DNA of 47,911 bases from Fimbriimonadaceae bacterium (GTDB lineage: Bacteria > Armatimonadota > Fimbriimonadia > Fimbriimonadales > Fimbriimonadaceae): contig JALOLT010000003.1 of assembly GCA_025455775.1 (NCBI GenBank), positions 1 to 47,911 on the forward strand. Reading direction: 5' to 3'. Of this stretch, positions 1 through 47,911 are shown piece after piece; position 1 is the stretch's first letter; every line of letters starts with the position of its first letter. Position numbers and translations under genes: made by a program. Below the pieces are notes generated by a model that was not told the DNA's origin, made no database searches, and worked only from the letters and a program-made list of their open reading frames with translations.

Positions 1-1162
1 CCATGGCTCCATGCTGGGCTGCCTTTTCTTGTCCTAATCGGACCGCGGCAAGGGCTTCATCCCATCTTCGCACATGAAACAGGCTGAAGGAGTAGACCAT
101 GAGAGCCTTTGATGCTTGTTCGCCAGTGAGCTCGCACTGGAGAAGACGTTCTGAAATTTCGAAAACCTTTTCGTAGTTGTAGAGGGTGCCATTGACAGCC
201 TGAAGGGCCAGAAGCAGTCTGATCCAGGTATCGCTCTCTGGGACGAGTTGTTCCTCGATGGTTTCGAGGATCTTGATATATTCGATGGGTTTGGATTGGA
301 GTTCGTATTCGACTTCAGTCTTCAGAAGGAGCTCTGCGAAGTCCGTTGCGCAGACAGAGAGGTTCGAAAAGAGAGCATTCCCGACGAGTTGCGAATGAGT
401 CGGATTGAGCAGTCTGGTTTTCTGACTCTGGTCCCTGAGATCTTGGGCGAGTTTGTTCAGCCCCTTGAGTGGTTCGTTGGCTGGACTGAGTTCGTGAGTT
501 TGAGCGAGTCTGAGGAGTTCTCGATGGCCTTCCCTGAGCGAACCAGTGGTATCTCTGCTGATCAGGAACGCCTCGCAGATCGTGACGTCAAAGTCTCCCC
601 GGTCTCGCATGAGTTTCCAAACTTTTTCTACTGCTGGCCAGTCGCTGGCGCCCTTGGCGATGGTGGTCATGCGCTGAAGGCAGGTACGACAGGTTTCGTT
701 CCAACGGGAGAATGTTTCTCCCGGGTCGAGGTCGGCAAATTCTTGCCAAGCTCGGTCTTTTAGTGCTGGGGAAAAGGAAGTGAGTTCCAGCATCTGGCGT
801 TCCAGATCCACTTCGTCGAGGGCCTCCCTTAGGCTTGCCTCAATCTCCCAGATATCCAGCCTTACCGATAAGTTGGCGAGGCGAATGCTGTTTCGATCCG
901 CGACCAGGCAATCTCCCAAAACAGCTTTCAGGCGGTTGAGGGAGACTCTGAGTCGATTTGCCGCTGTATCTCTGTCTTCGAGGGGCCAAAGTAGTTGGGC
1001 AAGTGCGTCGCGCCTTACGCTAAAGTCTCCGTGAAGGACGATGCACAGCAAGACGCGACCCAAGCTATGCATGCTTATGGATCTGCTCTCTCCAGACAGA
1101 TGGATGCCTGGCTTTTGGAGAAGTGTCACTTGAAGTTCCGCCACGATCGCCCCCGACGCCAC
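1..1162 (-). CDS. SARP/BTAD-type transcriptional regulator (C-terminus beyond window)
   Basis: The reading frame is open from a GTG at 1162 to the left edge (387 codons visible). Residues about 30-110 resemble the winged-helix plus start of the bacterial transcriptional activation domain of AfsR/SARP regulators: a segment reading LLWPLEDRDTAANRLRVSLN near residue 57, then RLKAVLG, then an RNSIRLANLSVRLDIWEIE stretch, which is the typical 'LWP...LR..LxxLR..LG...V..D...V.L....DV..FE' pattern. The rest is helical and TPR-like, as in SARP proteins. An in-frame stop lies just upstream (1169-1171), so the start is GTG 1162 or GTG 1144. It is divergent from the PEP-CTERM gene at 1256, which it may regulate; that is inference from position only. 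Confidence 0.8.
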   Translation of the reverse strand, partial: MASGAIVAELQVTLLQKPGIHLSGESRSISMHSLGRVLLCIVLHGDFSVRRDALAQLLWPLEDRDTAANRLRVSLNRLKAVLGDCLVADRNSIRLANLSVRLDIWEIEASLREALDEVDLERQMLELTSFSPALKDRAWQEFADLDPGETFSRWNETCRTCLQRMTTIAKGASDWPAVEKVWKLMRDRGDFDVTICEAFLISRDTTGSLREGHRELLRLAQTHELSPANEPLKGLNKLAQDLRDQSQKTRLLNPTHSQLVGNALFSNLSVCATDFAELLLKTEVEYELQSKPIEYIKILETIEEQLVPESDTWIRLLLALQAVNGTLYNYEKVFEISERLLQCELTGEQASKALMVYSFSLFHVRRWDEALAAVRLGQEKAAQHGAM

Positions 1163-1255
1163 GGAACATTATGTCTCCGCTAGAGCGGTCGAGTTGGTTT
1201 GTAATGGAGTTGTAATGACAGGTTGAAGATAATGTGGCTCTCAGGAGATTCACTA

Positions 1256-2197
1256 ATGAGATTATTCTTTGCATCTTTCGCAGCTCTTGCTCTTTGGGGA
1301 GGGGCCTTCGCCCAAGGACAGCCTACTTACGGCTTGAACTCTTTCGCCTTTACTGGCGTGACCAATGATACAGGTGGCACATTTGGGCCTGTCCACACTT
1401 TGAACTCCGACTTCTCGGAGACTGGCGGATTTGTCTCTCAAACAGGCTCTGGAGCGTTCCAGGGTCTCAATTCGAACGGAGATAGCTCGACGCTCGTCTT
1501 TTCCGGTCAGTCGAGTGCGTCGGCCAGCTATGGACGGCTCCGAGCGAGGGCGAGAGGAGAGCTATCCAATCCCTTCTATAATTCTGCTAATGAGCCCTAT
1601 TTAATTCCCGATCCAGGCGGCAGCGGCAATCTGGTTGTGAATCCGAATGGCACTCCCGATCGGTTCTTATCCGTTGGTCAAGCCCAGTTCTTCGATAAGT
1701 TCAATTACGGTGGAGACTTCAGTAACGTGAGTGGCACAGTGAAGGTTGACTTCTGGTATCGAGTTTCTGGCCAACTCAGTGGCGACCAATCTTATATCTC
1801 GCTTCTGGTGCGAAACGATGACGACAGCGACGCTTTTTTACGCCAATCGAATGGATCTACAACCATTGTAAACGAGATTTGGACGACGAAGAAGTTTGTG
1901 ATCGGGGCGGATCGTTCCCTCAATCACATCCTGACTTTGATCAGTCAATTCGACAGTGGAAGCACCCTTTATCTGCCGGAGGGACAGGATGTGGTTGGAA
2001 GCGCAGAATTTCAGAACACAGTCACCCTGGAAAGGATGAATCTGTACGATGGGAACGATAACCTGATCACTGGTTGGACCGTGACTGGCGACTCAGGAAC
2101 TGACTATAGCAGCGCTGTTCCGGAACCCATGACCATGACGGTATTGGCTGGCCTCGGCATGATCGTTGCGCGCCGCAGAAGGGCGAAGAAGGCCTAG
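1256..2197 (+). CDS. PEP-CTERM sorting domain exported protein
   Basis: This is a 313-aa exported protein of unknown function. The N-terminus MRLFFASFAALALWGGAFAQ is a signal peptide with likely cleavage after AFA. The C-terminus has the PEP-CTERM tripartite sorting signal: VPEP, a short hydrophobic helix (MTMTVLAGLGMIVA) and a basic tail RRRRAKK. Such signals are read by an EpsH/exosortase system, which is not in the window. The middle is rich in Ser, Gly, Asn and Asp with predicted beta structure. The ATG at 1256 is chosen because AGGAGA (1242-1247) sits 8 nt upstream and the signal peptide starts there; an earlier in-frame ATG at 1223 lacks both. Confidence 0.85.
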   Translation: MRLFFASFAALALWGGAFAQGQPTYGLNSFAFTGVTNDTGGTFGPVHTLNSDFSETGGFVSQTGSGAFQGLNSNGDSSTLVFSGQSSASASYGRLRARARGELSNPFYNSANEPYLIPDPGGSGNLVVNPNGTPDRFLSVGQAQFFDKFNYGGDFSNVSGTVKVDFWYRVSGQLSGDQSYISLLVRNDDDSDAFLRQSNGSTTIVNEIWTTKKFVIGADRSLNHILTLISQFDSGSTLYLPEGQDVVGSAEFQNTVTLERMNLYDGNDNLITGWTVTGDSGTDYSSAVPEPMTMTVLAGLGMIVARRRRAKKA

Positions 2198-2224
2198 AAA
2201 ATTCTCTGGTCGCGGGATAAGAAT

Positions 2225-2260
2225 GGGGCTGTCTCAAAAGAGATAGCCCCATTTTCTCTT
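2225..2260. terminator. Rho-independent terminator
   Basis: GGGGCTGTCTC, an AAAA loop and GAGATAGCCCC form an 11-bp stem (one G-T pair) followed by ATTTTCTCTT. It terminates the PEP-CTERM gene and, being nearly symmetrical, may also serve the convergent gene at 2275. Confidence 0.85.
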
Positions 2261-2274
2261 TTGAACCAAGTTCC

Positions 2275-2673
2275 TTACGAGCTGACCATGGAGATCCAGT
2301 CGCGCAGATTGTAGTAGCTTGTGATCCGGGAGATCAACCCCTCTCGTTCCTCAAAAATCGCGACACAGGGTAGAGAGTAGTTTTGGCCAGAGGCAGGTGG
2401 CAGGGAGCCGTCTGTCTTGAGGTAAGTGCCGGAGCAAGTGAATTCGGCAGTCGCCCGTCCACCCCCCACCATTACGACGAGGTCGGTAATCTGCTCAAGA
2501 TAGCATTCGTCCATGTGAGATCTAAAAGCGGCGAAATGCTCTTTACCGATCTCGCGATCGCCCTGGTTGATGTCGTGAATGATGTCATCGCTCAAAAGGC
2601 TGAGGAGCGACTCTTTATCTCCTGCATTGAAGGCGGAGAAGTAGCTTCTGACCAGTGTCTCAAGCGTCGTCAT
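2275..2673 (-). CDS. NTF2-like / SnoaL-like domain protein
   Basis: This 132-aa protein has the compact alpha+beta cone fold signature of the NTF2/SnoaL/ketosteroid-isomerase superfamily. It opens with a long helix (LETLVRSYFSAFNAGDKESL), then LLSDDIIHDINQGDREIGKEH. It continues with a curved sheet region and closes with IFEEREGLISRITSYYNLRDW. Family members include small isomerases, hydrolases and ligand-binding proteins; the sequence alone does not fix the substrate. It is monocistronic, convergent with the PEP-CTERM gene and divergent from the lipoprotein gene at 2800. The length is normal for the family, so this is probably a soluble cytoplasmic enzyme or binding protein. Confidence 0.75.
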   Translation of the reverse strand: MTTLETLVRSYFSAFNAGDKESLLSLLSDDIIHDINQGDREIGKEHFAAFRSHMDECYLEQITDLVVMVGGGRATAEFTCSGTYLKTDGSLPPASGQNYSLPCVAIFEEREGLISRITSYYNLRDWISMVSS

Positions 2674-2799
2674 TTGGCTTCAAGTATGGCCATAATTGAG
2701 GGCAATGTGGGTTAGTTTGTGCCTGTTGGCTCTGGCGAATCAGGGTCAAGACTCAAGGCTGTAGCCCCTTAAGGAATTGGTAAAGGTGCGCCGGGGGCG

Positions 2800-3681
2800 A
2801 TGAGAGAAGCAGCTTGGTTGAGAGGGGTCACTCGCTTTTTCGCGTCGGTTGGAATCTGCCTTTCGTTGGTGGGGTGCCAGGTACGGGAGTCAGCTACCAG
2901 TGCCCCAGTGCCAGACCCTACCCCGACGACTCAAACGAGAACCGCAAAGCCAGTGGCAGTGTTTCGACCAATGGCGAAGGATCTTCCAACTCGGACGGTC
3001 ATCCTCACTTATCATGATATGGTGGAGAAGCGGGACGAGAATTCCGTTTGGTTTGATTGCACCCCAGAAGAGCTCATCCAGCAGATCGATTGGTTGACAA
3101 ACCAAGGAGCGAAATTTGTGAGTCTCGACCAAGTTTATGGACACCTTGTCGGGTTATCTCCGATTTCTGACAAAGCGGTGGCGATCTGTTTTGCCGATAA
3201 CTACGAAGGCTTTTATCGTTTGGCTTGGCCAATCCTCCGGGAGAAAAGGATTCCAGTGACTCTTTTTGTTCACACAGATTTCGTGGGCAATCGCCAAAAC
3301 AGACCTAAAATGACGTGGGCTCAGCTTCGCGAATTGCAGTCCAGTGGGCTGGTGGACGTTCAATCCCAGACTGCGACTCACCCCAAAGATCTCGGGAAGC
3401 TCACTGACACCCAGATTCAAGACGAAATGAAGAGGTCCAAACTCGCTTTGGAAGAAAACCTGTCCCGTCCAGTGACGATGATCGCTTATCCAAACGGCAA
3501 GTACGATGAACGCAGCAAGAAATTCGCCGAGGAGGCTGGCTATCTCATCGGATTTTCGGAAAAGCAGATTCCGGCGGAGCTGTCGCCCGACATTATGGAG
3601 ATTGCACGAACTGTTCACACCAAGTACCGGTCAGCTTGGCGCATGGCTCGACGGGATAACCTGAGAATTCAGAAGAAGTGA
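2800..3681 (+). CDS. NodB-fold polysaccharide deacetylase-like lipoprotein with altered catalytic motifs
   Basis: This is a 293-aa predicted lipoprotein: the N-terminal hydrophobic segment ends in the lipobox LVGC (Cys26), followed by a Ser/Pro/Thr linker. Residues about 65-270 follow the polysaccharide deacetylase (CE4, PgaB-like) fold: VILTYHDMV, the TPEELIQQIDWLTNQGAKFVSL segment, VTLFVHTDFVG, and MTWAQLRELQSSGLVDVQSQ. The canonical TFDDGY motif reads CFADNY (131-135), so the catalytic-base Asp is Ala132 and only Asp133 remains. The HxxxHP motif reads QTATHP (190-195), so the first metal His is Gln. It may therefore bind glycan without deacetylating it. It is followed 3-42 nt later by the BNR protein gene. 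Confidence 0.8.
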   Translation: MREAAWLRGVTRFFASVGICLSLVGCQVRESATSAPVPDPTPTTQTRTAKPVAVFRPMAKDLPTRTVILTYHDMVEKRDENSVWFDCTPEELIQQIDWLTNQGAKFVSLDQVYGHLVGLSPISDKAVAICFADNYEGFYRLAWPILREKRIPVTLFVHTDFVGNRQNRPKMTWAQLRELQSSGLVDVQSQTATHPKDLGKLTDTQIQDEMKRSKLALEENLSRPVTMIAYPNGKYDERSKKFAEEAGYLIGFSEKQIPAELSPDIMEIARTVHTKYRSAWRMARRDNLRIQKK

Positions 3682-3723
3682 GGGGTGCAGTCTTGGCCCT
3701 TCTTATCGTATAGTCTTTCTAAC

Positions 3724-6285
3724 ATGAAGGGCCTTACCTTATTGGGTGCCATTTCTTTCCTCTCTTTGACTGCGCTTGCCCAAAATCAGCCGGTTGCGAG
3801 CCCTCTCTCACCTGCGGATCTTTTCCGACCTTTGGTTGCCAGAGAGCTGGGGCCAACCACGATGGGCGGAAGAATCCATCAACTCGCTGTTTACGAAAAT
3901 GAGCCTCGGATTTTTTATGTCGGGACAGCAAGCGGCGGGCTCTGGAAGACGGAGAATGGAGGGATCACCCTCAATCCGATCTTTCAATTTGAGGGTTCAA
4001 TCGCCTTAGGGGCGGTCGCAGTTTCGCAATCTAACCCTCGCACCCTGTGGGTTGGGACGGGGGAAGAAAACAGTCGTAACAGTACCAGTTGGGGAGACGG
4101 AATTTACAAGTCGGAGGATGGTGGCGCGACATGGCAGAACATGGGTCTGAAGGAGACCAAGCACGTTGGCAAGATCTTGTTGCACCCCCGTGACGAAAAC
4201 ACAGTCTATGTCGGGGCACTTGGGCACCTCTGGGGTGCGAATGCGAACCGGGGACTTTACAAAACGACGGACGGCGGCAAGACTTGGAACCAGATTTTGC
4301 GAGTTGATGATGTGACCGGCGTGATCGACATGCAATTTGATCCGAAGGATCCGAACACCTTGCTTGTCGCCTTCTACCAGCGGGAACGGAAGGCGTATCA
4401 GTTCGCGAGTGGTGGCCCGGGAAGCAGCCTTTGGAAAACGACGGACGGAGGGAAGTCATTCCGGCGAATTTCCAAAGGGTTGCCGACTTCGCCTCTGGGA
4501 CGAATCGGCTTGAGCGTGAGTCGTTCAAATCCTAATTTTTGGATGGCTACCGTGGAAGCACGAAGTGGAGGCGGCGTTTTCCTGAGTCGCGACAAGGGAG
4601 AAACCTGGACCCGCGCAAATGGCCTGAATCCCCGTCCGTTCTACTTTTCGACCCCTTTGATCGACCCGAGCGACGAAAAGAGGTTGTATGTTCTAGGAGT
4701 TGAGTTCCACGTGAGTGACGACGGCGGTGGAACTTTCCGACGCCTGCCGATGAACATTCACGTGGATCATCATGAGGTTTGGATCGACCCCAAGGATTCT
4801 AACCACCTTCTGATCGGAAATGACGGTGGGATCGCCCAAAGCCGTGACCGAGGCCTGACCTGGGAACACCTAAATATGCCTCGGATCGGGCAGTTTTATG
4901 CGATCGCGCTGGACATGCGCAAGCCCTACTGGGTTTATGGTGGTTTGCAAGATAACCAGTCCTGGGGAGGGCCCACCCAGGGCTTCCGGGGCGGGGTCGG
5001 ATTCTGGGATTGGATCAACCTCGGAGGTGGTGACGGTTTCCACGTTCAGGTAGATCCGGAAGATTGGCGGACGGTTTACTACGAGAGCCAGGGAGGGTCG
5101 GCTGTTCGACTGAACATCGCAACAGGCGAGAGTCGGTTCATTCAGCCCAGACCTCCCCAAGGAGAAAGGTATCGCTGGAACTGGTCGACCCCAATCGTTT
5201 TGAGCCCTCACAATCCTCGCACCGTGTACATTGGTGGCAATCGATTGTTTCGCAGCCTGGATCGGGGAGATAACTGGCGAGCGATCAGCCCGGATCTCAC
5301 GACCAATGATCCGGCCAAACTTCAACCAAGGGCTGGTGTCACGCCGGAGGACACTGGCGCCGAGCGTCACTGTACCATTGTGACGATCAGCGAATCGCCT
5401 CTGAGACAGGGGGTGATCTGGGTTGGAACCGACGATGGCTTGGTTTGGGTCACTACGGATGATGGACAGACTTGGAAGAAGGTTTCCGAATCTATCCCGG
5501 ATCTTCCGCCTTTCACTTGGTGCTCCCGGGTCGTGGCGAGCCGCTATGACCTCAATACTGCCTACGCGACATTTGACGGTCACAGGAACAACGACTACAA
5601 CCCCTATGTTTACGTTACAACCGATGGTGGCGCGACTTGGAAGAAGCTCAGTCAGGGCCTGCCAGTTGATCACTGCACTTATGTCATCGTCGAAGGTCGT
5701 TTGAACCGTGACCTCCTCTTTTTGGGGACGGAGCGGGGTCTTTACGGCTCGGTGGACCGCGGTGAGAACTGGTTCCGCCTGCAAAAGAATGTCGGTTTCC
5801 CCACTGTCAGGGTTGACGACCTCGTGATCCACCCCAGGGAGCTCGATCTGGTGATCGGGACTCACGGCCGGAGCCTCTGGACCTTAAACATCTCTGGCTT
5901 GGAGCAGTATACGGGCGACAATGCCCGGAAAGACTTTTTCCTGGCTCGTCCGCAGGTGATCTATGATATTGGCCGCTCCCAGGCGATTCGCGACGAAGGG
6001 AACCGATATTGGCTGGCTCAGAACACCCAGCCAGGGACTGCTCTCCAGTACTTTTTGAAGGCTGAGACGAAGGAGAAAGTTGTCGTTCGGGTGGTGGACA
6101 CCTCGGGACGCGAGATCTTTAATGGGACTGGCAGTGGGAATGCTGGGATGAATCAGCTGATCTTCCGGCCTCAGCGCCGACTCTTGATCGAGACCCGCGG
6201 CGACAAAGACTGGACGGCAGAGCTCAGGGTCGGGGAGAAGGTTGTTGCGACTGCGCCAGTGAGGGTGGAGGACGTGATCCCTTAG
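3724..6285 (+). CDS. BNR/VPS10-like (sortilin, WD40/YVTN-type) exported beta-propeller protein
   Basis: This 853-aa exported protein starts with MKGLTLLGAISFLSLTALAQ, a signal peptide. It contains many Asp-box/BNR repeats, for example YKSEDGGATWQN, YKTTDGGKTWNQ, LWKTTDGGKSF, FLSRDKGETW, VTTDDGQTWKK and GSVDRGENW. These are spread over residues about 60-720, as in tandem beta-propellers of VPS10/sortilin-like glycosidase-type proteins. The first strand motif (GPTTMGGRIHQLAV) is typical of the large secreted proteins of this class. The C-terminal 130 residues form a separate beta domain. Substrate and catalytic role are unknown. The ATG at 3724 is preferred over one at 3685 because the signal peptide begins there; no Shine-Dalgarno is visible, but TATAGT lies at 3709-3714. 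Confidence 0.85.
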   Translation: MKGLTLLGAISFLSLTALAQNQPVASPLSPADLFRPLVARELGPTTMGGRIHQLAVYENEPRIFYVGTASGGLWKTENGGITLNPIFQFEGSIALGAVAVSQSNPRTLWVGTGEENSRNSTSWGDGIYKSEDGGATWQNMGLKETKHVGKILLHPRDENTVYVGALGHLWGANANRGLYKTTDGGKTWNQILRVDDVTGVIDMQFDPKDPNTLLVAFYQRERKAYQFASGGPGSSLWKTTDGGKSFRRISKGLPTSPLGRIGLSVSRSNPNFWMATVEARSGGGVFLSRDKGETWTRANGLNPRPFYFSTPLIDPSDEKRLYVLGVEFHVSDDGGGTFRRLPMNIHVDHHEVWIDPKDSNHLLIGNDGGIAQSRDRGLTWEHLNMPRIGQFYAIALDMRKPYWVYGGLQDNQSWGGPTQGFRGGVGFWDWINLGGGDGFHVQVDPEDWRTVYYESQGGSAVRLNIATGESRFIQPRPPQGERYRWNWSTPIVLSPHNPRTVYIGGNRLFRSLDRGDNWRAISPDLTTNDPAKLQPRAGVTPEDTGAERHCTIVTISESPLRQGVIWVGTDDGLVWVTTDDGQTWKKVSESIPDLPPFTWCSRVVASRYDLNTAYATFDGHRNNDYNPYVYVTTDGGATWKKLSQGLPVDHCTYVIVEGRLNRDLLFLGTERGLYGSVDRGENWFRLQKNVGFPTVRVDDLVIHPRELDLVIGTHGRSLWTLNISGLEQYTGDNARKDFFLARPQVIYDIGRSQAIRDEGNRYWLAQNTQPGTALQYFLKAETKEKVVVRVVDTSGREIFNGTGSGNAGMNQLIFRPQRRLLIETRGDKDWTAELRVGEKVVATAPVRVEDVIP

Positions 6286-6602
6286 CTCCTCGTTGGGGGA
6301 ACCGATTTAGGGATCGGGGGGCCTAGTTCATCGATGTGGGGCCTTTCTCATCCAACAAATGCTGGCTTAGACTCAAGAGTCTCCCTTTCGCTGAGCTCGG
6401 TTTCACCGAGTTTCCCCCTCTCCCCCACCCCTCTCTCCCGTAACAATATGTGGGCGAGGGGCTTTCGGTAAAGTCCCTTCCCTCTTCCTGGGGGGAAGGG
6501 ATTTAGGGAGGGGGGGTCAGAGTGCCTTGGCTCGTCGGGTGAGAGACATAAAAAGAGCGGGGTTGCTTGAGAGGCAACCCCGCTCTTCTCCCTGAGCAGG
6601 AA
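6286..6602. other. Intergenic region with palindromic GC-rich repeats
   Basis: No gene is seen between the BNR gene and secDF. The stretch holds pyrimidine-rich blocks (CCCCCTCTCCCCCACCCCTC near 6413), and an inverted repeat TCCCTTCCC/GGGAAGGGA (6474-6482 and 6493-6501) resembling dispersed intergenic repeats. The secDF terminator is at its right end. The middle part (6300-6410) shows nothing recognisable. Confidence 0.6.
6551..6590 (-). terminator. Rho-independent terminator of secDF
   Basis: A perfect 14-bp stem AAGAGCGGGGTTGC / GCAACCCCGCTCTT (6553-6566 and 6574-6587) with a 7-nt loop. Read on the minus strand it is followed by a T run (complement of 6549-6554), so it ends the secDF operon. 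Confidence 0.9.
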
Positions 6603-9158
6603 TCAATCCTCGTCGTCGAGCTTTTTGGTGGCTTGATCGACGGCGGATCGGCGGCGTCTGACTTGTCCGTACTGACCAGCAGCTCCGGCGGAGGCAGTCG
6701 GTGCGGTCGGGGTGACGGTCTCTGGGGAACCTCCCCCGTAACCCCCTGCCAGAGCGACCTGCTGTTCTTGGGCCATGCGGATTGCAGTTCTTGCTTCTTC
6801 GATGAGTCCGGCCTGGGCTCCCTTGCTCTTCACGATGGCTTTATCCCAAAGATAGAGGATCGGGGAAGCGTTGAAGATGGATGAGTACGTTCCGATGACG
6901 ATACCGAGGAGCATCGTGGCGCACATAAACTTAAGTTCCGGCGTTGGGGCACCATAGAAGATCATGATGGCCAAGGTCACGATGGCAGTCATCGAGGTGT
7001 TGATCGACCTTCCGAAAGATTGGGTAACGGACTTGTCGATGAGGAACTCGAAGGTCTCTCCGGCGGGAGCCCGCCTCAAGTTCTCGCGAATTCGGTCGAA
7101 GATGACGATGGTGTCGTGCACAGAGAATCCGATGACAGTGAGCATCGCTGTGACAAAGAGGGCGGAGATTTCCCAGCCGAGGAGAATTCCCAGGAGAGCT
7201 GCTGAGCCGACAACGAAGACGACGTCATGGAGCAAAGCCGCAACGGCAGAGAGCCCGAATTTGAGGCCTGTCTTGAACCCACCCAGGCCAAAGCCGAAGC
7301 GAAGGGCGAGGTAGAGGACTATGAGGCCAACGCTATAGGCTACAGCGAGAATTGCATTGGTGATCGTTTCTTGCTGGATCGTGGGGCCTACGGCACTAAT
7401 CCCTTTCACTTCATAGCCTTCTCCAGCAGCCTGGCGTACTCGTTGGTTGGTCTCTTGGTTGTCTGGGCTGAAGCCAGCAACTGGCGGCACTGTGGCGTAG
7501 ACAGTGGGGATGCCGTTGACGGTTGAGGTTTTGGTATTGACTCCAGGGAATCCAGCTTGCTCAAAGGCTTGGCGAACAGCGAAGGCGTTCATCGTCGTTC
7601 CCTCGCGAGGAGTCAAGGTAACTTCGTAGCCCCCTTGGAACTCGACGTTCGGCTTGATGCCTCCCATACCCAGGGCGACGAGGCCAGGGGCGATTATGAC
7701 GAGTGAGATAATGAAGTAAGTCTTTGACTTTCCGATGATTTGAAGTGGCTTGGTATCGGCTTCTTTTTCGAGCTTTTCCCCAAACCAGCTTCGGTTCATC
7801 GCATAGTATTTTTCGTGGTTGCCGACTCCGATCGAGACGAGCCCGATAAGGATAGCTCTGGTGACGATGATTGCCGTGAAGAACGACATCAAGACACCGA
7901 TGATCAAGGTCGAGGCGAAGCCCTTTACCGGGCCAGTCCCGAGAGTGAACAGAACTAAGGATGTGATGATAGTACAGGCGTTGGAGTCGACGATCGCACC
8001 AAAGGCTCGCTTAAAGCCAAGCTCGATGGCAGTCATCAACTTTTTGTTATGGCGGAGCTCTTCCTTGACCCGTTCGAAGACGAGAATGTTCGCGTCTACT
8101 GCCATTGCAGCAGAGAGGATGAGACCGGCGATTCCTGCCAGGCTAAATGTGGCTCCAATCAGCATCATCACAGTCAGCGTGAAGATGGTGTAGAGCACCA
8201 TTGCTATCGCAGCGACGACTCCCGGGAAGGCGTAGTAGACGATGAGAAAGGCGCAGATGATGCCGAGGGAAATGAGGCCAGCTGTGATCATCTCATTCAG
8301 GGCAGCCCTTCCGATGGTTGGGTCTACCTTTTCACTCGCTTCGACCTTGAGGGAAACAGGGAGTGAACCAGACTTGATGAGAGTAGTGAGAGTATTGACG
8401 TAGCCAGGATCAAAGTCTCCTTCAATGAACGCCCCTGTACTGAGAACTGCCCCTGGTCTGAGAGGGGCAATGCTGAGGACACGCCCGTCGAGAACGAAGG
8501 CGAGGTTTTCCTGGGTCATGTTCGACTGGCGCGACCAGGCCTCCATTTTCGCTTGCCCGGTTCGGTTCCACTTAAACTCCGGCATCGTCCGGTTCCCCTG
8601 AATCAGAGCGAGGGCGTCGGAGATTTCTTCGCCTTCGATGATTTTCGTCCATCCCGCGATGATTTCGGCATATTCCGGCATCTCAGGCGTGATGACTTTC
8701 GAAGGATCGCTGATCGAGGTGAAGTGGACTTCTGGCCTGCCATCAGGATCTGCCGCGATCGGCGTAAACCTTCTCACTCCGGTGGGAGTGGTGACGTTCA
8801 CCGCGTGGTAGGCAATAATCTTCGCGGTCGTGCTCATCGATTCCTTGGCCTTTACCTCGTCGGTGTAGTCAGGGAGTTCGACGATGATTTGGTTCTCACC
8901 CTTTGGTTGAACTGTTGCTTCTGTGACACCGAGGGCTCGGCTGGCTCGGGATTCGAGGATGGTGACGGTCTTCGATTGCAGAAGCTCAGGATTTCTCTTC
9001 TGTTCTGGCGTCAGTTCCGAAGTATCCATCGAAAACGTGAGTCGCACACCCCCGCGGACGTCAAGACCATATTGGGGGGTCGATCTGGTGAAGAAGAAAA
9101 TGGATAGAGCAGCCAAAATAAGGACTGCGCTCAAGAACACGACGTTTCTGGACTGCAA
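6603..9158 (-). CDS. secDF: Protein translocase subunit SecDF (fused SecD-SecF)
   Basis: SecD and SecF use the proton-motive force to help SecYEG pull exported proteins across the membrane. This 851-aa protein is a natural fusion. The SecD half has an N-terminal membrane helix, the D1 motif GLDVRGGVRLTF, a large periplasmic domain and five helices (AGLILSAAMAVDANILVFER). The SecF half begins near residue 480 with its own first helix, then GIKPNVEFQGGYEVTL and FSVHDTIVIFDRIRENLRR. The C-terminus adds a Gly/Thr/Ala-rich tail ending KKLDDED. The start codon is TTG, supported by GGAGG 9 nt upstream. It is the last gene of a minus-strand run with the LolA-like gene 63 nt upstream and ends at a strong terminator. 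Confidence 0.97.
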   Translation of the reverse strand: MQSRNVVFLSAVLILAALSIFFFTRSTPQYGLDVRGGVRLTFSMDTSELTPEQKRNPELLQSKTVTILESRASRALGVTEATVQPKGENQIIVELPDYTDEVKAKESMSTTAKIIAYHAVNVTTPTGVRRFTPIAADPDGRPEVHFTSISDPSKVITPEMPEYAEIIAGWTKIIEGEEISDALALIQGNRTMPEFKWNRTGQAKMEAWSRQSNMTQENLAFVLDGRVLSIAPLRPGAVLSTGAFIEGDFDPGYVNTLTTLIKSGSLPVSLKVEASEKVDPTIGRAALNEMITAGLISLGIICAFLIVYYAFPGVVAAIAMVLYTIFTLTVMMLIGATFSLAGIAGLILSAAMAVDANILVFERVKEELRHNKKLMTAIELGFKRAFGAIVDSNACTIITSLVLFTLGTGPVKGFASTLIIGVLMSFFTAIIVTRAILIGLVSIGVGNHEKYYAMNRSWFGEKLEKEADTKPLQIIGKSKTYFIISLVIIAPGLVALGMGGIKPNVEFQGGYEVTLTPREGTTMNAFAVRQAFEQAGFPGVNTKTSTVNGIPTVYATVPPVAGFSPDNQETNQRVRQAAGEGYEVKGISAVGPTIQQETITNAILAVAYSVGLIVLYLALRFGFGLGGFKTGLKFGLSAVAALLHDVVFVVGSAALLGILLGWEISALFVTAMLTVIGFSVHDTIVIFDRIRENLRRAPAGETFEFLIDKSVTQSFGRSINTSMTAIVTLAIMIFYGAPTPELKFMCATMLLGIVIGTYSSIFNASPILYLWDKAIVKSKGAQAGLIEEARTAIRMAQEQQVALAGGYGGGSPETVTPTAPTASAGAAGQYGQVRRRRSAVDQATKKLDDED

Positions 9159-9221
9159 TGTGAGAGGCCTCCAAGCCAGTTCTTCAGTATACCGAGGCAG
9201 AACAGTTTGGCCGAGACTGAC

Positions 9222-9944
9222 CTATGGCCGAACTCTCTGGAAGCCGTTCGCCAGGGCTGGCAAGTTGAACGCCGAGTCGGAGATTTCCGACTTGAAATTG
9301 GCGTCCTGGAGGGTGCCGACGATTTTCAGCCTTTGTTTCCCTTGGGCGGTGACAGTGATTTCGAATCGCCTGACGATCCAGGTGCCCTGGTCAAACCATT
9401 GAACGACGTCAACGATGCCCCGAGTGGAGGCATTGTCAGCTTTTGCCACAATCTTGGTTACTTTGCGAGAATCCAACGTCTCGTCAGTTCGCGAGAGAAC
9501 GGTCGGTTCGGGATCACTCCCAAAGCGCATCCCAGATTCGTCGACCCGAAAGTTGATCGATCCTGTCTGCACTCGTAGGGGGACAAACGGGGCAATGGCT
9601 AGAGTTTTTTCGTCAAGTTCTTCGAAGACGTACTGACGATCGGTGTAGCTCACGAGCCACCGGTTCTTGGTCGATCGTGCCGATTCGAGCAGTAGTCTTC
9701 CGTTGAGAGTGATTTGGGATTTTCTCCCTGATTCTCCCAAAGTCAGGAACACCTCTTGCCTCTCTCCGACTCCTTCTTCTGGCAGAGTGGCCAGAACGTA
9801 TCGACCCGTGAATCTCTTCAGCTGAGAAAAAGTTTCGTACTTCTTCTGCTCAATTTGTCCAAACGTGAGCTTGGTTTCGTCACTCGGGATCCTGGATTCT
9901 GCCTGAGGAGTCAGGAGAAGGAGGGTGGCAAGAGGTGTCAGCAT
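9222..9944 (-). CDS. LolA-like periplasmic protein (outer-membrane lipoprotein carrier family, tentative)
   Basis: This 240-aa protein has a short hydrophobic N-terminus (MLTPLATLLLL) that could be a signal peptide. The body is beta-rich with alternating strands (RYVLATL, EVFLTLGE, SQITLNGRLLLES, WLVSYTDRQYVFEEL). It ends with FKSEISDSAFNLPALANGFQ, close to the usual C-terminal strand of LolA/LppX/DUF2092-type half-barrels ('isdslFtf..P.gy'). I infer a periplasmic carrier or envelope-stress sensor fold; family assignment is moderate. Just upstream of the ATG the minus strand reads TAATGT, 7 nt, then ATG with no Shine-Dalgarno, so the transcript may be leaderless. The next gene downstream is secDF, consistent with an envelope-export context. 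Confidence 0.5.
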   Translation of the reverse strand: MLTPLATLLLLTPQAESRIPSDETKLTFGQIEQKKYETFSQLKRFTGRYVLATLPEEGVGERQEVFLTLGESGRKSQITLNGRLLLESARSTKNRWLVSYTDRQYVFEELDEKTLAIAPFVPLRVQTGSINFRVDESGMRFGSDPEPTVLSRTDETLDSRKVTKIVAKADNASTRGIVDVVQWFDQGTWIVRRFEITVTAQGKQRLKIVGTLQDANFKSEISDSAFNLPALANGFQRVRP

Positions 9945-9965
9945 GGGGTCTACATTATCTGACGT

Positions 9966-10949
9966 TTAATCACGAGCCCAGAACATAGGTCCAGCGTCTT
10001 CTTGGATGACAGATTGCTTCAGCACATCGAGTGCTTTGGTGAGGCCTTCCATCGAGCTCATCAGACCGTCTTCATGTTCGATGCTCAAAACATAGTCGTA
10101 ACCGACCATGCGCAGGTTCGAGACGAAGTCTTTCCACCACTCGATTCCGTGGCCATAGCCGACGCTGCGGAAAACCCAGGATCTCTTGGGAATGTCGCCG
10201 TAGCTCTTGGTATCGAGGTTGCCATTGCGCCCTGAATTGTAGGGGTCGATGCGGGTGTCCTTGGCGTGAACGTGATAAAGAGCTCCTTCATCACCAAGTT
10301 CGCGAACGGCAGCAATCGGGTCGATGCCTTGCCACCAGAGGTGGGATGGGTCAAAGTTGGCTCCGATCGCGTCTCCATTGCGGCCGATTCCGTTGCGCAG
10401 TTTGAGGAGAGTGTCGTTGGAATAGCAGACAAACCCTGGGTGCATTTCAATCGCAAACTTCACCTTGTGATCTTTTAGGAATTGGGCTTGTTGTCGCCAG
10501 TAGGGGAAGACCCGTCGGTTCCATTGCCAATCCAGAACATCGCGAAACTCGTCTGGCCAGGCGCAAGTGACCCAGTTGGGATTTTTTGCCCTTGCGTTGT
10601 CTCCCGGGCATCCGCTGAATCCGTTCACGACCGGCACGTCGAGGGCACTCGCCAGCTTAACCGCATTAACGAATGCGTTATGGTGATCTTCGGCAATCGC
10701 CTTGACTGGGTGCAAAGGGTTGCCGTGACAGCTCAGGGCACTGAGGATAAGGCCGCGGGAGGTGATCTTCTTCATCAGAGCATCCCGATCTTTCTTGCTT
10801 TCGAGCAGCTGGGGAATGTCAAGATGGTTGGCTCCCGGATAGGCACCAGCTCCGATCTCAACGGACTGGATTCCAAGATCCTTCACGATATCCAAGGCGT
10901 CATCTAAAGATTTATCGCCGAAAAGGGCGATGAACAAACCGATTTTCAT
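9966..10949 (-). CDS. Sugar phosphate isomerase/epimerase (xylose-isomerase-like TIM barrel)
   Basis: This 327-aa protein belongs to the AP endonuclease 2/xylose-isomerase-like TIM-barrel family. Barrel strands and metal ligands are visible: GIQSVEIGAGAYPG, FAIEMHPGF (Glu), IGANFDPSHLWWQGID (Asp and His), YHVHAKDTR (His) and VLSIEHEDG (Glu). The full length matches sugar-phosphate isomerase/epimerase proteins, which interconvert ketoses, aldoses or inositol derivatives with a divalent metal. The substrate cannot be told. The WNRRVFPYWRQQ and SGCPGD segments are frequent in the Armatimonadota and Planctomycete members used in sugar catabolism. It is divergent from metH (134 nt apart) and lies 21 nt upstream of the LolA-like gene. 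Confidence 0.88.
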   Translation of the reverse strand: MKIGLFIALFGDKSLDDALDIVKDLGIQSVEIGAGAYPGANHLDIPQLLESKKDRDALMKKITSRGLILSALSCHGNPLHPVKAIAEDHHNAFVNAVKLASALDVPVVNGFSGCPGDNARAKNPNWVTCAWPDEFRDVLDWQWNRRVFPYWRQQAQFLKDHKVKFAIEMHPGFVCYSNDTLLKLRNGIGRNGDAIGANFDPSHLWWQGIDPIAAVRELGDEGALYHVHAKDTRIDPYNSGRNGNLDTKSYGDIPKRSWVFRSVGYGHGIEWWKDFVSNLRMVGYDYVLSIEHEDGLMSSMEGLTKALDVLKQSVIQEDAGPMFWARD

Positions 10950-11083
10950 TGTCCAAAAACGCAGCCCGACCCTTCGGTCAGCCGCTCAACTCCAATCGAA
11001 GGTCTACCCCAAAAAGGGGCCTTTGGTTTGGGAGAAAGAGATACTCCCAGAGAGTTTTCATTGGATCAGGAATAATCAGGAGC

Positions 11084-13024
11084 ATGAGTCTGTCTTTGCT
11101 TGAAGTCCTCAATCGCAGGGTGATGTTCTTTGATGGGGCGATGGGAACCCAACTTCAGGCAGCAAACCTGACAGATCTCGACTTTGTGATTCCCGACGGC
11201 CCTGAGTTCAGTGAGACGGTGCGCCGCGCCGCCGAACGAATGGACGGCAAGCCGTTGGATGGCTGCAACGAGCTTCTTAATCTCACCAGACCGGAGGTTG
11301 TTGAAGAGATTCACCGGAATTACTTTCTTGCTGGTTCCGATATGGTGGAGACCAATACGTTTGGTTCGACCTCGATCGTGATGGCGGAGTATGACTCTCC
11401 CGAGTTGGTCTATGACATCAGCCTTTCCGCTGCTCAAATCGCCCGCCGGGCGGCTGATTCTGTCGCGACGGTGGATCGACCGCGATTCGTGGTGGGGGCT
11501 CTTGGGCCAGGAACAAAGCTCGTCAGTTTGGGTCAGACGAACTGGGAAGCACTCATTGATACCTATCGCTTGAGCTTTGCTGCCTTGCTCGAGGGGGGAG
11601 CTGATGCCTTTTTGCTCGAAACCCTTCAAGACCTTTTGATGGTGAAGGCAGGGATCGTCGCAGCCAGAGAGGCGATGGATCAGATGGGGCGCAAGGTTCC
11701 TCTGTTTGTTCAAGTCACGATGGAGCAAACTGGCACGATGTTGGTCGGCTCCGAGCTAGGAGCAGCCCTGAACATGGTGGAGTGTTTCCCCGACGTTGTG
11801 GCTGTGGGGATGAATTGTGCAACAGGTCCGGTCGAGATGACCCCCCATGTTCGATTCTTAGGTCAAAACTCCACCAGGCCTCTTTCGATTCAGCCGAACG
11901 CTGGACTCCCTGAGATGGAGAAGGGGAGAGCTGTCTATCGCCTTGGGCCGGAAGCGCTTGCTGATCACCACGAGCACTTTGTCCGCGACTTTGGCGTTGC
12001 CATCTGCGGAGGGTGCTGTGGCACCACCCCGGCTCACATCCGCGCCGTGACCGAACGAATCGGCGAGAGAGAGCATGGCAACAATGCTCACTGGCAACAG
12101 GTTCGGACTGTGTTTCAAGGTTTTAACTTCGCCATCGACTCTGAGGACAAGGCAAGGGCTGTCCAACTTGTCGGATGCTCAAGCCTTTATCAGTTCCAGC
12201 CCTACGACCAGGACAACAGTTACCTGATCATCGGGGAAAAGACCAACGCAAACGGCAGCAAGGCCTTTCGCGAGATGCTTGCTGCTGAAAACTGGGAAGG
12301 ATTGACCGAACTGGCCCGCGAATTGGAGCAAGAAGGCTCCCACGTGCTTGACGTCTGCACCGCATACGTCGGGCGCGACGAGGTCAGGGATATGACAACT
12401 CTCCTTAAGGAGTACAACCGCCAGATTCAGGTGCCTCTGATGATCGACTCAACCGAGGCTCCGGTCATTGAGAAGGCCCTGCAAACAGTGGCAGGGAAGC
12501 CAATCGTCAACTCGATCAACTTTGAAGATGGGGAAGCCAGAACGCACAGGGTCTTGGGTTTTTGCCAGAAGTATGGAGCGGCGGTGGTTGCTCTTACGAT
12601 TGACGAGCTCGGAATGGCAAAGACAGTGGAGAAGAAGGTGGAAATCACCGATCGAATCTTGAAATTCACCCGTGAATACGGCTTGCCTGACTACGACGTC
12701 TTCATCGATTGTCTGACCTTTACGCTTGGATCGGGGGACGAGGAGTTTCGAAAATCTGCAATGGCGACGATTGATGCGATCCGTGAGGTCAAGAGGAAGT
12801 ACCCTCTCGTCAACACGACTCTCGGCGTCTCGAACGTGAGCTTTGGACTCAAACCAGCTGCCCGCGTGGTGCTCAATAGTGTCTTTTTGCAGATGTGCCG
12901 GGAAGCAGGACTGACCAGTGCCATCGTTCACTTCAGCAAGATCTTGCCAGAGAACCGGATTGATGGCCAGGCGTGGAAGATCGCTTCTGAACTCGTGTTC
13001 GATCAGCGGCAGTTTACAGCTTGA
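11084..13024 (+). CDS. metH: Methionine synthase N-terminal half (homocysteine and methyl-folate domains only)
   Basis: Cobalamin-dependent methionine synthase moves a methyl group from 5-methyl-tetrahydrofolate to homocysteine via B12. This 646-aa protein contains the homocysteine-methyltransferase barrel (residues about 1-310), with Zn ligands Cys245 (GMNCATGP) and Cys311-Cys312 (GGCCGTTP). The pterin-binding barrel (about 350-640) follows, with YLIIGEKTNANGSKAFREML, LDVCTAYVGRDEV and MIDSTEAPVIEKAL. The cobalamin-binding and SAM-reactivation modules are absent; the stop comes directly after the folate barrel. ATG 11084 is chosen because AGGAG lies 5 nt upstream; an in-frame ATG at 10949 has no such support. 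The leader has two small hairpins (GACC-cttc-GGTC and AAGG...CCCC-aaaaa-GGGG-CCTT). Confidence 0.93.
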   Translation: MSLSLLEVLNRRVMFFDGAMGTQLQAANLTDLDFVIPDGPEFSETVRRAAERMDGKPLDGCNELLNLTRPEVVEEIHRNYFLAGSDMVETNTFGSTSIVMAEYDSPELVYDISLSAAQIARRAADSVATVDRPRFVVGALGPGTKLVSLGQTNWEALIDTYRLSFAALLEGGADAFLLETLQDLLMVKAGIVAAREAMDQMGRKVPLFVQVTMEQTGTMLVGSELGAALNMVECFPDVVAVGMNCATGPVEMTPHVRFLGQNSTRPLSIQPNAGLPEMEKGRAVYRLGPEALADHHEHFVRDFGVAICGGCCGTTPAHIRAVTERIGEREHGNNAHWQQVRTVFQGFNFAIDSEDKARAVQLVGCSSLYQFQPYDQDNSYLIIGEKTNANGSKAFREMLAAENWEGLTELARELEQEGSHVLDVCTAYVGRDEVRDMTTLLKEYNRQIQVPLMIDSTEAPVIEKALQTVAGKPIVNSINFEDGEARTHRVLGFCQKYGAAVVALTIDELGMAKTVEKKVEITDRILKFTREYGLPDYDVFIDCLTFTLGSGDEEFRKSAMATIDAIREVKRKYPLVNTTLGVSNVSFGLKPAARVVLNSVFLQMCREAGLTSAIVHFSKILPENRIDGQAWKIASELVFDQRQFTA

Positions 13025-13114
13025 CCTTTGTGATGGCCTTCAGGTTTTTTTGATATCCCTGAATCCTTTTTGCCTGAAGAGAGCCTCTCTAATTCAGAAC
13101 CGCTTGGAGAAGTG

Positions 13115-13630
13115 ATGAAGAAAGACATTTTGCCAAAGGAGCTTCAGAAGAGAATCGAGGCTGGGGAGCAGATTCGGATTGTTGACGTTCGCTCACCCAT
13201 GGAGTATGCCGGGGGCCATGTGCCAGGAGCCTTGAATGTACCGCTCGGAACCATCGGAAAGCAGATAGAAGGGATCGGCGATAACGAGACTCTCGTGATG
13301 GTTTGTCAGGGGGGTGTTCGCTCTGATATGGCTTGCCACAAGATTCAAGGGAGCCATCCCAAGCTCTATAACCTGACCGGCGGCACGAGTGCCTGGCGGG
13401 CAGCAGGATTGGAGGTGGAGAGATCCCCAAAAGCGCCGGGGAGTCTTGATCGCCAAGCTCACTTGGTGGCAGGGCTCCTGCTCGCGACTTCATTTGTTTT
13501 GCATAAGACAGTCCATCCGGATTGGATTCTGCTGGTGCTCTTGCCCACCTTCGGCTTGATGCTCGATGCTCTCACTGGCTTCTGCCCGATGAGAGTCATC
13601 CTCAATCAGCTGCCTTGGAACAAGGAGTAG
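13115..13630 (+). CDS. Rhodanese-domain protein with C-terminal membrane segment (YgaP-like)
   Basis: This 171-aa protein has two parts. Residues 1-105 are a single rhodanese domain (DVRSPMEYAGGHVPGALNVP) with the active-site loop CQGGVRS, whose Cys can carry a persulfide. Residues about 115-165 form two hydrophobic helices of the DUF2892 type (HLVAGLLLATSFVLHK; WILLVLLPTFGLMLDALTGF, then CPM), the layout of E. coli YgaP, a membrane-anchored sulfurtransferase. The start ATG 13115 is set by GGAGAAG upstream. It follows metH by 90 nt, so both may share a transcript, though no functional link is established. A role in sulfur transfer is inferred from the family. Confidence 0.9.
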   Translation: MKKDILPKELQKRIEAGEQIRIVDVRSPMEYAGGHVPGALNVPLGTIGKQIEGIGDNETLVMVCQGGVRSDMACHKIQGSHPKLYNLTGGTSAWRAAGLEVERSPKAPGSLDRQAHLVAGLLLATSFVLHKTVHPDWILLVLLPTFGLMLDALTGFCPMRVILNQLPWNKE

Positions 13631-13951
13631 CTCTTCGGTTGGCTTGCGCTTTTTGGAAGGAGGATGTCGGCAAGGCTGACCAAGGCCTTTGGGTGCCTCG
13701 GAGCCGTCCCCCAAGTGGCTAAATTTCTTTTTTTGTGAATTCACCTGCCCCGCCGAGGCGCAGCCCCGAAGCACAAGCGGAGGGGAGGGCGTGGCCTCGG
13801 GGAGGCAGGGCAGGTGAGTTCGAAGTGGAGACTGGGGAGGAAGCTGACCATGACGCGATCGGACTGCGTCCTTGGAAGCCTAACACTTTTGAGACTGCCC
13901 CGTAAGGAATGGGACAGTCTCGTCGCGGGAGCCGTGAGGTAACTTGAGGCG
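13631..13951. repeat. Interspersed repeat, copy A, with inverted-repeat-bounded core
   Basis: No gene is seen here. At 13742-13754 lies CACCTGCCCCGCC, and its near-perfect inverted partner GGCAGGGCAGGTG is at 13804-13816; between them is a 49-bp core. Downstream the copy continues with GAGTTCGAAGTGGAGAC, then a weaker part including GATCGGAC and GCGTCCTTGGAA. The same module recurs at 35970-36142, where the core is inverted but the downstream flank is not. The right end (13891-13921) is a hairpin GAGACTGCCCC/GGGACAGTCTC that lacks a T tract. Confidence 0.85.
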
Positions 13952-14449
13952 ATGGTCAGGCTCTGGGGTTTCGAGATCGATGAATCCTCTGGCTCCTTTA
14001 TTGGGGCAGATGTTGTGGGGAAGGAAGTTCGCGCTTCGTCCCTGGTTGCTTACTTTCCAAGTCTCTCGCCGGATGACGACAGGGTTGTTTACCAAACGGA
14101 AACTGCTCTTGCGAGAGACGACAATGGACTTCATGTAGCGACGACCTTGCTTTTCCCAGGAACGTTTGCCGGGAATTTTTCTATGACCAGGGGACACTTC
14201 CACGTCGATCCAACGTTGGGGGAAGAGATGGTGGTTTTGTCAGGGAGGGGTGAGCTTTGGCTTAAGAGTCGCGAGGGGGAAGTCACTCGTCTCTCTCTTT
14301 CGGCAGGTGAGGAGTTTTCGATTCCTGGCCACTTGGCGCACCGTGCGGTGAACCCTCACGAAGTGCCCTTCGTTTTTGCCGTCCGTTGGGATGATCGTTG
14401 TGGGCACGACTATGAATCGATCTTAAATGAGGGCTTTGGGGCGAGATGA
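13952..14449 (+). CDS. Cupin-type glucose-6-phosphate isomerase
   Basis: This 165-aa single-domain cupin matches the archaeal-type phosphoglucose isomerase family, which interconverts glucose-6-phosphate and fructose-6-phosphate using a bound metal. The core motifs are present: TRGHFHVDPTLGEEM, giving the His-x-His and Glu metal ligands, and FSIPGHLAHRAVN with the last His, preceded by TLLFPGTFAGNFSMT. This family is unrelated to the usual bacterial PGI. The protein lacks a signal peptide and is cytosolic. GAGG lies 3-6 nt upstream of the ATG, a tight spacing, and TAACTT lies just before it. Its stop overlaps the start of the next gene (ATGA), so both are translationally coupled. Confidence 0.88.
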   Translation: MVRLWGFEIDESSGSFIGADVVGKEVRASSLVAYFPSLSPDDDRVVYQTETALARDDNGLHVATTLLFPGTFAGNFSMTRGHFHVDPTLGEEMVVLSGRGELWLKSREGEVTRLSLSAGEEFSIPGHLAHRAVNPHEVPFVFAVRWDDRCGHDYESILNEGFGAR

Positions 14450-15075
14450 TTCCGGAAACCAGCGGGCCAGAGGGTGGTGGCGGTTTTAGACCCCCTCGGC
14501 GCAGGGCAGGATTAGAGCCGCCGCTGGTAGGTCGCCTAATCGGTGAGAACAAGCGCCTGATCTTCGGCCCGCCCCTCTGGTACGACGCCCTTTGTGCTGG
14601 GTGCCTTTGCTTTGGGCTTGCCTCGTTCTTTTGGATCCTGTTTCTGGTGCAGACCCCTTTCTGGATTTTTTCGTTGATGGTTTTGGGGGCGGGAATCTGG
14701 GCGATTGCGAGTGTGGAACGACTCTTTATCGACTTGCGCTCCGGGGCGACTCTTCGATTTGAGGGGAGCGGCCCATTTCGCTCTGCGGTCAAAGGGCATT
14801 TGCGCGAGATTGACGCCCTCGTTTTGACGACCGAGATTTATCCCCTGTCGGCGATCGGCCAAGCAGTGATTTACCGGCTTGTTTTGCACTGGAAAGGGAG
14901 TGTCCAGCCCCTTTTGATCGTGGAGTCTGAGCGAGGTCATGTCGGGGTCGGTCAGGCTCTAAACTCCCGCGCTGGTCGCCTGTACCAGAAGGGGATTGTG
15001 TATGCCAAGGCGATGAATCTGCCGTTTTTCGACAACAGCAATCATGCGTCTCCCAGCCCCTTGAGTCCGTTTTAA
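14446..15075 (+). CDS. Small membrane protein, unknown function
   Basis: This 209-aa protein is not recognised. Residues 1-30 are Gly/Pro/Arg-rich and appear to be encoded by a palindromic DNA element. Two hydrophobic helices follow at about 48-95 (LWYDALCAGCLCFGLASFFW and WIFSLMVLGAGIWAIASV), then a soluble C-terminal part beginning RLFIDLRSGATLRFEGSGPF. That layout resembles proteins with two membrane helices and a cytoplasmic PH-like beta domain. The start overlaps the stop of the cupin isomerase gene by 4 nt (ATGA), which supports the start and co-translation. The gene ends at a hairpin shared with the convergent FAS1-like gene. Confidence 0.65.
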   Translation: MIPETSGPEGGGGFRPPRRRAGLEPPLVGRLIGENKRLIFGPPLWYDALCAGCLCFGLASFFWILFLVQTPFWIFSLMVLGAGIWAIASVERLFIDLRSGATLRFEGSGPFRSAVKGHLREIDALVLTTEIYPLSAIGQAVIYRLVLHWKGSVQPLLIVESERGHVGVGQALNSRAGRLYQKGIVYAKAMNLPFFDNSNHASPSPLSPF

Positions 15076-15145
15076 TGGGAGGCTCTTGGTTGGGAGGCCC
15101 AGGGTCTACCGTGAGACCTTGCAGCGACTCCAACGCAGTTAAGGT

Positions 15146-15194
15146 TGTGTGTTCTTTGAGGCTGCCCCAGCTCATAAGCCTCAAAGAACACACA
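15146..15194. terminator. Long hairpin between convergent genes
   Basis: A perfect 17-bp inverted repeat TGTGTGTTCTTTGAGGC / GCCTCAAAGAACACACA (15146-15162 and 15178-15194) with a 15-nt loop lies between the convergent genes ending at 15075 and 15206. There is no T run on either strand, so it is a likely but not classical bidirectional terminator or an RNA-processing site. Confidence 0.6.
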
Positions 15195-15205
15195 GAGCTA
15201 GGGGT

Positions 15206-15724
15206 CTATTGCAGAAAGAGGACGAGCCCGTTTCTGGCCTCCACTACCTTCACCACCTTGACCGGCTTTTCGAAAACTTTTGATGATGCCACTGTCAGAT
15301 CGCCAGAACTGGTTCGAGCGAGGACAATCTCTGCTCCCGAAAGAACCTTTGCTTTTTGGGAATTACCACGGGATGGGAGAGTTGCAGCTCCCTTCAAGGT
15401 TAAGTTTGTAAAGAGCTTTTGATCAGTTAGGACTTCCAGTTTGCCTTCGGAATTCTTCGCATTGGCAGCAAACCACTTTTCTGAAGGCACGATGAAAGTA
15501 TGTTTCTCAGTGCCTCGCAACAGAGCAGCAGCTTCCTCGACCGTGTAAACCACAGCCATGTAGCTGACTGTTTCACTGGTATTCACGACTTGCATGGCGA
15601 GAGGCAGGTTCGACTGACCGTTTAGAAGCAGTGTCACGAGGGTTGCTACCACTAGGAAAAATATACCTGGTTCTGCGAGTGAACTTTCTGTTCTGGCTGG
15701 CGCGATCAGTGCAGTTTCAGCCAC
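15206..15724 (-). CDS. Membrane-anchored FAS1 (fasciclin)-like protein, tentative
   Basis: This 172-aa protein has one N-terminal membrane helix (GIFFLVVATLVTLLLNG, residues about 20-36). The remaining outer domain follows the fasciclin pattern: a helix YTVEEAAALLRGTEKHTFIV, then PSEKWFAANA ('TxFaPtdeAf'), LTNLTLKGAATLP, VLSGAEIVLARTSSGDLTVA and, at the end, VKVVEARNGLVLFL, like the 'di.asNGviHvid' end of FAS1. FAS1 domains mediate adhesion outside the cell. The match is diverged. The GTG at 15724 gives the full helix but has no strong Shine-Dalgarno, so the start is uncertain. The gene is divergent from queD across a 157-bp gap in which I see no other gene. Confidence 0.5.
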   Translation of the reverse strand: MAETALIAPARTESSLAEPGIFFLVVATLVTLLLNGQSNLPLAMQVVNTSETVSYMAVVYTVEEAAALLRGTEKHTFIVPSEKWFAANAKNSEGKLEVLTDQKLFTNLTLKGAATLPSRGNSQKAKVLSGAEIVLARTSSGDLTVASSKVFEKPVKVVKVVEARNGLVLFLQ

Positions 15725-15881
15725 GCTTCTGCTTCAGGAAAGGAACTGGTCACTTTCCATGGATCGTTCGGCACAGTCTCTTCTTTCGCGACGAGAGGCA
15801 CTGGGTCACTGACATCCCGACCTCAGTCCGAGCGCGACTGGTCGGAGACCCACCCAGAGAGGCGCGTCACAATAGTGTCTC

Positions 15882-16304
15882 ATGGTTGTGGCAATCAGTA
15901 AGGAGTTTCGCTTTGAGATGGGGCATCGCCTGCCTTATCACCAAGGGGGGTGCCAGAACATTCACGGCCATTCCTATATTCTCGAAGTCGGAATCAGGGG
16001 TCACGTCTCGGAAAAGGGAATGGTGATGGATTACAGCCACCTGAGCCGCTTAGTGAAGCCGCTGATCGAAGAGCTCGATCACTCCTTCATGGTCGATGAC
16101 CAGGACAAGCTGGTTCTCGATTTTCTTGAGTCTCAGGGCCTGAAAAAGGTGGTCGTTCCCTTCTACACGACAGCAGAAAACATCGCTTTCTACTTGGCAG
16201 AGTTGCTGAAGCCGGAACTGGAACAGCACAAGAACCTTAGCTCATTCTGGGTCACTCTCCACGAAACCAGAACTTCCACTGCCACCCTGGAAGTTTCTCT
16301 TTGA
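15882..16304 (+). CDS. queD: 6-carboxy-5,6,7,8-tetrahydropterin synthase (QueD / PTPS family)
   Basis: QueD converts dihydroneopterin triphosphate to 6-carboxytetrahydropterin, the second step of queuosine/7-deazaguanine synthesis. The 140-aa protein has the family's Zn site: His in FRFEMGHRLP and the paired His in NIHGHSY, with the catalytic Cys in the preceding GGCQNIHGH (CxxxHxH, diagnostic of QueD rather than eukaryotic PTPS). It also has MVMDYSHL, ELDHSFM, TTAENIA and VTLHET. It is the first gene of a run with hpt and rho; its stop overlaps a possible TTG start of hpt (TTGA). QueC and QueE are not in the window. Confidence 0.94.
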   Translation: MVVAISKEFRFEMGHRLPYHQGGCQNIHGHSYILEVGIRGHVSEKGMVMDYSHLSRLVKPLIEELDHSFMVDDQDKLVLDFLESQGLKKVVVPFYTTAENIAFYLAELLKPELEQHKNLSSFWVTLHETRTSTATLEVSL

Positions 16305-16315
16305 TCAAAAACCTC

Positions 16316-16834
16316 ATGGCACTCGATATCATCATTACAGAAGACCAGATTCAGGCTCGCGTGAGGGCCTTGGCTGACGAGCTGAACCAAAACTTGCCGT
16401 CTGACGGAGCAGTGGTTCTGCTTGGAGTGCTGAAAGGCTCCTACCCTTTTATCGCTGATCTCTCGCGGGCGATGGGACGCGATGTGATGGTTGATTTTGT
16501 CCAGGTGTCCAGTTACGGGTCGGGGAAGTCATCGACTGGGGTTGTGCAGATCAAGAAAGACCACGACATCAACATTGAGGGCACCCACGTGGTGATCGTC
16601 GAAGACATCGTGGATACTGGCCTCACCTTGTCTCACCTCCGGCAACTGCTTCTGACTCGCCATCCAGCCAGCCTGAGAGTTGTATCCATGCTAAGCAAGC
16701 CAGCGGCGAGAGAGCACAGTGTCCCGGTTGAGCACGTCGGGTTTGAAATCGAAAATCTCTTTGTGGTAGGATATGGCTTGGATTACGCAGAGCGGTACCG
16801 AAACTTGCCGTTCATTGCAGTTCTTCGAGAGTAG
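16316..16834 (+). CDS. hpt: Hypoxanthine phosphoribosyltransferase
   Basis: This enzyme salvages hypoxanthine and guanine to IMP and GMP with PRPP. The protein (172 aa from ATG 16316) shows the type I phosphoribosyltransferase order: VVLLGVLKGSYPFIADLSR, a flexible-loop Ser-Tyr (VQVSSYGSGKSSTG), the PRPP-binding motif VVIVEDIVDTGLT, and the purine-binding end VVGYGLDYAERYRNLPFI with the family's Asp-Tyr. A TTG at 16301, in frame and overlapping the queD stop as TTGA, would add five residues (MIKNL) and could allow coupling; the ATG at 16316 gives the usual length. Rho follows 35 nt downstream. Confidence 0.95.
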   Translation: MALDIIITEDQIQARVRALADELNQNLPSDGAVVLLGVLKGSYPFIADLSRAMGRDVMVDFVQVSSYGSGKSSTGVVQIKKDHDINIEGTHVVIVEDIVDTGLTLSHLRQLLLTRHPASLRVVSMLSKPAAREHSVPVEHVGFEIENLFVVGYGLDYAERYRNLPFIAVLRE

Positions 16835-16869
16835 GGCCTTCCTTCCTCGTTTCCAACTTCTCCTTAGCC

Positions 16870-18300
16870 ATGCTGGCCTGGCCGCCTTTGGCAGTGCCAC
16901 CCTGGATTCTCAAAACCTTTATGTCTCACGTCTTCCGACCACGCAAATCAGACGGTGGCCAAAATCGAAATCGCCGCCGCAACCGTGAAAAAATGCCTCG
17001 CGAGGCAGATGCCAGCGATCTGGAACAGCTTCCGGAGTTGGAGTTTAATCACCTCGACCAAATGACCGCTACTGAACTCGCCAAGGAGGCGAAAAAGGTC
17101 AAGGTCAATCTGGATCAAGAGCGGTGGGCAGTCATAGAGCAGCTCCTGCAGATGAAGAATGGGCCGGATGGGGCGATTTATCGCAAAGGCATCTTAGAAA
17201 TCCTGCCTGACGGCTGGGGTTTCCTGCGGAAGCCAAACTATAACCCATCGAACGAGGACGTCTATGTTTCTCAATCGCAGGTGAAGAAGTTTGGACTCAG
17301 AGCTGGCGACACTGTTTTTGGTCTGGTTCGCGTGCCAAAAGAAGGTGAAAAGTACCACGGCATGCTGAGGGTCGAGAGTGTCAACGGGCACGGAACTGGC
17401 TCACCCGAAATGCAAGTCAGACGAAACTTTGACGAACTGACCCCCCTCTTCCCGACCCAGAGACTGCGCCAAGAAGGCGAGCCAGATAAGATCATCGGCA
17501 GAATCATTGACTTGATCGCCCCGATCGGCATGGGTCAGAGAGGCTTGATCGTTGCTCCGCCTAAGGCAGGAAAGACGACGATCGTGAAGTCGATCGCCAA
17601 CTCTATCGCCACCAACCACCCGGATGTCTATCTGATGGTTCTGCTTGTGGATGAGCGACCAGAGGAAGTCACTGACATGAAGAGGTTTGTGCGAGGCCAG
17701 GTGATCAGTTCAACTTTTGACGAACCAGCCGAGAACCACATGAGGGTCACTGACCTCTGTTTGGAACAAGCTAAGCGGTTGGTGGAAGCAGGGAACGATG
17801 TCGTGATCTTGCTCGACTCGATCACCAGACTTTCTCGCGCCAGCAACCTCACGATCAACCCGAGCGGCAGAACTCTATCGGGCGGTTTAGACCCAGCGGC
17901 CCTGTACCGGCCTCGTCGCTTCTTTGGCGCAGCCAGAAACATCGAAGAAGGAGGTTCTCTCACCATCATTGCCACGGCTCTCGTGGATACGGGATCCAAA
18001 ATGGATGATGCGATCTTCGAAGAGTTTAAGGGAACTGGCAACATGGAGATTGTGCTGGATCGTGATTTGGCAGAGCGAAGAATCTGGCCTGCCATTGATG
18101 TGAGGAAGTCGAGTACCAGGCACGAGGAAGCCCTCTTTAGCAAAGAGCATCTGGAGGCTGTTTACCAACTCCACCGGATGTTGGCAAACAGCAAGGACAC
18201 GACCGACGCGGCTGACTCTTTGATTAAGTTGCTGAAGCGAACGCCTAACAACTCTGTGTTCCTGGAAAGCATTATCGCCAAGACTCGAGCCACCGTCTAG
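16870..18300 (+). CDS. rho: Transcription termination factor Rho
   Basis: Rho is the hexameric RNA helicase that ends untranslated transcripts. The protein (476 aa from 16870) has a basic N-terminal stretch ([10 protein letters not shown]), a Rho-N region ([19 protein letters not shown]), and the RNA-binding cold-shock domain ([20 protein letters not shown], then [15 protein letters not shown]). The RecA-like ATPase has P-loop [11 protein letters not shown], Walker [15 protein letters not shown], and the Q-loop/R-loop region [16 protein letters not shown] and [19 protein letters not shown] 16870 is the longest start; ATG 16921 (MSHVFRPRK) is equally plausible and gives a more usual N-terminus; neither has a clear Shine-Dalgarno. 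Confidence 0.96.
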
Positions 18301-18312
18301 TTCGGTGGCAGA

Positions 18313-18828
18313 GTGTCCCAGACCTTCATTCTTCGGCTCGATTTGGATTCCGTCCCGTGGCAACGAGGCGAGGATCATTCGATTGCCACCCTCCTGAAGT
18401 TGCTGGAAGAATCGCGACGATTGGGCTGGAAGCTCCATGTCTTCGCGACTCGTCGCTGCTTGATCGCCTTTCCGACCCTGGTTGATACCTTGATCAGCGA
18501 GGGCCACGACCTTGACCTCCTGTTGCGCTCGGACGACGATCCACCTGTCGAGTTTGCCAAGGCGCAGGTAGAGATCGGGAAGTTAGGGCACCAGTTTCAG
18601 GGGTACGCGCAGGGAGCACACGTGGTCTGGGATGATAAGCGCTCCCGTTCCGTTCCGCTTCGTCAAGCCCTTCAAGCAGCACAGAGCCCAGAGACCCAAT
18701 TGGTTCTCTGGGCTCAGGTGGCTGACCTCTCGGACGCTGAAGAGTGGCGCGGTTTAACTAGGGTTGTGACCCTTCTCTTGACCTCGCGCCGAATGAGGAG
18801 TCTCCGGGATGAGGACTCAGCCAACTAA
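18313..18828 (+). CDS. Short NodB-fold-like protein without catalytic motifs, function unknown
   Basis: This 171-aa protein from GTG 18313 starts 12 nt after rho. I do not recognise it with certainty. The first half recalls a polysaccharide-deacetylase (NodB) fold: LRLDLDSVPW in the place of the 'LTFDDG' strand, LLKLLEESRRLGWKLHVFA in the place of 'LLelLkelgikaTFF', and AFPTLVDTLISEGHDLDLLL in the place of 'ahPelvrrivaeGHeig'. The metal-binding His-His pair is not seen. The protein has no signal peptide. Its stop overlaps the stop of the convergent gene by 3 nt. An inactive, cytoplasmic relative is possible, but this is a pattern judgement, not a proven homology. Confidence 0.5.
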   Translation: MSQTFILRLDLDSVPWQRGEDHSIATLLKLLEESRRLGWKLHVFATRRCLIAFPTLVDTLISEGHDLDLLLRSDDDPPVEFAKAQVEIGKLGHQFQGYAQGAHVVWDDKRSRSVPLRQALQAAQSPETQLVLWAQVADLSDAEEWRGLTRVVTLLLTSRRMRSLRDEDSAN

Positions 18829-19172
18829 GCGGCAAGGCCGAAGGCGACGTACTCCTCGCTCCCATCCAGAACTTGTTGGAGCCTCGTGCTGATCAGGCGA
18901 TGGGCTTCGTTCTCGTCTCGCGTGACAAAGGTGATCTTGGCTGCGCCAGCAAAGCAACACCTTTCTCGGCAGGCCTGAAAGATGTCTCTGACCCCTTCTT
19001 CGAGTCGGCTGGTGGTGGCATAGTCCAGCGAGACACTGAAGAGTGAGCCTTGCCTTTCGCTCAAGATTTCGTGGAGTTCGTCGGCGAAGACTCTGGCTTC
19101 CGACATGGTAATGACTCCGCCGAAGGAGGCTTCAATTTTCTGCTGCCGTTGGTTCCAATTCAAGAGGTACAT
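18825..19172 (-). CDS. Small alpha/beta protein, possibly STAS-like
   Basis: This 115-aa protein has the predicted order strand-strand-helix-strand-helix-strand-helix: YLLNWNQ, KIEASFGG, a helix MSEARVFADELHEILSE, SLFSVSLDYA, a helix LEEGVRDIFQACRERC, AKITFVT and a helix EAHRLISTRLQQVLDG. That order suits the STAS/SpoIIAA fold used in partner-switching regulation. The usual phosphorylatable Ser/Thr is not clearly placed, and no kinase or phosphatase lies nearby, so the function is open. It is convergent with the gene ending at 18828. Upstream (19214-19249) a 10-bp hairpin lies within its leader. Confidence 0.45.
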   Translation of the reverse strand: MYLLNWNQRQQKIEASFGGVITMSEARVFADELHEILSERQGSLFSVSLDYATTSRLEEGVRDIFQACRERCCFAGAAKITFVTRDENEAHRLISTRLQQVLDGSEEYVAFGLAA

Positions 19173-19213
19173 GAGAAGTGCTTTCTAGGGTGGGATTTTT
19201 GATGGAAAGTCAA

Positions 19214-19249
19214 AAGTGGGGATGAACCCAGGGAGATTTATCCCCACTT
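19214..19249. repeat. Inverted repeat in intergenic region
   Basis: AAGTGGGGAT and ATCCCCACTT (19214-19223, 19240-19249) form a perfect 10-bp stem with a 16-nt loop between two divergent genes. Possible leader hairpin or operator; nothing else shows in the 216-bp gap apart from AAAGGG ahead of the DUF1844 gene. Confidence 0.5.
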
Positions 19250-19388
19250 CGTGGTTTATGGGCTCGGCATCATCACTAGGGAAGAGTGAACTCCGGATGA
19301 TTTATCAGGGACTTTCTTGGAAGGGCCTAGAATTTTCCTTATCTGCCGCTCACTTTTTGCCTTCTCGGGCGTCTCAAAGGGTGTAAGA

Positions 19389-19673
19389 ATGGAAGACGCA
19401 ACACGGTCGCTGTCTCCGATTAATGTGGAAGAGCAGGCCTTCCAGATGATCGAATTCTTCGCTGCTTTGGGGTGGCAAAAGCTGGGTCTCCAGCCAGACA
19501 TGATGACTGGCAAAACCGAACAGGATTTGCCTCAGGCGAAGCTCGCGATTGATTTGACCGCTGCTCTTGCCGATGTCGTGATTCCCAAACTCCCAGATGA
19601 CGACCAAAGGACGCTCCGAAATTTGGTCACTGACTTGCGCGTGAACTATGTGCAAAGAGCAGGTGGATCGTGA
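19389..19673 (+). CDS. DUF1844 domain protein
   Basis: This 94-aa protein has the DUF1844 pattern: a hydrophobic helix QAFQMIEFFAALGWQKLGL, then the TGKTEQDLPQAKLAIDLTAAL motif (family consensus 'G....dl..Ar..IDlL..L'), and a C-terminal helix RNLVTDLRVNYVQ. The family is small, cytoplasmic and of unknown function; it is common in Acidobacteria, Planctomycetes and Armatimonadota. ATG 19389 has AAAGGG about 9 nt upstream; an in-frame ATG at 19317 is less well supported. The stop overlaps the GTG start of the next gene (GTGA), making this the first gene of a three-gene coupled operon. Confidence 0.8.
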   Translation: MEDATRSLSPINVEEQAFQMIEFFAALGWQKLGLQPDMMTGKTEQDLPQAKLAIDLTAALADVVIPKLPDDDQRTLRNLVTDLRVNYVQRAGGS

Positions 19674-20047
19674 AGCAATCTGTTCAGCCGATCGCAAAGT
19701 CACTGCGCGAGGAATTCGCCGTAGCCTACGAGAAGCTCGCTGAGATCATCGTAGATGCCTTTCACTACGGGCCCTCGCCATCGCTCGAGGAGGCTTATAG
19801 TGAGAGCAGGGCCTGGTTCCTCGGACACTATAAAGAACTGAAGCCTCAGATGGGTGCCTTTCTCACCGCCGAGGGAGCAGGAGTTGCTAAGCATTTCAGC
19901 CGGACAGGGTCGGGAGGGAACGATAGCTTTGAGCACTTGTTCTGCCCGCCGACCCTGGAAATCTTGATGAACACTTCGGAGTCCCAACTTTTCCGGAGAC
20001 TGAATGAGACACGCCAGGCCCTTGATCTCGCTAAAATGAGGGCATGA
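19670..20047 (+). CDS. Hypothetical helical protein, middle gene of operon
   Basis: This 125-aa protein from a GTG overlapping the previous stop (GTGA) is not recognised. It is mostly helical, with KSLREEFAVAYEKLAEIIVD at the start and LFRRLNETRQALDLAKM at the end, and no membrane segment. A central region with Cys (HLFCPPTLEILMN) carries no known motif. Its stop overlaps the start of the GNAT gene (ATGA), so it is translationally coupled on both sides. A shared role with the DUF1844 and GNAT proteins is likely but unknown. Confidence 0.6.
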   Translation: MKQSVQPIAKSLREEFAVAYEKLAEIIVDAFHYGPSPSLEEAYSESRAWFLGHYKELKPQMGAFLTAEGAGVAKHFSRTGSGGNDSFEHLFCPPTLEILMNTSESQLFRRLNETRQALDLAKMRA

Positions 20048-21009
20048 TTCAGCTTGCTCCTTGGCACAATGTCGACTTCGACCAACTCGAAGAAGTTTGG
20101 AAATCCTTCTTCCCCTCCCGGTGGCATGTCTCTCGTGATTTGCTGAAGTTCAACACAGAAGACTCTCCCGGCTTTTCGCGCGAGGATTCCTGCCTTCTGA
20201 TGGAGGGGGACGAGGTGAAAGGGTTCATCACAGTAAAGGAAAGCCCTGGCAAACTGTATCAGGGACCAGAGATTGGTTGGGGCTATGTCACGGCGGTTGT
20301 CGCTCCTGATGCTGCCAGTGGGAGTGGGGCTCTGGGCGAGGTCGTTAGGGGCCTCCGCGACAAGGGAAAGACCCTGATCCGCTTTGGCACAGACAATCAC
20401 CACTTCTTCCCTGGATGCCCGGAGGACATGCCTGACCTTCGGGAGATCCTTTTAGGGGCTGGGTTCGAAGGTGGCGAGGGGAACCAGTACGACGTGATGA
20501 GGGATCTGGCCAGCTACGAGATCCCAACTTTTGTCTTCGATGCCCTGGCGCGACCGGACGTTTCGGTTCGACGGTGTCGAGAGGAGGACGTGCAGGGGCT
20601 TGAGGCTCATCTTGAGGAAACCTTCCCAGGACGGTGGCACTACGATGTGATGAGGAAGGTGCTGGTGGAAGAGGAGATGTCTGATATCTTTGTTTTGGAT
20701 GTGGGGGGCGAGATCGTGGGATTCGCCTACACCCAGAGCGAAGCCACTACCAAACATCCGATTGGGGGGTGCGTTTGGAAGCATGATCTCGGAACTGGTT
20801 GGGGAGGCCTTGGCCCGATCGGGGTGAGCAACAAGGTTCGGGGACAGAAATTGGGTCACGCGATCTTGGGGGGGGCTCTTAAGGGCTTAAGTGATGCTGG
20901 GGTTCGCCGCTGCATCATCGACTGGACTGGGCTTCTGGACTTTTACGGCGCCCACGGGTTCGAGGTCTACCGGGTTTACCAGAGCTTTTCTGTGCCAGAA
21001 GGTCGGTAG
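20044..21009 (+). CDS. Tandem GNAT-family N-acetyltransferase
   Basis: This 321-aa protein has two GNAT-like halves. The N-terminal half (1-165) has the general GNAT shape (VKGFITVKESPG, then GYVTAVVAPDAASGSGALGE, GKTLIRFGTDNHHFFPG) with a degenerate acetyl-CoA loop. The C-terminal half (170-321) is better preserved: VRRCREEDVQGLEAHLEETF, IVGFAYTQSE, GLGPIGVSNKVRGQKLGHAI (the acetyl-CoA-binding 'V.p..RgkGlG' motif) and IIDWTGLLDFYGAHGFEVYR. Twin-domain GNATs are known from mycothiol synthase and peptidoglycan-related clusters. The substrate cannot be predicted. The ATGA overlap with the previous gene fixes the start. A hairpin (21039-21062) follows the stop. Confidence 0.82.
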   Translation: MIQLAPWHNVDFDQLEEVWKSFFPSRWHVSRDLLKFNTEDSPGFSREDSCLLMEGDEVKGFITVKESPGKLYQGPEIGWGYVTAVVAPDAASGSGALGEVVRGLRDKGKTLIRFGTDNHHFFPGCPEDMPDLREILLGAGFEGGEGNQYDVMRDLASYEIPTFVFDALARPDVSVRRCREEDVQGLEAHLEETFPGRWHYDVMRKVLVEEEMSDIFVLDVGGEIVGFAYTQSEATTKHPIGGCVWKHDLGTGWGGLGPIGVSNKVRGQKLGHAILGGALKGLSDAGVRRCIIDWTGLLDFYGAHGFEVYRVYQSFSVPEGR

Positions 21010-21038
21010 GAGGATGGTGGCCTTCTCCGTAATCCCCT

Positions 21039-21062
21039 CTCCCCAGTATTTTTACTGAGGAG
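21039..21062. terminator. Hairpin between convergent genes
   Basis: CTCCCCAGTA / TACTGAGGAG with a TTTT loop (one mismatch) lies between the convergent GNAT and CHAT genes. It has no T run after it, so it is a weak terminator candidate. Confidence 0.45.
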
Positions 21063-21087
21063 ATTAACATGCTTTTGGGGGGGCTTT

Positions 21088-24000
21088 TTATAGAGGACTC
21101 CCGTAGAGGACGAAGGGTGCCCAGTAGTAGGGGTGGCTTTTGCCTGGGAACTGGTTGGATGTTGGGCCTGCTGCTTCGAGGGCACCAGAGCGTCCGAACT
21201 CGCTCGGGGCATCCTTGAGCCCTGCGGTGGCCCTCATCGCGAGGCGGAGAGCTTCTGCCTTGGATTTTCCTTGGCTGAGGTGCTTGTAGAGTTCGCCCAT
21301 CAAGTCAGCGGTTGAGGAGTCGTTGACTTTCCAAAGACTCGCGATCACTGTCTTGGCACCTTCTTCGAGGAGGCCATCGGCGAAGGATTCTGCTGCCCTG
21401 CCTTGAACGTCGAGCAGGCTGGGAGGCTGCTCTGTTGCTGTGTCGCACGCGCTCAGGACGAGGAGGTCAAGATCCTTCAGATTCATCCCTTGAACCGTAA
21501 GATCTTTTTGAGTTATGACTGTCTTATCTCCTAAAAGAAGGAAGGAAGTATCTGCTCTGAGACCCCTCTCAAAGTGACTGGCAATATGAAGAATCCTTTG
21601 ACTTGGACTTAAAACATAGTCGGTCAAGGAGAGACGGGTGAACGCCTGGTTGAGCGTCTTTTCTGTTTTCGAAAACCTGGCCACCAGTTCTGCCTCTCTT
21701 GTCACATTAGGCAGAGGACTAAAGCTATAGTCTGTTCCTACGAAGGAGACTCTGGCAGGGTCGGTCATACCAAAGAACTGAGTGGTGAGGTTTTTATCTC
21801 CTGACTCAGCGAATCTTGTGCTGCTGTGGATCGAGAAGTTTGCGATGTTGACCTCGTGACCAAGCCATGTCTTGCCATCGCGGCTGAGCGCTGCGAAGGG
21901 GAAGTTTCGCAAAGAGCCGTCGGGGCTGACGATGAGAAGATCGATCTTGCGGTCTTTCAGTTCCTTCTCGATTTTCTTGAGCAAGATGTCGTAGAGGATT
22001 TTAGCGTTCGGCAGAGGGTTGCTCTTTGGACTGATGAGAGAAGTCCGGAACTCAAAGATCATTTGGTTGAGATCTTTGAGACTCGAAACCTTGAGCTGAG
22101 CCCCTTCGGTTTTGAAGTCAAAACTCGCGAAGGTTGTGAGGTTGCTAGTCGTCACAAGGACTGTGATTTCGTTATCGGTTACAACGTAGCGCAATACTGC
22201 TGCCCTTAGGCCTGCTTTCTGCTGAAGTTCTTGCAGAGGTCTTTGCAAAGCTCGGCTCGCTGCGATGTCATTATTGGGGTTCCATGTACCTGGATTCGCC
22301 TTTGTTTGTTCCAAAACTGTTGCAAGGAACTTTTCTCTTGTTTGGTTGATGTCGGTAATCTTTGCTTGGAGCTCTCGCCGGCGGGCGTTTTGGGCTTCTG
22401 TTCTCTGGTCTACTTTATTCAGAGTTTGGAGTTCTTCGTCGATCTTAACGATTTCTTCGAAGAATCCGATGTAGTTGGTGATGAAATCTCTTTCGCCTTC
22501 ACTCAGCTCGAGTGTTGTGAGCATTCTCTGGGCTGTGATCGCATCTCGGTTATCCTGGAAAGCATCGCTTTCTGCTTCCTTAAGCAGGTTCAGGACTTCC
22601 TCTGCTTCCATGAACCTCCCTTGGGAAATGAGGAGCGAGGAGAGGTACTTGTAAGTTTTGGAAACAGAATCCCGGTACTTCCGTCGCGCGGCGAGATCCA
22701 TACTGAGAAGGGAACCTCCTATCGTTTGTAAGTCCTCTACGCTCTTCTTTCCATAAACAATCGCGAGGGATGGAGCTTCTGCGGATTCTAACACCATAAG
22801 ATTGCTTAGAATGGTAGATCTTAGATCGATTCTGGAGTCAACGAGGGTGTAGCGGAGTGCTGTTTGAAAATGTTCCCTTGATAGTTGCGGCTGTTGTGCA
22901 AGGTAGTAGGATTCGCCAAGATTGTTGTAAATCAAGGCAAGTGAGTGGGGAGTCGCCGTTCCTTCTGCGAGTCTGAGAGCTTCCTGATGGTTTTCCAGAG
23001 CTTTGTCTAGTTGTCCTGATCGAGCATAGGCTGATCCGAGGTGGCTGTAGCTCATTGAAAGGTCCAACGGATTTCCCACTTTCAAATCCTCTGCTAAGGC
23101 TTTTGTGAACATGTCAATCGCCTCCTTGTTTTGACCCTCGCGCAAGTAAAGAGCACCGAGATTCGTATAGGCAGCGCCTTTGAGCCTAGGTTGATTCAAT
23201 GGTGCGGAAAATTCCAGAGCCTGGAGAAAATGGCCGCGAGCTGCTTGTTGATTTCCCATCGTTATGAAAAGCGTTCCCATGTTTAATGAGTGGAAAACTC
23301 GAAAAATCGTTAACTCATTGGGAGTGTAAAGGGCTGCGCCGTGTGACACTCTTAGTTCATTGCTGCGCGTCAGGGAATCGTAGGCTTTATCCAGCTTTCC
23401 TAACTGGATAAAGGCAAGTCCGGTGTTTGAGGACAGGGCAGCAAGAGAGTCCCAATCCTTTTCTGCTTGGAAGATCGGAGAGGCTTTTTCATAAAAGGTG
23501 ATGGCTAGAGCTGGATTTCCGCTGGAGTAGTGGACGAGGCCTATGCGGTTGTAGGTGACAGCAAGTTCCCGTAGCCTGGTGAGGGTTTGCCAGATTTCAA
23601 GTGCTTGTTGTAAATAAGCGAGGGCCTTTCGATGATCCCCCAGATTCTCGTAGGCCGCACCAAGTGCGTCGTACGTGATGGCAAGCTGATCTGGCTGTCC
23701 GAGCTTCTCTCTCAACTTAAGGGCAGCTTCATAGTCTCTGATTGCTTCGCTTGGGCGTCCTAGATCGGCAAGCTGAACCCCGCGATTATTGTAGGCATAA
23801 GCAAGGAACTCTGTGCTCCCTACATTTGTCAACAACTCGATCGCCAGAGCATATTCTTTGAGAGAGTCTTTTGGTGAAAAGCGACTGAGGATAAAGGCGA
23901 TCCATAACTGACAGCTTGCTTTGCCAACTGAATCGTTCCTTTCTTCCGATACCTTCTTCAATTTGCGGAACTCTTCCAACTGCTTCGATTGGTCTGGAAG

Positions 24001-24117
24001 TTGACGGATTCTGGCGATCTCTCGCGAAATCTCTGGCGTCGGCTGGGGCTCGACGGGAGGAGTCGCCTGGGCTTGACCCAGTGACGCTAGCAAGACGAGA
24101 GTCGGAATTGTGGTCAT
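21088..24117 (-). CDS. Secreted TPR-CHAT domain protein (caspase-like peptidase family)
   Basis: This 1009-aa protein begins with a signal peptide (MTTIPTLVLLASLGQAQA). About ten TPR repeats follow (residues about 90-480), for example YNNRGVQLADLGRPSEAIRD, YDALGAAYENLGDHRKALAY and YSHLGSAYARSGQLDKALEN. A coiled-coil and linker region (about 540-640) precedes the CHAT domain (about 700-1009). The catalytic dyad is visible: His848 in LHIASHF and Cys891 in LVLSACDTA. The end, HPYYWAPFVLYGSPL, is the usual CHAT C-terminus. CHAT proteins are clan CD peptidases. AAGGGA lies 8 nt before the ATG. A complete dyad argues for activity. The partner or substrate is unknown, and no gasdermin or CRISPR genes are nearby. 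Confidence 0.92.
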   Translation of the reverse strand: MTTIPTLVLLASLGQAQATPPVEPQPTPEISREIARIRQLPDQSKQLEEFRKLKKVSEERNDSVGKASCQLWIAFILSRFSPKDSLKEYALAIELLTNVGSTEFLAYAYNNRGVQLADLGRPSEAIRDYEAALKLREKLGQPDQLAITYDALGAAYENLGDHRKALAYLQQALEIWQTLTRLRELAVTYNRIGLVHYSSGNPALAITFYEKASPIFQAEKDWDSLAALSSNTGLAFIQLGKLDKAYDSLTRSNELRVSHGAALYTPNELTIFRVFHSLNMGTLFITMGNQQAARGHFLQALEFSAPLNQPRLKGAAYTNLGALYLREGQNKEAIDMFTKALAEDLKVGNPLDLSMSYSHLGSAYARSGQLDKALENHQEALRLAEGTATPHSLALIYNNLGESYYLAQQPQLSREHFQTALRYTLVDSRIDLRSTILSNLMVLESAEAPSLAIVYGKKSVEDLQTIGGSLLSMDLAARRKYRDSVSKTYKYLSSLLISQGRFMEAEEVLNLLKEAESDAFQDNRDAITAQRMLTTLELSEGERDFITNYIGFFEEIVKIDEELQTLNKVDQRTEAQNARRRELQAKITDINQTREKFLATVLEQTKANPGTWNPNNDIAASRALQRPLQELQQKAGLRAAVLRYVVTDNEITVLVTTSNLTTFASFDFKTEGAQLKVSSLKDLNQMIFEFRTSLISPKSNPLPNAKILYDILLKKIEKELKDRKIDLLIVSPDGSLRNFPFAALSRDGKTWLGHEVNIANFSIHSSTRFAESGDKNLTTQFFGMTDPARVSFVGTDYSFSPLPNVTREAELVARFSKTEKTLNQAFTRLSLTDYVLSPSQRILHIASHFERGLRADTSFLLLGDKTVITQKDLTVQGMNLKDLDLLVLSACDTATEQPPSLLDVQGRAAESFADGLLEEGAKTVIASLWKVNDSSTADLMGELYKHLSQGKSKAEALRLAMRATAGLKDAPSEFGRSGALEAAGPTSNQFPGKSHPYYWAPFVLYGSPL

Positions 24118-24220
24118 CTTGTGTTCCCTTTAGTTAAAAGAATAGCGCAAGAGGCAAGTTTGCCCCTTTCAAAAATTCTAACGATTCTTAAGGGAATTCG
24201 TCTCGGTTGGGAGGAGAAAA

Positions 24221-24320
24221 AGTTTGCGCGGCGGAGGGCGGCCCGGATGAGTGGTCGGAACGGAACCTCCCAAGGTGGCAATTCCGGGCGGGCGAGGCTG
24301 CGGGCGAAGCCGCGCAAACT
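24221..24320. other. Strongly structured intergenic element (candidate structured RNA or repeat)
   Basis: AGTTTGCGCGGC (24221-24232) pairs perfectly over 12 bp with GCCGCGCAAACT (24309-24320). Inside, GCCCGGA (24241-24247) pairs with TCCGGGC (24283-24289), and GGAA/TTCC enclose a small apical hairpin. The 100-nt fold sits between the divergent CHAT gene and sucC. An ORF over it (24121-24330) would encode a very basic, low-complexity peptide and is not supported. It does not match SRP RNA, 6S or RNase P motifs that I know. Confidence 0.5.
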
Positions 24321-24372
24321 GGCGGAGTAAAGACCCTAGGCAAAGAACCTATGCCGGTAACATAGCAACACG

Positions 24373-25527
24373 ATGAAGCTCCACGAATATCAGTCCAAAG
24401 ATCTCCTGGCCTCCTTTGGGGTGGCAGTACCAGGCGGAAGGGTGACCAAGGATCCTGCCGAAGCCAAGCTGATCGCAGACGAATTCGGGGGCAAGGTTGT
24501 TGTCAAGGCGCAAGTCTTGATGGGGGGACGAGGCAAGGCAGGGGGCGTTAAGCTCTTTACCGATTCGCAAGCTGCCTCGGACTTCACCAAGGAGTTGATC
24601 GGCAAGAGGCTCATTTCAATTCAAAACCCAGACGGAATGATCGTGGAGCAAGTCCTGGTCGCGGAACAGATCGACATCGCCGAAGAGTTCTACCTGAGTG
24701 TCCTCCTGGATCGATCCGAACAAAAGCTCGTCGTGATGATCAGCAAGGAAGGCGGAATGGAGATAGAGGAAGTCGCGGAAGAGCATCCCGAGGCCATCGT
24801 CCGTCTCCATGTTGACCCTGCTTGGGGACTCAGCGACTACGAAATTCGCAACGCCATCACAGCTGCTAAAATTCCGTCCCAGGCTCACCGCCAGATGGTT
24901 CCGATGATCAAGGCACTGGTGAAGGCCTATCTGGAAAGTGACGCAGACCTCATCGAGATCAACCCATGTGCCTGGACGCCAGACGGCAGACTCCTGGCGG
25001 CAGACGCGAAGGTTTCGATCGATGAGAACGCGCTCTATCGCCTGCCACAATACGAAGCGACCAAGGAGGATGCAGCCGAGGACGAAATCGAAGCAGAGGC
25101 AAGCCGCCGCGGGATCGCCTATGTTCGACTCGGGGGCGACATCGGCATCATCGGCAACGGAGCTGGCTTGGTCATGTGCTCGCTCGACGAAGTTACCAAA
25201 GCTGGCGGCAAGCCAGCGAACTTCCTGGACGTCGGAGGCGGAGCGCAAGCGGAACGAGTCAAGAGCTGCGTGGAACTCGTCTTGATGGATCAGAATATCA
25301 AGGGCTTGCTCATTAACATTTTTGGCGGGATCACACGCGGGGACGAGGTTGCGAAAGGGATTCTTGAAGCACTTGCCACCTTGGACGTGAAGGTTCCTGT
25401 CGTGGCAAGAGTCGAGGGAACCGCCGCCAAAGAAGGGCTTGCCCTTTTGGCGTCGTCCCCCATCCTTGGGGCTGCGACGATGCAGGAAGCAGCTGAGAAA
25501 GTTGTCGCTGCAGCCTATGGGAAATAG
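24373..25527 (+). CDS. sucC: Succinyl-CoA synthetase (succinate-CoA ligase) beta subunit
   Basis: This subunit forms, with SucD, the TCA-cycle enzyme making succinate and ATP or GTP from succinyl-CoA. The 384-aa protein has the ATP-grasp start MKLHEYQSKDLLASFGVAVP, KAQVLMGGRGKAGGVKL (nucleotide binding), the metal ligand segment LIEINPCAW, and the ligase-CoA region GNGAGLVMCSLDEV, ANFLDVGGGA and NIFGGITRGDEVAKGI. The length is typical. sucD does not follow here; the next stretch is a remnant and then a convergent gene, so sucD must lie elsewhere. No clear Shine-Dalgarno precedes the ATG; TAACAT lies 9 nt upstream. Confidence 0.96.
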   Translation: MKLHEYQSKDLLASFGVAVPGGRVTKDPAEAKLIADEFGGKVVVKAQVLMGGRGKAGGVKLFTDSQAASDFTKELIGKRLISIQNPDGMIVEQVLVAEQIDIAEEFYLSVLLDRSEQKLVVMISKEGGMEIEEVAEEHPEAIVRLHVDPAWGLSDYEIRNAITAAKIPSQAHRQMVPMIKALVKAYLESDADLIEINPCAWTPDGRLLAADAKVSIDENALYRLPQYEATKEDAAEDEIEAEASRRGIAYVRLGGDIGIIGNGAGLVMCSLDEVTKAGGKPANFLDVGGGAQAERVKSCVELVLMDQNIKGLLINIFGGITRGDEVAKGILEALATLDVKVPVVARVEGTAAKEGLALLASSPILGAATMQEAAEKVVAAAYGK

Positions 25528-25717
25528 TTTCCTAAGTCACCAACTGGTTCTTTCTCCTCGTCTAACTAAGAGTGACGACGAGACAACTTCTTCTCACTGG
25601 CGCAGTGGCTTGGCCATCGGTCATGTAAGGGATAAGCTCACGATTCCCGTCGGATGTTTGGCAGAGCTTAATGGGGAGACTGGGCAACTTCGCGTCATCG
25701 AGCCTTGCGTGCGCTAG
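25518..25717 (+). pseudogene. LD-carboxypeptidase (peptidase S66) C-terminal remnant
   Basis: From an ATG overlapping the sucC stop, a 66-codon frame ends with GLAIGHVRDKLTIPVGCLAE and then LNGETGQLRVIEPCV. This is very like the C-terminal strand and tail of peptidase family S66 (LD-carboxypeptidase), where '..P.GH....LPlG....LD...g.L...E..V' is conserved and holds the catalytic His of the Ser-Glu-His triad. The Ser and Glu parts are missing: the upstream sequence is sucC. It is either a decayed gene fragment left by a deletion or a short new ORF. No Shine-Dalgarno is seen. Confidence 0.5.
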
Positions 25718-25735
25718 GCTAAGAGTTGGGGGAAG

Positions 25736-25759
25736 GGCTGTCGCGTAAGTGCGACAGCC
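25736..25759. terminator. Hairpin between convergent genes
   Basis: GGCTGTCGC / GCGACAGCC (perfect 9 bp, GTAAGT loop) lies between the S66 remnant and the convergent GH4 gene. No T run follows closely. Confidence 0.5.
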
Positions 25760-25788
25760 GCAAGAGCTTCAGCGTTCTTAACTTTTTC

Positions 25789-27180
25789 TTATTTGAACCC
25801 TGGCAGGAAAGCTTCTTCTGCCGCAAAAAGCTTATCAACCATTTCCTTGATCTCGGCTGGGCAAAGCACGGCCGAAGTGAGAGGGTCGAGGTAGAGAGAA
25901 TGATAAGCGGCTTCGCGGCTCTTGTGTAGAGCACTATCGACCGCGAGATCATACATCCTCATATTTGAGTCACAAATCGCTGCCATTTGCTTTGGCAGAC
26001 GACCAAAGCGTATCGGTTGAACTCGGTTGTGGTTGATCAGACAGGCCACCTCGACGCAGCCGTCTTGCGGAAGATTGGCGATACATCCATTGTTGTTTGC
26101 GACGTTGCCATGAACCATAATAGGCACATTTTTCTCGACGGATTCTATGATCCAACCGCCATATTCGAATGAACGTTCTAGTTGGATCGGTTCTTGTCCG
26201 CTGATCTGCCTTTCTCTGCTTGCATCCTGACCCTTTCGCCAGTTTGGCCAGTTGTTCGCGTAGAAGCTTTCCTCGCCGCGATAGCCTGTATCTGTGTACT
26301 TCTCCAATAAATCTTTGCGCTTTCGGTAGTAAGGCAGATATTCGCTGAGGTGTCCACTTGATTCTGTGATAAATGCACCAAAGTGGAGCATCATATCACT
26401 TCTCACAGGCTCATCTGTAGCAAACTTACTGGTTCGATCTTTTGCTTGGGCAAAGAGACTTGGATAGAGATCTCCATCTGGGCCGTTGAATTCTGTGAAC
26501 CATGCTAAGTGGTTAATCCCAGCGCATTTCCACTGAACATCCTCGTACGGCACTCCTGCGAATCCCGCAAGCATTCGTGACGTTCCTTGGACTGAGTGGC
26601 AAAGGCCAATCACTTCCATGGACGAGGCTCTGGCGCTCGCAAGGCACAACATAGACATAGGATTTGTGTAGTTCAGCACCAAGGCGTTTGGGCAAAGAAC
26701 TTCAGCATCTTTCAAGATATCAATCCAGACAGGGATTGTTCGAAGCCCCTTCATCAAGCCGCCAGGGCCGATGGTATCGCCAATATTTTGGCTAACTCCG
26801 TATTCCAGCGGAATATCATTATCGAAGCGCACACATTCCACTCCACTGACTTCTATTGCGTTGACAATATAGTCAGTACCAGGAAGAAGTTCGCGACGAT
26901 CTGTACTTGCTCGAACGACCCATTTATCAGCTTCACCGGCTGCTTCGAGCACCTTTTCTACGAGTTGTTTGCTCAATTCCATGCGGTGATGATCGATGTC
27001 GATCATCCGGAGGTCTCCCCCCTGGCTTCCGGGGATGAGGATGACGTCCTTCATAACCGAAGCGGTAAAGAAGCTGCCAGCACCGATCATCGTTACGTTG
27101 ATCTTTCGGGGCATGACGCCTGGAAGGCCCTTTCGTTCATCCGCCTGGGTATGGGCGGCGTGTCCAGCAACTGTTGCCAT
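25789..27180 (-). CDS. GH4 family alpha-glucosidase/alpha-galactosidase (NAD- and Mn-dependent)
   Basis: Family GH4 hydrolyses glycosides by transient oxidation, using NAD and a divalent metal. The protein (463 aa from 27180) has the NAD-binding VTMIGAGSFFTASVMKDV, LNYTNPMSMLCLA, the metal-site Cys in GLCHSVQG and the His in CAGINHLAWFTEF, all typical of the MelA/AglA group of alpha-galactosidases and alpha-glucosidases. The C-terminal NNNGCIANLPQDGCVEVACL and NRVQPIRFGRLP are also characteristic. A shorter start at 27114 (MPRKINVTM) removes a 22-residue unconserved N-terminus and fits the family length better; neither has a strong Shine-Dalgarno. It is monocistronic and divergent from the VOC gene. 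Confidence 0.9.
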   Translation of the reverse strand: MATVAGHAAHTQADERKGLPGVMPRKINVTMIGAGSFFTASVMKDVILIPGSQGGDLRMIDIDHHRMELSKQLVEKVLEAAGEADKWVVRASTDRRELLPGTDYIVNAIEVSGVECVRFDNDIPLEYGVSQNIGDTIGPGGLMKGLRTIPVWIDILKDAEVLCPNALVLNYTNPMSMLCLASARASSMEVIGLCHSVQGTSRMLAGFAGVPYEDVQWKCAGINHLAWFTEFNGPDGDLYPSLFAQAKDRTSKFATDEPVRSDMMLHFGAFITESSGHLSEYLPYYRKRKDLLEKYTDTGYRGEESFYANNWPNWRKGQDASRERQISGQEPIQLERSFEYGGWIIESVEKNVPIMVHGNVANNNGCIANLPQDGCVEVACLINHNRVQPIRFGRLPKQMAAICDSNMRMYDLAVDSALHKSREAAYHSLYLDPLTSAVLCPAEIKEMVDKLFAAEEAFLPGFK

Positions 27181-27334
27181 ATGCTATCTATGCTATCAGG
27201 TTGGGGTCGCCCACTTGGTTTTTGTCGAACCACCGACCTAAGTATTCGGGAAAGACGGCTGGTTATGGGAGAGATAACGTCCGGGGAACTTTCTTTTCGC
27301 ACTAGCTCCCGCGCAAAGGTGCTAGGATAGAGCC

Positions 27335-27718
27335 ATGGCACCAGAATTCGGCGCTATGGGGTGGTTTGAGCATCACTCCAGTGACAGTCGCAAAGCGAAG
27401 GACTTTTACGGCCAGCTCTTTACTTGGGAGTGGGAGAGCACTGAGATGGGTGATCACGACGACTTCACGGCCCTCATGGGTGACGAGGCAGTGATGGGGT
27501 TGATTCAGAGTTATCCAGGCCTCGAAAACTATAGTGGTTGGCTGCCTTACTTTGTGGTGCAAGATGTTGCAGCTAGTTTGGAGAAAGCAGCTCGTCTTGG
27601 TGGCGACATTGTTGTACCGCTCGAATCTGCTGAAGGCTATGGCTCCTTTGTGGTTATGAAGGATCCTGGGGGGGCAGTCTTTGCCCTCTTCCAACCTGAC
27701 GAAAGCGACGAGGATTGA
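27335..27718 (+). CDS. VOC (glyoxalase/bleomycin resistance) superfamily protein
   Basis: This 127-aa protein has one vicinal-oxygen-chelate fold of two beta-alpha-beta-beta-beta units. It opens with MGWFEHHSSDSRKAKDFYGQ and LFTWEWESTEM, has VQDVAASLEKAARLGGDIVV in the second unit and ends VVMKDPGGAVFALFQP, close to the 'GrfavlaDPqGavfal' form found in putative VOC antibiotic-resistance or lactoylglutathione-lyase-like proteins. The substrate is not predictable. AGGA and the promoter-like TAGGAT lie 6-10 nt before the ATG. The alpha/beta hydrolase gene begins 32 nt downstream, so both are likely cotranscribed. Confidence 0.88.
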   Translation: MAPEFGAMGWFEHHSSDSRKAKDFYGQLFTWEWESTEMGDHDDFTALMGDEAVMGLIQSYPGLENYSGWLPYFVVQDVAASLEKAARLGGDIVVPLESAEGYGSFVVMKDPGGAVFALFQPDESDED

Positions 27719-27750
27719 GTTGTTTCGTCATTCATAGGGAGTCGGTAAGG

Positions 27751-29067
27751 ATGATCACTTCTGCAATCTTTACTTTCCTGATTCAGGAAGAGTCTGTGCC
27801 GAAAGCAAGTCGATTGGACATGGCCGAAAAGCTAAAGATCCTTGATTCTGCCTGGTTGAAAGAACGCGAGCCCTCTCTTCGTTCTGCTGCCGTTGACCAC
27901 TTGACGTCAGCAGTAACTGGGTTTTTTTCTGGTCGCTTTGGGGATGTCTGCGCCTCGCTTGATCGGGCGACGTCTGCCTTGACTGGACGAGAGGTCAGTT
28001 CGGATCAAGCCCTGGGGATTCGCATCAGTCCCCTGATTGTGGCTCATCCCACACAACCAGTGACAGTTACCTTTTTCTGGCTCTATCCTTCTTCGATTCC
28101 AGCCAAGGTGGATCTATCGCCTGGGAACACGATAACGCTTAAGCCTGATGAGAAGGTTATCAGGAAAGCTCTCCCACTCGACCAGTTGGGGTTTATTCGC
28201 AATGGCTCTTCTGTGGTTGCTCCCATTCCTGGGGTAACAATCCGACAATTTTCGCTCAGAATTGGGGGCTCTGCTCGGACGTTCTATTCGGCGATTCATC
28301 CGAGAGGCGAGGCGGATCTTTTAGAGTGGGAGAAGTCTGCTGACAGTGGGATTCAGGCAAATGCACGCTCCCTCCGTCGCCACTCATCGAGTACAGGAGA
28401 GCAATTCCAAGATCCGTCTCTGTTTTATCGTTCGATTCGATGGATACAGGACGGGAGAAAGCTGCAGGACCTCGCCTCAGGTGGTGACTTATACGATAAT
28501 CGTAACGGAATATCCTTCCGGTTTTCTTTTCCTAAAGATTTAAAGCGATCTACGCCCCTTGTCATCGCGCTTCACGGAGCTGGTGGTTCGGAACATATGT
28601 TTTTTGATAGTTATGGTGCAGGCTTAGTTCGTAAGCTCTCGACGGATCGTAGATGGGCTGTGATCTCGCCACTCTCTAGCCCTAATGGTGCAAGGGAAGC
28701 CCAATCCTTTTTCTCGAGCCTGGTGCAAGAGGCGCCGGAAAGGGTCTTTCTTATCGGGCACTCGATGGGAGGGGGAGTTGTGTCGAATTTGATGCGTCCC
28801 GGTGGTCTATCGGCAAGAGGTGCTGCCCTCTTTGCACCAGCTACTCAAGCACTTGGCAATGATACGACACCTGTCTTCTTGGCTGTCGGCAAGAATGAGA
28901 TTCCTGGGTTGCTCAGTACGAGCCGGAGAATATCAGCAGGGCTCAACTCACAGAGTCTTTTCCGCGAGTACGAGAATACGGAGCACCTGATGGTTGTTGC
29001 AGAAGCTCTGCCAGATGCTTTCAAGTTCTTTGATGAGCTTTTGCGGACAGAGAAGTTATCGCGTTGA
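27751..29067 (+). CDS. Alpha/beta hydrolase with N-terminal extension
   Basis: This protein (438 aa from ATG 27751, with GGTAAGG just upstream) has a weak hydrophobic N-terminus (MITSAIFTFLI). A 230-residue region without recognised domains precedes a C-terminal alpha/beta hydrolase domain (about 255-435). There the oxyanion turn is VIALHGAGGSEHMF, the nucleophile elbow FLIGHSMGGGV (Ser), and the catalytic His probably lies in YENTEHLMVVAEAL. The arrangement resembles the PHB depolymerase/feruloyl esterase-like prolyl oligopeptidase group, so an esterase is likely. Its last 12 nt overlap the end of the convergent carotenoid-operon gene at 29056. Confidence 0.78.
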   Translation: MITSAIFTFLIQEESVPKASRLDMAEKLKILDSAWLKEREPSLRSAAVDHLTSAVTGFFSGRFGDVCASLDRATSALTGREVSSDQALGIRISPLIVAHPTQPVTVTFFWLYPSSIPAKVDLSPGNTITLKPDEKVIRKALPLDQLGFIRNGSSVVAPIPGVTIRQFSLRIGGSARTFYSAIHPRGEADLLEWEKSADSGIQANARSLRRHSSSTGEQFQDPSLFYRSIRWIQDGRKLQDLASGGDLYDNRNGISFRFSFPKDLKRSTPLVIALHGAGGSEHMFFDSYGAGLVRKLSTDRRWAVISPLSSPNGAREAQSFFSSLVQEAPERVFLIGHSMGGGVVSNLMRPGGLSARGAALFAPATQALGNDTTPVFLAVGKNEIPGLLSTSRRISAGLNSQSLFREYENTEHLMVVAEALPDAFKFFDELLRTEKLSR

Positions 29068-30498
29068 CAAGAGATCTACGGCAAATTTACCGCTTAAGGT
29101 GACCATCGGTAAACCTGCTCCTGGCTGGACAGATCCTCCGCAAAAGGTTAAATTGTCCCACTTTGCATCTCGATTTCCAAGAGGAAATAGGCCCATAAGT
29201 CGGTGAGGCTCGTCGGGGCCATAGAGTGATCCTCGGTAGTTACCGTCTCGTTGGGCAAATGTGGAAGGTGTTTGAATTCTTTGGAACTCCTCATCGTCTT
29301 CGCACCATTCAATTCCGGCTGACCTGAGCTCGGATTTCACCGACTTAACATAGTTCCACTTCGACTCTTCCCAGTGGATCCCCTTGACTTCGGCAGGGGC
29401 AGTGACGACGCTAAAAAGGAGAGTCTTTCCCGGCGGCTGCGCCAATGGATCGAGGGCTCCAACTGCGTTTAGATAAACGATAGGATTGGTTGGAAAAGTG
29501 CGCTTATCGTAGAGTTCTTCAAAGCCTGTTTCGAAGTTCTTGGGGATCACAAGAACATGATGATCAAGGCCTTGGATCGTCTTGCTAATCCCCCAATGAC
29601 AAGTGAAATAGCTAAAGCTTGGTTCCCAGCCAGGGTCGCCATCCCTCGGGGTCAGGAGGGAGAGTTTGTCAGCATTACTCACGACTGCATGGGCAGAAAT
29701 CACCTCACCGGTGGTTAGTCTAACGCCTGTAGCCTTTGACTCGTTTCCCAGAACCTCGTTCACCTTTGAGTTATAACGAAATTCAACACCGAGCTCTTTG
29801 GCGAGCTTTTCAAAGGCAGCTGGGATGGCACGAACCCCTCCGCGAGGGAAGTAAACTCCGTCCTCGATCATATAGTAAGGGATCAAAAAAGCGCCGGGAG
29901 CTTTCGAGTTCCAGGTTTGACCGCCATAGCTGGGAAAGCCATAAAAGAAGGCACGCAGAAGAGGAGAAGTAACCCAGCGGTCGACCATCTGTCGATAGTT
30001 CCGTAAGGGGTTAAATCTTAGCCCAAATTGCAAGAGTCCCGGATCGAGCATATCTTTCGATGTGAGATAGGGACGGCTGAAGACAGTTTTGTCCACTAAG
30101 GGTGCTACAGAGCCGAGCTTTCTGAGAAGATCTTGGATACCTCGGTAGTCTTGCGGAGCAATTTCCTTCAAAGTCCTGAGGCACTCTTCGCGAGTGCCTG
30201 GCAGATCCAGAGGGGGGGATCCTTCGAAGTAGATTCGACTAATTGTTGGTAATTTGTCGAAGACTAAGTAGTCAGACATCTTGCGGCCTGCTGCAGCAAA
30301 AACTGCTTCATAAAGCCTCGGCAGAATGATGATTGATGGGCCAGGATCAAGGAGATAATCTCCTTGCACAATGCCGCCTGCCTTGCCTCCCGATTGTTCG
30401 CGCCCTTCCAAGACAAGAACGTCCCAGCCTTTGAGCTTCGCGTAAATTGCAGCACTCAGCCCCCCTTGACCTGCCCCTATTACGATCAGTTGTTTCAA
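29056..30498 (-). CDS. CrtI-type FAD-dependent carotenoid oxidoreductase (desaturase/oxidase), last gene of operon
   Basis: This 480-aa protein starts with the FAD motif IVIGAGQGGLSAAIYAKLKG, has the second glycine-rich EGREQSGGKAGGIVQGDYLL and LDPGPSIIILP, and ends with CGGSVQPGAGLPMVTLSGK. That end is the 'G.s.hPGgGvpgv..sg' signature of phytoene desaturase-like enzymes. Within the cluster it is the second CrtI-type enzyme, so it may be a CrtN/CrtP-like oxidase or a terminal desaturase acting after CrtI; the exact step is not readable. The TTG start overlaps the crtB stop (TTGA), which shows translational coupling. The gene end overlaps that of the convergent hydrolase. Confidence 0.85.
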   Translation of the reverse strand: MKQLIVIGAGQGGLSAAIYAKLKGWDVLVLEGREQSGGKAGGIVQGDYLLDPGPSIIILPRLYEAVFAAAGRKMSDYLVFDKLPTISRIYFEGSPPLDLPGTREECLRTLKEIAPQDYRGIQDLLRKLGSVAPLVDKTVFSRPYLTSKDMLDPGLLQFGLRFNPLRNYRQMVDRWVTSPLLRAFFYGFPSYGGQTWNSKAPGAFLIPYYMIEDGVYFPRGGVRAIPAAFEKLAKELGVEFRYNSKVNEVLGNESKATGVRLTTGEVISAHAVVSNADKLSLLTPRDGDPGWEPSFSYFTCHWGISKTIQGLDHHVLVIPKNFETGFEELYDKRTFPTNPIVYLNAVGALDPLAQPPGKTLLFSVVTAPAEVKGIHWEESKWNYVKSVKSELRSAGIEWCEDDEEFQRIQTPSTFAQRDGNYRGSLYGPDEPHRLMGLFPLGNRDAKWDNLTFCGGSVQPGAGLPMVTLSGKFAVDLLSTR

Positions 30499-31391
30499 GC
30501 GAGGCTCCTTGCCCCTAGCTCATCAAGTACCTTCTCTGGGGCGAGGGCCACTTTTGCAAGGGCAGAGAGCTTTTGCCATTTAGTGGTTCTCGCCCTCGCT
30601 GAAAAGACATTGTAGTCAAGAGCTTCGATTTGTTCCAGGATTTGGCTGTAGAGGATCCTGGCCAGGAGCACGGCTTGCTTCGCGTCGGGATTGAGGCTTC
30701 TAATCCCAGGGTCGGCAGCTGCATAAAGCTTTCGAGTCCGACAGATCTGAAACTCCATGAGTTTTGAGAAGGAATTGGAGAAGCGTTTAGAAGTTATGTC
30801 ATCTTCCGTAACACCATAGCGACGCAAATCTTCCAGAGGTAAATAAATACGATTCCGAAGAGTATCTTCCGCAACATCGCGCATGAAGTTGGTAAGCTGC
30901 ATAGCATCTCCGAGGTGTTTTGCTGCGACGATTTGCTCGTCTGTTGGATCTTTTTGGAGAACCGAGAGCATCATAACTCCGACCGCAGCGGCACTGCCTC
31001 TCGTGTATTGCAAGAGATCATCAAACGTCTCATATCGAGAAATTGTGAGATCCATCTCCATCGCATCGAGGAATACGAGCGCTTCCTCCAGAGGAATTTG
31101 AAACTTAGTAAGGGTATCACAAAAGGCTCTCATTACTGGGTGACGAGGTGCCACGCCTTCCACACCAGAACGGAGTTGGTTTCTCCAGTCTTGCAGGGCC
31201 CCACGCCTATCGGAAAGCGACATCTCTCCGGGATTGTCAACCCACTCGTCCGGAACTCTTACGAACCCATAAACAGCATGGGTTGCTGCTTGGATTTCTC
31301 GCGGAAATCGTTTAGTCGCAAAGTAGTAGGTTGTCCCATGCTTGCGATGGAGATCTTCACATACTCCATAATCCTCAGACGTAGCGTACAT
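30495..31391 (-). CDS. crtB: Phytoene/squalene synthase family prenyl synthase
   Basis: This enzyme joins two prenyl diphosphates head to head, giving phytoene (C40) or dehydrosqualene (C30), the first committed carotenoid step. The 298-aa protein has both Asp-rich motifs: DEWVD (48-52, a DDxxD variant with Glu second) preceded by YGFVRVP, and QLTNFMRDVAED in place of the usual QLTNILRDVGED. It also has YCxx-like YTRGSAAAVGVMM and the NRIYLPLEDLRRYG signature. ATG 31391 is 1 nt after the acyltransferase stop. Whether it makes C30 or C40 cannot be decided from sequence. It is the fourth gene of a five-gene minus operon. Confidence 0.92.
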   Translation of the reverse strand: MYATSEDYGVCEDLHRKHGTTYYFATKRFPREIQAATHAVYGFVRVPDEWVDNPGEMSLSDRRGALQDWRNQLRSGVEGVAPRHPVMRAFCDTLTKFQIPLEEALVFLDAMEMDLTISRYETFDDLLQYTRGSAAAVGVMMLSVLQKDPTDEQIVAAKHLGDAMQLTNFMRDVAEDTLRNRIYLPLEDLRRYGVTEDDITSKRFSNSFSKLMEFQICRTRKLYAAADPGIRSLNPDAKQAVLLARILYSQILEQIEALDYNVFSARARTTKWQKLSALAKVALAPEKVLDELGARSLA

Positions 31392-31392
31392 T

Positions 31393-32133
31393 TTAAGTCT
31401 GAGCCCCCGTTGATTTTCGGTTAAAGCCTAGCGACTCGTTGATGGAGGGTGTACCTTTGGCAAGGAGTTCGAAACGTCCCGTCCCAGCTCGTATATCGTT
31501 GTTCAGACCATCAAGAAGGCCTTGTAGTTTCTCCCTGCCTAGTTCGCAGAGAGAGTCAGGTGCTGATAAAGGTTGACCAAACCTGATGAAGGCCTCTGGT
31601 CGCTCTTGGAGAGACGATTGGTAAGAAATTGCCACTGGCAGAAGCTGGAGCCGAGGGACTTTTCTTTTTAAGAAAGCAAAGGTATCTCCGAAAGGGAGCA
31701 CCTCTGGTGGATAGTGGAGTATGCCTTCTGGGAAGAGTATCAAGCTTCGTGATTCGTTTTTCATCAAATGAATCGTCCTCCGTATCGTTTGGGCACGGCC
31801 AAGAGGATCACCTAATCGATAAGGCATTCCACCAACTTTAGAAAAGAGGGGAAAGGCGTCAAACTCTTGGATCCAATCGAGACTACGGCACTGCAATTTT
31901 GTGACGACATGATACATGAGGTATCCGTCGTACCATCCATGGTGAGTGCAAAAGAAAAGAATCGGAGGCGTTACAGGATAGGTTGGTGGATTCCAGTAAA
32001 CGTTATGAAAACCTTTGCGAACAGAGCGGCGGATCATAGCACCCACCATGCGGCCGATTAGCCCCTCTTCTTGCGGTAGCTGATAAAGGCTGGCAGCTCT
32101 GGCAAAGCCCGCAGAAGACTCATTGCCTATCAT
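31393..32133 (-). CDS. PlsC-like acyltransferase in carotenoid operon
   Basis: This 246-aa protein has the PlsC/LPLAT motifs: HX4D in FFCTHHGWYDGYL, the substrate-binding region GGMPYRLGDP, and FPEG in LILFPEGILHYPP, with LLPVAISYQ near the end. Such enzymes transfer acyl groups to glycerol-3-phosphate derivatives, but in carotenoid clusters relatives esterify the sugar of carotenoid glycosides. Because it is coupled between crtI and crtB (ATGA overlap with crtI, 1-nt gap before crtB), I infer it acylates a carotenoid glycoside. That role is inferred from context only. It has no clear signal and is probably membrane-associated. Confidence 0.85.
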   Translation of the reverse strand: MIGNESSAGFARAASLYQLPQEEGLIGRMVGAMIRRSVRKGFHNVYWNPPTYPVTPPILFFCTHHGWYDGYLMYHVVTKLQCRSLDWIQEFDAFPLFSKVGGMPYRLGDPLGRAQTIRRTIHLMKNESRSLILFPEGILHYPPEVLPFGDTFAFLKRKVPRLQLLPVAISYQSSLQERPEAFIRFGQPLSAPDSLCELGREKLQGLLDGLNNDIRAGTGRFELLAKGTPSINESLGFNRKSTGAQT

Positions 32134-33632
32134 GGAGCCTTCTCCTTTAAAGGATGGAAAGAAGTGCTCGGGGTGAGGACGTAGGTGTCCGCAATCACTC
32201 CTTCTCGAATAAGCCGCTCCTCGATTAGTTCGGCGGATATTAAAACCATAGGCAGGCCGTTCCCAGGTCTGGTACTGGCTCCTACGTGGTAGAGAGACTT
32301 GTTATATTTGCTCCGGTTATCTGGTCTGAAGAATGCAGATTGGATAAACTCGGCACTAATCCCAAAAGCTGCTCCTCTTTCCAAATTGAGTTCGTTTCGC
32401 CAATCGAGCGGGGTTCTGCTCTCAAGGCCACGGATACGACTTCTCTCAAACCCGACCTCGGAAGACAATCGATCAAAGACTGCGTTTTGAGTAATTCTTT
32501 CGGTCTCAGCATCCCAGGGCAAGTCTAGGTTGGGGCAGGGAACCAGAATGAAGAGATTTTCGTGTCCACTCGGAGCCCTGTCCGCTTGGGAACGTTTTGA
32601 GATACAGGCGTAGAAAGCTGGATCTTCTGGTGTTTTTAGCTCGTGAAAGAGCGAGTTAAGATTTCCTCTAAAGTCTTTCCCAAAAAACACATTGTGATGG
32701 AGCATCTCAGGAAGGGTGCCTTGATAGTCTATGTACATGACATAAGCGCTACAGGAGTACTTGAAAGATTTAGGGGTTTTGTTCTCTAAGGCCCTCTCAG
32801 TATAGGGAAGGTCGCTGTTGCTAATGATGATATCACCACTCAAGGTCTCGCCGCTCTCAAGCACAACGGATTTGCCATCGACTCGCTGGACAGGGGCATT
32901 TAAGCGAATAGTGGCTCCTCGCTCTTCTGCCAAACGAGCCACGCTTTGGCTGATTGCTGGCAAGCCTCCCTGGGGATACCAGATGCCTTCTCCATACTCC
33001 ATATAGGTGAGCGTGCCATAAACCCAGGGTGAATCGTAAGGAGATAACCCTAAGTACATCGTTTGGAAACTGAAGAGCATCTGGAGCCTCTCGTCTTTAA
33101 AGGTACGGGCAACCTTCTTACTTAAGTTACCGAGCATCCGAGTGGATAAGACTCGCTGAAGCTGGGCTGGACTTGCGTAGCTCCAAGGGTTGGGGAAGTT
33201 GTTGCGGACAAAGTGAGGGATGGCAACGTGGTAAAGTTTTGCCAATTCTCCCAGAAACTGGGGATACTTTGCCGCCTCTGCTGGACCACAAAGTCGCTCG
33301 ATTTGTTCAAGCATAAGGGCCACGTTTGGTGTCCCGTCGATCCGAGACTTGTCGGCAAAGAAAACACGGTAACTGGGATCGCAAAGTGAGATTTGAAGAT
33401 GATCCTCCATTCGTTCTCCGACGTCGCGATACAGCTTCCGGAAAGGATCAAGCATCATCATCAGGCTTGGCCCCCCATCAAAGTGGCAGTCATTTAGACG
33501 ATGCTCCCGATTGCGTCCTCCAACCTGGTCTGTCTTTTCTAAGACAGTCACTTGATGTCCTCGGTGGGCTAGGCGAAGAGCCGTCGCCAAGCCACCCAGG
33601 CCTGCGCCAATAACAATAAAGGATTTCCTCAT
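32130..33632 (-). CDS. crtI: Phytoene desaturase (CrtI family)
   Basis: CrtI-type desaturases introduce conjugated double bonds into phytoene or dehydrosqualene. The 500-aa protein opens with the dinucleotide-binding FIVIGAGLGGLATALRLAHR, then EKTDQVGGRNREH and FDGGPSLMMM, and ends with YHVGASTRPGNGLPMVLISA, the family's C-terminal FAD signature. Also seen is WYPQGGLPAISQSVARLAEE, typical of CrtI rather than CrtP plant-type enzymes. Its ATG shares the last base of the cruF-like stop (TAATG), with GGAGT upstream, so it is coupled to that gene; its stop overlaps the acyltransferase start (ATGA). The number of desaturation steps cannot be stated. Confidence 0.9.
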   Translation of the reverse strand: MRKSFIVIGAGLGGLATALRLAHRGHQVTVLEKTDQVGGRNREHRLNDCHFDGGPSLMMMLDPFRKLYRDVGERMEDHLQISLCDPSYRVFFADKSRIDGTPNVALMLEQIERLCGPAEAAKYPQFLGELAKLYHVAIPHFVRNNFPNPWSYASPAQLQRVLSTRMLGNLSKKVARTFKDERLQMLFSFQTMYLGLSPYDSPWVYGTLTYMEYGEGIWYPQGGLPAISQSVARLAEERGATIRLNAPVQRVDGKSVVLESGETLSGDIIISNSDLPYTERALENKTPKSFKYSCSAYVMYIDYQGTLPEMLHHNVFFGKDFRGNLNSLFHELKTPEDPAFYACISKRSQADRAPSGHENLFILVPCPNLDLPWDAETERITQNAVFDRLSSEVGFERSRIRGLESRTPLDWRNELNLERGAAFGISAEFIQSAFFRPDNRSKYNKSLYHVGASTRPGNGLPMVLISAELIEERLIREGVIADTYVLTPSTSFHPLKEKAP

Positions 33633-34486
33633 TAACTCCTTAATCCTACCGATGGAACTGGTTCATCGTCGGCGTGTACCAAGGCCTTTTCTGGCCAAAG
33701 AAGGGCAATGCCGAGTGCAAGGGAGGCGAGAAACGCTCCGAGATTGAACTCTGGCAAGAAACAGTTCTGCACAACTACGAAGAGACAAAACCAGCCGAGA
33801 GCCGTTCTGCACTCTTTCATCGCTCGTACGGCAACCCCTTGGGGTTCAAAACCTCGCGGAATGTGGGAACTCAGAATCCAGCTTGCAAGAAAGGCGGTCA
33901 AAACCCAACCGGTGAAGTTGGTGAGGGGAACTCCGAAGAGCGGCCCCCGATCCAACCAACGCCAGTAGCGCAAGAGATCTACCATCACTGGTTCCATCGG
34001 CCAGTCGATGAGAGCGGCAAGCAAACTTGCCGCAGGCACGGCGAGCAGATCGGGCAGGAATCGACGAAGAGCAAGGAAGGAGCCACCCGCGATTAAAAAC
34101 CAAGCAAAGGGCAAGAGAACCGGGAAGGTGTGACTCTCGGGAATGGAGATGCTCGGCCACCAGTTGCCTGTGTAGACATAACGTCCAAAAGGAAAGCTCG
34201 TGTAAAGCCCTAAGAGCTCGAAGAAAGTTCCAGTAGCGAGGACCAGAAGCCCGGCCCGTCCGGCAACGGTCCATCCAACCAGATTTGCGAGACTGTGCAG
34301 TACAACACAGACCCCGAGCATGATGGTAAGTGCCCCGACGATCTGGGGAATTGGGCCAGGACTGAGCCTGGTGAGTTGGGTGATGGTTGTGCCGACCATG
34401 GAGAAAATGATCAAGCCAATAAACCATCCCAGGTAAATCGAGCGACCGGCGGGAAACAAGGAAAGGTTAAACTGGAATTTGCCCAT
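33632..34486 (-). CDS. cruF: CruF-like carotenoid hydratase (DUF422 family membrane protein)
   Basis: CruF adds water across the 1,2 double bond of an acyclic carotenoid end (first step of myxoxanthophyll-type or deinoxanthin-type tails). This protein (284 aa from ATG 34486) has about seven membrane helices and the family motifs SFPFGRYVYTGNWWPSISIP, FAWFLIAGG, ALIDWPMEPVMVDLLRYWRW and GPLFGVPLTNFTGWVLTAF. An earlier ATG at 34507 would add seven residues and overlap the divergent GT2 gene. No good Shine-Dalgarno is present at either start. It is the first gene of the carotenoid operon. The symbol is by family similarity, so the exact substrate is open. Confidence 0.8.
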   Translation of the reverse strand: MGKFQFNLSLFPAGRSIYLGWFIGLIIFSMVGTTITQLTRLSPGPIPQIVGALTIMLGVCVVLHSLANLVGWTVAGRAGLLVLATGTFFELLGLYTSFPFGRYVYTGNWWPSISIPESHTFPVLLPFAWFLIAGGSFLALRRFLPDLLAVPAASLLAALIDWPMEPVMVDLLRYWRWLDRGPLFGVPLTNFTGWVLTAFLASWILSSHIPRGFEPQGVAVRAMKECRTALGWFCLFVVVQNCFLPEFNLGAFLASLALGIALLWPEKALVHADDEPVPSVGLRS

Positions 34487-34487
34487 T

Positions 34488-35618
34488 ATGCTGACGTTTC
34501 TCACCATTTTTTACTGCACTCTGGCGGGAATATCGCTGCTGAACGGGCTTTTGATGCGGCGCCCGAGTGGCAAAAAGGCATCTGGGATCAAGATTTGCGC
34601 TTTGATCCCAGCACGGGATGAAGAGAAGAATCTGGCGACACTCTTGCCATCGCTTGTCGGTGAGGTGGATGGGGTTTACGTTTATAATGATCATTCTAGC
34701 GACAAGACAGGGGAAATTGCTCGTTCCCTTGGGGCAAGTGTCATCGAGGGTGATGATCTGCCGAAAGGGTGGACTGGCAAGAACAATGCATGCCACCGTT
34801 TGGGGCAAAGTTTGGCAACTCAGGCCAGAGATGATGTCTGGTGGGTTTTTCTGGATGCCGATACCAGGCCACGGCCAGGATTTCGGGGTGCTTTAGAGTC
34901 CTTAATTGCCGAGATCGGTACGTCCAAGCCTGTCATTACAGGTTTCACCAAAATGTTGCCGGGAAGAGGGCTCGAGCCGGTTTATATGAGTTGGGTGCCC
35001 TGGATCCTGCTCGCGACTTGTCCCTTTGGTTTGATCTGTCGCCTTCCCCAGAATCGGTGGAATCATCCTCGCTTTACGAATGGCCAATTTGTTTTGTGGC
35101 GATCGACGAGCTATCTTGATTTGCTCCCGAATGAAGCGGTCAAGGGGGCAGTTTTGGAGGATGTGGCAATGGGTCGCTGGCTCGCCCAAAAGGGGGTTCC
35201 GGTCGAAGTCGTGGATATCAGTGGGTTTTTGGGAGTGCAGATGTACGAAAACCTTGAAGCAGCCCACGAAGGCATGAAAAAGAACTCCTTTGAGATCACA
35301 GGCTCGCTTTTGGGTTCCTGGGGGCTGGCTTTGTTGTTTTTGTTCGTGAGCATTGGGTGGTTGCTCCCTTGGGGCTCCGAGGGTGCAGTGTTGATTATTG
35401 CTTTGCTCTTTTCCCGGCTCATGAGTGGTTTGTTTGCTGGTCATCCATTGTGGACCTTGCCTCTGTTTCCATTGACCCTCGTGATGGCGGCTCACACAGT
35501 GTTGGAATCGGCTTATAGTCGCCTGGGGGCTGGTGGTGGTGCGACTTGGAAGGGAAGGAGGGTGGGCCAGGTGACCCTACCGGAAGAGAAAGGATCGGAT
35601 GTTCCGGAGGCTTCCTGA
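34488..35618 (+). CDS. GT2 family glycosyltransferase, likely carotenoid glycosyltransferase
   Basis: This 376-aa protein has an N-terminal membrane helix (LTFLTIFYCTLAGISLLNG), then a GT-A fold: CALIPARDEEKNLATLLPSL, VDGVYVYNDHSSDKTGEIA, VWWVFLDADTRPRPG (DXD-like) and a C-terminal LEDVAMGRWLAQKG motif. Three further hydrophobic segments end the protein. This layout is that of CruG/CrtQ-type enzymes that glycosylate carotenoids, and CruG genes often sit beside cruF. The gene is divergent from the cruF-like gene, with their ATGs separated by a single base. It probably completes the hydroxyl-glycosyl-acyl tail with CruF and the PlsC-like enzyme. The upstream TTG at 34479 is a less likely start. 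Confidence 0.85.
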   Translation: MLTFLTIFYCTLAGISLLNGLLMRRPSGKKASGIKICALIPARDEEKNLATLLPSLVGEVDGVYVYNDHSSDKTGEIARSLGASVIEGDDLPKGWTGKNNACHRLGQSLATQARDDVWWVFLDADTRPRPGFRGALESLIAEIGTSKPVITGFTKMLPGRGLEPVYMSWVPWILLATCPFGLICRLPQNRWNHPRFTNGQFVLWRSTSYLDLLPNEAVKGAVLEDVAMGRWLAQKGVPVEVVDISGFLGVQMYENLEAAHEGMKKNSFEITGSLLGSWGLALLFLFVSIGWLLPWGSEGAVLIIALLFSRLMSGLFAGHPLWTLPLFPLTLVMAAHTVLESAYSRLGAGGGATWKGRRVGQVTLPEEKGSDVPEAS

Positions 35619-35713
35619 GGGTGGCCTGTGGCCGGGACCCTTGCGGAGGGGTGGGCGTTTCTGGTTTACTGTTTGTTCCAGTCACCCGGTTTCTAGCCTG
35701 GTGAACTCCGCGT

Positions 35714-35789
<76 letters not shown>

Positions 35790-35797
35790 AAAATCTT

Positions 35798-35829
35798 AAA
35801 ATGGGGTCACTCTTTGGTGATCCCATTTT
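35798..35829 (+). terminator. tRNA-Ala terminator
   Basis: AAAATGGGGTCAC / GTGATCCCATTTT (13-bp stem with one G-T pair, 6-nt loop) lies 8 nt after the tRNA and ends in a T run within the stem. Confidence 0.8.
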
Positions 35830-35847
35830 AGGTTTAGGAGGTTGGGG

Positions 35848-35938
35848 CGAGAAGTTGAGCGGAGCGAAATCCCGCCGAGTCTGCGAGGGAAATGAGCGGA
35901 GCGAATCGGGAACCCCCCTTACCTCCACCAAAAATCTT
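35848..35938. repeat. 65-bp direct repeat plus tRNA 3'-end copy (DR1)
   Basis: 35848-35912 is identical over 65 bp to 36160-36224. It is followed by CCCCCTTACCTCCACCAAAA and ATCTT (35914-35938), a 25-bp copy of the tRNA 3' end and its flank at 35773-35797. This has the form of an attachment-site duplication made by an element integrating into the tRNA gene. Confidence 0.85.
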
Positions 35939-35969
35939 TAAGTTGGGGCTGCCTCTTTCTCTTGTAAGT

Positions 35970-36142
35970 TGCCTACCCCGCCTCCCCGAGGCCACGCCCT
36001 CCCCTCAGCTTGTGCTTCGGGGCTGCGCCTCGGCGGGGCAGGTGAGTTCGAAGTGGAGACTTGGAGGAAAGGTCCCCTGGGCGTGATCGGACAGCGTCCT
36101 TGGAAACCTCAGAGGGGGCTGCCCGTTTTGAGACGGTCCCAT
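35970..36142. repeat. Interspersed repeat, copy B (core inverted relative to copy A)
   Basis: Left arm TGCCTACCCCGCC (35970-35982), core 35983-36031, right arm GGCGGGGCAGGTG (36032-36044). The core is the reverse complement of the copy A core (13755-13803) with one mismatch in 49, but the downstream flank GAGTTCGAAGTGGAGAC... is in the same orientation in both copies. It ends near a hairpin with ATTTTCTT (about 36115-36148). Confidence 0.88.
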
Positions 36143-36159
36143 TTTCTTGGTAGATGTGC

Positions 36160-36240
36160 CGAGAAGTTGAGCGGAGCGAAATCCCGCCGAGTCTGCGAGG
36201 GAAATGAGCGGAGCGAATCGGGAAGCCCCCTTACCTCCAG
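36160..36240. repeat. 65-bp direct repeat plus tRNA 3'-end copy (DR2)
   Basis: Second copy of the 65-bp repeat (36160-36224), followed by GCCCCCTTACCTCCAGCA, a two-mismatch copy of the tRNA-Ala 3' end. The Toprim/primase remnant begins right after it, so this is the likely junction of an integrated element. Confidence 0.8.
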
Positions 36241-36241
36241 C

Positions 36242-36529
36242 AATCAACAAAGTGTCACCCATGTCTTGGTGTGCTCGCAAGTCGCCGATCAGGCGGGGGA
36301 TGATGCCGCCGAACGGATGGGGGGCGAACTCCAAGCGTTTGGGGCCTGTTGCTCCAGGCATCGGCCAAACGCTGGGAAAGACTGGAACGAGCTTCTCCAA
36401 ACCCAAGGGGCGGAAGCGGTCCGGGCTTCTCTCGCTTCGATCCGGGCCACCGATCCTCTCAGCATCTATGAACCCGTCCCGCCTGGTCTGTTTGAAGAGG
36501 CCGAGGTTGACCCCTTCGCGGATGACTAG
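36242..36529 (+). pseudogene. Toprim/primase-like mobile-element protein, C-terminal remnant
   Basis: An open frame with no start of its own runs from the repeat junction to TAG 36529. It contains QVADQAGDDAAERMGGELQ, then RHRPNAGKDWNELLQTQGAE. This matches the C-terminal end of Toprim-type primases and DUF3991/TraC-like plasmid proteins, where '...D.D.AG..Aa..l...L......rP...KDWNe.L' is typical. The family's catalytic N-terminal domains are missing; the segment was cut at the att-like repeat. It is the best evidence that the downstream cassette arrived on a plasmid-like or integrative element. It overlaps spurious frames on both strands. Confidence 0.65.
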
Positions 36530-36747
36530 GAACGGTAGGAATAGGTTCACCGATGGGGAGCTACCGTCAACAGTTTACGAAGTGTTTACGCGGCCCGATC
36601 CCTGCTGAACACCTCTCAAAATGTCGTTTAGGTCGCGTAGCAGACTCAAAAGCGTCCCTCGCGTCCAGTATCGAACTCATGAAGGTGGAGCTTCTCCTTT
36701 TCCAGAAGAACACATTGGGGCTTTTCAACCCCGAAAAGGAGATTCTC
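36530..36747. other. Intergenic leader with ribosome-site-sequestering hairpin
   Basis: No gene is supported here. TCTCCTTTT (36693-36701) pairs perfectly with AAAAGGAGA (36734-36742), which contains the Shine-Dalgarno AAGGAG of the small gene at 36748, with an inner GGGG/CCCC stem. A longer in-frame start at 36553 lacks a ribosome site. Confidence 0.5.
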
Positions 36748-36891
36748 ATGGAGAAAGACAAACACAAACCAGACACCTCGAAAGAGGCACCTCGACCAAA
36801 CCAAGAGCCGAAGCCGCGTAAAACAGGGCGAGAGTTTACGGACGACAAAATCCGCCGCACTCAGGCCACGCCTGGGAAAAGATACGGTTAG
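36748..36891 (+). CDS. Small basic, hydrophilic protein, unknown
   Basis: This 47-aa protein opens MEKDKHKPDTSKEAPRPNQE and ends in a basic stretch (KPRKTGREFTDDKIRRTQAT). It is rich in Lys, Arg, Pro and Glu, with no hydrophobic core, so it is probably disordered. The start ATG is supported by AAGGAG 6 nt upstream. That Shine-Dalgarno is covered by the hairpin described at 36693-36742, so translation may be controlled. It sits 85 nt before the Rhs gene inside the acquired region. Function is unknown; a small regulator, chaperone-like helper or decayed fragment are all possible. Confidence 0.55.
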   Translation: MEKDKHKPDTSKEAPRPNQEPKPRKTGREFTDDKIRRTQATPGKRYG

Positions 36892-36913
36892 GCAAAGTAG
36901 GCATTACTTTATT

Positions 36914-36953
36914 GAACCTCGCTCGCATATTTACGGGCGAGGTTCCCTATAAT
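36914..36953 (+). promoter_or_regulatory. Promoter region of rhs gene with palindrome
   Basis: TATAAT at 36948-36953 is a good -10 box 24 nt before the ATG, but no clear -35 is spaced correctly. An inverted repeat GAACCTCGCTCG / CGGGCGAGGTTC (36914-36925 and 36934-36945) overlaps the -35 zone and could be an operator or the terminator of the small gene. GAGGAG lies 8 nt before the start. Confidence 0.5.
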
Positions 36954-36976
36954 GAGAGAATCCGAGGAGTTCCCCT

Positions 36977-39900
36977 ATGTCGCTCACCGCTCTTTCCCGT
37001 TCCCGTACGTTCCGTGCCCTGTCACTGTTTATGGCCGGGACGATGACCTACAGCGCGTCGGCGGCGGGATTGAACGCCCTGACTCTTGGAGCGGTGGAAC
37101 TCGGTTCTCAGATTCTGAGGGGACGGGCACCTCACTTCACCGAGCGTCCGACGAAGGTGTTCCGTGGTGACAACCCGCGCCGGGACGCCTTACGGTCAAG
37201 CTGGTGGACACCGAGACTCCAACGCGACCTAGAAAGCGCCGAGTTCTCCCGTGAGATTGATCAGGCTGTGCAGCGGGGAGAGGTTTACGCAAGCCTCGAC
37301 CCCGCCGGGCTCGTTCCTCTCCTCCGCGGGCAGGTTCAAGGTGGAGGCGGTTCGGGTAGCGGGGGTGCCGCACCGGGTGAAAGTGGTGGACCATCGGGAG
37401 GTTCTGGCTCAGGTGGTGGTACCGTACCAGGTGGTGGAGGAGCACCTTCTGGGGGAGGCGGCGGCCTTGGAGGAGAAACCAACACCAACACAGGAAACAA
37501 GCTCACCACCCTTCCCATTGTCGGTTGGTCATCTCGCGGGGATTCCGCCATTGGTTTCACCCTCTATCACAACAGCGTTGGAACTTACAACGGCGCGTTG
37601 GGGCAAGGATGGAGCCACTCCTACGACGTGTCCATTGCCTACACGCCAGGCTCTTCGGCTATCATTCGCATGGCCGACGGTCTTCAGGTGCCGTACACTG
37701 AGTCAAGCGGAACGTTCACACCACCAACAGGCTGTTACCACAGCCTAGTCAAGAACACGAACGGTTCTTGGACGCTGACCTTCAAAAACCAATCCAAGTA
37801 CCAGTTCAACACTGCGGGCCTCTTGACAGCGGTTCAAGATCGGGCCGGGAACTCGGTTAGCGTGCACCGGAACGCTGGGGGGCAGATTACGTCCATCGCT
37901 TCTCCCGATGGCAGAGCCCTTAGTTTCGCTTACGATACAAACAACCGGGTTTCTAGCGTCACCGACCCCACGAACCGGGTCTGGAGCTTCACCTACAACG
38001 CTTCTGGCCAACTTACTGGGGTCACCTATCCGGCCCTGAACGGAACCCTGTACACGCGGGGCTTTACGTATAACGCGGCCCATGACATCCTCACCGAGAC
38101 CGATCTAAGGGGGAAAGTCTGGTCGTGGACGTACGATTCCAGCGGGAAGATGCTCTCTTTCACGAATCCGTTGAACCTGACCACGGGATACTCCTACACC
38201 GCTTCTGCCACCACGATCACGTTCCCAAACGGCACGACTCGTACGGACAACTATTCGAGTGGCCTTGTTGCCAGTTCGGTGGATCAAGCGGGGTTCTCTC
38301 AGAGCTATGTCTACGACGCGAACCGGAACCTCACGAGCCTCACCGATAAGCGCGGGAAAGTGTGGCAGTTCACTTATGACGCCAAGGGCAACCGTCTTAC
38401 CGCCAAGAACCCGCTGAACCAGACTTGGACTTACTCCTACAATGCCACGAACGATCTGACGAGCAAAGTTAGCCCCTTAGGGCACACGACCACCTACGTC
38501 TACAACGGTCAGGGGAAGGTCACGGGTGTTACCGATCCGCTGAGTCGTCAGAGCGTGACCCGAAGCTACGATGGATACGGGCAGGTTATCTCATCCGCCG
38601 ATGCCCTTGGTCGAACTTCCACATACACCTATAACCTTCGGGGGGATTTGACCGGGGCCACTAATCCTTCTGGTGTAACTTCCACCACGACTTACGACGA
38701 GTTATCGCGTCCGGTGACGGTTACTGATGCGTTGGGGAATCAAACAGGGATCAGTTACGACGAGTGGAGTCGTGTCGTTACCACCACCCAACCAGGTGGA
38801 GCAACCGCTACGGTTACCTACAACCGGGCAAATCAGCCCATTTCCGCTTCAGACCAAGCCGGGCGGACAACTTATTCAAGCTACAACGATGCGGGATGGC
38901 TATTGAGTAAGACCAATGGACGAGGGGATACCGAAAGCTATACCTATAACAACCTCGGCCTGGTTGCAGCGATTACGAACGGGAGAGGCAAGACCCGTAC
39001 ATTCACCTACACAGTCAGGAATGAGGTAGCTTCGCTCAACCTTCCAGATGGTTCAACCGAGCAGTGGAGCTACAACGCTAACGGGGACGCTTCTGCATAC
39101 ACAAACCCACTTGCTCAGGTTATCTACTACGGGCAGGATGATGGTGGGCGTTATACGCTGGTGGACTACCCTACAGGCACGGACACGGCTTTCTCTTACG
39201 ATGCCGCTGGACGCAGGACGGGCATGGCGGACGCTACCGGAACCACCACCTGGGTCTACGATGCAGCTACTCAGCTCACCCAGATTGTTCAACCCCAAGG
39301 GACGCTTAACTACACCTATAATCTCGCTGGCCAACGTACGGGCCAGATTGGAGCGGGCCAGAGCCAAAGCTGGGTCTACAATGCCTCAAGCGGTCGTCTA
39401 ATGAGCCAAACGAACGGTTTTGGTGAGACGACGGGCTTCCTTTATGACTCCCTTGGCTGCACCTCCCGTAAGACGTTCTCTTCGGGACAGTACGAGGAAT
39501 ACGGCTACGACAACCGAAACCGGGTGACGAGCATCGTTCTGAAGAACTCATCGGGTACGACGCTCAGGACTCAGAGCTATGCCTACGACGCAAGCTCTAA
39601 GATCACGGCGCACACGGTAAACGGGGTGACCACGGCCTACAACTACGATGGGGCAGGCCAGCTTCTTTCCGAGTCTCGGCCCGGTTACAGCGGGGCTTAC
39701 ACCTACGACGGGAATGGCAACCGCCTCACCCGCACAGTCAATGGAGTTACCGAAGCTTATACCTATGACGATGGCGACAAACTCCTCAACGTCTCCATTG
39801 GTGGAAACGTGGTCAAGAGCTACGGCTACGATGCGGCGGGGCGAACCACCTCGGTTGTTTCTTCGGCGGGAACCACGACCTTAGCCTATGACTTCGAGAG

Positions 39901-40813
39901 CCGGGCCACTAGCATCGTGGGACCTGGAGTCTCTCAGTCCAATATCTACAACGGGCTAGACACGAGAGTGGGCTCGACAACAAACGCCGCCTCTCGTACA
40001 TTCTTGCGAGACGGAGCATATGTCACTGACCCTGTTCTCGCGGATGGTGCGGCCACTTATACGCCAGGTGTCTCTGAGCGCAGGGGAGCGGTAACGACCT
40101 TCCTGCACTCGGGACTCAAGAACGCGGACGCCCAAAGCGGAACCAGCCAAGCGGTGGCGGCATCCCGGCAGTACGACGCCTTTGGAAATCTCGTGGCTTC
40201 ATCGGGCACTTGGAGCGGCCCGTTCGGCTATGCGGGAGGCTTCGGCTACCAGGAGGACGCCACGGGGCTCCGGCTCCTCGGGCACCGCTACTATGACTCA
40301 TCAACGGGGCGATTCCTAACCCGTGACCCGATCAAGGATGGAGGTAACTGGTATGTCTATTGCGGCAACTCCCCGACGGAATTTGCTGATCCCAATGGCC
40401 TGATGCTGGTTTCGCTCTTGCTTGAAATGTCCCAGCCCAGGTACGAAGTAAAGCTTCGCGTGATGAACGTGGGTAACCCCGTGCACCCAACGGGACACGC
40501 TTGGGTGGATGTGAGAGACCGACATACAGGTGAGCACCATACCTACGGAAACTTTCAGGATGGAGCAGCTCAAGATGCAGAATTGCTTGGAGGGGACAAA
40601 CCTGATGCCGAAAGAGTGTTGAACCTCAGTGAACTGCAGGGAGAGCCGATGGATCCATCTGACAATGGATGGCCATATCATACGCTATGGTTCAATTGCG
40701 TAACATTTGCCCTTGTTGAGTGGGAGAGGCTGACTGGTGAGTCGATACCTCTTCCCATGCCACATAGGCCAGGAGACTTATACTTGACACTGAGATATTT
40801 GGCTACTGAATGA
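36977..40813 (+). CDS. Rhs/YD-repeat protein with candidate C-terminal papain-fold toxin tip
   Basis: This 1278-aa protein has a hydrophobic N-terminus (residues about 12-32, TFRALSLFMAGTMTYSASA) as an export signal or anchor. A Gly/Ser-rich linker (about 116-172) follows, then an RHS N-terminal domain (YHNSVGTYNGALGQGWSHSY) and many YD repeats, for example SYVYDANRNLTSLTDKRGK. The RHS core end GLRLLGHRYYDSSTGRFLTR, then YCGNSPTEFADPNGLM (PNGL at 1139-1142), marks the shell boundary. The 136-residue tip is unlike the core: it has VHPTGHAWVDV (His1174) and LWFNCVTFALVEW (Cys1241). A His-before-Cys order with an Asn before Cys suits a permuted NlpC/P60-like or LRAT-like papain fold. The next gene overlaps the stop (ATGA). 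GAGGAG supports ATG 36977. Confidence 0.93.
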   Translation: MSLTALSRSRTFRALSLFMAGTMTYSASAAGLNALTLGAVELGSQILRGRAPHFTERPTKVFRGDNPRRDALRSSWWTPRLQRDLESAEFSREIDQAVQRGEVYASLDPAGLVPLLRGQVQGGGGSGSGGAAPGESGGPSGGSGSGGGTVPGGGGAPSGGGGGLGGETNTNTGNKLTTLPIVGWSSRGDSAIGFTLYHNSVGTYNGALGQGWSHSYDVSIAYTPGSSAIIRMADGLQVPYTESSGTFTPPTGCYHSLVKNTNGSWTLTFKNQSKYQFNTAGLLTAVQDRAGNSVSVHRNAGGQITSIASPDGRALSFAYDTNNRVSSVTDPTNRVWSFTYNASGQLTGVTYPALNGTLYTRGFTYNAAHDILTETDLRGKVWSWTYDSSGKMLSFTNPLNLTTGYSYTASATTITFPNGTTRTDNYSSGLVASSVDQAGFSQSYVYDANRNLTSLTDKRGKVWQFTYDAKGNRLTAKNPLNQTWTYSYNATNDLTSKVSPLGHTTTYVYNGQGKVTGVTDPLSRQSVTRSYDGYGQVISSADALGRTSTYTYNLRGDLTGATNPSGVTSTTTYDELSRPVTVTDALGNQTGISYDEWSRVVTTTQPGGATATVTYNRANQPISASDQAGRTTYSSYNDAGWLLSKTNGRGDTESYTYNNLGLVAAITNGRGKTRTFTYTVRNEVASLNLPDGSTEQWSYNANGDASAYTNPLAQVIYYGQDDGGRYTLVDYPTGTDTAFSYDAAGRRTGMADATGTTTWVYDAATQLTQIVQPQGTLNYTYNLAGQRTGQIGAGQSQSWVYNASSGRLMSQTNGFGETTGFLYDSLGCTSRKTFSSGQYEEYGYDNRNRVTSIVLKNSSGTTLRTQSYAYDASSKITAHTVNGVTTAYNYDGAGQLLSESRPGYSGAYTYDGNGNRLTRTVNGVTEAYTYDDGDKLLNVSIGGNVVKSYGYDAAGRTTSVVSSAGTTTLAYDFESRATSIVGPGVSQSNIYNGLDTRVGSTTNAASRTFLRDGAYVTDPVLADGAATYTPGVSERRGAVTTFLHSGLKNADAQSGTSQAVAASRQYDAFGNLVASSGTWSGPFGYAGGFGYQEDATGLRLLGHRYYDSSTGRFLTRDPIKDGGNWYVYCGNSPTEFADPNGLMLVSLLLEMSQPRYEVKLRVMNVGNPVHPTGHAWVDVRDRHTGEHHTYGNFQDGAAQDAELLGGDKPDAERVLNLSELQGEPMDPSDNGWPYHTLWFNCVTFALVEWERLTGESIPLPMPHRPGDLYLTLRYLATE

Positions 40814-41205
40814 TGAACCAGAAACGCTGGATGCTTCTTTGCGGGATTGCGCTTTTGCTCATTTGCACTGGGCTGCTTGTCGGACAGTTGCGCGACCACT
40901 ACGTGCTTCGTTCGCAGATTGAAGGAGAGGCGACGTGGACAGTAAGGATTTTGCCAAACGGCAAGAAAGTACTGCTTGTTGAAGGTATTCAGGCAAACAG
41001 TGTTGGCTCAAACTTACTTCTATCTGGTGGGTGGGCAAGCAATACGTTTACGTTGGAGGTCTTTAGTTTTCCGTTCCGGAAGTCAAAACTTAGAATTCCT
41101 GTCGATCCAATAGTTGTGGCCGTACCACCCAACATCGACACGGACCATGTCACGGTTCAGGTAGCGCGAGGAGATAGCTATCTGGTGCTCAAGAAAGTGC
41201 CCTGA
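40810..41205 (+). CDS. Membrane-anchored small protein, candidate immunity to the Rhs tip
   Basis: This 131-aa protein begins MMNQKRWMLLCGIALLLICT, a basic N-terminus and a single membrane helix (about 7-26). The remaining 100 residues form a beta-rich outer domain (GEATWTVRILPNGKKVLLVE, FTLEVFSFPFRKSKLRIPV, VTVQVARGDSYLVLKK). No known family is recognised. The start overlaps the Rhs stop by 4 nt (ATGA), the usual position of an immunity gene, and the anchored outer domain fits protection against a toxin acting in the periplasm. This role is inferred, not shown. Two adjacent ATGs (40810, 40813) are possible starts. Confidence 0.6.
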   Translation: MMNQKRWMLLCGIALLLICTGLLVGQLRDHYVLRSQIEGEATWTVRILPNGKKVLLVEGIQANSVGSNLLLSGGWASNTFTLEVFSFPFRKSKLRIPVDPIVVAVPPNIDTDHVTVQVARGDSYLVLKKVP

Positions 41206-41241
41206 GGTAAACAATGGACGACTTCAAGTAGCGCGCTTTCC

Positions 41242-41388
41242 TGGATTGGACAGCTCCCTTTTTCTTTCTCACTCTATAGAGTAGTGCTCCTCCGTCATTT
41301 TGTCTTGTGATGTCTTGAAAGAGGAAACGGGGGTCTGTCCCTCGAGGGCGGAGTGCTTCCTTTCGTTGTTGTAAAAGTTGCGGAAGAG
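41242..41388 (-). mobile_element. IS3-type insertion sequence remnant (transposase C-terminus)
   Basis: On the minus strand a frame ending at TGA 41269-41271 reads ...INLFRNFYNNERKHSALEGQ, then TPVSSFKTSQDK. This is the C-terminal end of an IS3/rve-type transposase, where 'YN.eRpHsaLgg.tP' is diagnostic. The sequence beyond the stop includes GGATTGGACAGCTCCC (about 41244-41259), possibly the element's terminal inverted repeat. The transposase body and the other end are absent; its 5' side abuts the GH10 fragment at about 41386-41390. It marks the right edge of the accessory region. Confidence 0.75.
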
Positions 41389-41866
41389 GTTGATCGACCA
41401 GAAGGTGCCGATCCACGCAGTTGGAATTCAAGCCCACTGGCGAATGGATCTGCCCCTGGATCAGACCGAAAAGGCGATTCAGGAGTTTCACGCCCTTGGG
41501 CTGAAGGTGATGATCACAGAACTTGATATTGGGGTGCTTCCCACCCAGTATCAGGGAGCTGACCTCTCCCGGGGGACAACTATGACGCCAGAGCAGCAGG
41601 CAGTGATGAACCCTTACACAAAGGGGCTGCCAGCTGATGTTGCCAGGCTGCATGGTGAGCGTTATAGACAAGCCTTCGAGCTTTTTTTGAAGCACAGGGA
41701 CAAGGTTGGTCGCGTCACGCTCTGGGGCGTCCACGACGGACTGTCTTGGCTCAATGGCTTTCCCATCCGCGGCCGGACTGATTACCCTCTCCTTTTTGAC
41801 CGTAACCTCAAACCTAAGCCAGCATTCTTTGCTGTCCAACAGGCGGCGCAAGCGGCGCGTCAATAG
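41386..41866 (+). pseudogene. GH10 endo-1,4-beta-xylanase, N-terminally truncated
   Basis: From about RLIDQKVPIHAVGIQAHW the frame matches the C-terminal half of family GH10: the substrate strand, MITELDIGVLP with the nucleophile Glu, GERYRQAFELFLKHRDKVGR, VTLWGVHDGLSWLNGFP (the conserved Trp pair) and PLLFDRNLKPKPAFFAV. The N-terminal half, with the acid/base Glu in the 'DVVNE' strand and any signal peptide, is missing: the sequence ahead is the IS3 remnant on the other strand. Hence the gene was cut by the insertion or the loss that made this junction. The stop is TAG 41866, and the remnant is presumably inactive. Confidence 0.88.
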
Positions 41867-42218
41867 GGTTGGTTCGCTCCAGCTTCCTCGGCCTCAAACG
41901 GAACTAATGGCGATTGCGAGAGTGGGGTTTATCGCACTTCTCGCAATCGCGGCGGTGTAGTCAGCGTGAACTGTCTCAGCCGACGTGAAGTTTGGCAAGA
42001 TCCCTCCACAAGGACAAAAAGCTTCTACCGGAAATGGGAATGGGGGTAGAGGTAGGGGAAAATGGATCAACCGGCCCATGCGTTCCAGACTTTGGGGCCG
42101 TCGGGTTCCGCTCCCATGACACAGGCGAACAAAAGCTTAAACAAACGCTAACGTTTTCTTATTCCCTTCTTAATGACAGCAAATCATCCTGTGGGCAGGT
42201 CTGAGAGGACTTGCCCTT
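41867..42218. other. Intergenic region with two hairpins
   Basis: No gene is seen. GCGATTGCGAGA / TCTCGCAATCGC (41910-41921 and 41939-41950) is a perfect 12-bp stem that may end transcription of the xylanase remnant. Just before the prepilin start, GGGCAGGTCT-GAGA-GGACTTGCCC (42193-42216) folds with two G-T pairs and overlaps the Shine-Dalgarno (GAGAGGAC), which could regulate translation. Confidence 0.55.
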
Positions 42219-43073
42219 ATGACGAAACGTGCGTTTACTCTGATTGAACTCTTGGTGGTCATTGCGATCATCGCGATTCTCGCTGCCATCCTTTTCCCTG
42301 TCTTCGCTCAAGCCAAGGCGAGTGCAAAGAACACCCAGGATCTGAGCAACATGAAACAGATCGGTACTGTGGCCCAAATCTACAGCGCCGACTACGATGA
42401 TGTCTTTGTGCCAACCGGTGCGAGTGACCCCTGGAACAGCGGGAACCAGACTCCTTTCACAACTCCGGTTCCGCCAGCCGGCAACCAGTGGAATGGATGG
42501 GGATTGAAGCTGTCCACCTACGCAAAGAACAAGGACATTTTCCGCAGCCCGATGCTGGATCGCCGTGGAGCCTTTAGTGGCGGCTGCGCCTCTTCAGCAG
42601 GAATGGAGATGACCAACACTTATTCCTACAACTATCTGCTGAGTGGAGATAACAGCTACGGCTCTTACGGCCCTCTTTCCCCCCTCAGCCGAACATCGGT
42701 CAGTTCTCCGTCGCAAACAGTTGAATTCTTGCTCTCCAACTCCCTGCCCCCCTACGGCAGAACCTGGGGCTGCATCTATACCACGCTTGAGGCGAGCGAC
42801 TTCATCAACAAGATTCGATTCCGCGCGATCCATCGCGACGGAGGCAACCTTGGCTTCACCGACAGCAGCGCGAAGTTCTTCACGGCTGGCCCGGCTGATG
42901 CAGCCAACAACGGCCCCAGCGGTCGACCTGGCTCAGGAACTGGCCCGCGCTGCACGATCTATACCTGGAGAAGCCGTGGCATCTGGATGGTTCCAACCAT
43001 GCCAGAGACCAACGTGTTTGACGGTAGCACCTGGACCAACAGTGGCGCGAGTGCTGACTGCCCTCGCGAGTAG
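42219..43073 (+). CDS. Prepilin-type N-terminal methylation domain protein (pseudopilin-like)
   Basis: This 284-aa protein begins with a class III (type IV prepilin) signal: MTKRAFTLIELLVVIAIIAI. The cleavage point is before Phe6 and Glu at position +5 of the mature protein is present, followed by LAAILFPVFAQAKASAKNTQ. It resembles the large expanded DUF1559-like family of Armatimonadota and Planctomycetes, with a short soluble beta-rich head (residues about 45-284) ending in WTNSGASADCPRE and containing YSADYDDVFVP and FRAIHRDGGNLGFTDSSAKF. Likely an extracellular pseudopilin processed by a PilD-type peptidase. The start is set by the prepilin motif; its Shine-Dalgarno is partly in a hairpin. 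Confidence 0.93.
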   Translation: MTKRAFTLIELLVVIAIIAILAAILFPVFAQAKASAKNTQDLSNMKQIGTVAQIYSADYDDVFVPTGASDPWNSGNQTPFTTPVPPAGNQWNGWGLKLSTYAKNKDIFRSPMLDRRGAFSGGCASSAGMEMTNTYSYNYLLSGDNSYGSYGPLSPLSRTSVSSPSQTVEFLLSNSLPPYGRTWGCIYTTLEASDFINKIRFRAIHRDGGNLGFTDSSAKFFTAGPADAANNGPSGRPGSGTGPRCTIYTWRSRGIWMVPTMPETNVFDGSTWTNSGASADCPRE

Positions 43074-43507
43074 TGTGCCGAGCTCACTGAGCGTTACCGC
43101 TTGATTGGAATGAGGGTCTGGCTTGATCGTGGTCAGATCCTCCTCTGTCTTTTGCCCCCCAGTAAAAATGGGGGGGAACCGGAACTAATCTGACAGCCTG
43201 CCTGGCCCACGAATCCCTGGCAGCTTTCAGATCAGATCTCCAGAGGGTAAAGCAAACCAGGGCCGCCTGGGGCAGACCGGACGAGTGCTTGGAGCGGAAC
43301 TGCTCAAGCCGGGAACCGGTCGGGTGTGGCCGTGGGCCAGGCGGCGCGGGGAATTTTGCCTCAAGTGCACAGAGCTCGACCCTTGGTAAAAACACTGGGG
43401 GGAGGGGATTTTGAGACGCAATGCCATAGCCTCATTTCCCTCCATGGAAACAAATCTAGCTCACCTCTTCGAGAGACCAAGCTAGAATTGAGGGGGAACG
43501 GAAAATC
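43074..43507. other. Structured 434-bp intergenic region, candidate leader RNA
   Basis: No gene is supported. Nested inverted repeats lie at GCCGCCTGG/CCAGGCGGC (43262-43270, 43337-43345), GACCGG/CCGGTC (43275-43280, 43316-43321) and CTTGgAGC/GCTCAAG (43288-43295, 43302-43308). A CCCCCCA/TGGGGGG hairpin (43155-43175) lacks a T tract. The fold resembles a multi-level stem, but I cannot assign it to a known riboswitch: it lacks the full conserved boxes of the cobalamin, ZTP or c-di-GMP classes. TAGAAT at 43483-43488 may be the promoter of the next gene. Confidence 0.4.
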
Positions 43508-44773
43508 ATGGACTTTAGCCGAAGAGATTTTTTAGGAGCGATGGCCCTGGCAACTCTTCGGATCGGGGCCAGTGGCGAGACAAAATTCGCATCGATTCAG
43601 CCGCCTGCCAACCCAATCGCAGCCGCCGAGGACGAAGACTACTGGGCCATGGTAAGGGAGAGCTTTGAATTCTCCCCTGATTTGGTGATGTTCAACCACG
43701 CCGGGCTCTCCCCCACCCCTAAAGCCGTCCGCCTGCGTGAAGTCGAGTTAGCGGCCAGGGCCAACACTGGGCCAAGTTACGTTGTTTGGCGAACCCAAAG
43801 GGCAGCCTTAAAGGAGATTCGCCAAAAGGTAGCAGACCTCCTCGACACTCCCGCTGAGCAGACCGCCCTGATGATGAACGCGACCCACGGCCTGCAAACA
43901 ATCATCAGTGGCCTGAAAATGCAGCCAGGCGACGAGATCCTCACGACGAGTCAGGATTATCCTCGCACCTTCTCGGCGATGGAGCAACGAGAGAGAAGGG
44001 AAGGGATCCGAAGCAGGATCATCCCAATCTCAGCTTTCGCAGAACCGGATGAAATCATCACCAAAATCGTGGCAGCCCTGACGGAAAGGACGAAGCTCGT
44101 TGTCGTTTGCCGCATCACCTATATCTCAGGGTTGATCTTCCCGATCCAACGGTTGCAAGCTGAGCTTTCACGTCGCAAAATCCCCCTCTTTGTGGATGGT
44201 GCCCATAGCCTCGGAGTCGAGGACGACCGCCTCTCCACGCTAGGAGTTCCTCTTTATTGCTCGTGCTTTCATAAGTGGCTAAATGGACCTCTCGGAACTG
44301 GAGTCCTCACGGTTCGCCCGAACCTTATTCCAGAGATTTGGCCCCTCCAGCCAGCTGATCAGAGCCTTGATCCATTCATCGAAAAGTTTGAGAATGTCGG
44401 AAGTGAGCCCCATGCGAGGCTCCTGTCTCTTGCCACTGCCATCGACTTCCATCACCATATTGGTTGGGAGGCCAAAGCATCTCGCTTGGAGTACCTTCGA
44501 AGAAGATGGGTTGCCGAGGCACAAGAAATTCCTGGGGTTACTGTCCTGGGAGGAGCGGATCAGAAGACCACCCGCCTTGTTGGTCTGATCCAGGTGAAAG
44601 GGAAGAGTCACCTCGAAGTCATTCGCTCATTTTGGGAAAAGGCCAGAATTCACACAACATCCATGCAGCCTCCGGAGTTCACAGCGACGAGAATAAGTCC
44701 GAACATCTTCACGTCTCCGGCTGAGATTGACCTTCTCATTCGAACCCTGCGATCCATCGCCCAGGAAGCTTGA
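43508..44773 (+). CDS. Tat-exported class V aminotransferase-fold PLP enzyme (isopenicillin N epimerase/cysteine desulfurase-like)
   Basis: This 421-aa protein starts MDFSRRDFLGAMALATL, a twin-arginine signal (SRRDFLG). The PLP fold follows: FNHAGLSPTPKAVRLREVEL, LMMNATHGLQTIISGLKM, VVVCRITYISGLIFPIQRLQ, LFVDGAHSLGVEDD (PLP-binding Asp) and YCSCFHKWLNGPLGTGVLTV, which contains the Schiff-base Lys. The order and WPLQPADQSLD insert suit the isopenicillin N epimerase-like branch of aminotransferase class V rather than NifS/SufS, which have a Cys in the active loop. A periplasmic PLP enzyme of this type would be folded before export. GAGGGGG lies upstream. Substrate unknown. It is followed by a 55-bp gap and the FG-GAP gene. 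Confidence 0.9.
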   Translation: MDFSRRDFLGAMALATLRIGASGETKFASIQPPANPIAAAEDEDYWAMVRESFEFSPDLVMFNHAGLSPTPKAVRLREVELAARANTGPSYVVWRTQRAALKEIRQKVADLLDTPAEQTALMMNATHGLQTIISGLKMQPGDEILTTSQDYPRTFSAMEQRERREGIRSRIIPISAFAEPDEIITKIVAALTERTKLVVVCRITYISGLIFPIQRLQAELSRRKIPLFVDGAHSLGVEDDRLSTLGVPLYCSCFHKWLNGPLGTGVLTVRPNLIPEIWPLQPADQSLDPFIEKFENVGSEPHARLLSLATAIDFHHHIGWEAKASRLEYLRRRWVAEAQEIPGVTVLGGADQKTTRLVGLIQVKGKSHLEVIRSFWEKARIHTTSMQPPEFTATRISPNIFTSPAEIDLLIRTLRSIAQEA

Positions 44774-44828
44774 CACCCACTTGACCAAGCTTCAGAGAAC
44801 GGGTAGGTTAGGAGGATAGGAATTCTGC

Positions 44829-46199
44829 ATGGAAATCATCGACAAGACACACCTTCTGAAGTCGAACCCCCTCGACTTAAGCTATGGGGTGACGATACAG
44901 GACTTCGATGGTGATGGGAAATCCGAGATTTTTGTTGCGACCCAGGCAGGCCCGAACCACCTCTACAAGCTGGTTGACGGAGGTTTTACTGATTGCACCC
45001 CCCAAGTTCTGAGAGACTCCGACTCATCTGGGATCGGTGTGGCAGCGGCTGATCTGACCGGGAATGGTCTTCCCGATATCTACATCCTGAATACAGGCAC
45101 CTTCATGGGGCCTCTCACAGAGCCGGATCGTTTGTTTTTGAACGAAGGAAACCTTGTCTTCCGCGAGATGATGGAGGACCATCCGGATCGCAACCTGGGA
45201 GCGGGACGCAGCATTTGCTGGACTGATCCCCTGGGGACGATGAGATATGGTCTGTACCTCTGCAACTACGGGGCTCCCAATCTCCTGTTTGTGAATGGAG
45301 GCGGGCCAGGTGCGTTCCGGAATATGGCAGCAAAAGGCGCAGGACTCGGGATGGTGATGGGGGGCAGGAGCGTCATTAGCCAAGACTTTTTTGGCAAAAA
45401 CTCGGTTGACATCTTTGTCTTGAACGAAGGGGGGCCAAATCTGTTTTTCCGGGGAATGGGGGGGGGACAGTTCGAAGAAGTGGCGGAAGTGCTGGGGCTT
45501 GACGATCCTCTTTGCCTCGGAAGTGGCCTCCAGGCGGCAGACTTGGACCGTGATGGCGAGGTTGAGTTTCTTTGGGCCAACTGGGAGGGCCCCAACCGCC
45601 TGATGAAGAGGGATGCGGCGGGACGCTATGTTAACGTTGCACCAGAAAGTTGGGAACGACCGAGCAAAGCGCGAACGGTCATTGTCGCAGATCTCGACAA
45701 TGACGGATGGGAAGAGGTGTTCTTGAACAACATGGAAGAACCAAACCGCCTGTTTCGGAACGTGGAGGGTCAACTCGTAGAGGTTGATCCTGGCCCTTTG
45801 CTCCTGCCAGATGGGGCAGGGACTGCGGCAAGTGTCGGGGATTTGGATGGCGATGGGATGCTGGAGATCTATGTCGCCCACGGGGAATCGATGCCCCAAA
45901 GGAACAGACTTTTTTCGTGCAACCCCCAGGGACATCACTTCGTGAGGGTTCAACCTCTGACGCCAAGCGGTGCCCCCGCGGTTGCCAGTCGAGTTGAGCT
46001 CTTGTCCGAGAGACCTCAACTCCGATTTATTGATGGAGGAAGCGGATACCTGTGTCAGATGGAGCCTGTGGCTCACTTCGGGCTTGGTCTCGAGCGAACG
46101 GTTCCTCCTGTGAGGATTACCTGGTCTGATGGAACCTGCCGCGTTCTCGATGGCCTCGCACTCGATGATTTGACCCAGGTGACCTACCCAAGTGGCTAA
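44829..46199 (+). CDS. FG-GAP/VCBS repeat protein with ASPIC/UnbV C-terminal domain
   Basis: This 456-aa protein has repeated Ca-binding FG-GAP/VCBS blades such as IQDFDGDGKSEIFVAT, AADLTGNGLPDIYILN, AADLDRDGEVEFLWANWEG, VADLDNDGWEEVFLNN and VGDLDGDGMLEIYVAH. Each contains the D-x-D-x-D-x-x-x-D/E Ca loop, forming an integrin-type propeller. The C-terminal 80 residues end with VRITWSDGTCRVLDG, as in the ASPIC/UnbV (CRTAC1-like) domain. No signal peptide is visible at the chosen ATG (MEIIDKTHLLKSNPL), which is unusual for such proteins; AGGAGG lies 14 nt upstream. The next gene begins with a GTG overlapping its last codons. Confidence 0.9.
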   Translation: MEIIDKTHLLKSNPLDLSYGVTIQDFDGDGKSEIFVATQAGPNHLYKLVDGGFTDCTPQVLRDSDSSGIGVAAADLTGNGLPDIYILNTGTFMGPLTEPDRLFLNEGNLVFREMMEDHPDRNLGAGRSICWTDPLGTMRYGLYLCNYGAPNLLFVNGGGPGAFRNMAAKGAGLGMVMGGRSVISQDFFGKNSVDIFVLNEGGPNLFFRGMGGGQFEEVAEVLGLDDPLCLGSGLQAADLDRDGEVEFLWANWEGPNRLMKRDAAGRYVNVAPESWERPSKARTVIVADLDNDGWEEVFLNNMEEPNRLFRNVEGQLVEVDPGPLLLPDGAGTAASVGDLDGDGMLEIYVAHGESMPQRNRLFSCNPQGHHFVRVQPLTPSGAPAVASRVELLSERPQLRFIDGGSGYLCQMEPVAHFGLGLERTVPPVRITWSDGTCRVLDGLALDDLTQVTYPSG

Positions 46200-46752
46200 G
46201 GTCATTGGAATCGATGTTGGGGGGATTAAGAAGGGCTACCATGCTGCCCTAGGTGACTCGGATTCAAGAAGAATCCTGGGGCTTCGTCACTTTGCTCGTC
46301 CATCTGATTTGGCTGCATGGGTCGCGGAGCAAAAGCCCTCTGTCGTGGCGATTGATGGCCCTCGCTGCGCCTTGATCGAAGGTCCAGACACGAGGGCAGC
46401 AGAGCGAGAGCTCGTAAGGGATGGCTTCCGAGTGCAATTCACTCGGATCAGGGGCAGACATGAGCCGCCGGAATGGATGATGCAGTCGGTTGAGATCTGG
46501 CGCCTGATTGAAAAACTCGTCCCAGAGGCAAGGGTGATTGAGGTCTTTCCAACTGCCGCTGCAAGAAACCTCTTACCGAGCACTGACTGGGCGATGCCTT
46601 TGCAGCTTCTCGCGGGAGATACAGGGTGGCGCAAGGGTTACAAAGATCTGTGCGACGCAGCCATTGCGGCACTCGTGGCGGCAGGCTTTCTGGAAGGCAC
46701 GATAGGATGCTGGGGTGAGGACGACGAAGTCAACCCCATTTACGGGAAGTGA
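46192..46752 (+). CDS. DUF429 family protein (RNase H-like fold)
   Basis: This 186-aa protein has the DUF429 pattern: VIGIDVGGIKKGYHAALGDS at the start, with the first acidic residue, then SVVAIDGPRCALIEGPDTRA, ERELVRDGFRVQFTR, VIEVFPTAAARNLLPS and KGYKDLCDAAIAALVAAGFL. The Asp/Glu placement is that of a predicted RNase H-like nuclease or metal-binding fold; no member has a settled role that I can name. The GTG start overlaps the stop of the FG-GAP gene by 8 nt, so the two are coupled. It ends 3 nt before the convergent MerT-HMA gene. Confidence 0.85.
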   Translation: MAKVIGIDVGGIKKGYHAALGDSDSRRILGLRHFARPSDLAAWVAEQKPSVVAIDGPRCALIEGPDTRAAERELVRDGFRVQFTRIRGRHEPPEWMMQSVEIWRLIEKLVPEARVIEVFPTAAARNLLPSTDWAMPLQLLAGDTGWRKGYKDLCDAAIAALVAAGFLEGTIGCWGEDDEVNPIYGK

Positions 46753-46755
46753 TCG

Positions 46756-47418
46756 TCAGTTCGCCGGGACAAAAGCAACGGCAGTAACCTTGGCAGCGGT
46801 TGTCGCTGTTTGGGCTGCTTCTCTCGTCTTTTCTGGATCAGTACTTGAAACGACCATCGTGGCCTTGGCTGAGGCGATATCAACCTCGACGTCACTGACC
46901 CCCTTGAGCTGGCTGAGGTCTCTTTTGATCTTTCTGGCACAGCTTGCACAGTCGATCTCTTTGTAGCTCACTTGGAGAATCCTGGCGTTTGCTGGCCTGG
47001 ACTGGGGAGTTTCTGTCAAGCCACTCGGGAGAGCGGTTGGGGCGGAGACGTTGGGCACGTTCTCGTTTTTGGCCATAACGCTTGCCTCGGCCTGAGAATG
47101 TTGGTGGGGCCAGAAGGTCACAGCCAGAACCAAGGCAGCAATCGCCCAGGTCACCCCAATCCTTGTTCGCCTTTCCGCTATGTGGTTATGGGTGCAGTCT
47201 GTCGCGCACTTTGGCTGGCGATAGGCGAACCTAAAGGCAAAGCCGAGCTGAACAAAGGATAAGCCGAGCAACCAGGGTCGCCAAGGTTCGAGAGCCTCGT
47301 GAAACGAGCCAGCTGCTGCAACTCCGCCAAAGGCCAAAAAGAGCGATGGTCCGCAACAAGGGATGTGAGCTACGAGCGCAGTCACAGCAGTTCCGATCAC
47401 AGCCATCCACTTCTTCAT
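46756..47418 (-). CDS. MerT-like membrane protein fused to a heavy-metal-associated (HMA) domain
   Basis: This 220-aa protein fuses two modules. Residues 1-105 are MerT-like: TM helix with the Cys pair HIPCCGPSLFLAFGG, a second helix region (WLLGLSFVQLGFAFRFAYRQ), a Cys-containing loop PKCATDCTHNH and a third helix (WAIAALVLAVTFWP). After a linker (about 107-145), residues 150-215 form an HMA domain with the metal motif IDCASCARKIKRDLSQL (CxxC). MerT and MerP normally are separate inner-membrane and periplasmic mercury carriers; here the binding domain is tethered. No MerA or ArsR/MerR gene is visible. Upstream, TTATT...AATAA (about 47424-47440) could be an operator. Confidence 0.85.
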   Translation of the reverse strand: MKKWMAVIGTAVTALVAHIPCCGPSLFLAFGGVAAAGSFHEALEPWRPWLLGLSFVQLGFAFRFAYRQPKCATDCTHNHIAERRTRIGVTWAIAALVLAVTFWPHQHSQAEASVMAKNENVPNVSAPTALPSGLTETPQSRPANARILQVSYKEIDCASCARKIKRDLSQLKGVSDVEVDIASAKATMVVSSTDPEKTREAAQTATTAAKVTAVAFVPAN

Positions 47419-47516
47419 AATTGTTATTTTGTTGCAATAAGACTCAGGTCTGTAGGGCTTTCAGAGCAGGTTTGCCCATTGAGCCTAGCAGATCGGAGAA
47501 AGACAAGCACCCTCGG

Positions 47517-47621
47517 ATGACTATTCTGATCCCTGAGCCGTACAATGCACCAGGCATGACCACATGGCAGAGCTCGGGTGACCCCAATTTTGATCAGCCT
47601 TGGAGGCCTCAGTTCCGATGA
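47517..47621 (+). CDS. Possible 34-aa leader peptide upstream of tilS
   Basis: A 34-codon frame opens MTILIPEPYNAPGMTTWQSS and ends ...QPWRPQFR; its stop (TGA) overlaps the tilS ATG as ATGA. That overlap suggests translational coupling, but no Shine-Dalgarno is evident and composition is not decisive. It could be a coupling leader or chance. No family is recognised. Confidence 0.3.
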   Translation: MTILIPEPYNAPGMTTWQSSGDPNFDQPWRPQFR

Positions 47622-47911
47622 AACCGGAGAGTCAGATGGGTGAGAGGCTTCGAAGCCACCTTTCTGATTCAAATCTCTTCGGCTCTGCTCGGCGAGTTCT
47701 GGTGGGATACTCGGGAGGGGCTGACTCGACTTGCCTGATGGTCTTGCTCCAAGAGCTTGGCTTCGAGGTCGTGGGAGCCCATCTGAATCATGGCTTGCGA
47801 CCAGAGGGAGAGCAGGAACGAGATCTTTGCGCCTCAGCCTGTGAAAAATGGGGTGTGTCTTGCCTGGTGGCAGATGCAAAAGTTGGGGATATCGCCAAGG
47901 ATCTCAAGCTG
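47618..47911 (+). CDS. tilS: tRNA(Ile)-lysidine synthase (C-terminus beyond window)
   Basis: TilS converts the wobble C of tRNA-Ile(CAU) to lysidine using ATP. The first 98 residues are visible: the PP-loop ATPase motif GYSGGADSTCLM (SGGADS at 32-37), the GFEVVGAHLNHGLRPEGEQE segment (residues following the first strand, with HxNHGLR typical of TilS) and ASACEKWGVSCLVAD. The ATG at 47618 has GGAGG about 11 nt upstream. The gene runs off the right edge. It overlaps the short frame at 47517-47621. Confidence 0.95.
   Translation, partial: MKPESQMGERLRSHLSDSNLFGSARRVLVGYSGGADSTCLMVLLQELGFEVVGAHLNHGLRPEGEQERDLCASACEKWGVSCLVADAKVGDIAKDLKL

Follow-up and report, generated by a model that had tools for sequence, protein, structure and literature searches.

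RHS Toxins and Permuted Papain-like Enzymes

The RHS toxins of type VI secretion systems (T6SS), such as Rhs1 from Photorhabdus, are built from a YD-repeat shell, paired DPxxx/DPxGL motifs and a variable tip, the paired motifs being an aspartyl autocleavage signature (PMC8636562). A second kind of protein to which the locus described here can be compared is represented by the permuted NlpC/P60 enzymes, which combine a conserved tyrosine and a Cys/His pair with a hydrophobic S1 pocket suiting acyl groups (PMC3142127). Tox-Act1, a T6SS effector with this permuted domain, is a phospholipase acting on phosphatidylglycerol and phosphatidylethanolamine; its toxicity shows in the periplasm but not in the cytoplasm and is lost when its His or its Cys is changed, while its immunity protein, Imm-Act1, is membrane-associated (PMC12994826).

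The locus studied here is found in a Fimbriimonadaceae bacterium, in a stretch of DNA of 47,911 nucleotides (hereafter, the window). Like the Tox-Act1/Imm-Act1 pair, it would consist of an antibacterial-type toxin in which a His precedes the Cys and of a membrane-associated immunity protein encoded by the adjacent gene. Unlike Tox-Act1, the candidate toxin is the tip of an RHS protein, its His and Cys are separated by 67 residues instead of 108, and VipA, the sole T6SS marker searched, gave no match in the draft genome; moreover, Imm-Act1 holds two membrane helices, and the partner found here only one. These comparisons were made through published descriptions.

The RHS Protein and Its Core Boundary

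The RHS gene (positions 36977-40813 of the window, + strand) encodes a protein of 1278 amino acids, whose RHS core identity is certain. Its shell, delimited by Pfam and NCBIfam matches and by motifs, comprises residues 1-1138 (36977-40390, + strand), down to the Asp of DPNGL, and presents, in this order, an N-terminal stretch that resembles an export signal, a DUF6531 domain (PF20148, E 8.6e-8), about 23 RHS/YD repeats (PF05593, E 1.2e-78), and the Rhs-associated core (TIGR03696, E 3.2e-17, residues 1066-1142). These matches bear out the RHS architecture that a preliminary description of this DNA had considered established. Since the TIGR03696 match stops at residue 1142, the core is taken to end at DPNGL, which confirms the boundary proposed at PNGL (residue 1139), with the codon of P1139 at 40391, one base past the start originally given.

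The motif DPNGL at residue 1138 is paired with DPIKD at residue 1117, and both fit the DPxxx/DPxGL autocleavage signature reported for other RHS proteins (PMC8636562). In addition, the boundary sequence SPTEFADPNGL fits the PxxxxDPxGL criterion of RHS polymorphic toxins. In its repeats, paired motifs and variable tip, the protein is therefore similar to T6SS RHS toxins; in contrast to them, no PAAR match was detected in its N terminus with Pfam, and its genome yielded no VipA.

A Polymorphic RHS System with Unrelated Tips

In all, 18 Rhs-core boundaries are found in the same genome, and many of these core ends are close relatives of the one studied (for example, GYAGGFGYQEDATGLKLLGHRYYDSSTGRFLTRDPIKDGRN), with unrelated tips behind them. 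Nucleotide identity to the related cores ends before the tip, and the GC content is 57.7% in the core, 50.6% in the tip, and 49.5% in the partner gene. The combination of related cores, unrelated tips, adjoining ORFs, and low GC in tip and partner points to exchanged tip/immunity cassettes. The core and its boundary are strongly supported, this locus is one cassette of a real polymorphic RHS toxin system, and the co-inheritance of tip and partner is also supported, in line with the RHS toxin tip and partner gene of the preliminary description.

The partner gene (40810-41205, + strand) overlaps the RHS gene by ATGA, as previously noticed. A -4 overlap between an RHS tip and the next ORF occurs in three cases in this genome, the studied pair included, and spacings of +2, -8, -14 and -16 are seen in others. 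The encoded protein, of 131 amino acids, shows one hydrophobic stretch at residues 7-25 (KD19 2.41, with nothing else above 1.1), corresponding to the single N-terminal membrane helix already described, followed by a C-terminal domain some 95 residues long that, judging from its sequence, could be the outer beta domain suggested before. According to its position, the overlap, the common composition and the membrane anchor, this protein is probably the immunity protein that guards its producer. The anchor is consistent with a target in the envelope, but is no special evidence for it, because many of the partner ORFs behind RHS tips in this genome look membrane-bound.

Other cassettes of the genome deserve mention. 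Three RHS tips (L045, L046 and L050) consist largely of hydrophobic sequence, and each is overlapped or abutted by an ORF with many hydrophobic helices; they are possibly pore-forming toxins with membrane immunity. Two more (L044 and L054) hold HH motifs (GHHFIPTEFW and HHLLPQ) and have a nuclease-like look.

The surroundings of the locus bear on whether the tip could be a decayed RHS relic, located in a rearranged region and devoid of present function. Directly downstream of the cassette there is a 3' remnant of an IS3-type transposase (41247-41389, - strand; L055 2253-2816), sharing 94% identity with copies elsewhere in this genome. It is abutted by a GH10 xylanase gene reduced to its C-terminal half (41378-41863; PF00331 positions 189-310, E 2.9e-29), so that this point is a rearrangement junction. 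Upstream of the RHS gene, positions 35714-36526 comprise a tRNA-Ala (ggc) followed by a short Toprim-like remnant, a site that is possibly an insertion hot spot. Nevertheless, such a relic is improbable, as both the 1278-amino-acid frame and the overlapping partner gene are unbroken and the tip retains its candidate catalytic residues. A fuller IS3-type copy, to which the remnant is 94% identical, is found on contig C167 of this genome, directly behind a short RHS tip.

An Orphan Tip with the Landmarks of Permuted Papain-like Domains

The C-terminal toxin tip (residues 1139-1278, including the last residues of DPNGL; 40391-40813, + strand) is predicted to be a permuted papain-like cysteine enzyme. 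The 136 residues past GL have no match in Pfam, NCBIfam or PHROGs, which agrees with the early observation that they differ from the shell. Neither the tip nor a trimmed version of it matched any Pfam family up to E 10, PF05903 (PPPDE) included. Relatives of the tip were absent from NCBIfam, PHROGs, PDB sequences, plasmid and phage records, viral contigs, two further groups of genomes (343 and 307), and a collection of genomes from 85,000 species scanned with peptide patterns. None that was convincing appeared in 291 genomes of the phylum, where the weak matches inspected looked like chance. When the 85,000-species collection was scanned with a His...NC DNA pattern, the 16 matches obtained were all due to chance, and the pattern GHTFI...NCTDF only gave chance matches in viral contigs. 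The collections searched with the partner yielded no relatives either. Tip and partner are new in sequence, and orphans in every collection searched.

The tip exhibits H1174 in a GHAW motif, Y1234, N1240-C1241 in FNCVTFA, and a C-terminal PGDLYLTL, with the His and the Asn-Cys exactly at the residues originally indicated. The His is N-terminal to the Cys, an order that fits permuted NlpC/P60 enzymes. H1174 and C1241 are the candidate catalytic residues, and Y1234 may be equivalent to the catalytic Tyr described for this branch (PMC3142127). A canonical NlpC/P60 tip, in which the Cys comes first, was also considered and is disfavoured, given that the sole His past C1241 is found in PMPHRPGD, with no fitting motif and no Pfam match.

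The permuted His/Cys order is common to the tip and to the PPPDE/DeSI (C97), LRAT, YiiX/YaeF (C92) and Lnb_N (DUF4105) families, although a Pfam search with the tip matches none of them. A PPPDE search in related genomes revealed two weakly matching domains, both from a second genome of this bacterial family, L023 (GHTFI...NCTDF) and L033 (GHVST...YNFLTNNC), with E values to PPPDE/Peptidase_C97 of about 5e-4 to 7e-4 that fall below the cut-off, and with weaker matches to LRAT or Lnb_N. L033 led in turn to an RHS tip from Azoarcus (L069) and to phage proteins (L067 and others), and a search with Lnb_N provided another reference, L066, in which a Y-x(5)-NC landmark is seen, as in the tip.

Of these domains, L023 shares with the tip an EV strand, GH[TA][FW], a Tyr at position -7, NC..F, G..[IL]P and PG.L in identical order. 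The identity between both is 23% in a two-sequence alignment and the similarity is not significant; furthermore, L023 differs from the tip in being part of a protein with Ig-like repeats, with no RHS core attached within the stretch read. L033 (1348-1755, - strand; E 7e-4 to PPPDE) is an RHS tip, and the ORF behind it encodes a lipoprotein-like N-terminal hydrophobic segment ending in Cys, a layout that resembles that of the studied pair. The RHS tips L033 and L069 and the phage proteins L067 and L073-L079 share with the tip the GH strand, Y-x(4,5)-NC and P..L, but they hold GHVS in place of GHAW, their inter-motif region is different, and the pairwise similarity is not significant. The phage proteins are large proteins from viral contigs with an internal GH...DYNFL[TSF]NNC domain related to an RHS tip family.

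Pairwise and profile comparisons of the tip were not significant, although the pairwise z-score test also fails to join several reference domains of accepted permuted families to one another. The landmarks themselves were scored as three blocks, one at GH, one at NC and one at the C-terminal P..L...L, built only from five independent reference domains of the permuted papain-like type. The tip, whose own GH, NC and PGDLYLTL fall in register, reached a score of 18.45, a value that 7 shuffles out of 20,000 attained in one run and 3 in another; these figures are optimistic because the block anchors were picked with the tip in view. When each reference was held out, its score was reached by none of 4,000 shuffles. 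Six further RHS tips from this genome, and the partner, gave no significant score. Among 834 windows of other ORFs, eight scored as high as the tip, and the best six of those eight belong to the reference families.

A Tyr located six or seven residues ahead of the Cys is present in the tip and in all five references. The pattern GH-x(45-110)-Y-x(4,5)-NC arose in 408 of 1,000,000 shuffles of the tip, and in about 267,000 ORF residues it retrieved only the reference domains, the tip, and a single locus originally obtained with a related motif. It is thus nearly exclusive to such domains.

The AlphaFold model of the tip had a pLDDT of 43.9 from the single sequence and of 51.4 when six short fragments of the phage relatives were supplied in register. 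Its low-confidence elements are strands at 18-29, 32-43 and 49-54 and helices at 96-115 and 127-139, with GH on the second strand and NC inside helix 96-115 (model with pLDDT 51). With low confidence, this order of strands and helices agrees with that expected for a permuted papain-like domain. No papain-like match, on the other hand, was obtained for the models (pLDDT 44 and 51) with Foldseek and VIA-align, a negative result that means little for models of such low confidence.

According to these data, a toxin tip of a different fold, in which GH...Y...NC would be accidental, is unlikely, even though no method gives a significant homology or fold match and the models are of low confidence. 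An accident would have to account for multiple landmarks with the right order and spacing, reached by only 3-7 of 20,000 shuffles, for a pattern almost absent from other ORFs, and for the agreement in the order of the modelled elements. The tip can thus be assigned with fairly good confidence, on the basis of its sequence, to the permuted papain-like enzymes. The fold first proposed is probable rather than shown, because the searches gave nothing significant and even the better of the AlphaFold models is of low confidence; what speaks for it is the order and spacing of the landmarks in the block test.

Proposed Mechanism and Substrate

The preliminary description suggested that the toxin would attack peptidoglycan or lipids. 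By analogy with the characterized members of the branch, lipids or other acyl compounds are the preferable substrates within this proposal, given the hydrophobic S1 pocket of the permuted enzymes (PMC3142127) and the phospholipase activity of Tox-Act1 (PMC12994826), and the most likely target of the tip would be acyl bonds at the target membrane. A role as a DeSI-like protein isopeptidase is conceivable, as the nearest two reference domains, L023 and L033, have their best scores with PPPDE/C97 (E 5e-4 and 7e-4, not reaching the cut-off). If this were the case, the permuted papain-like tip would cut peptide or isopeptide bonds in proteins, as PPPDE/DeSI-like enzymes do, or the stem peptides of peptidoglycan, and not lipids. 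The short distance from His to Cys in the tip is also consistent with such an activity, and enzymes of the C97 branch have ubiquitin-like proteins as their substrates (PMC10318531). However, the tip itself has no PF05903 match, and both the hydrophobic pocket and the one tested toxin of the branch, a phospholipase, argue against it, so that this specificity is regarded as rather doubtful.

In the mechanism that is preferred, the RHS protein would be exported from the cell, as its signal-like N terminus suggests, with the tip carried within the RHS shell and presumably cut free past DPNGL by the aspartyl autoprotease motif of the core. The tip would act at or outside the cytoplasmic membrane of the target, where Cys1241, activated by His1174, would attack an acyl bond, either ester or amide, and Tyr1234 may lie close to the oxyanion site. 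The substrate would most likely be a membrane lipid or a lipidated protein. The 131-amino-acid protein, anchored by its helix in the producer membrane, would bind or block the tip and confer protection. Taken as a whole, this explanation of the cassette (an RHS toxin, a permuted papain-like tip acting on acyl bonds, and a membrane-anchored immunity protein) is considered reasonably likely, and confidence in the full mechanism is lower than in the permuted papain-like assignment by itself.

Significance of the Tip/Partner Pair

The RHS system is ordinary in kind, and the tip family is of a known kind. A bolder possibility, put forward only tentatively, is that the pair represents a new minimal family (about 120 residues) of permuted papain-like toxins that hydrolyze acyl groups of lipids or lipoproteins, borne by RHS shells in a lineage that lacks a T6SS and held in check by a membrane-anchored, one-helix inhibitor of new fold. 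Since tip and partner are small and cleanly bounded, the pair is easy to test. The orphan tip and its partner extend the repertoire of RHS toxins and represent a probable use, beyond T6SS effectors, of the permuted papain-like fold, whose role as an antibacterial phospholipase toxin was demonstrated only recently.
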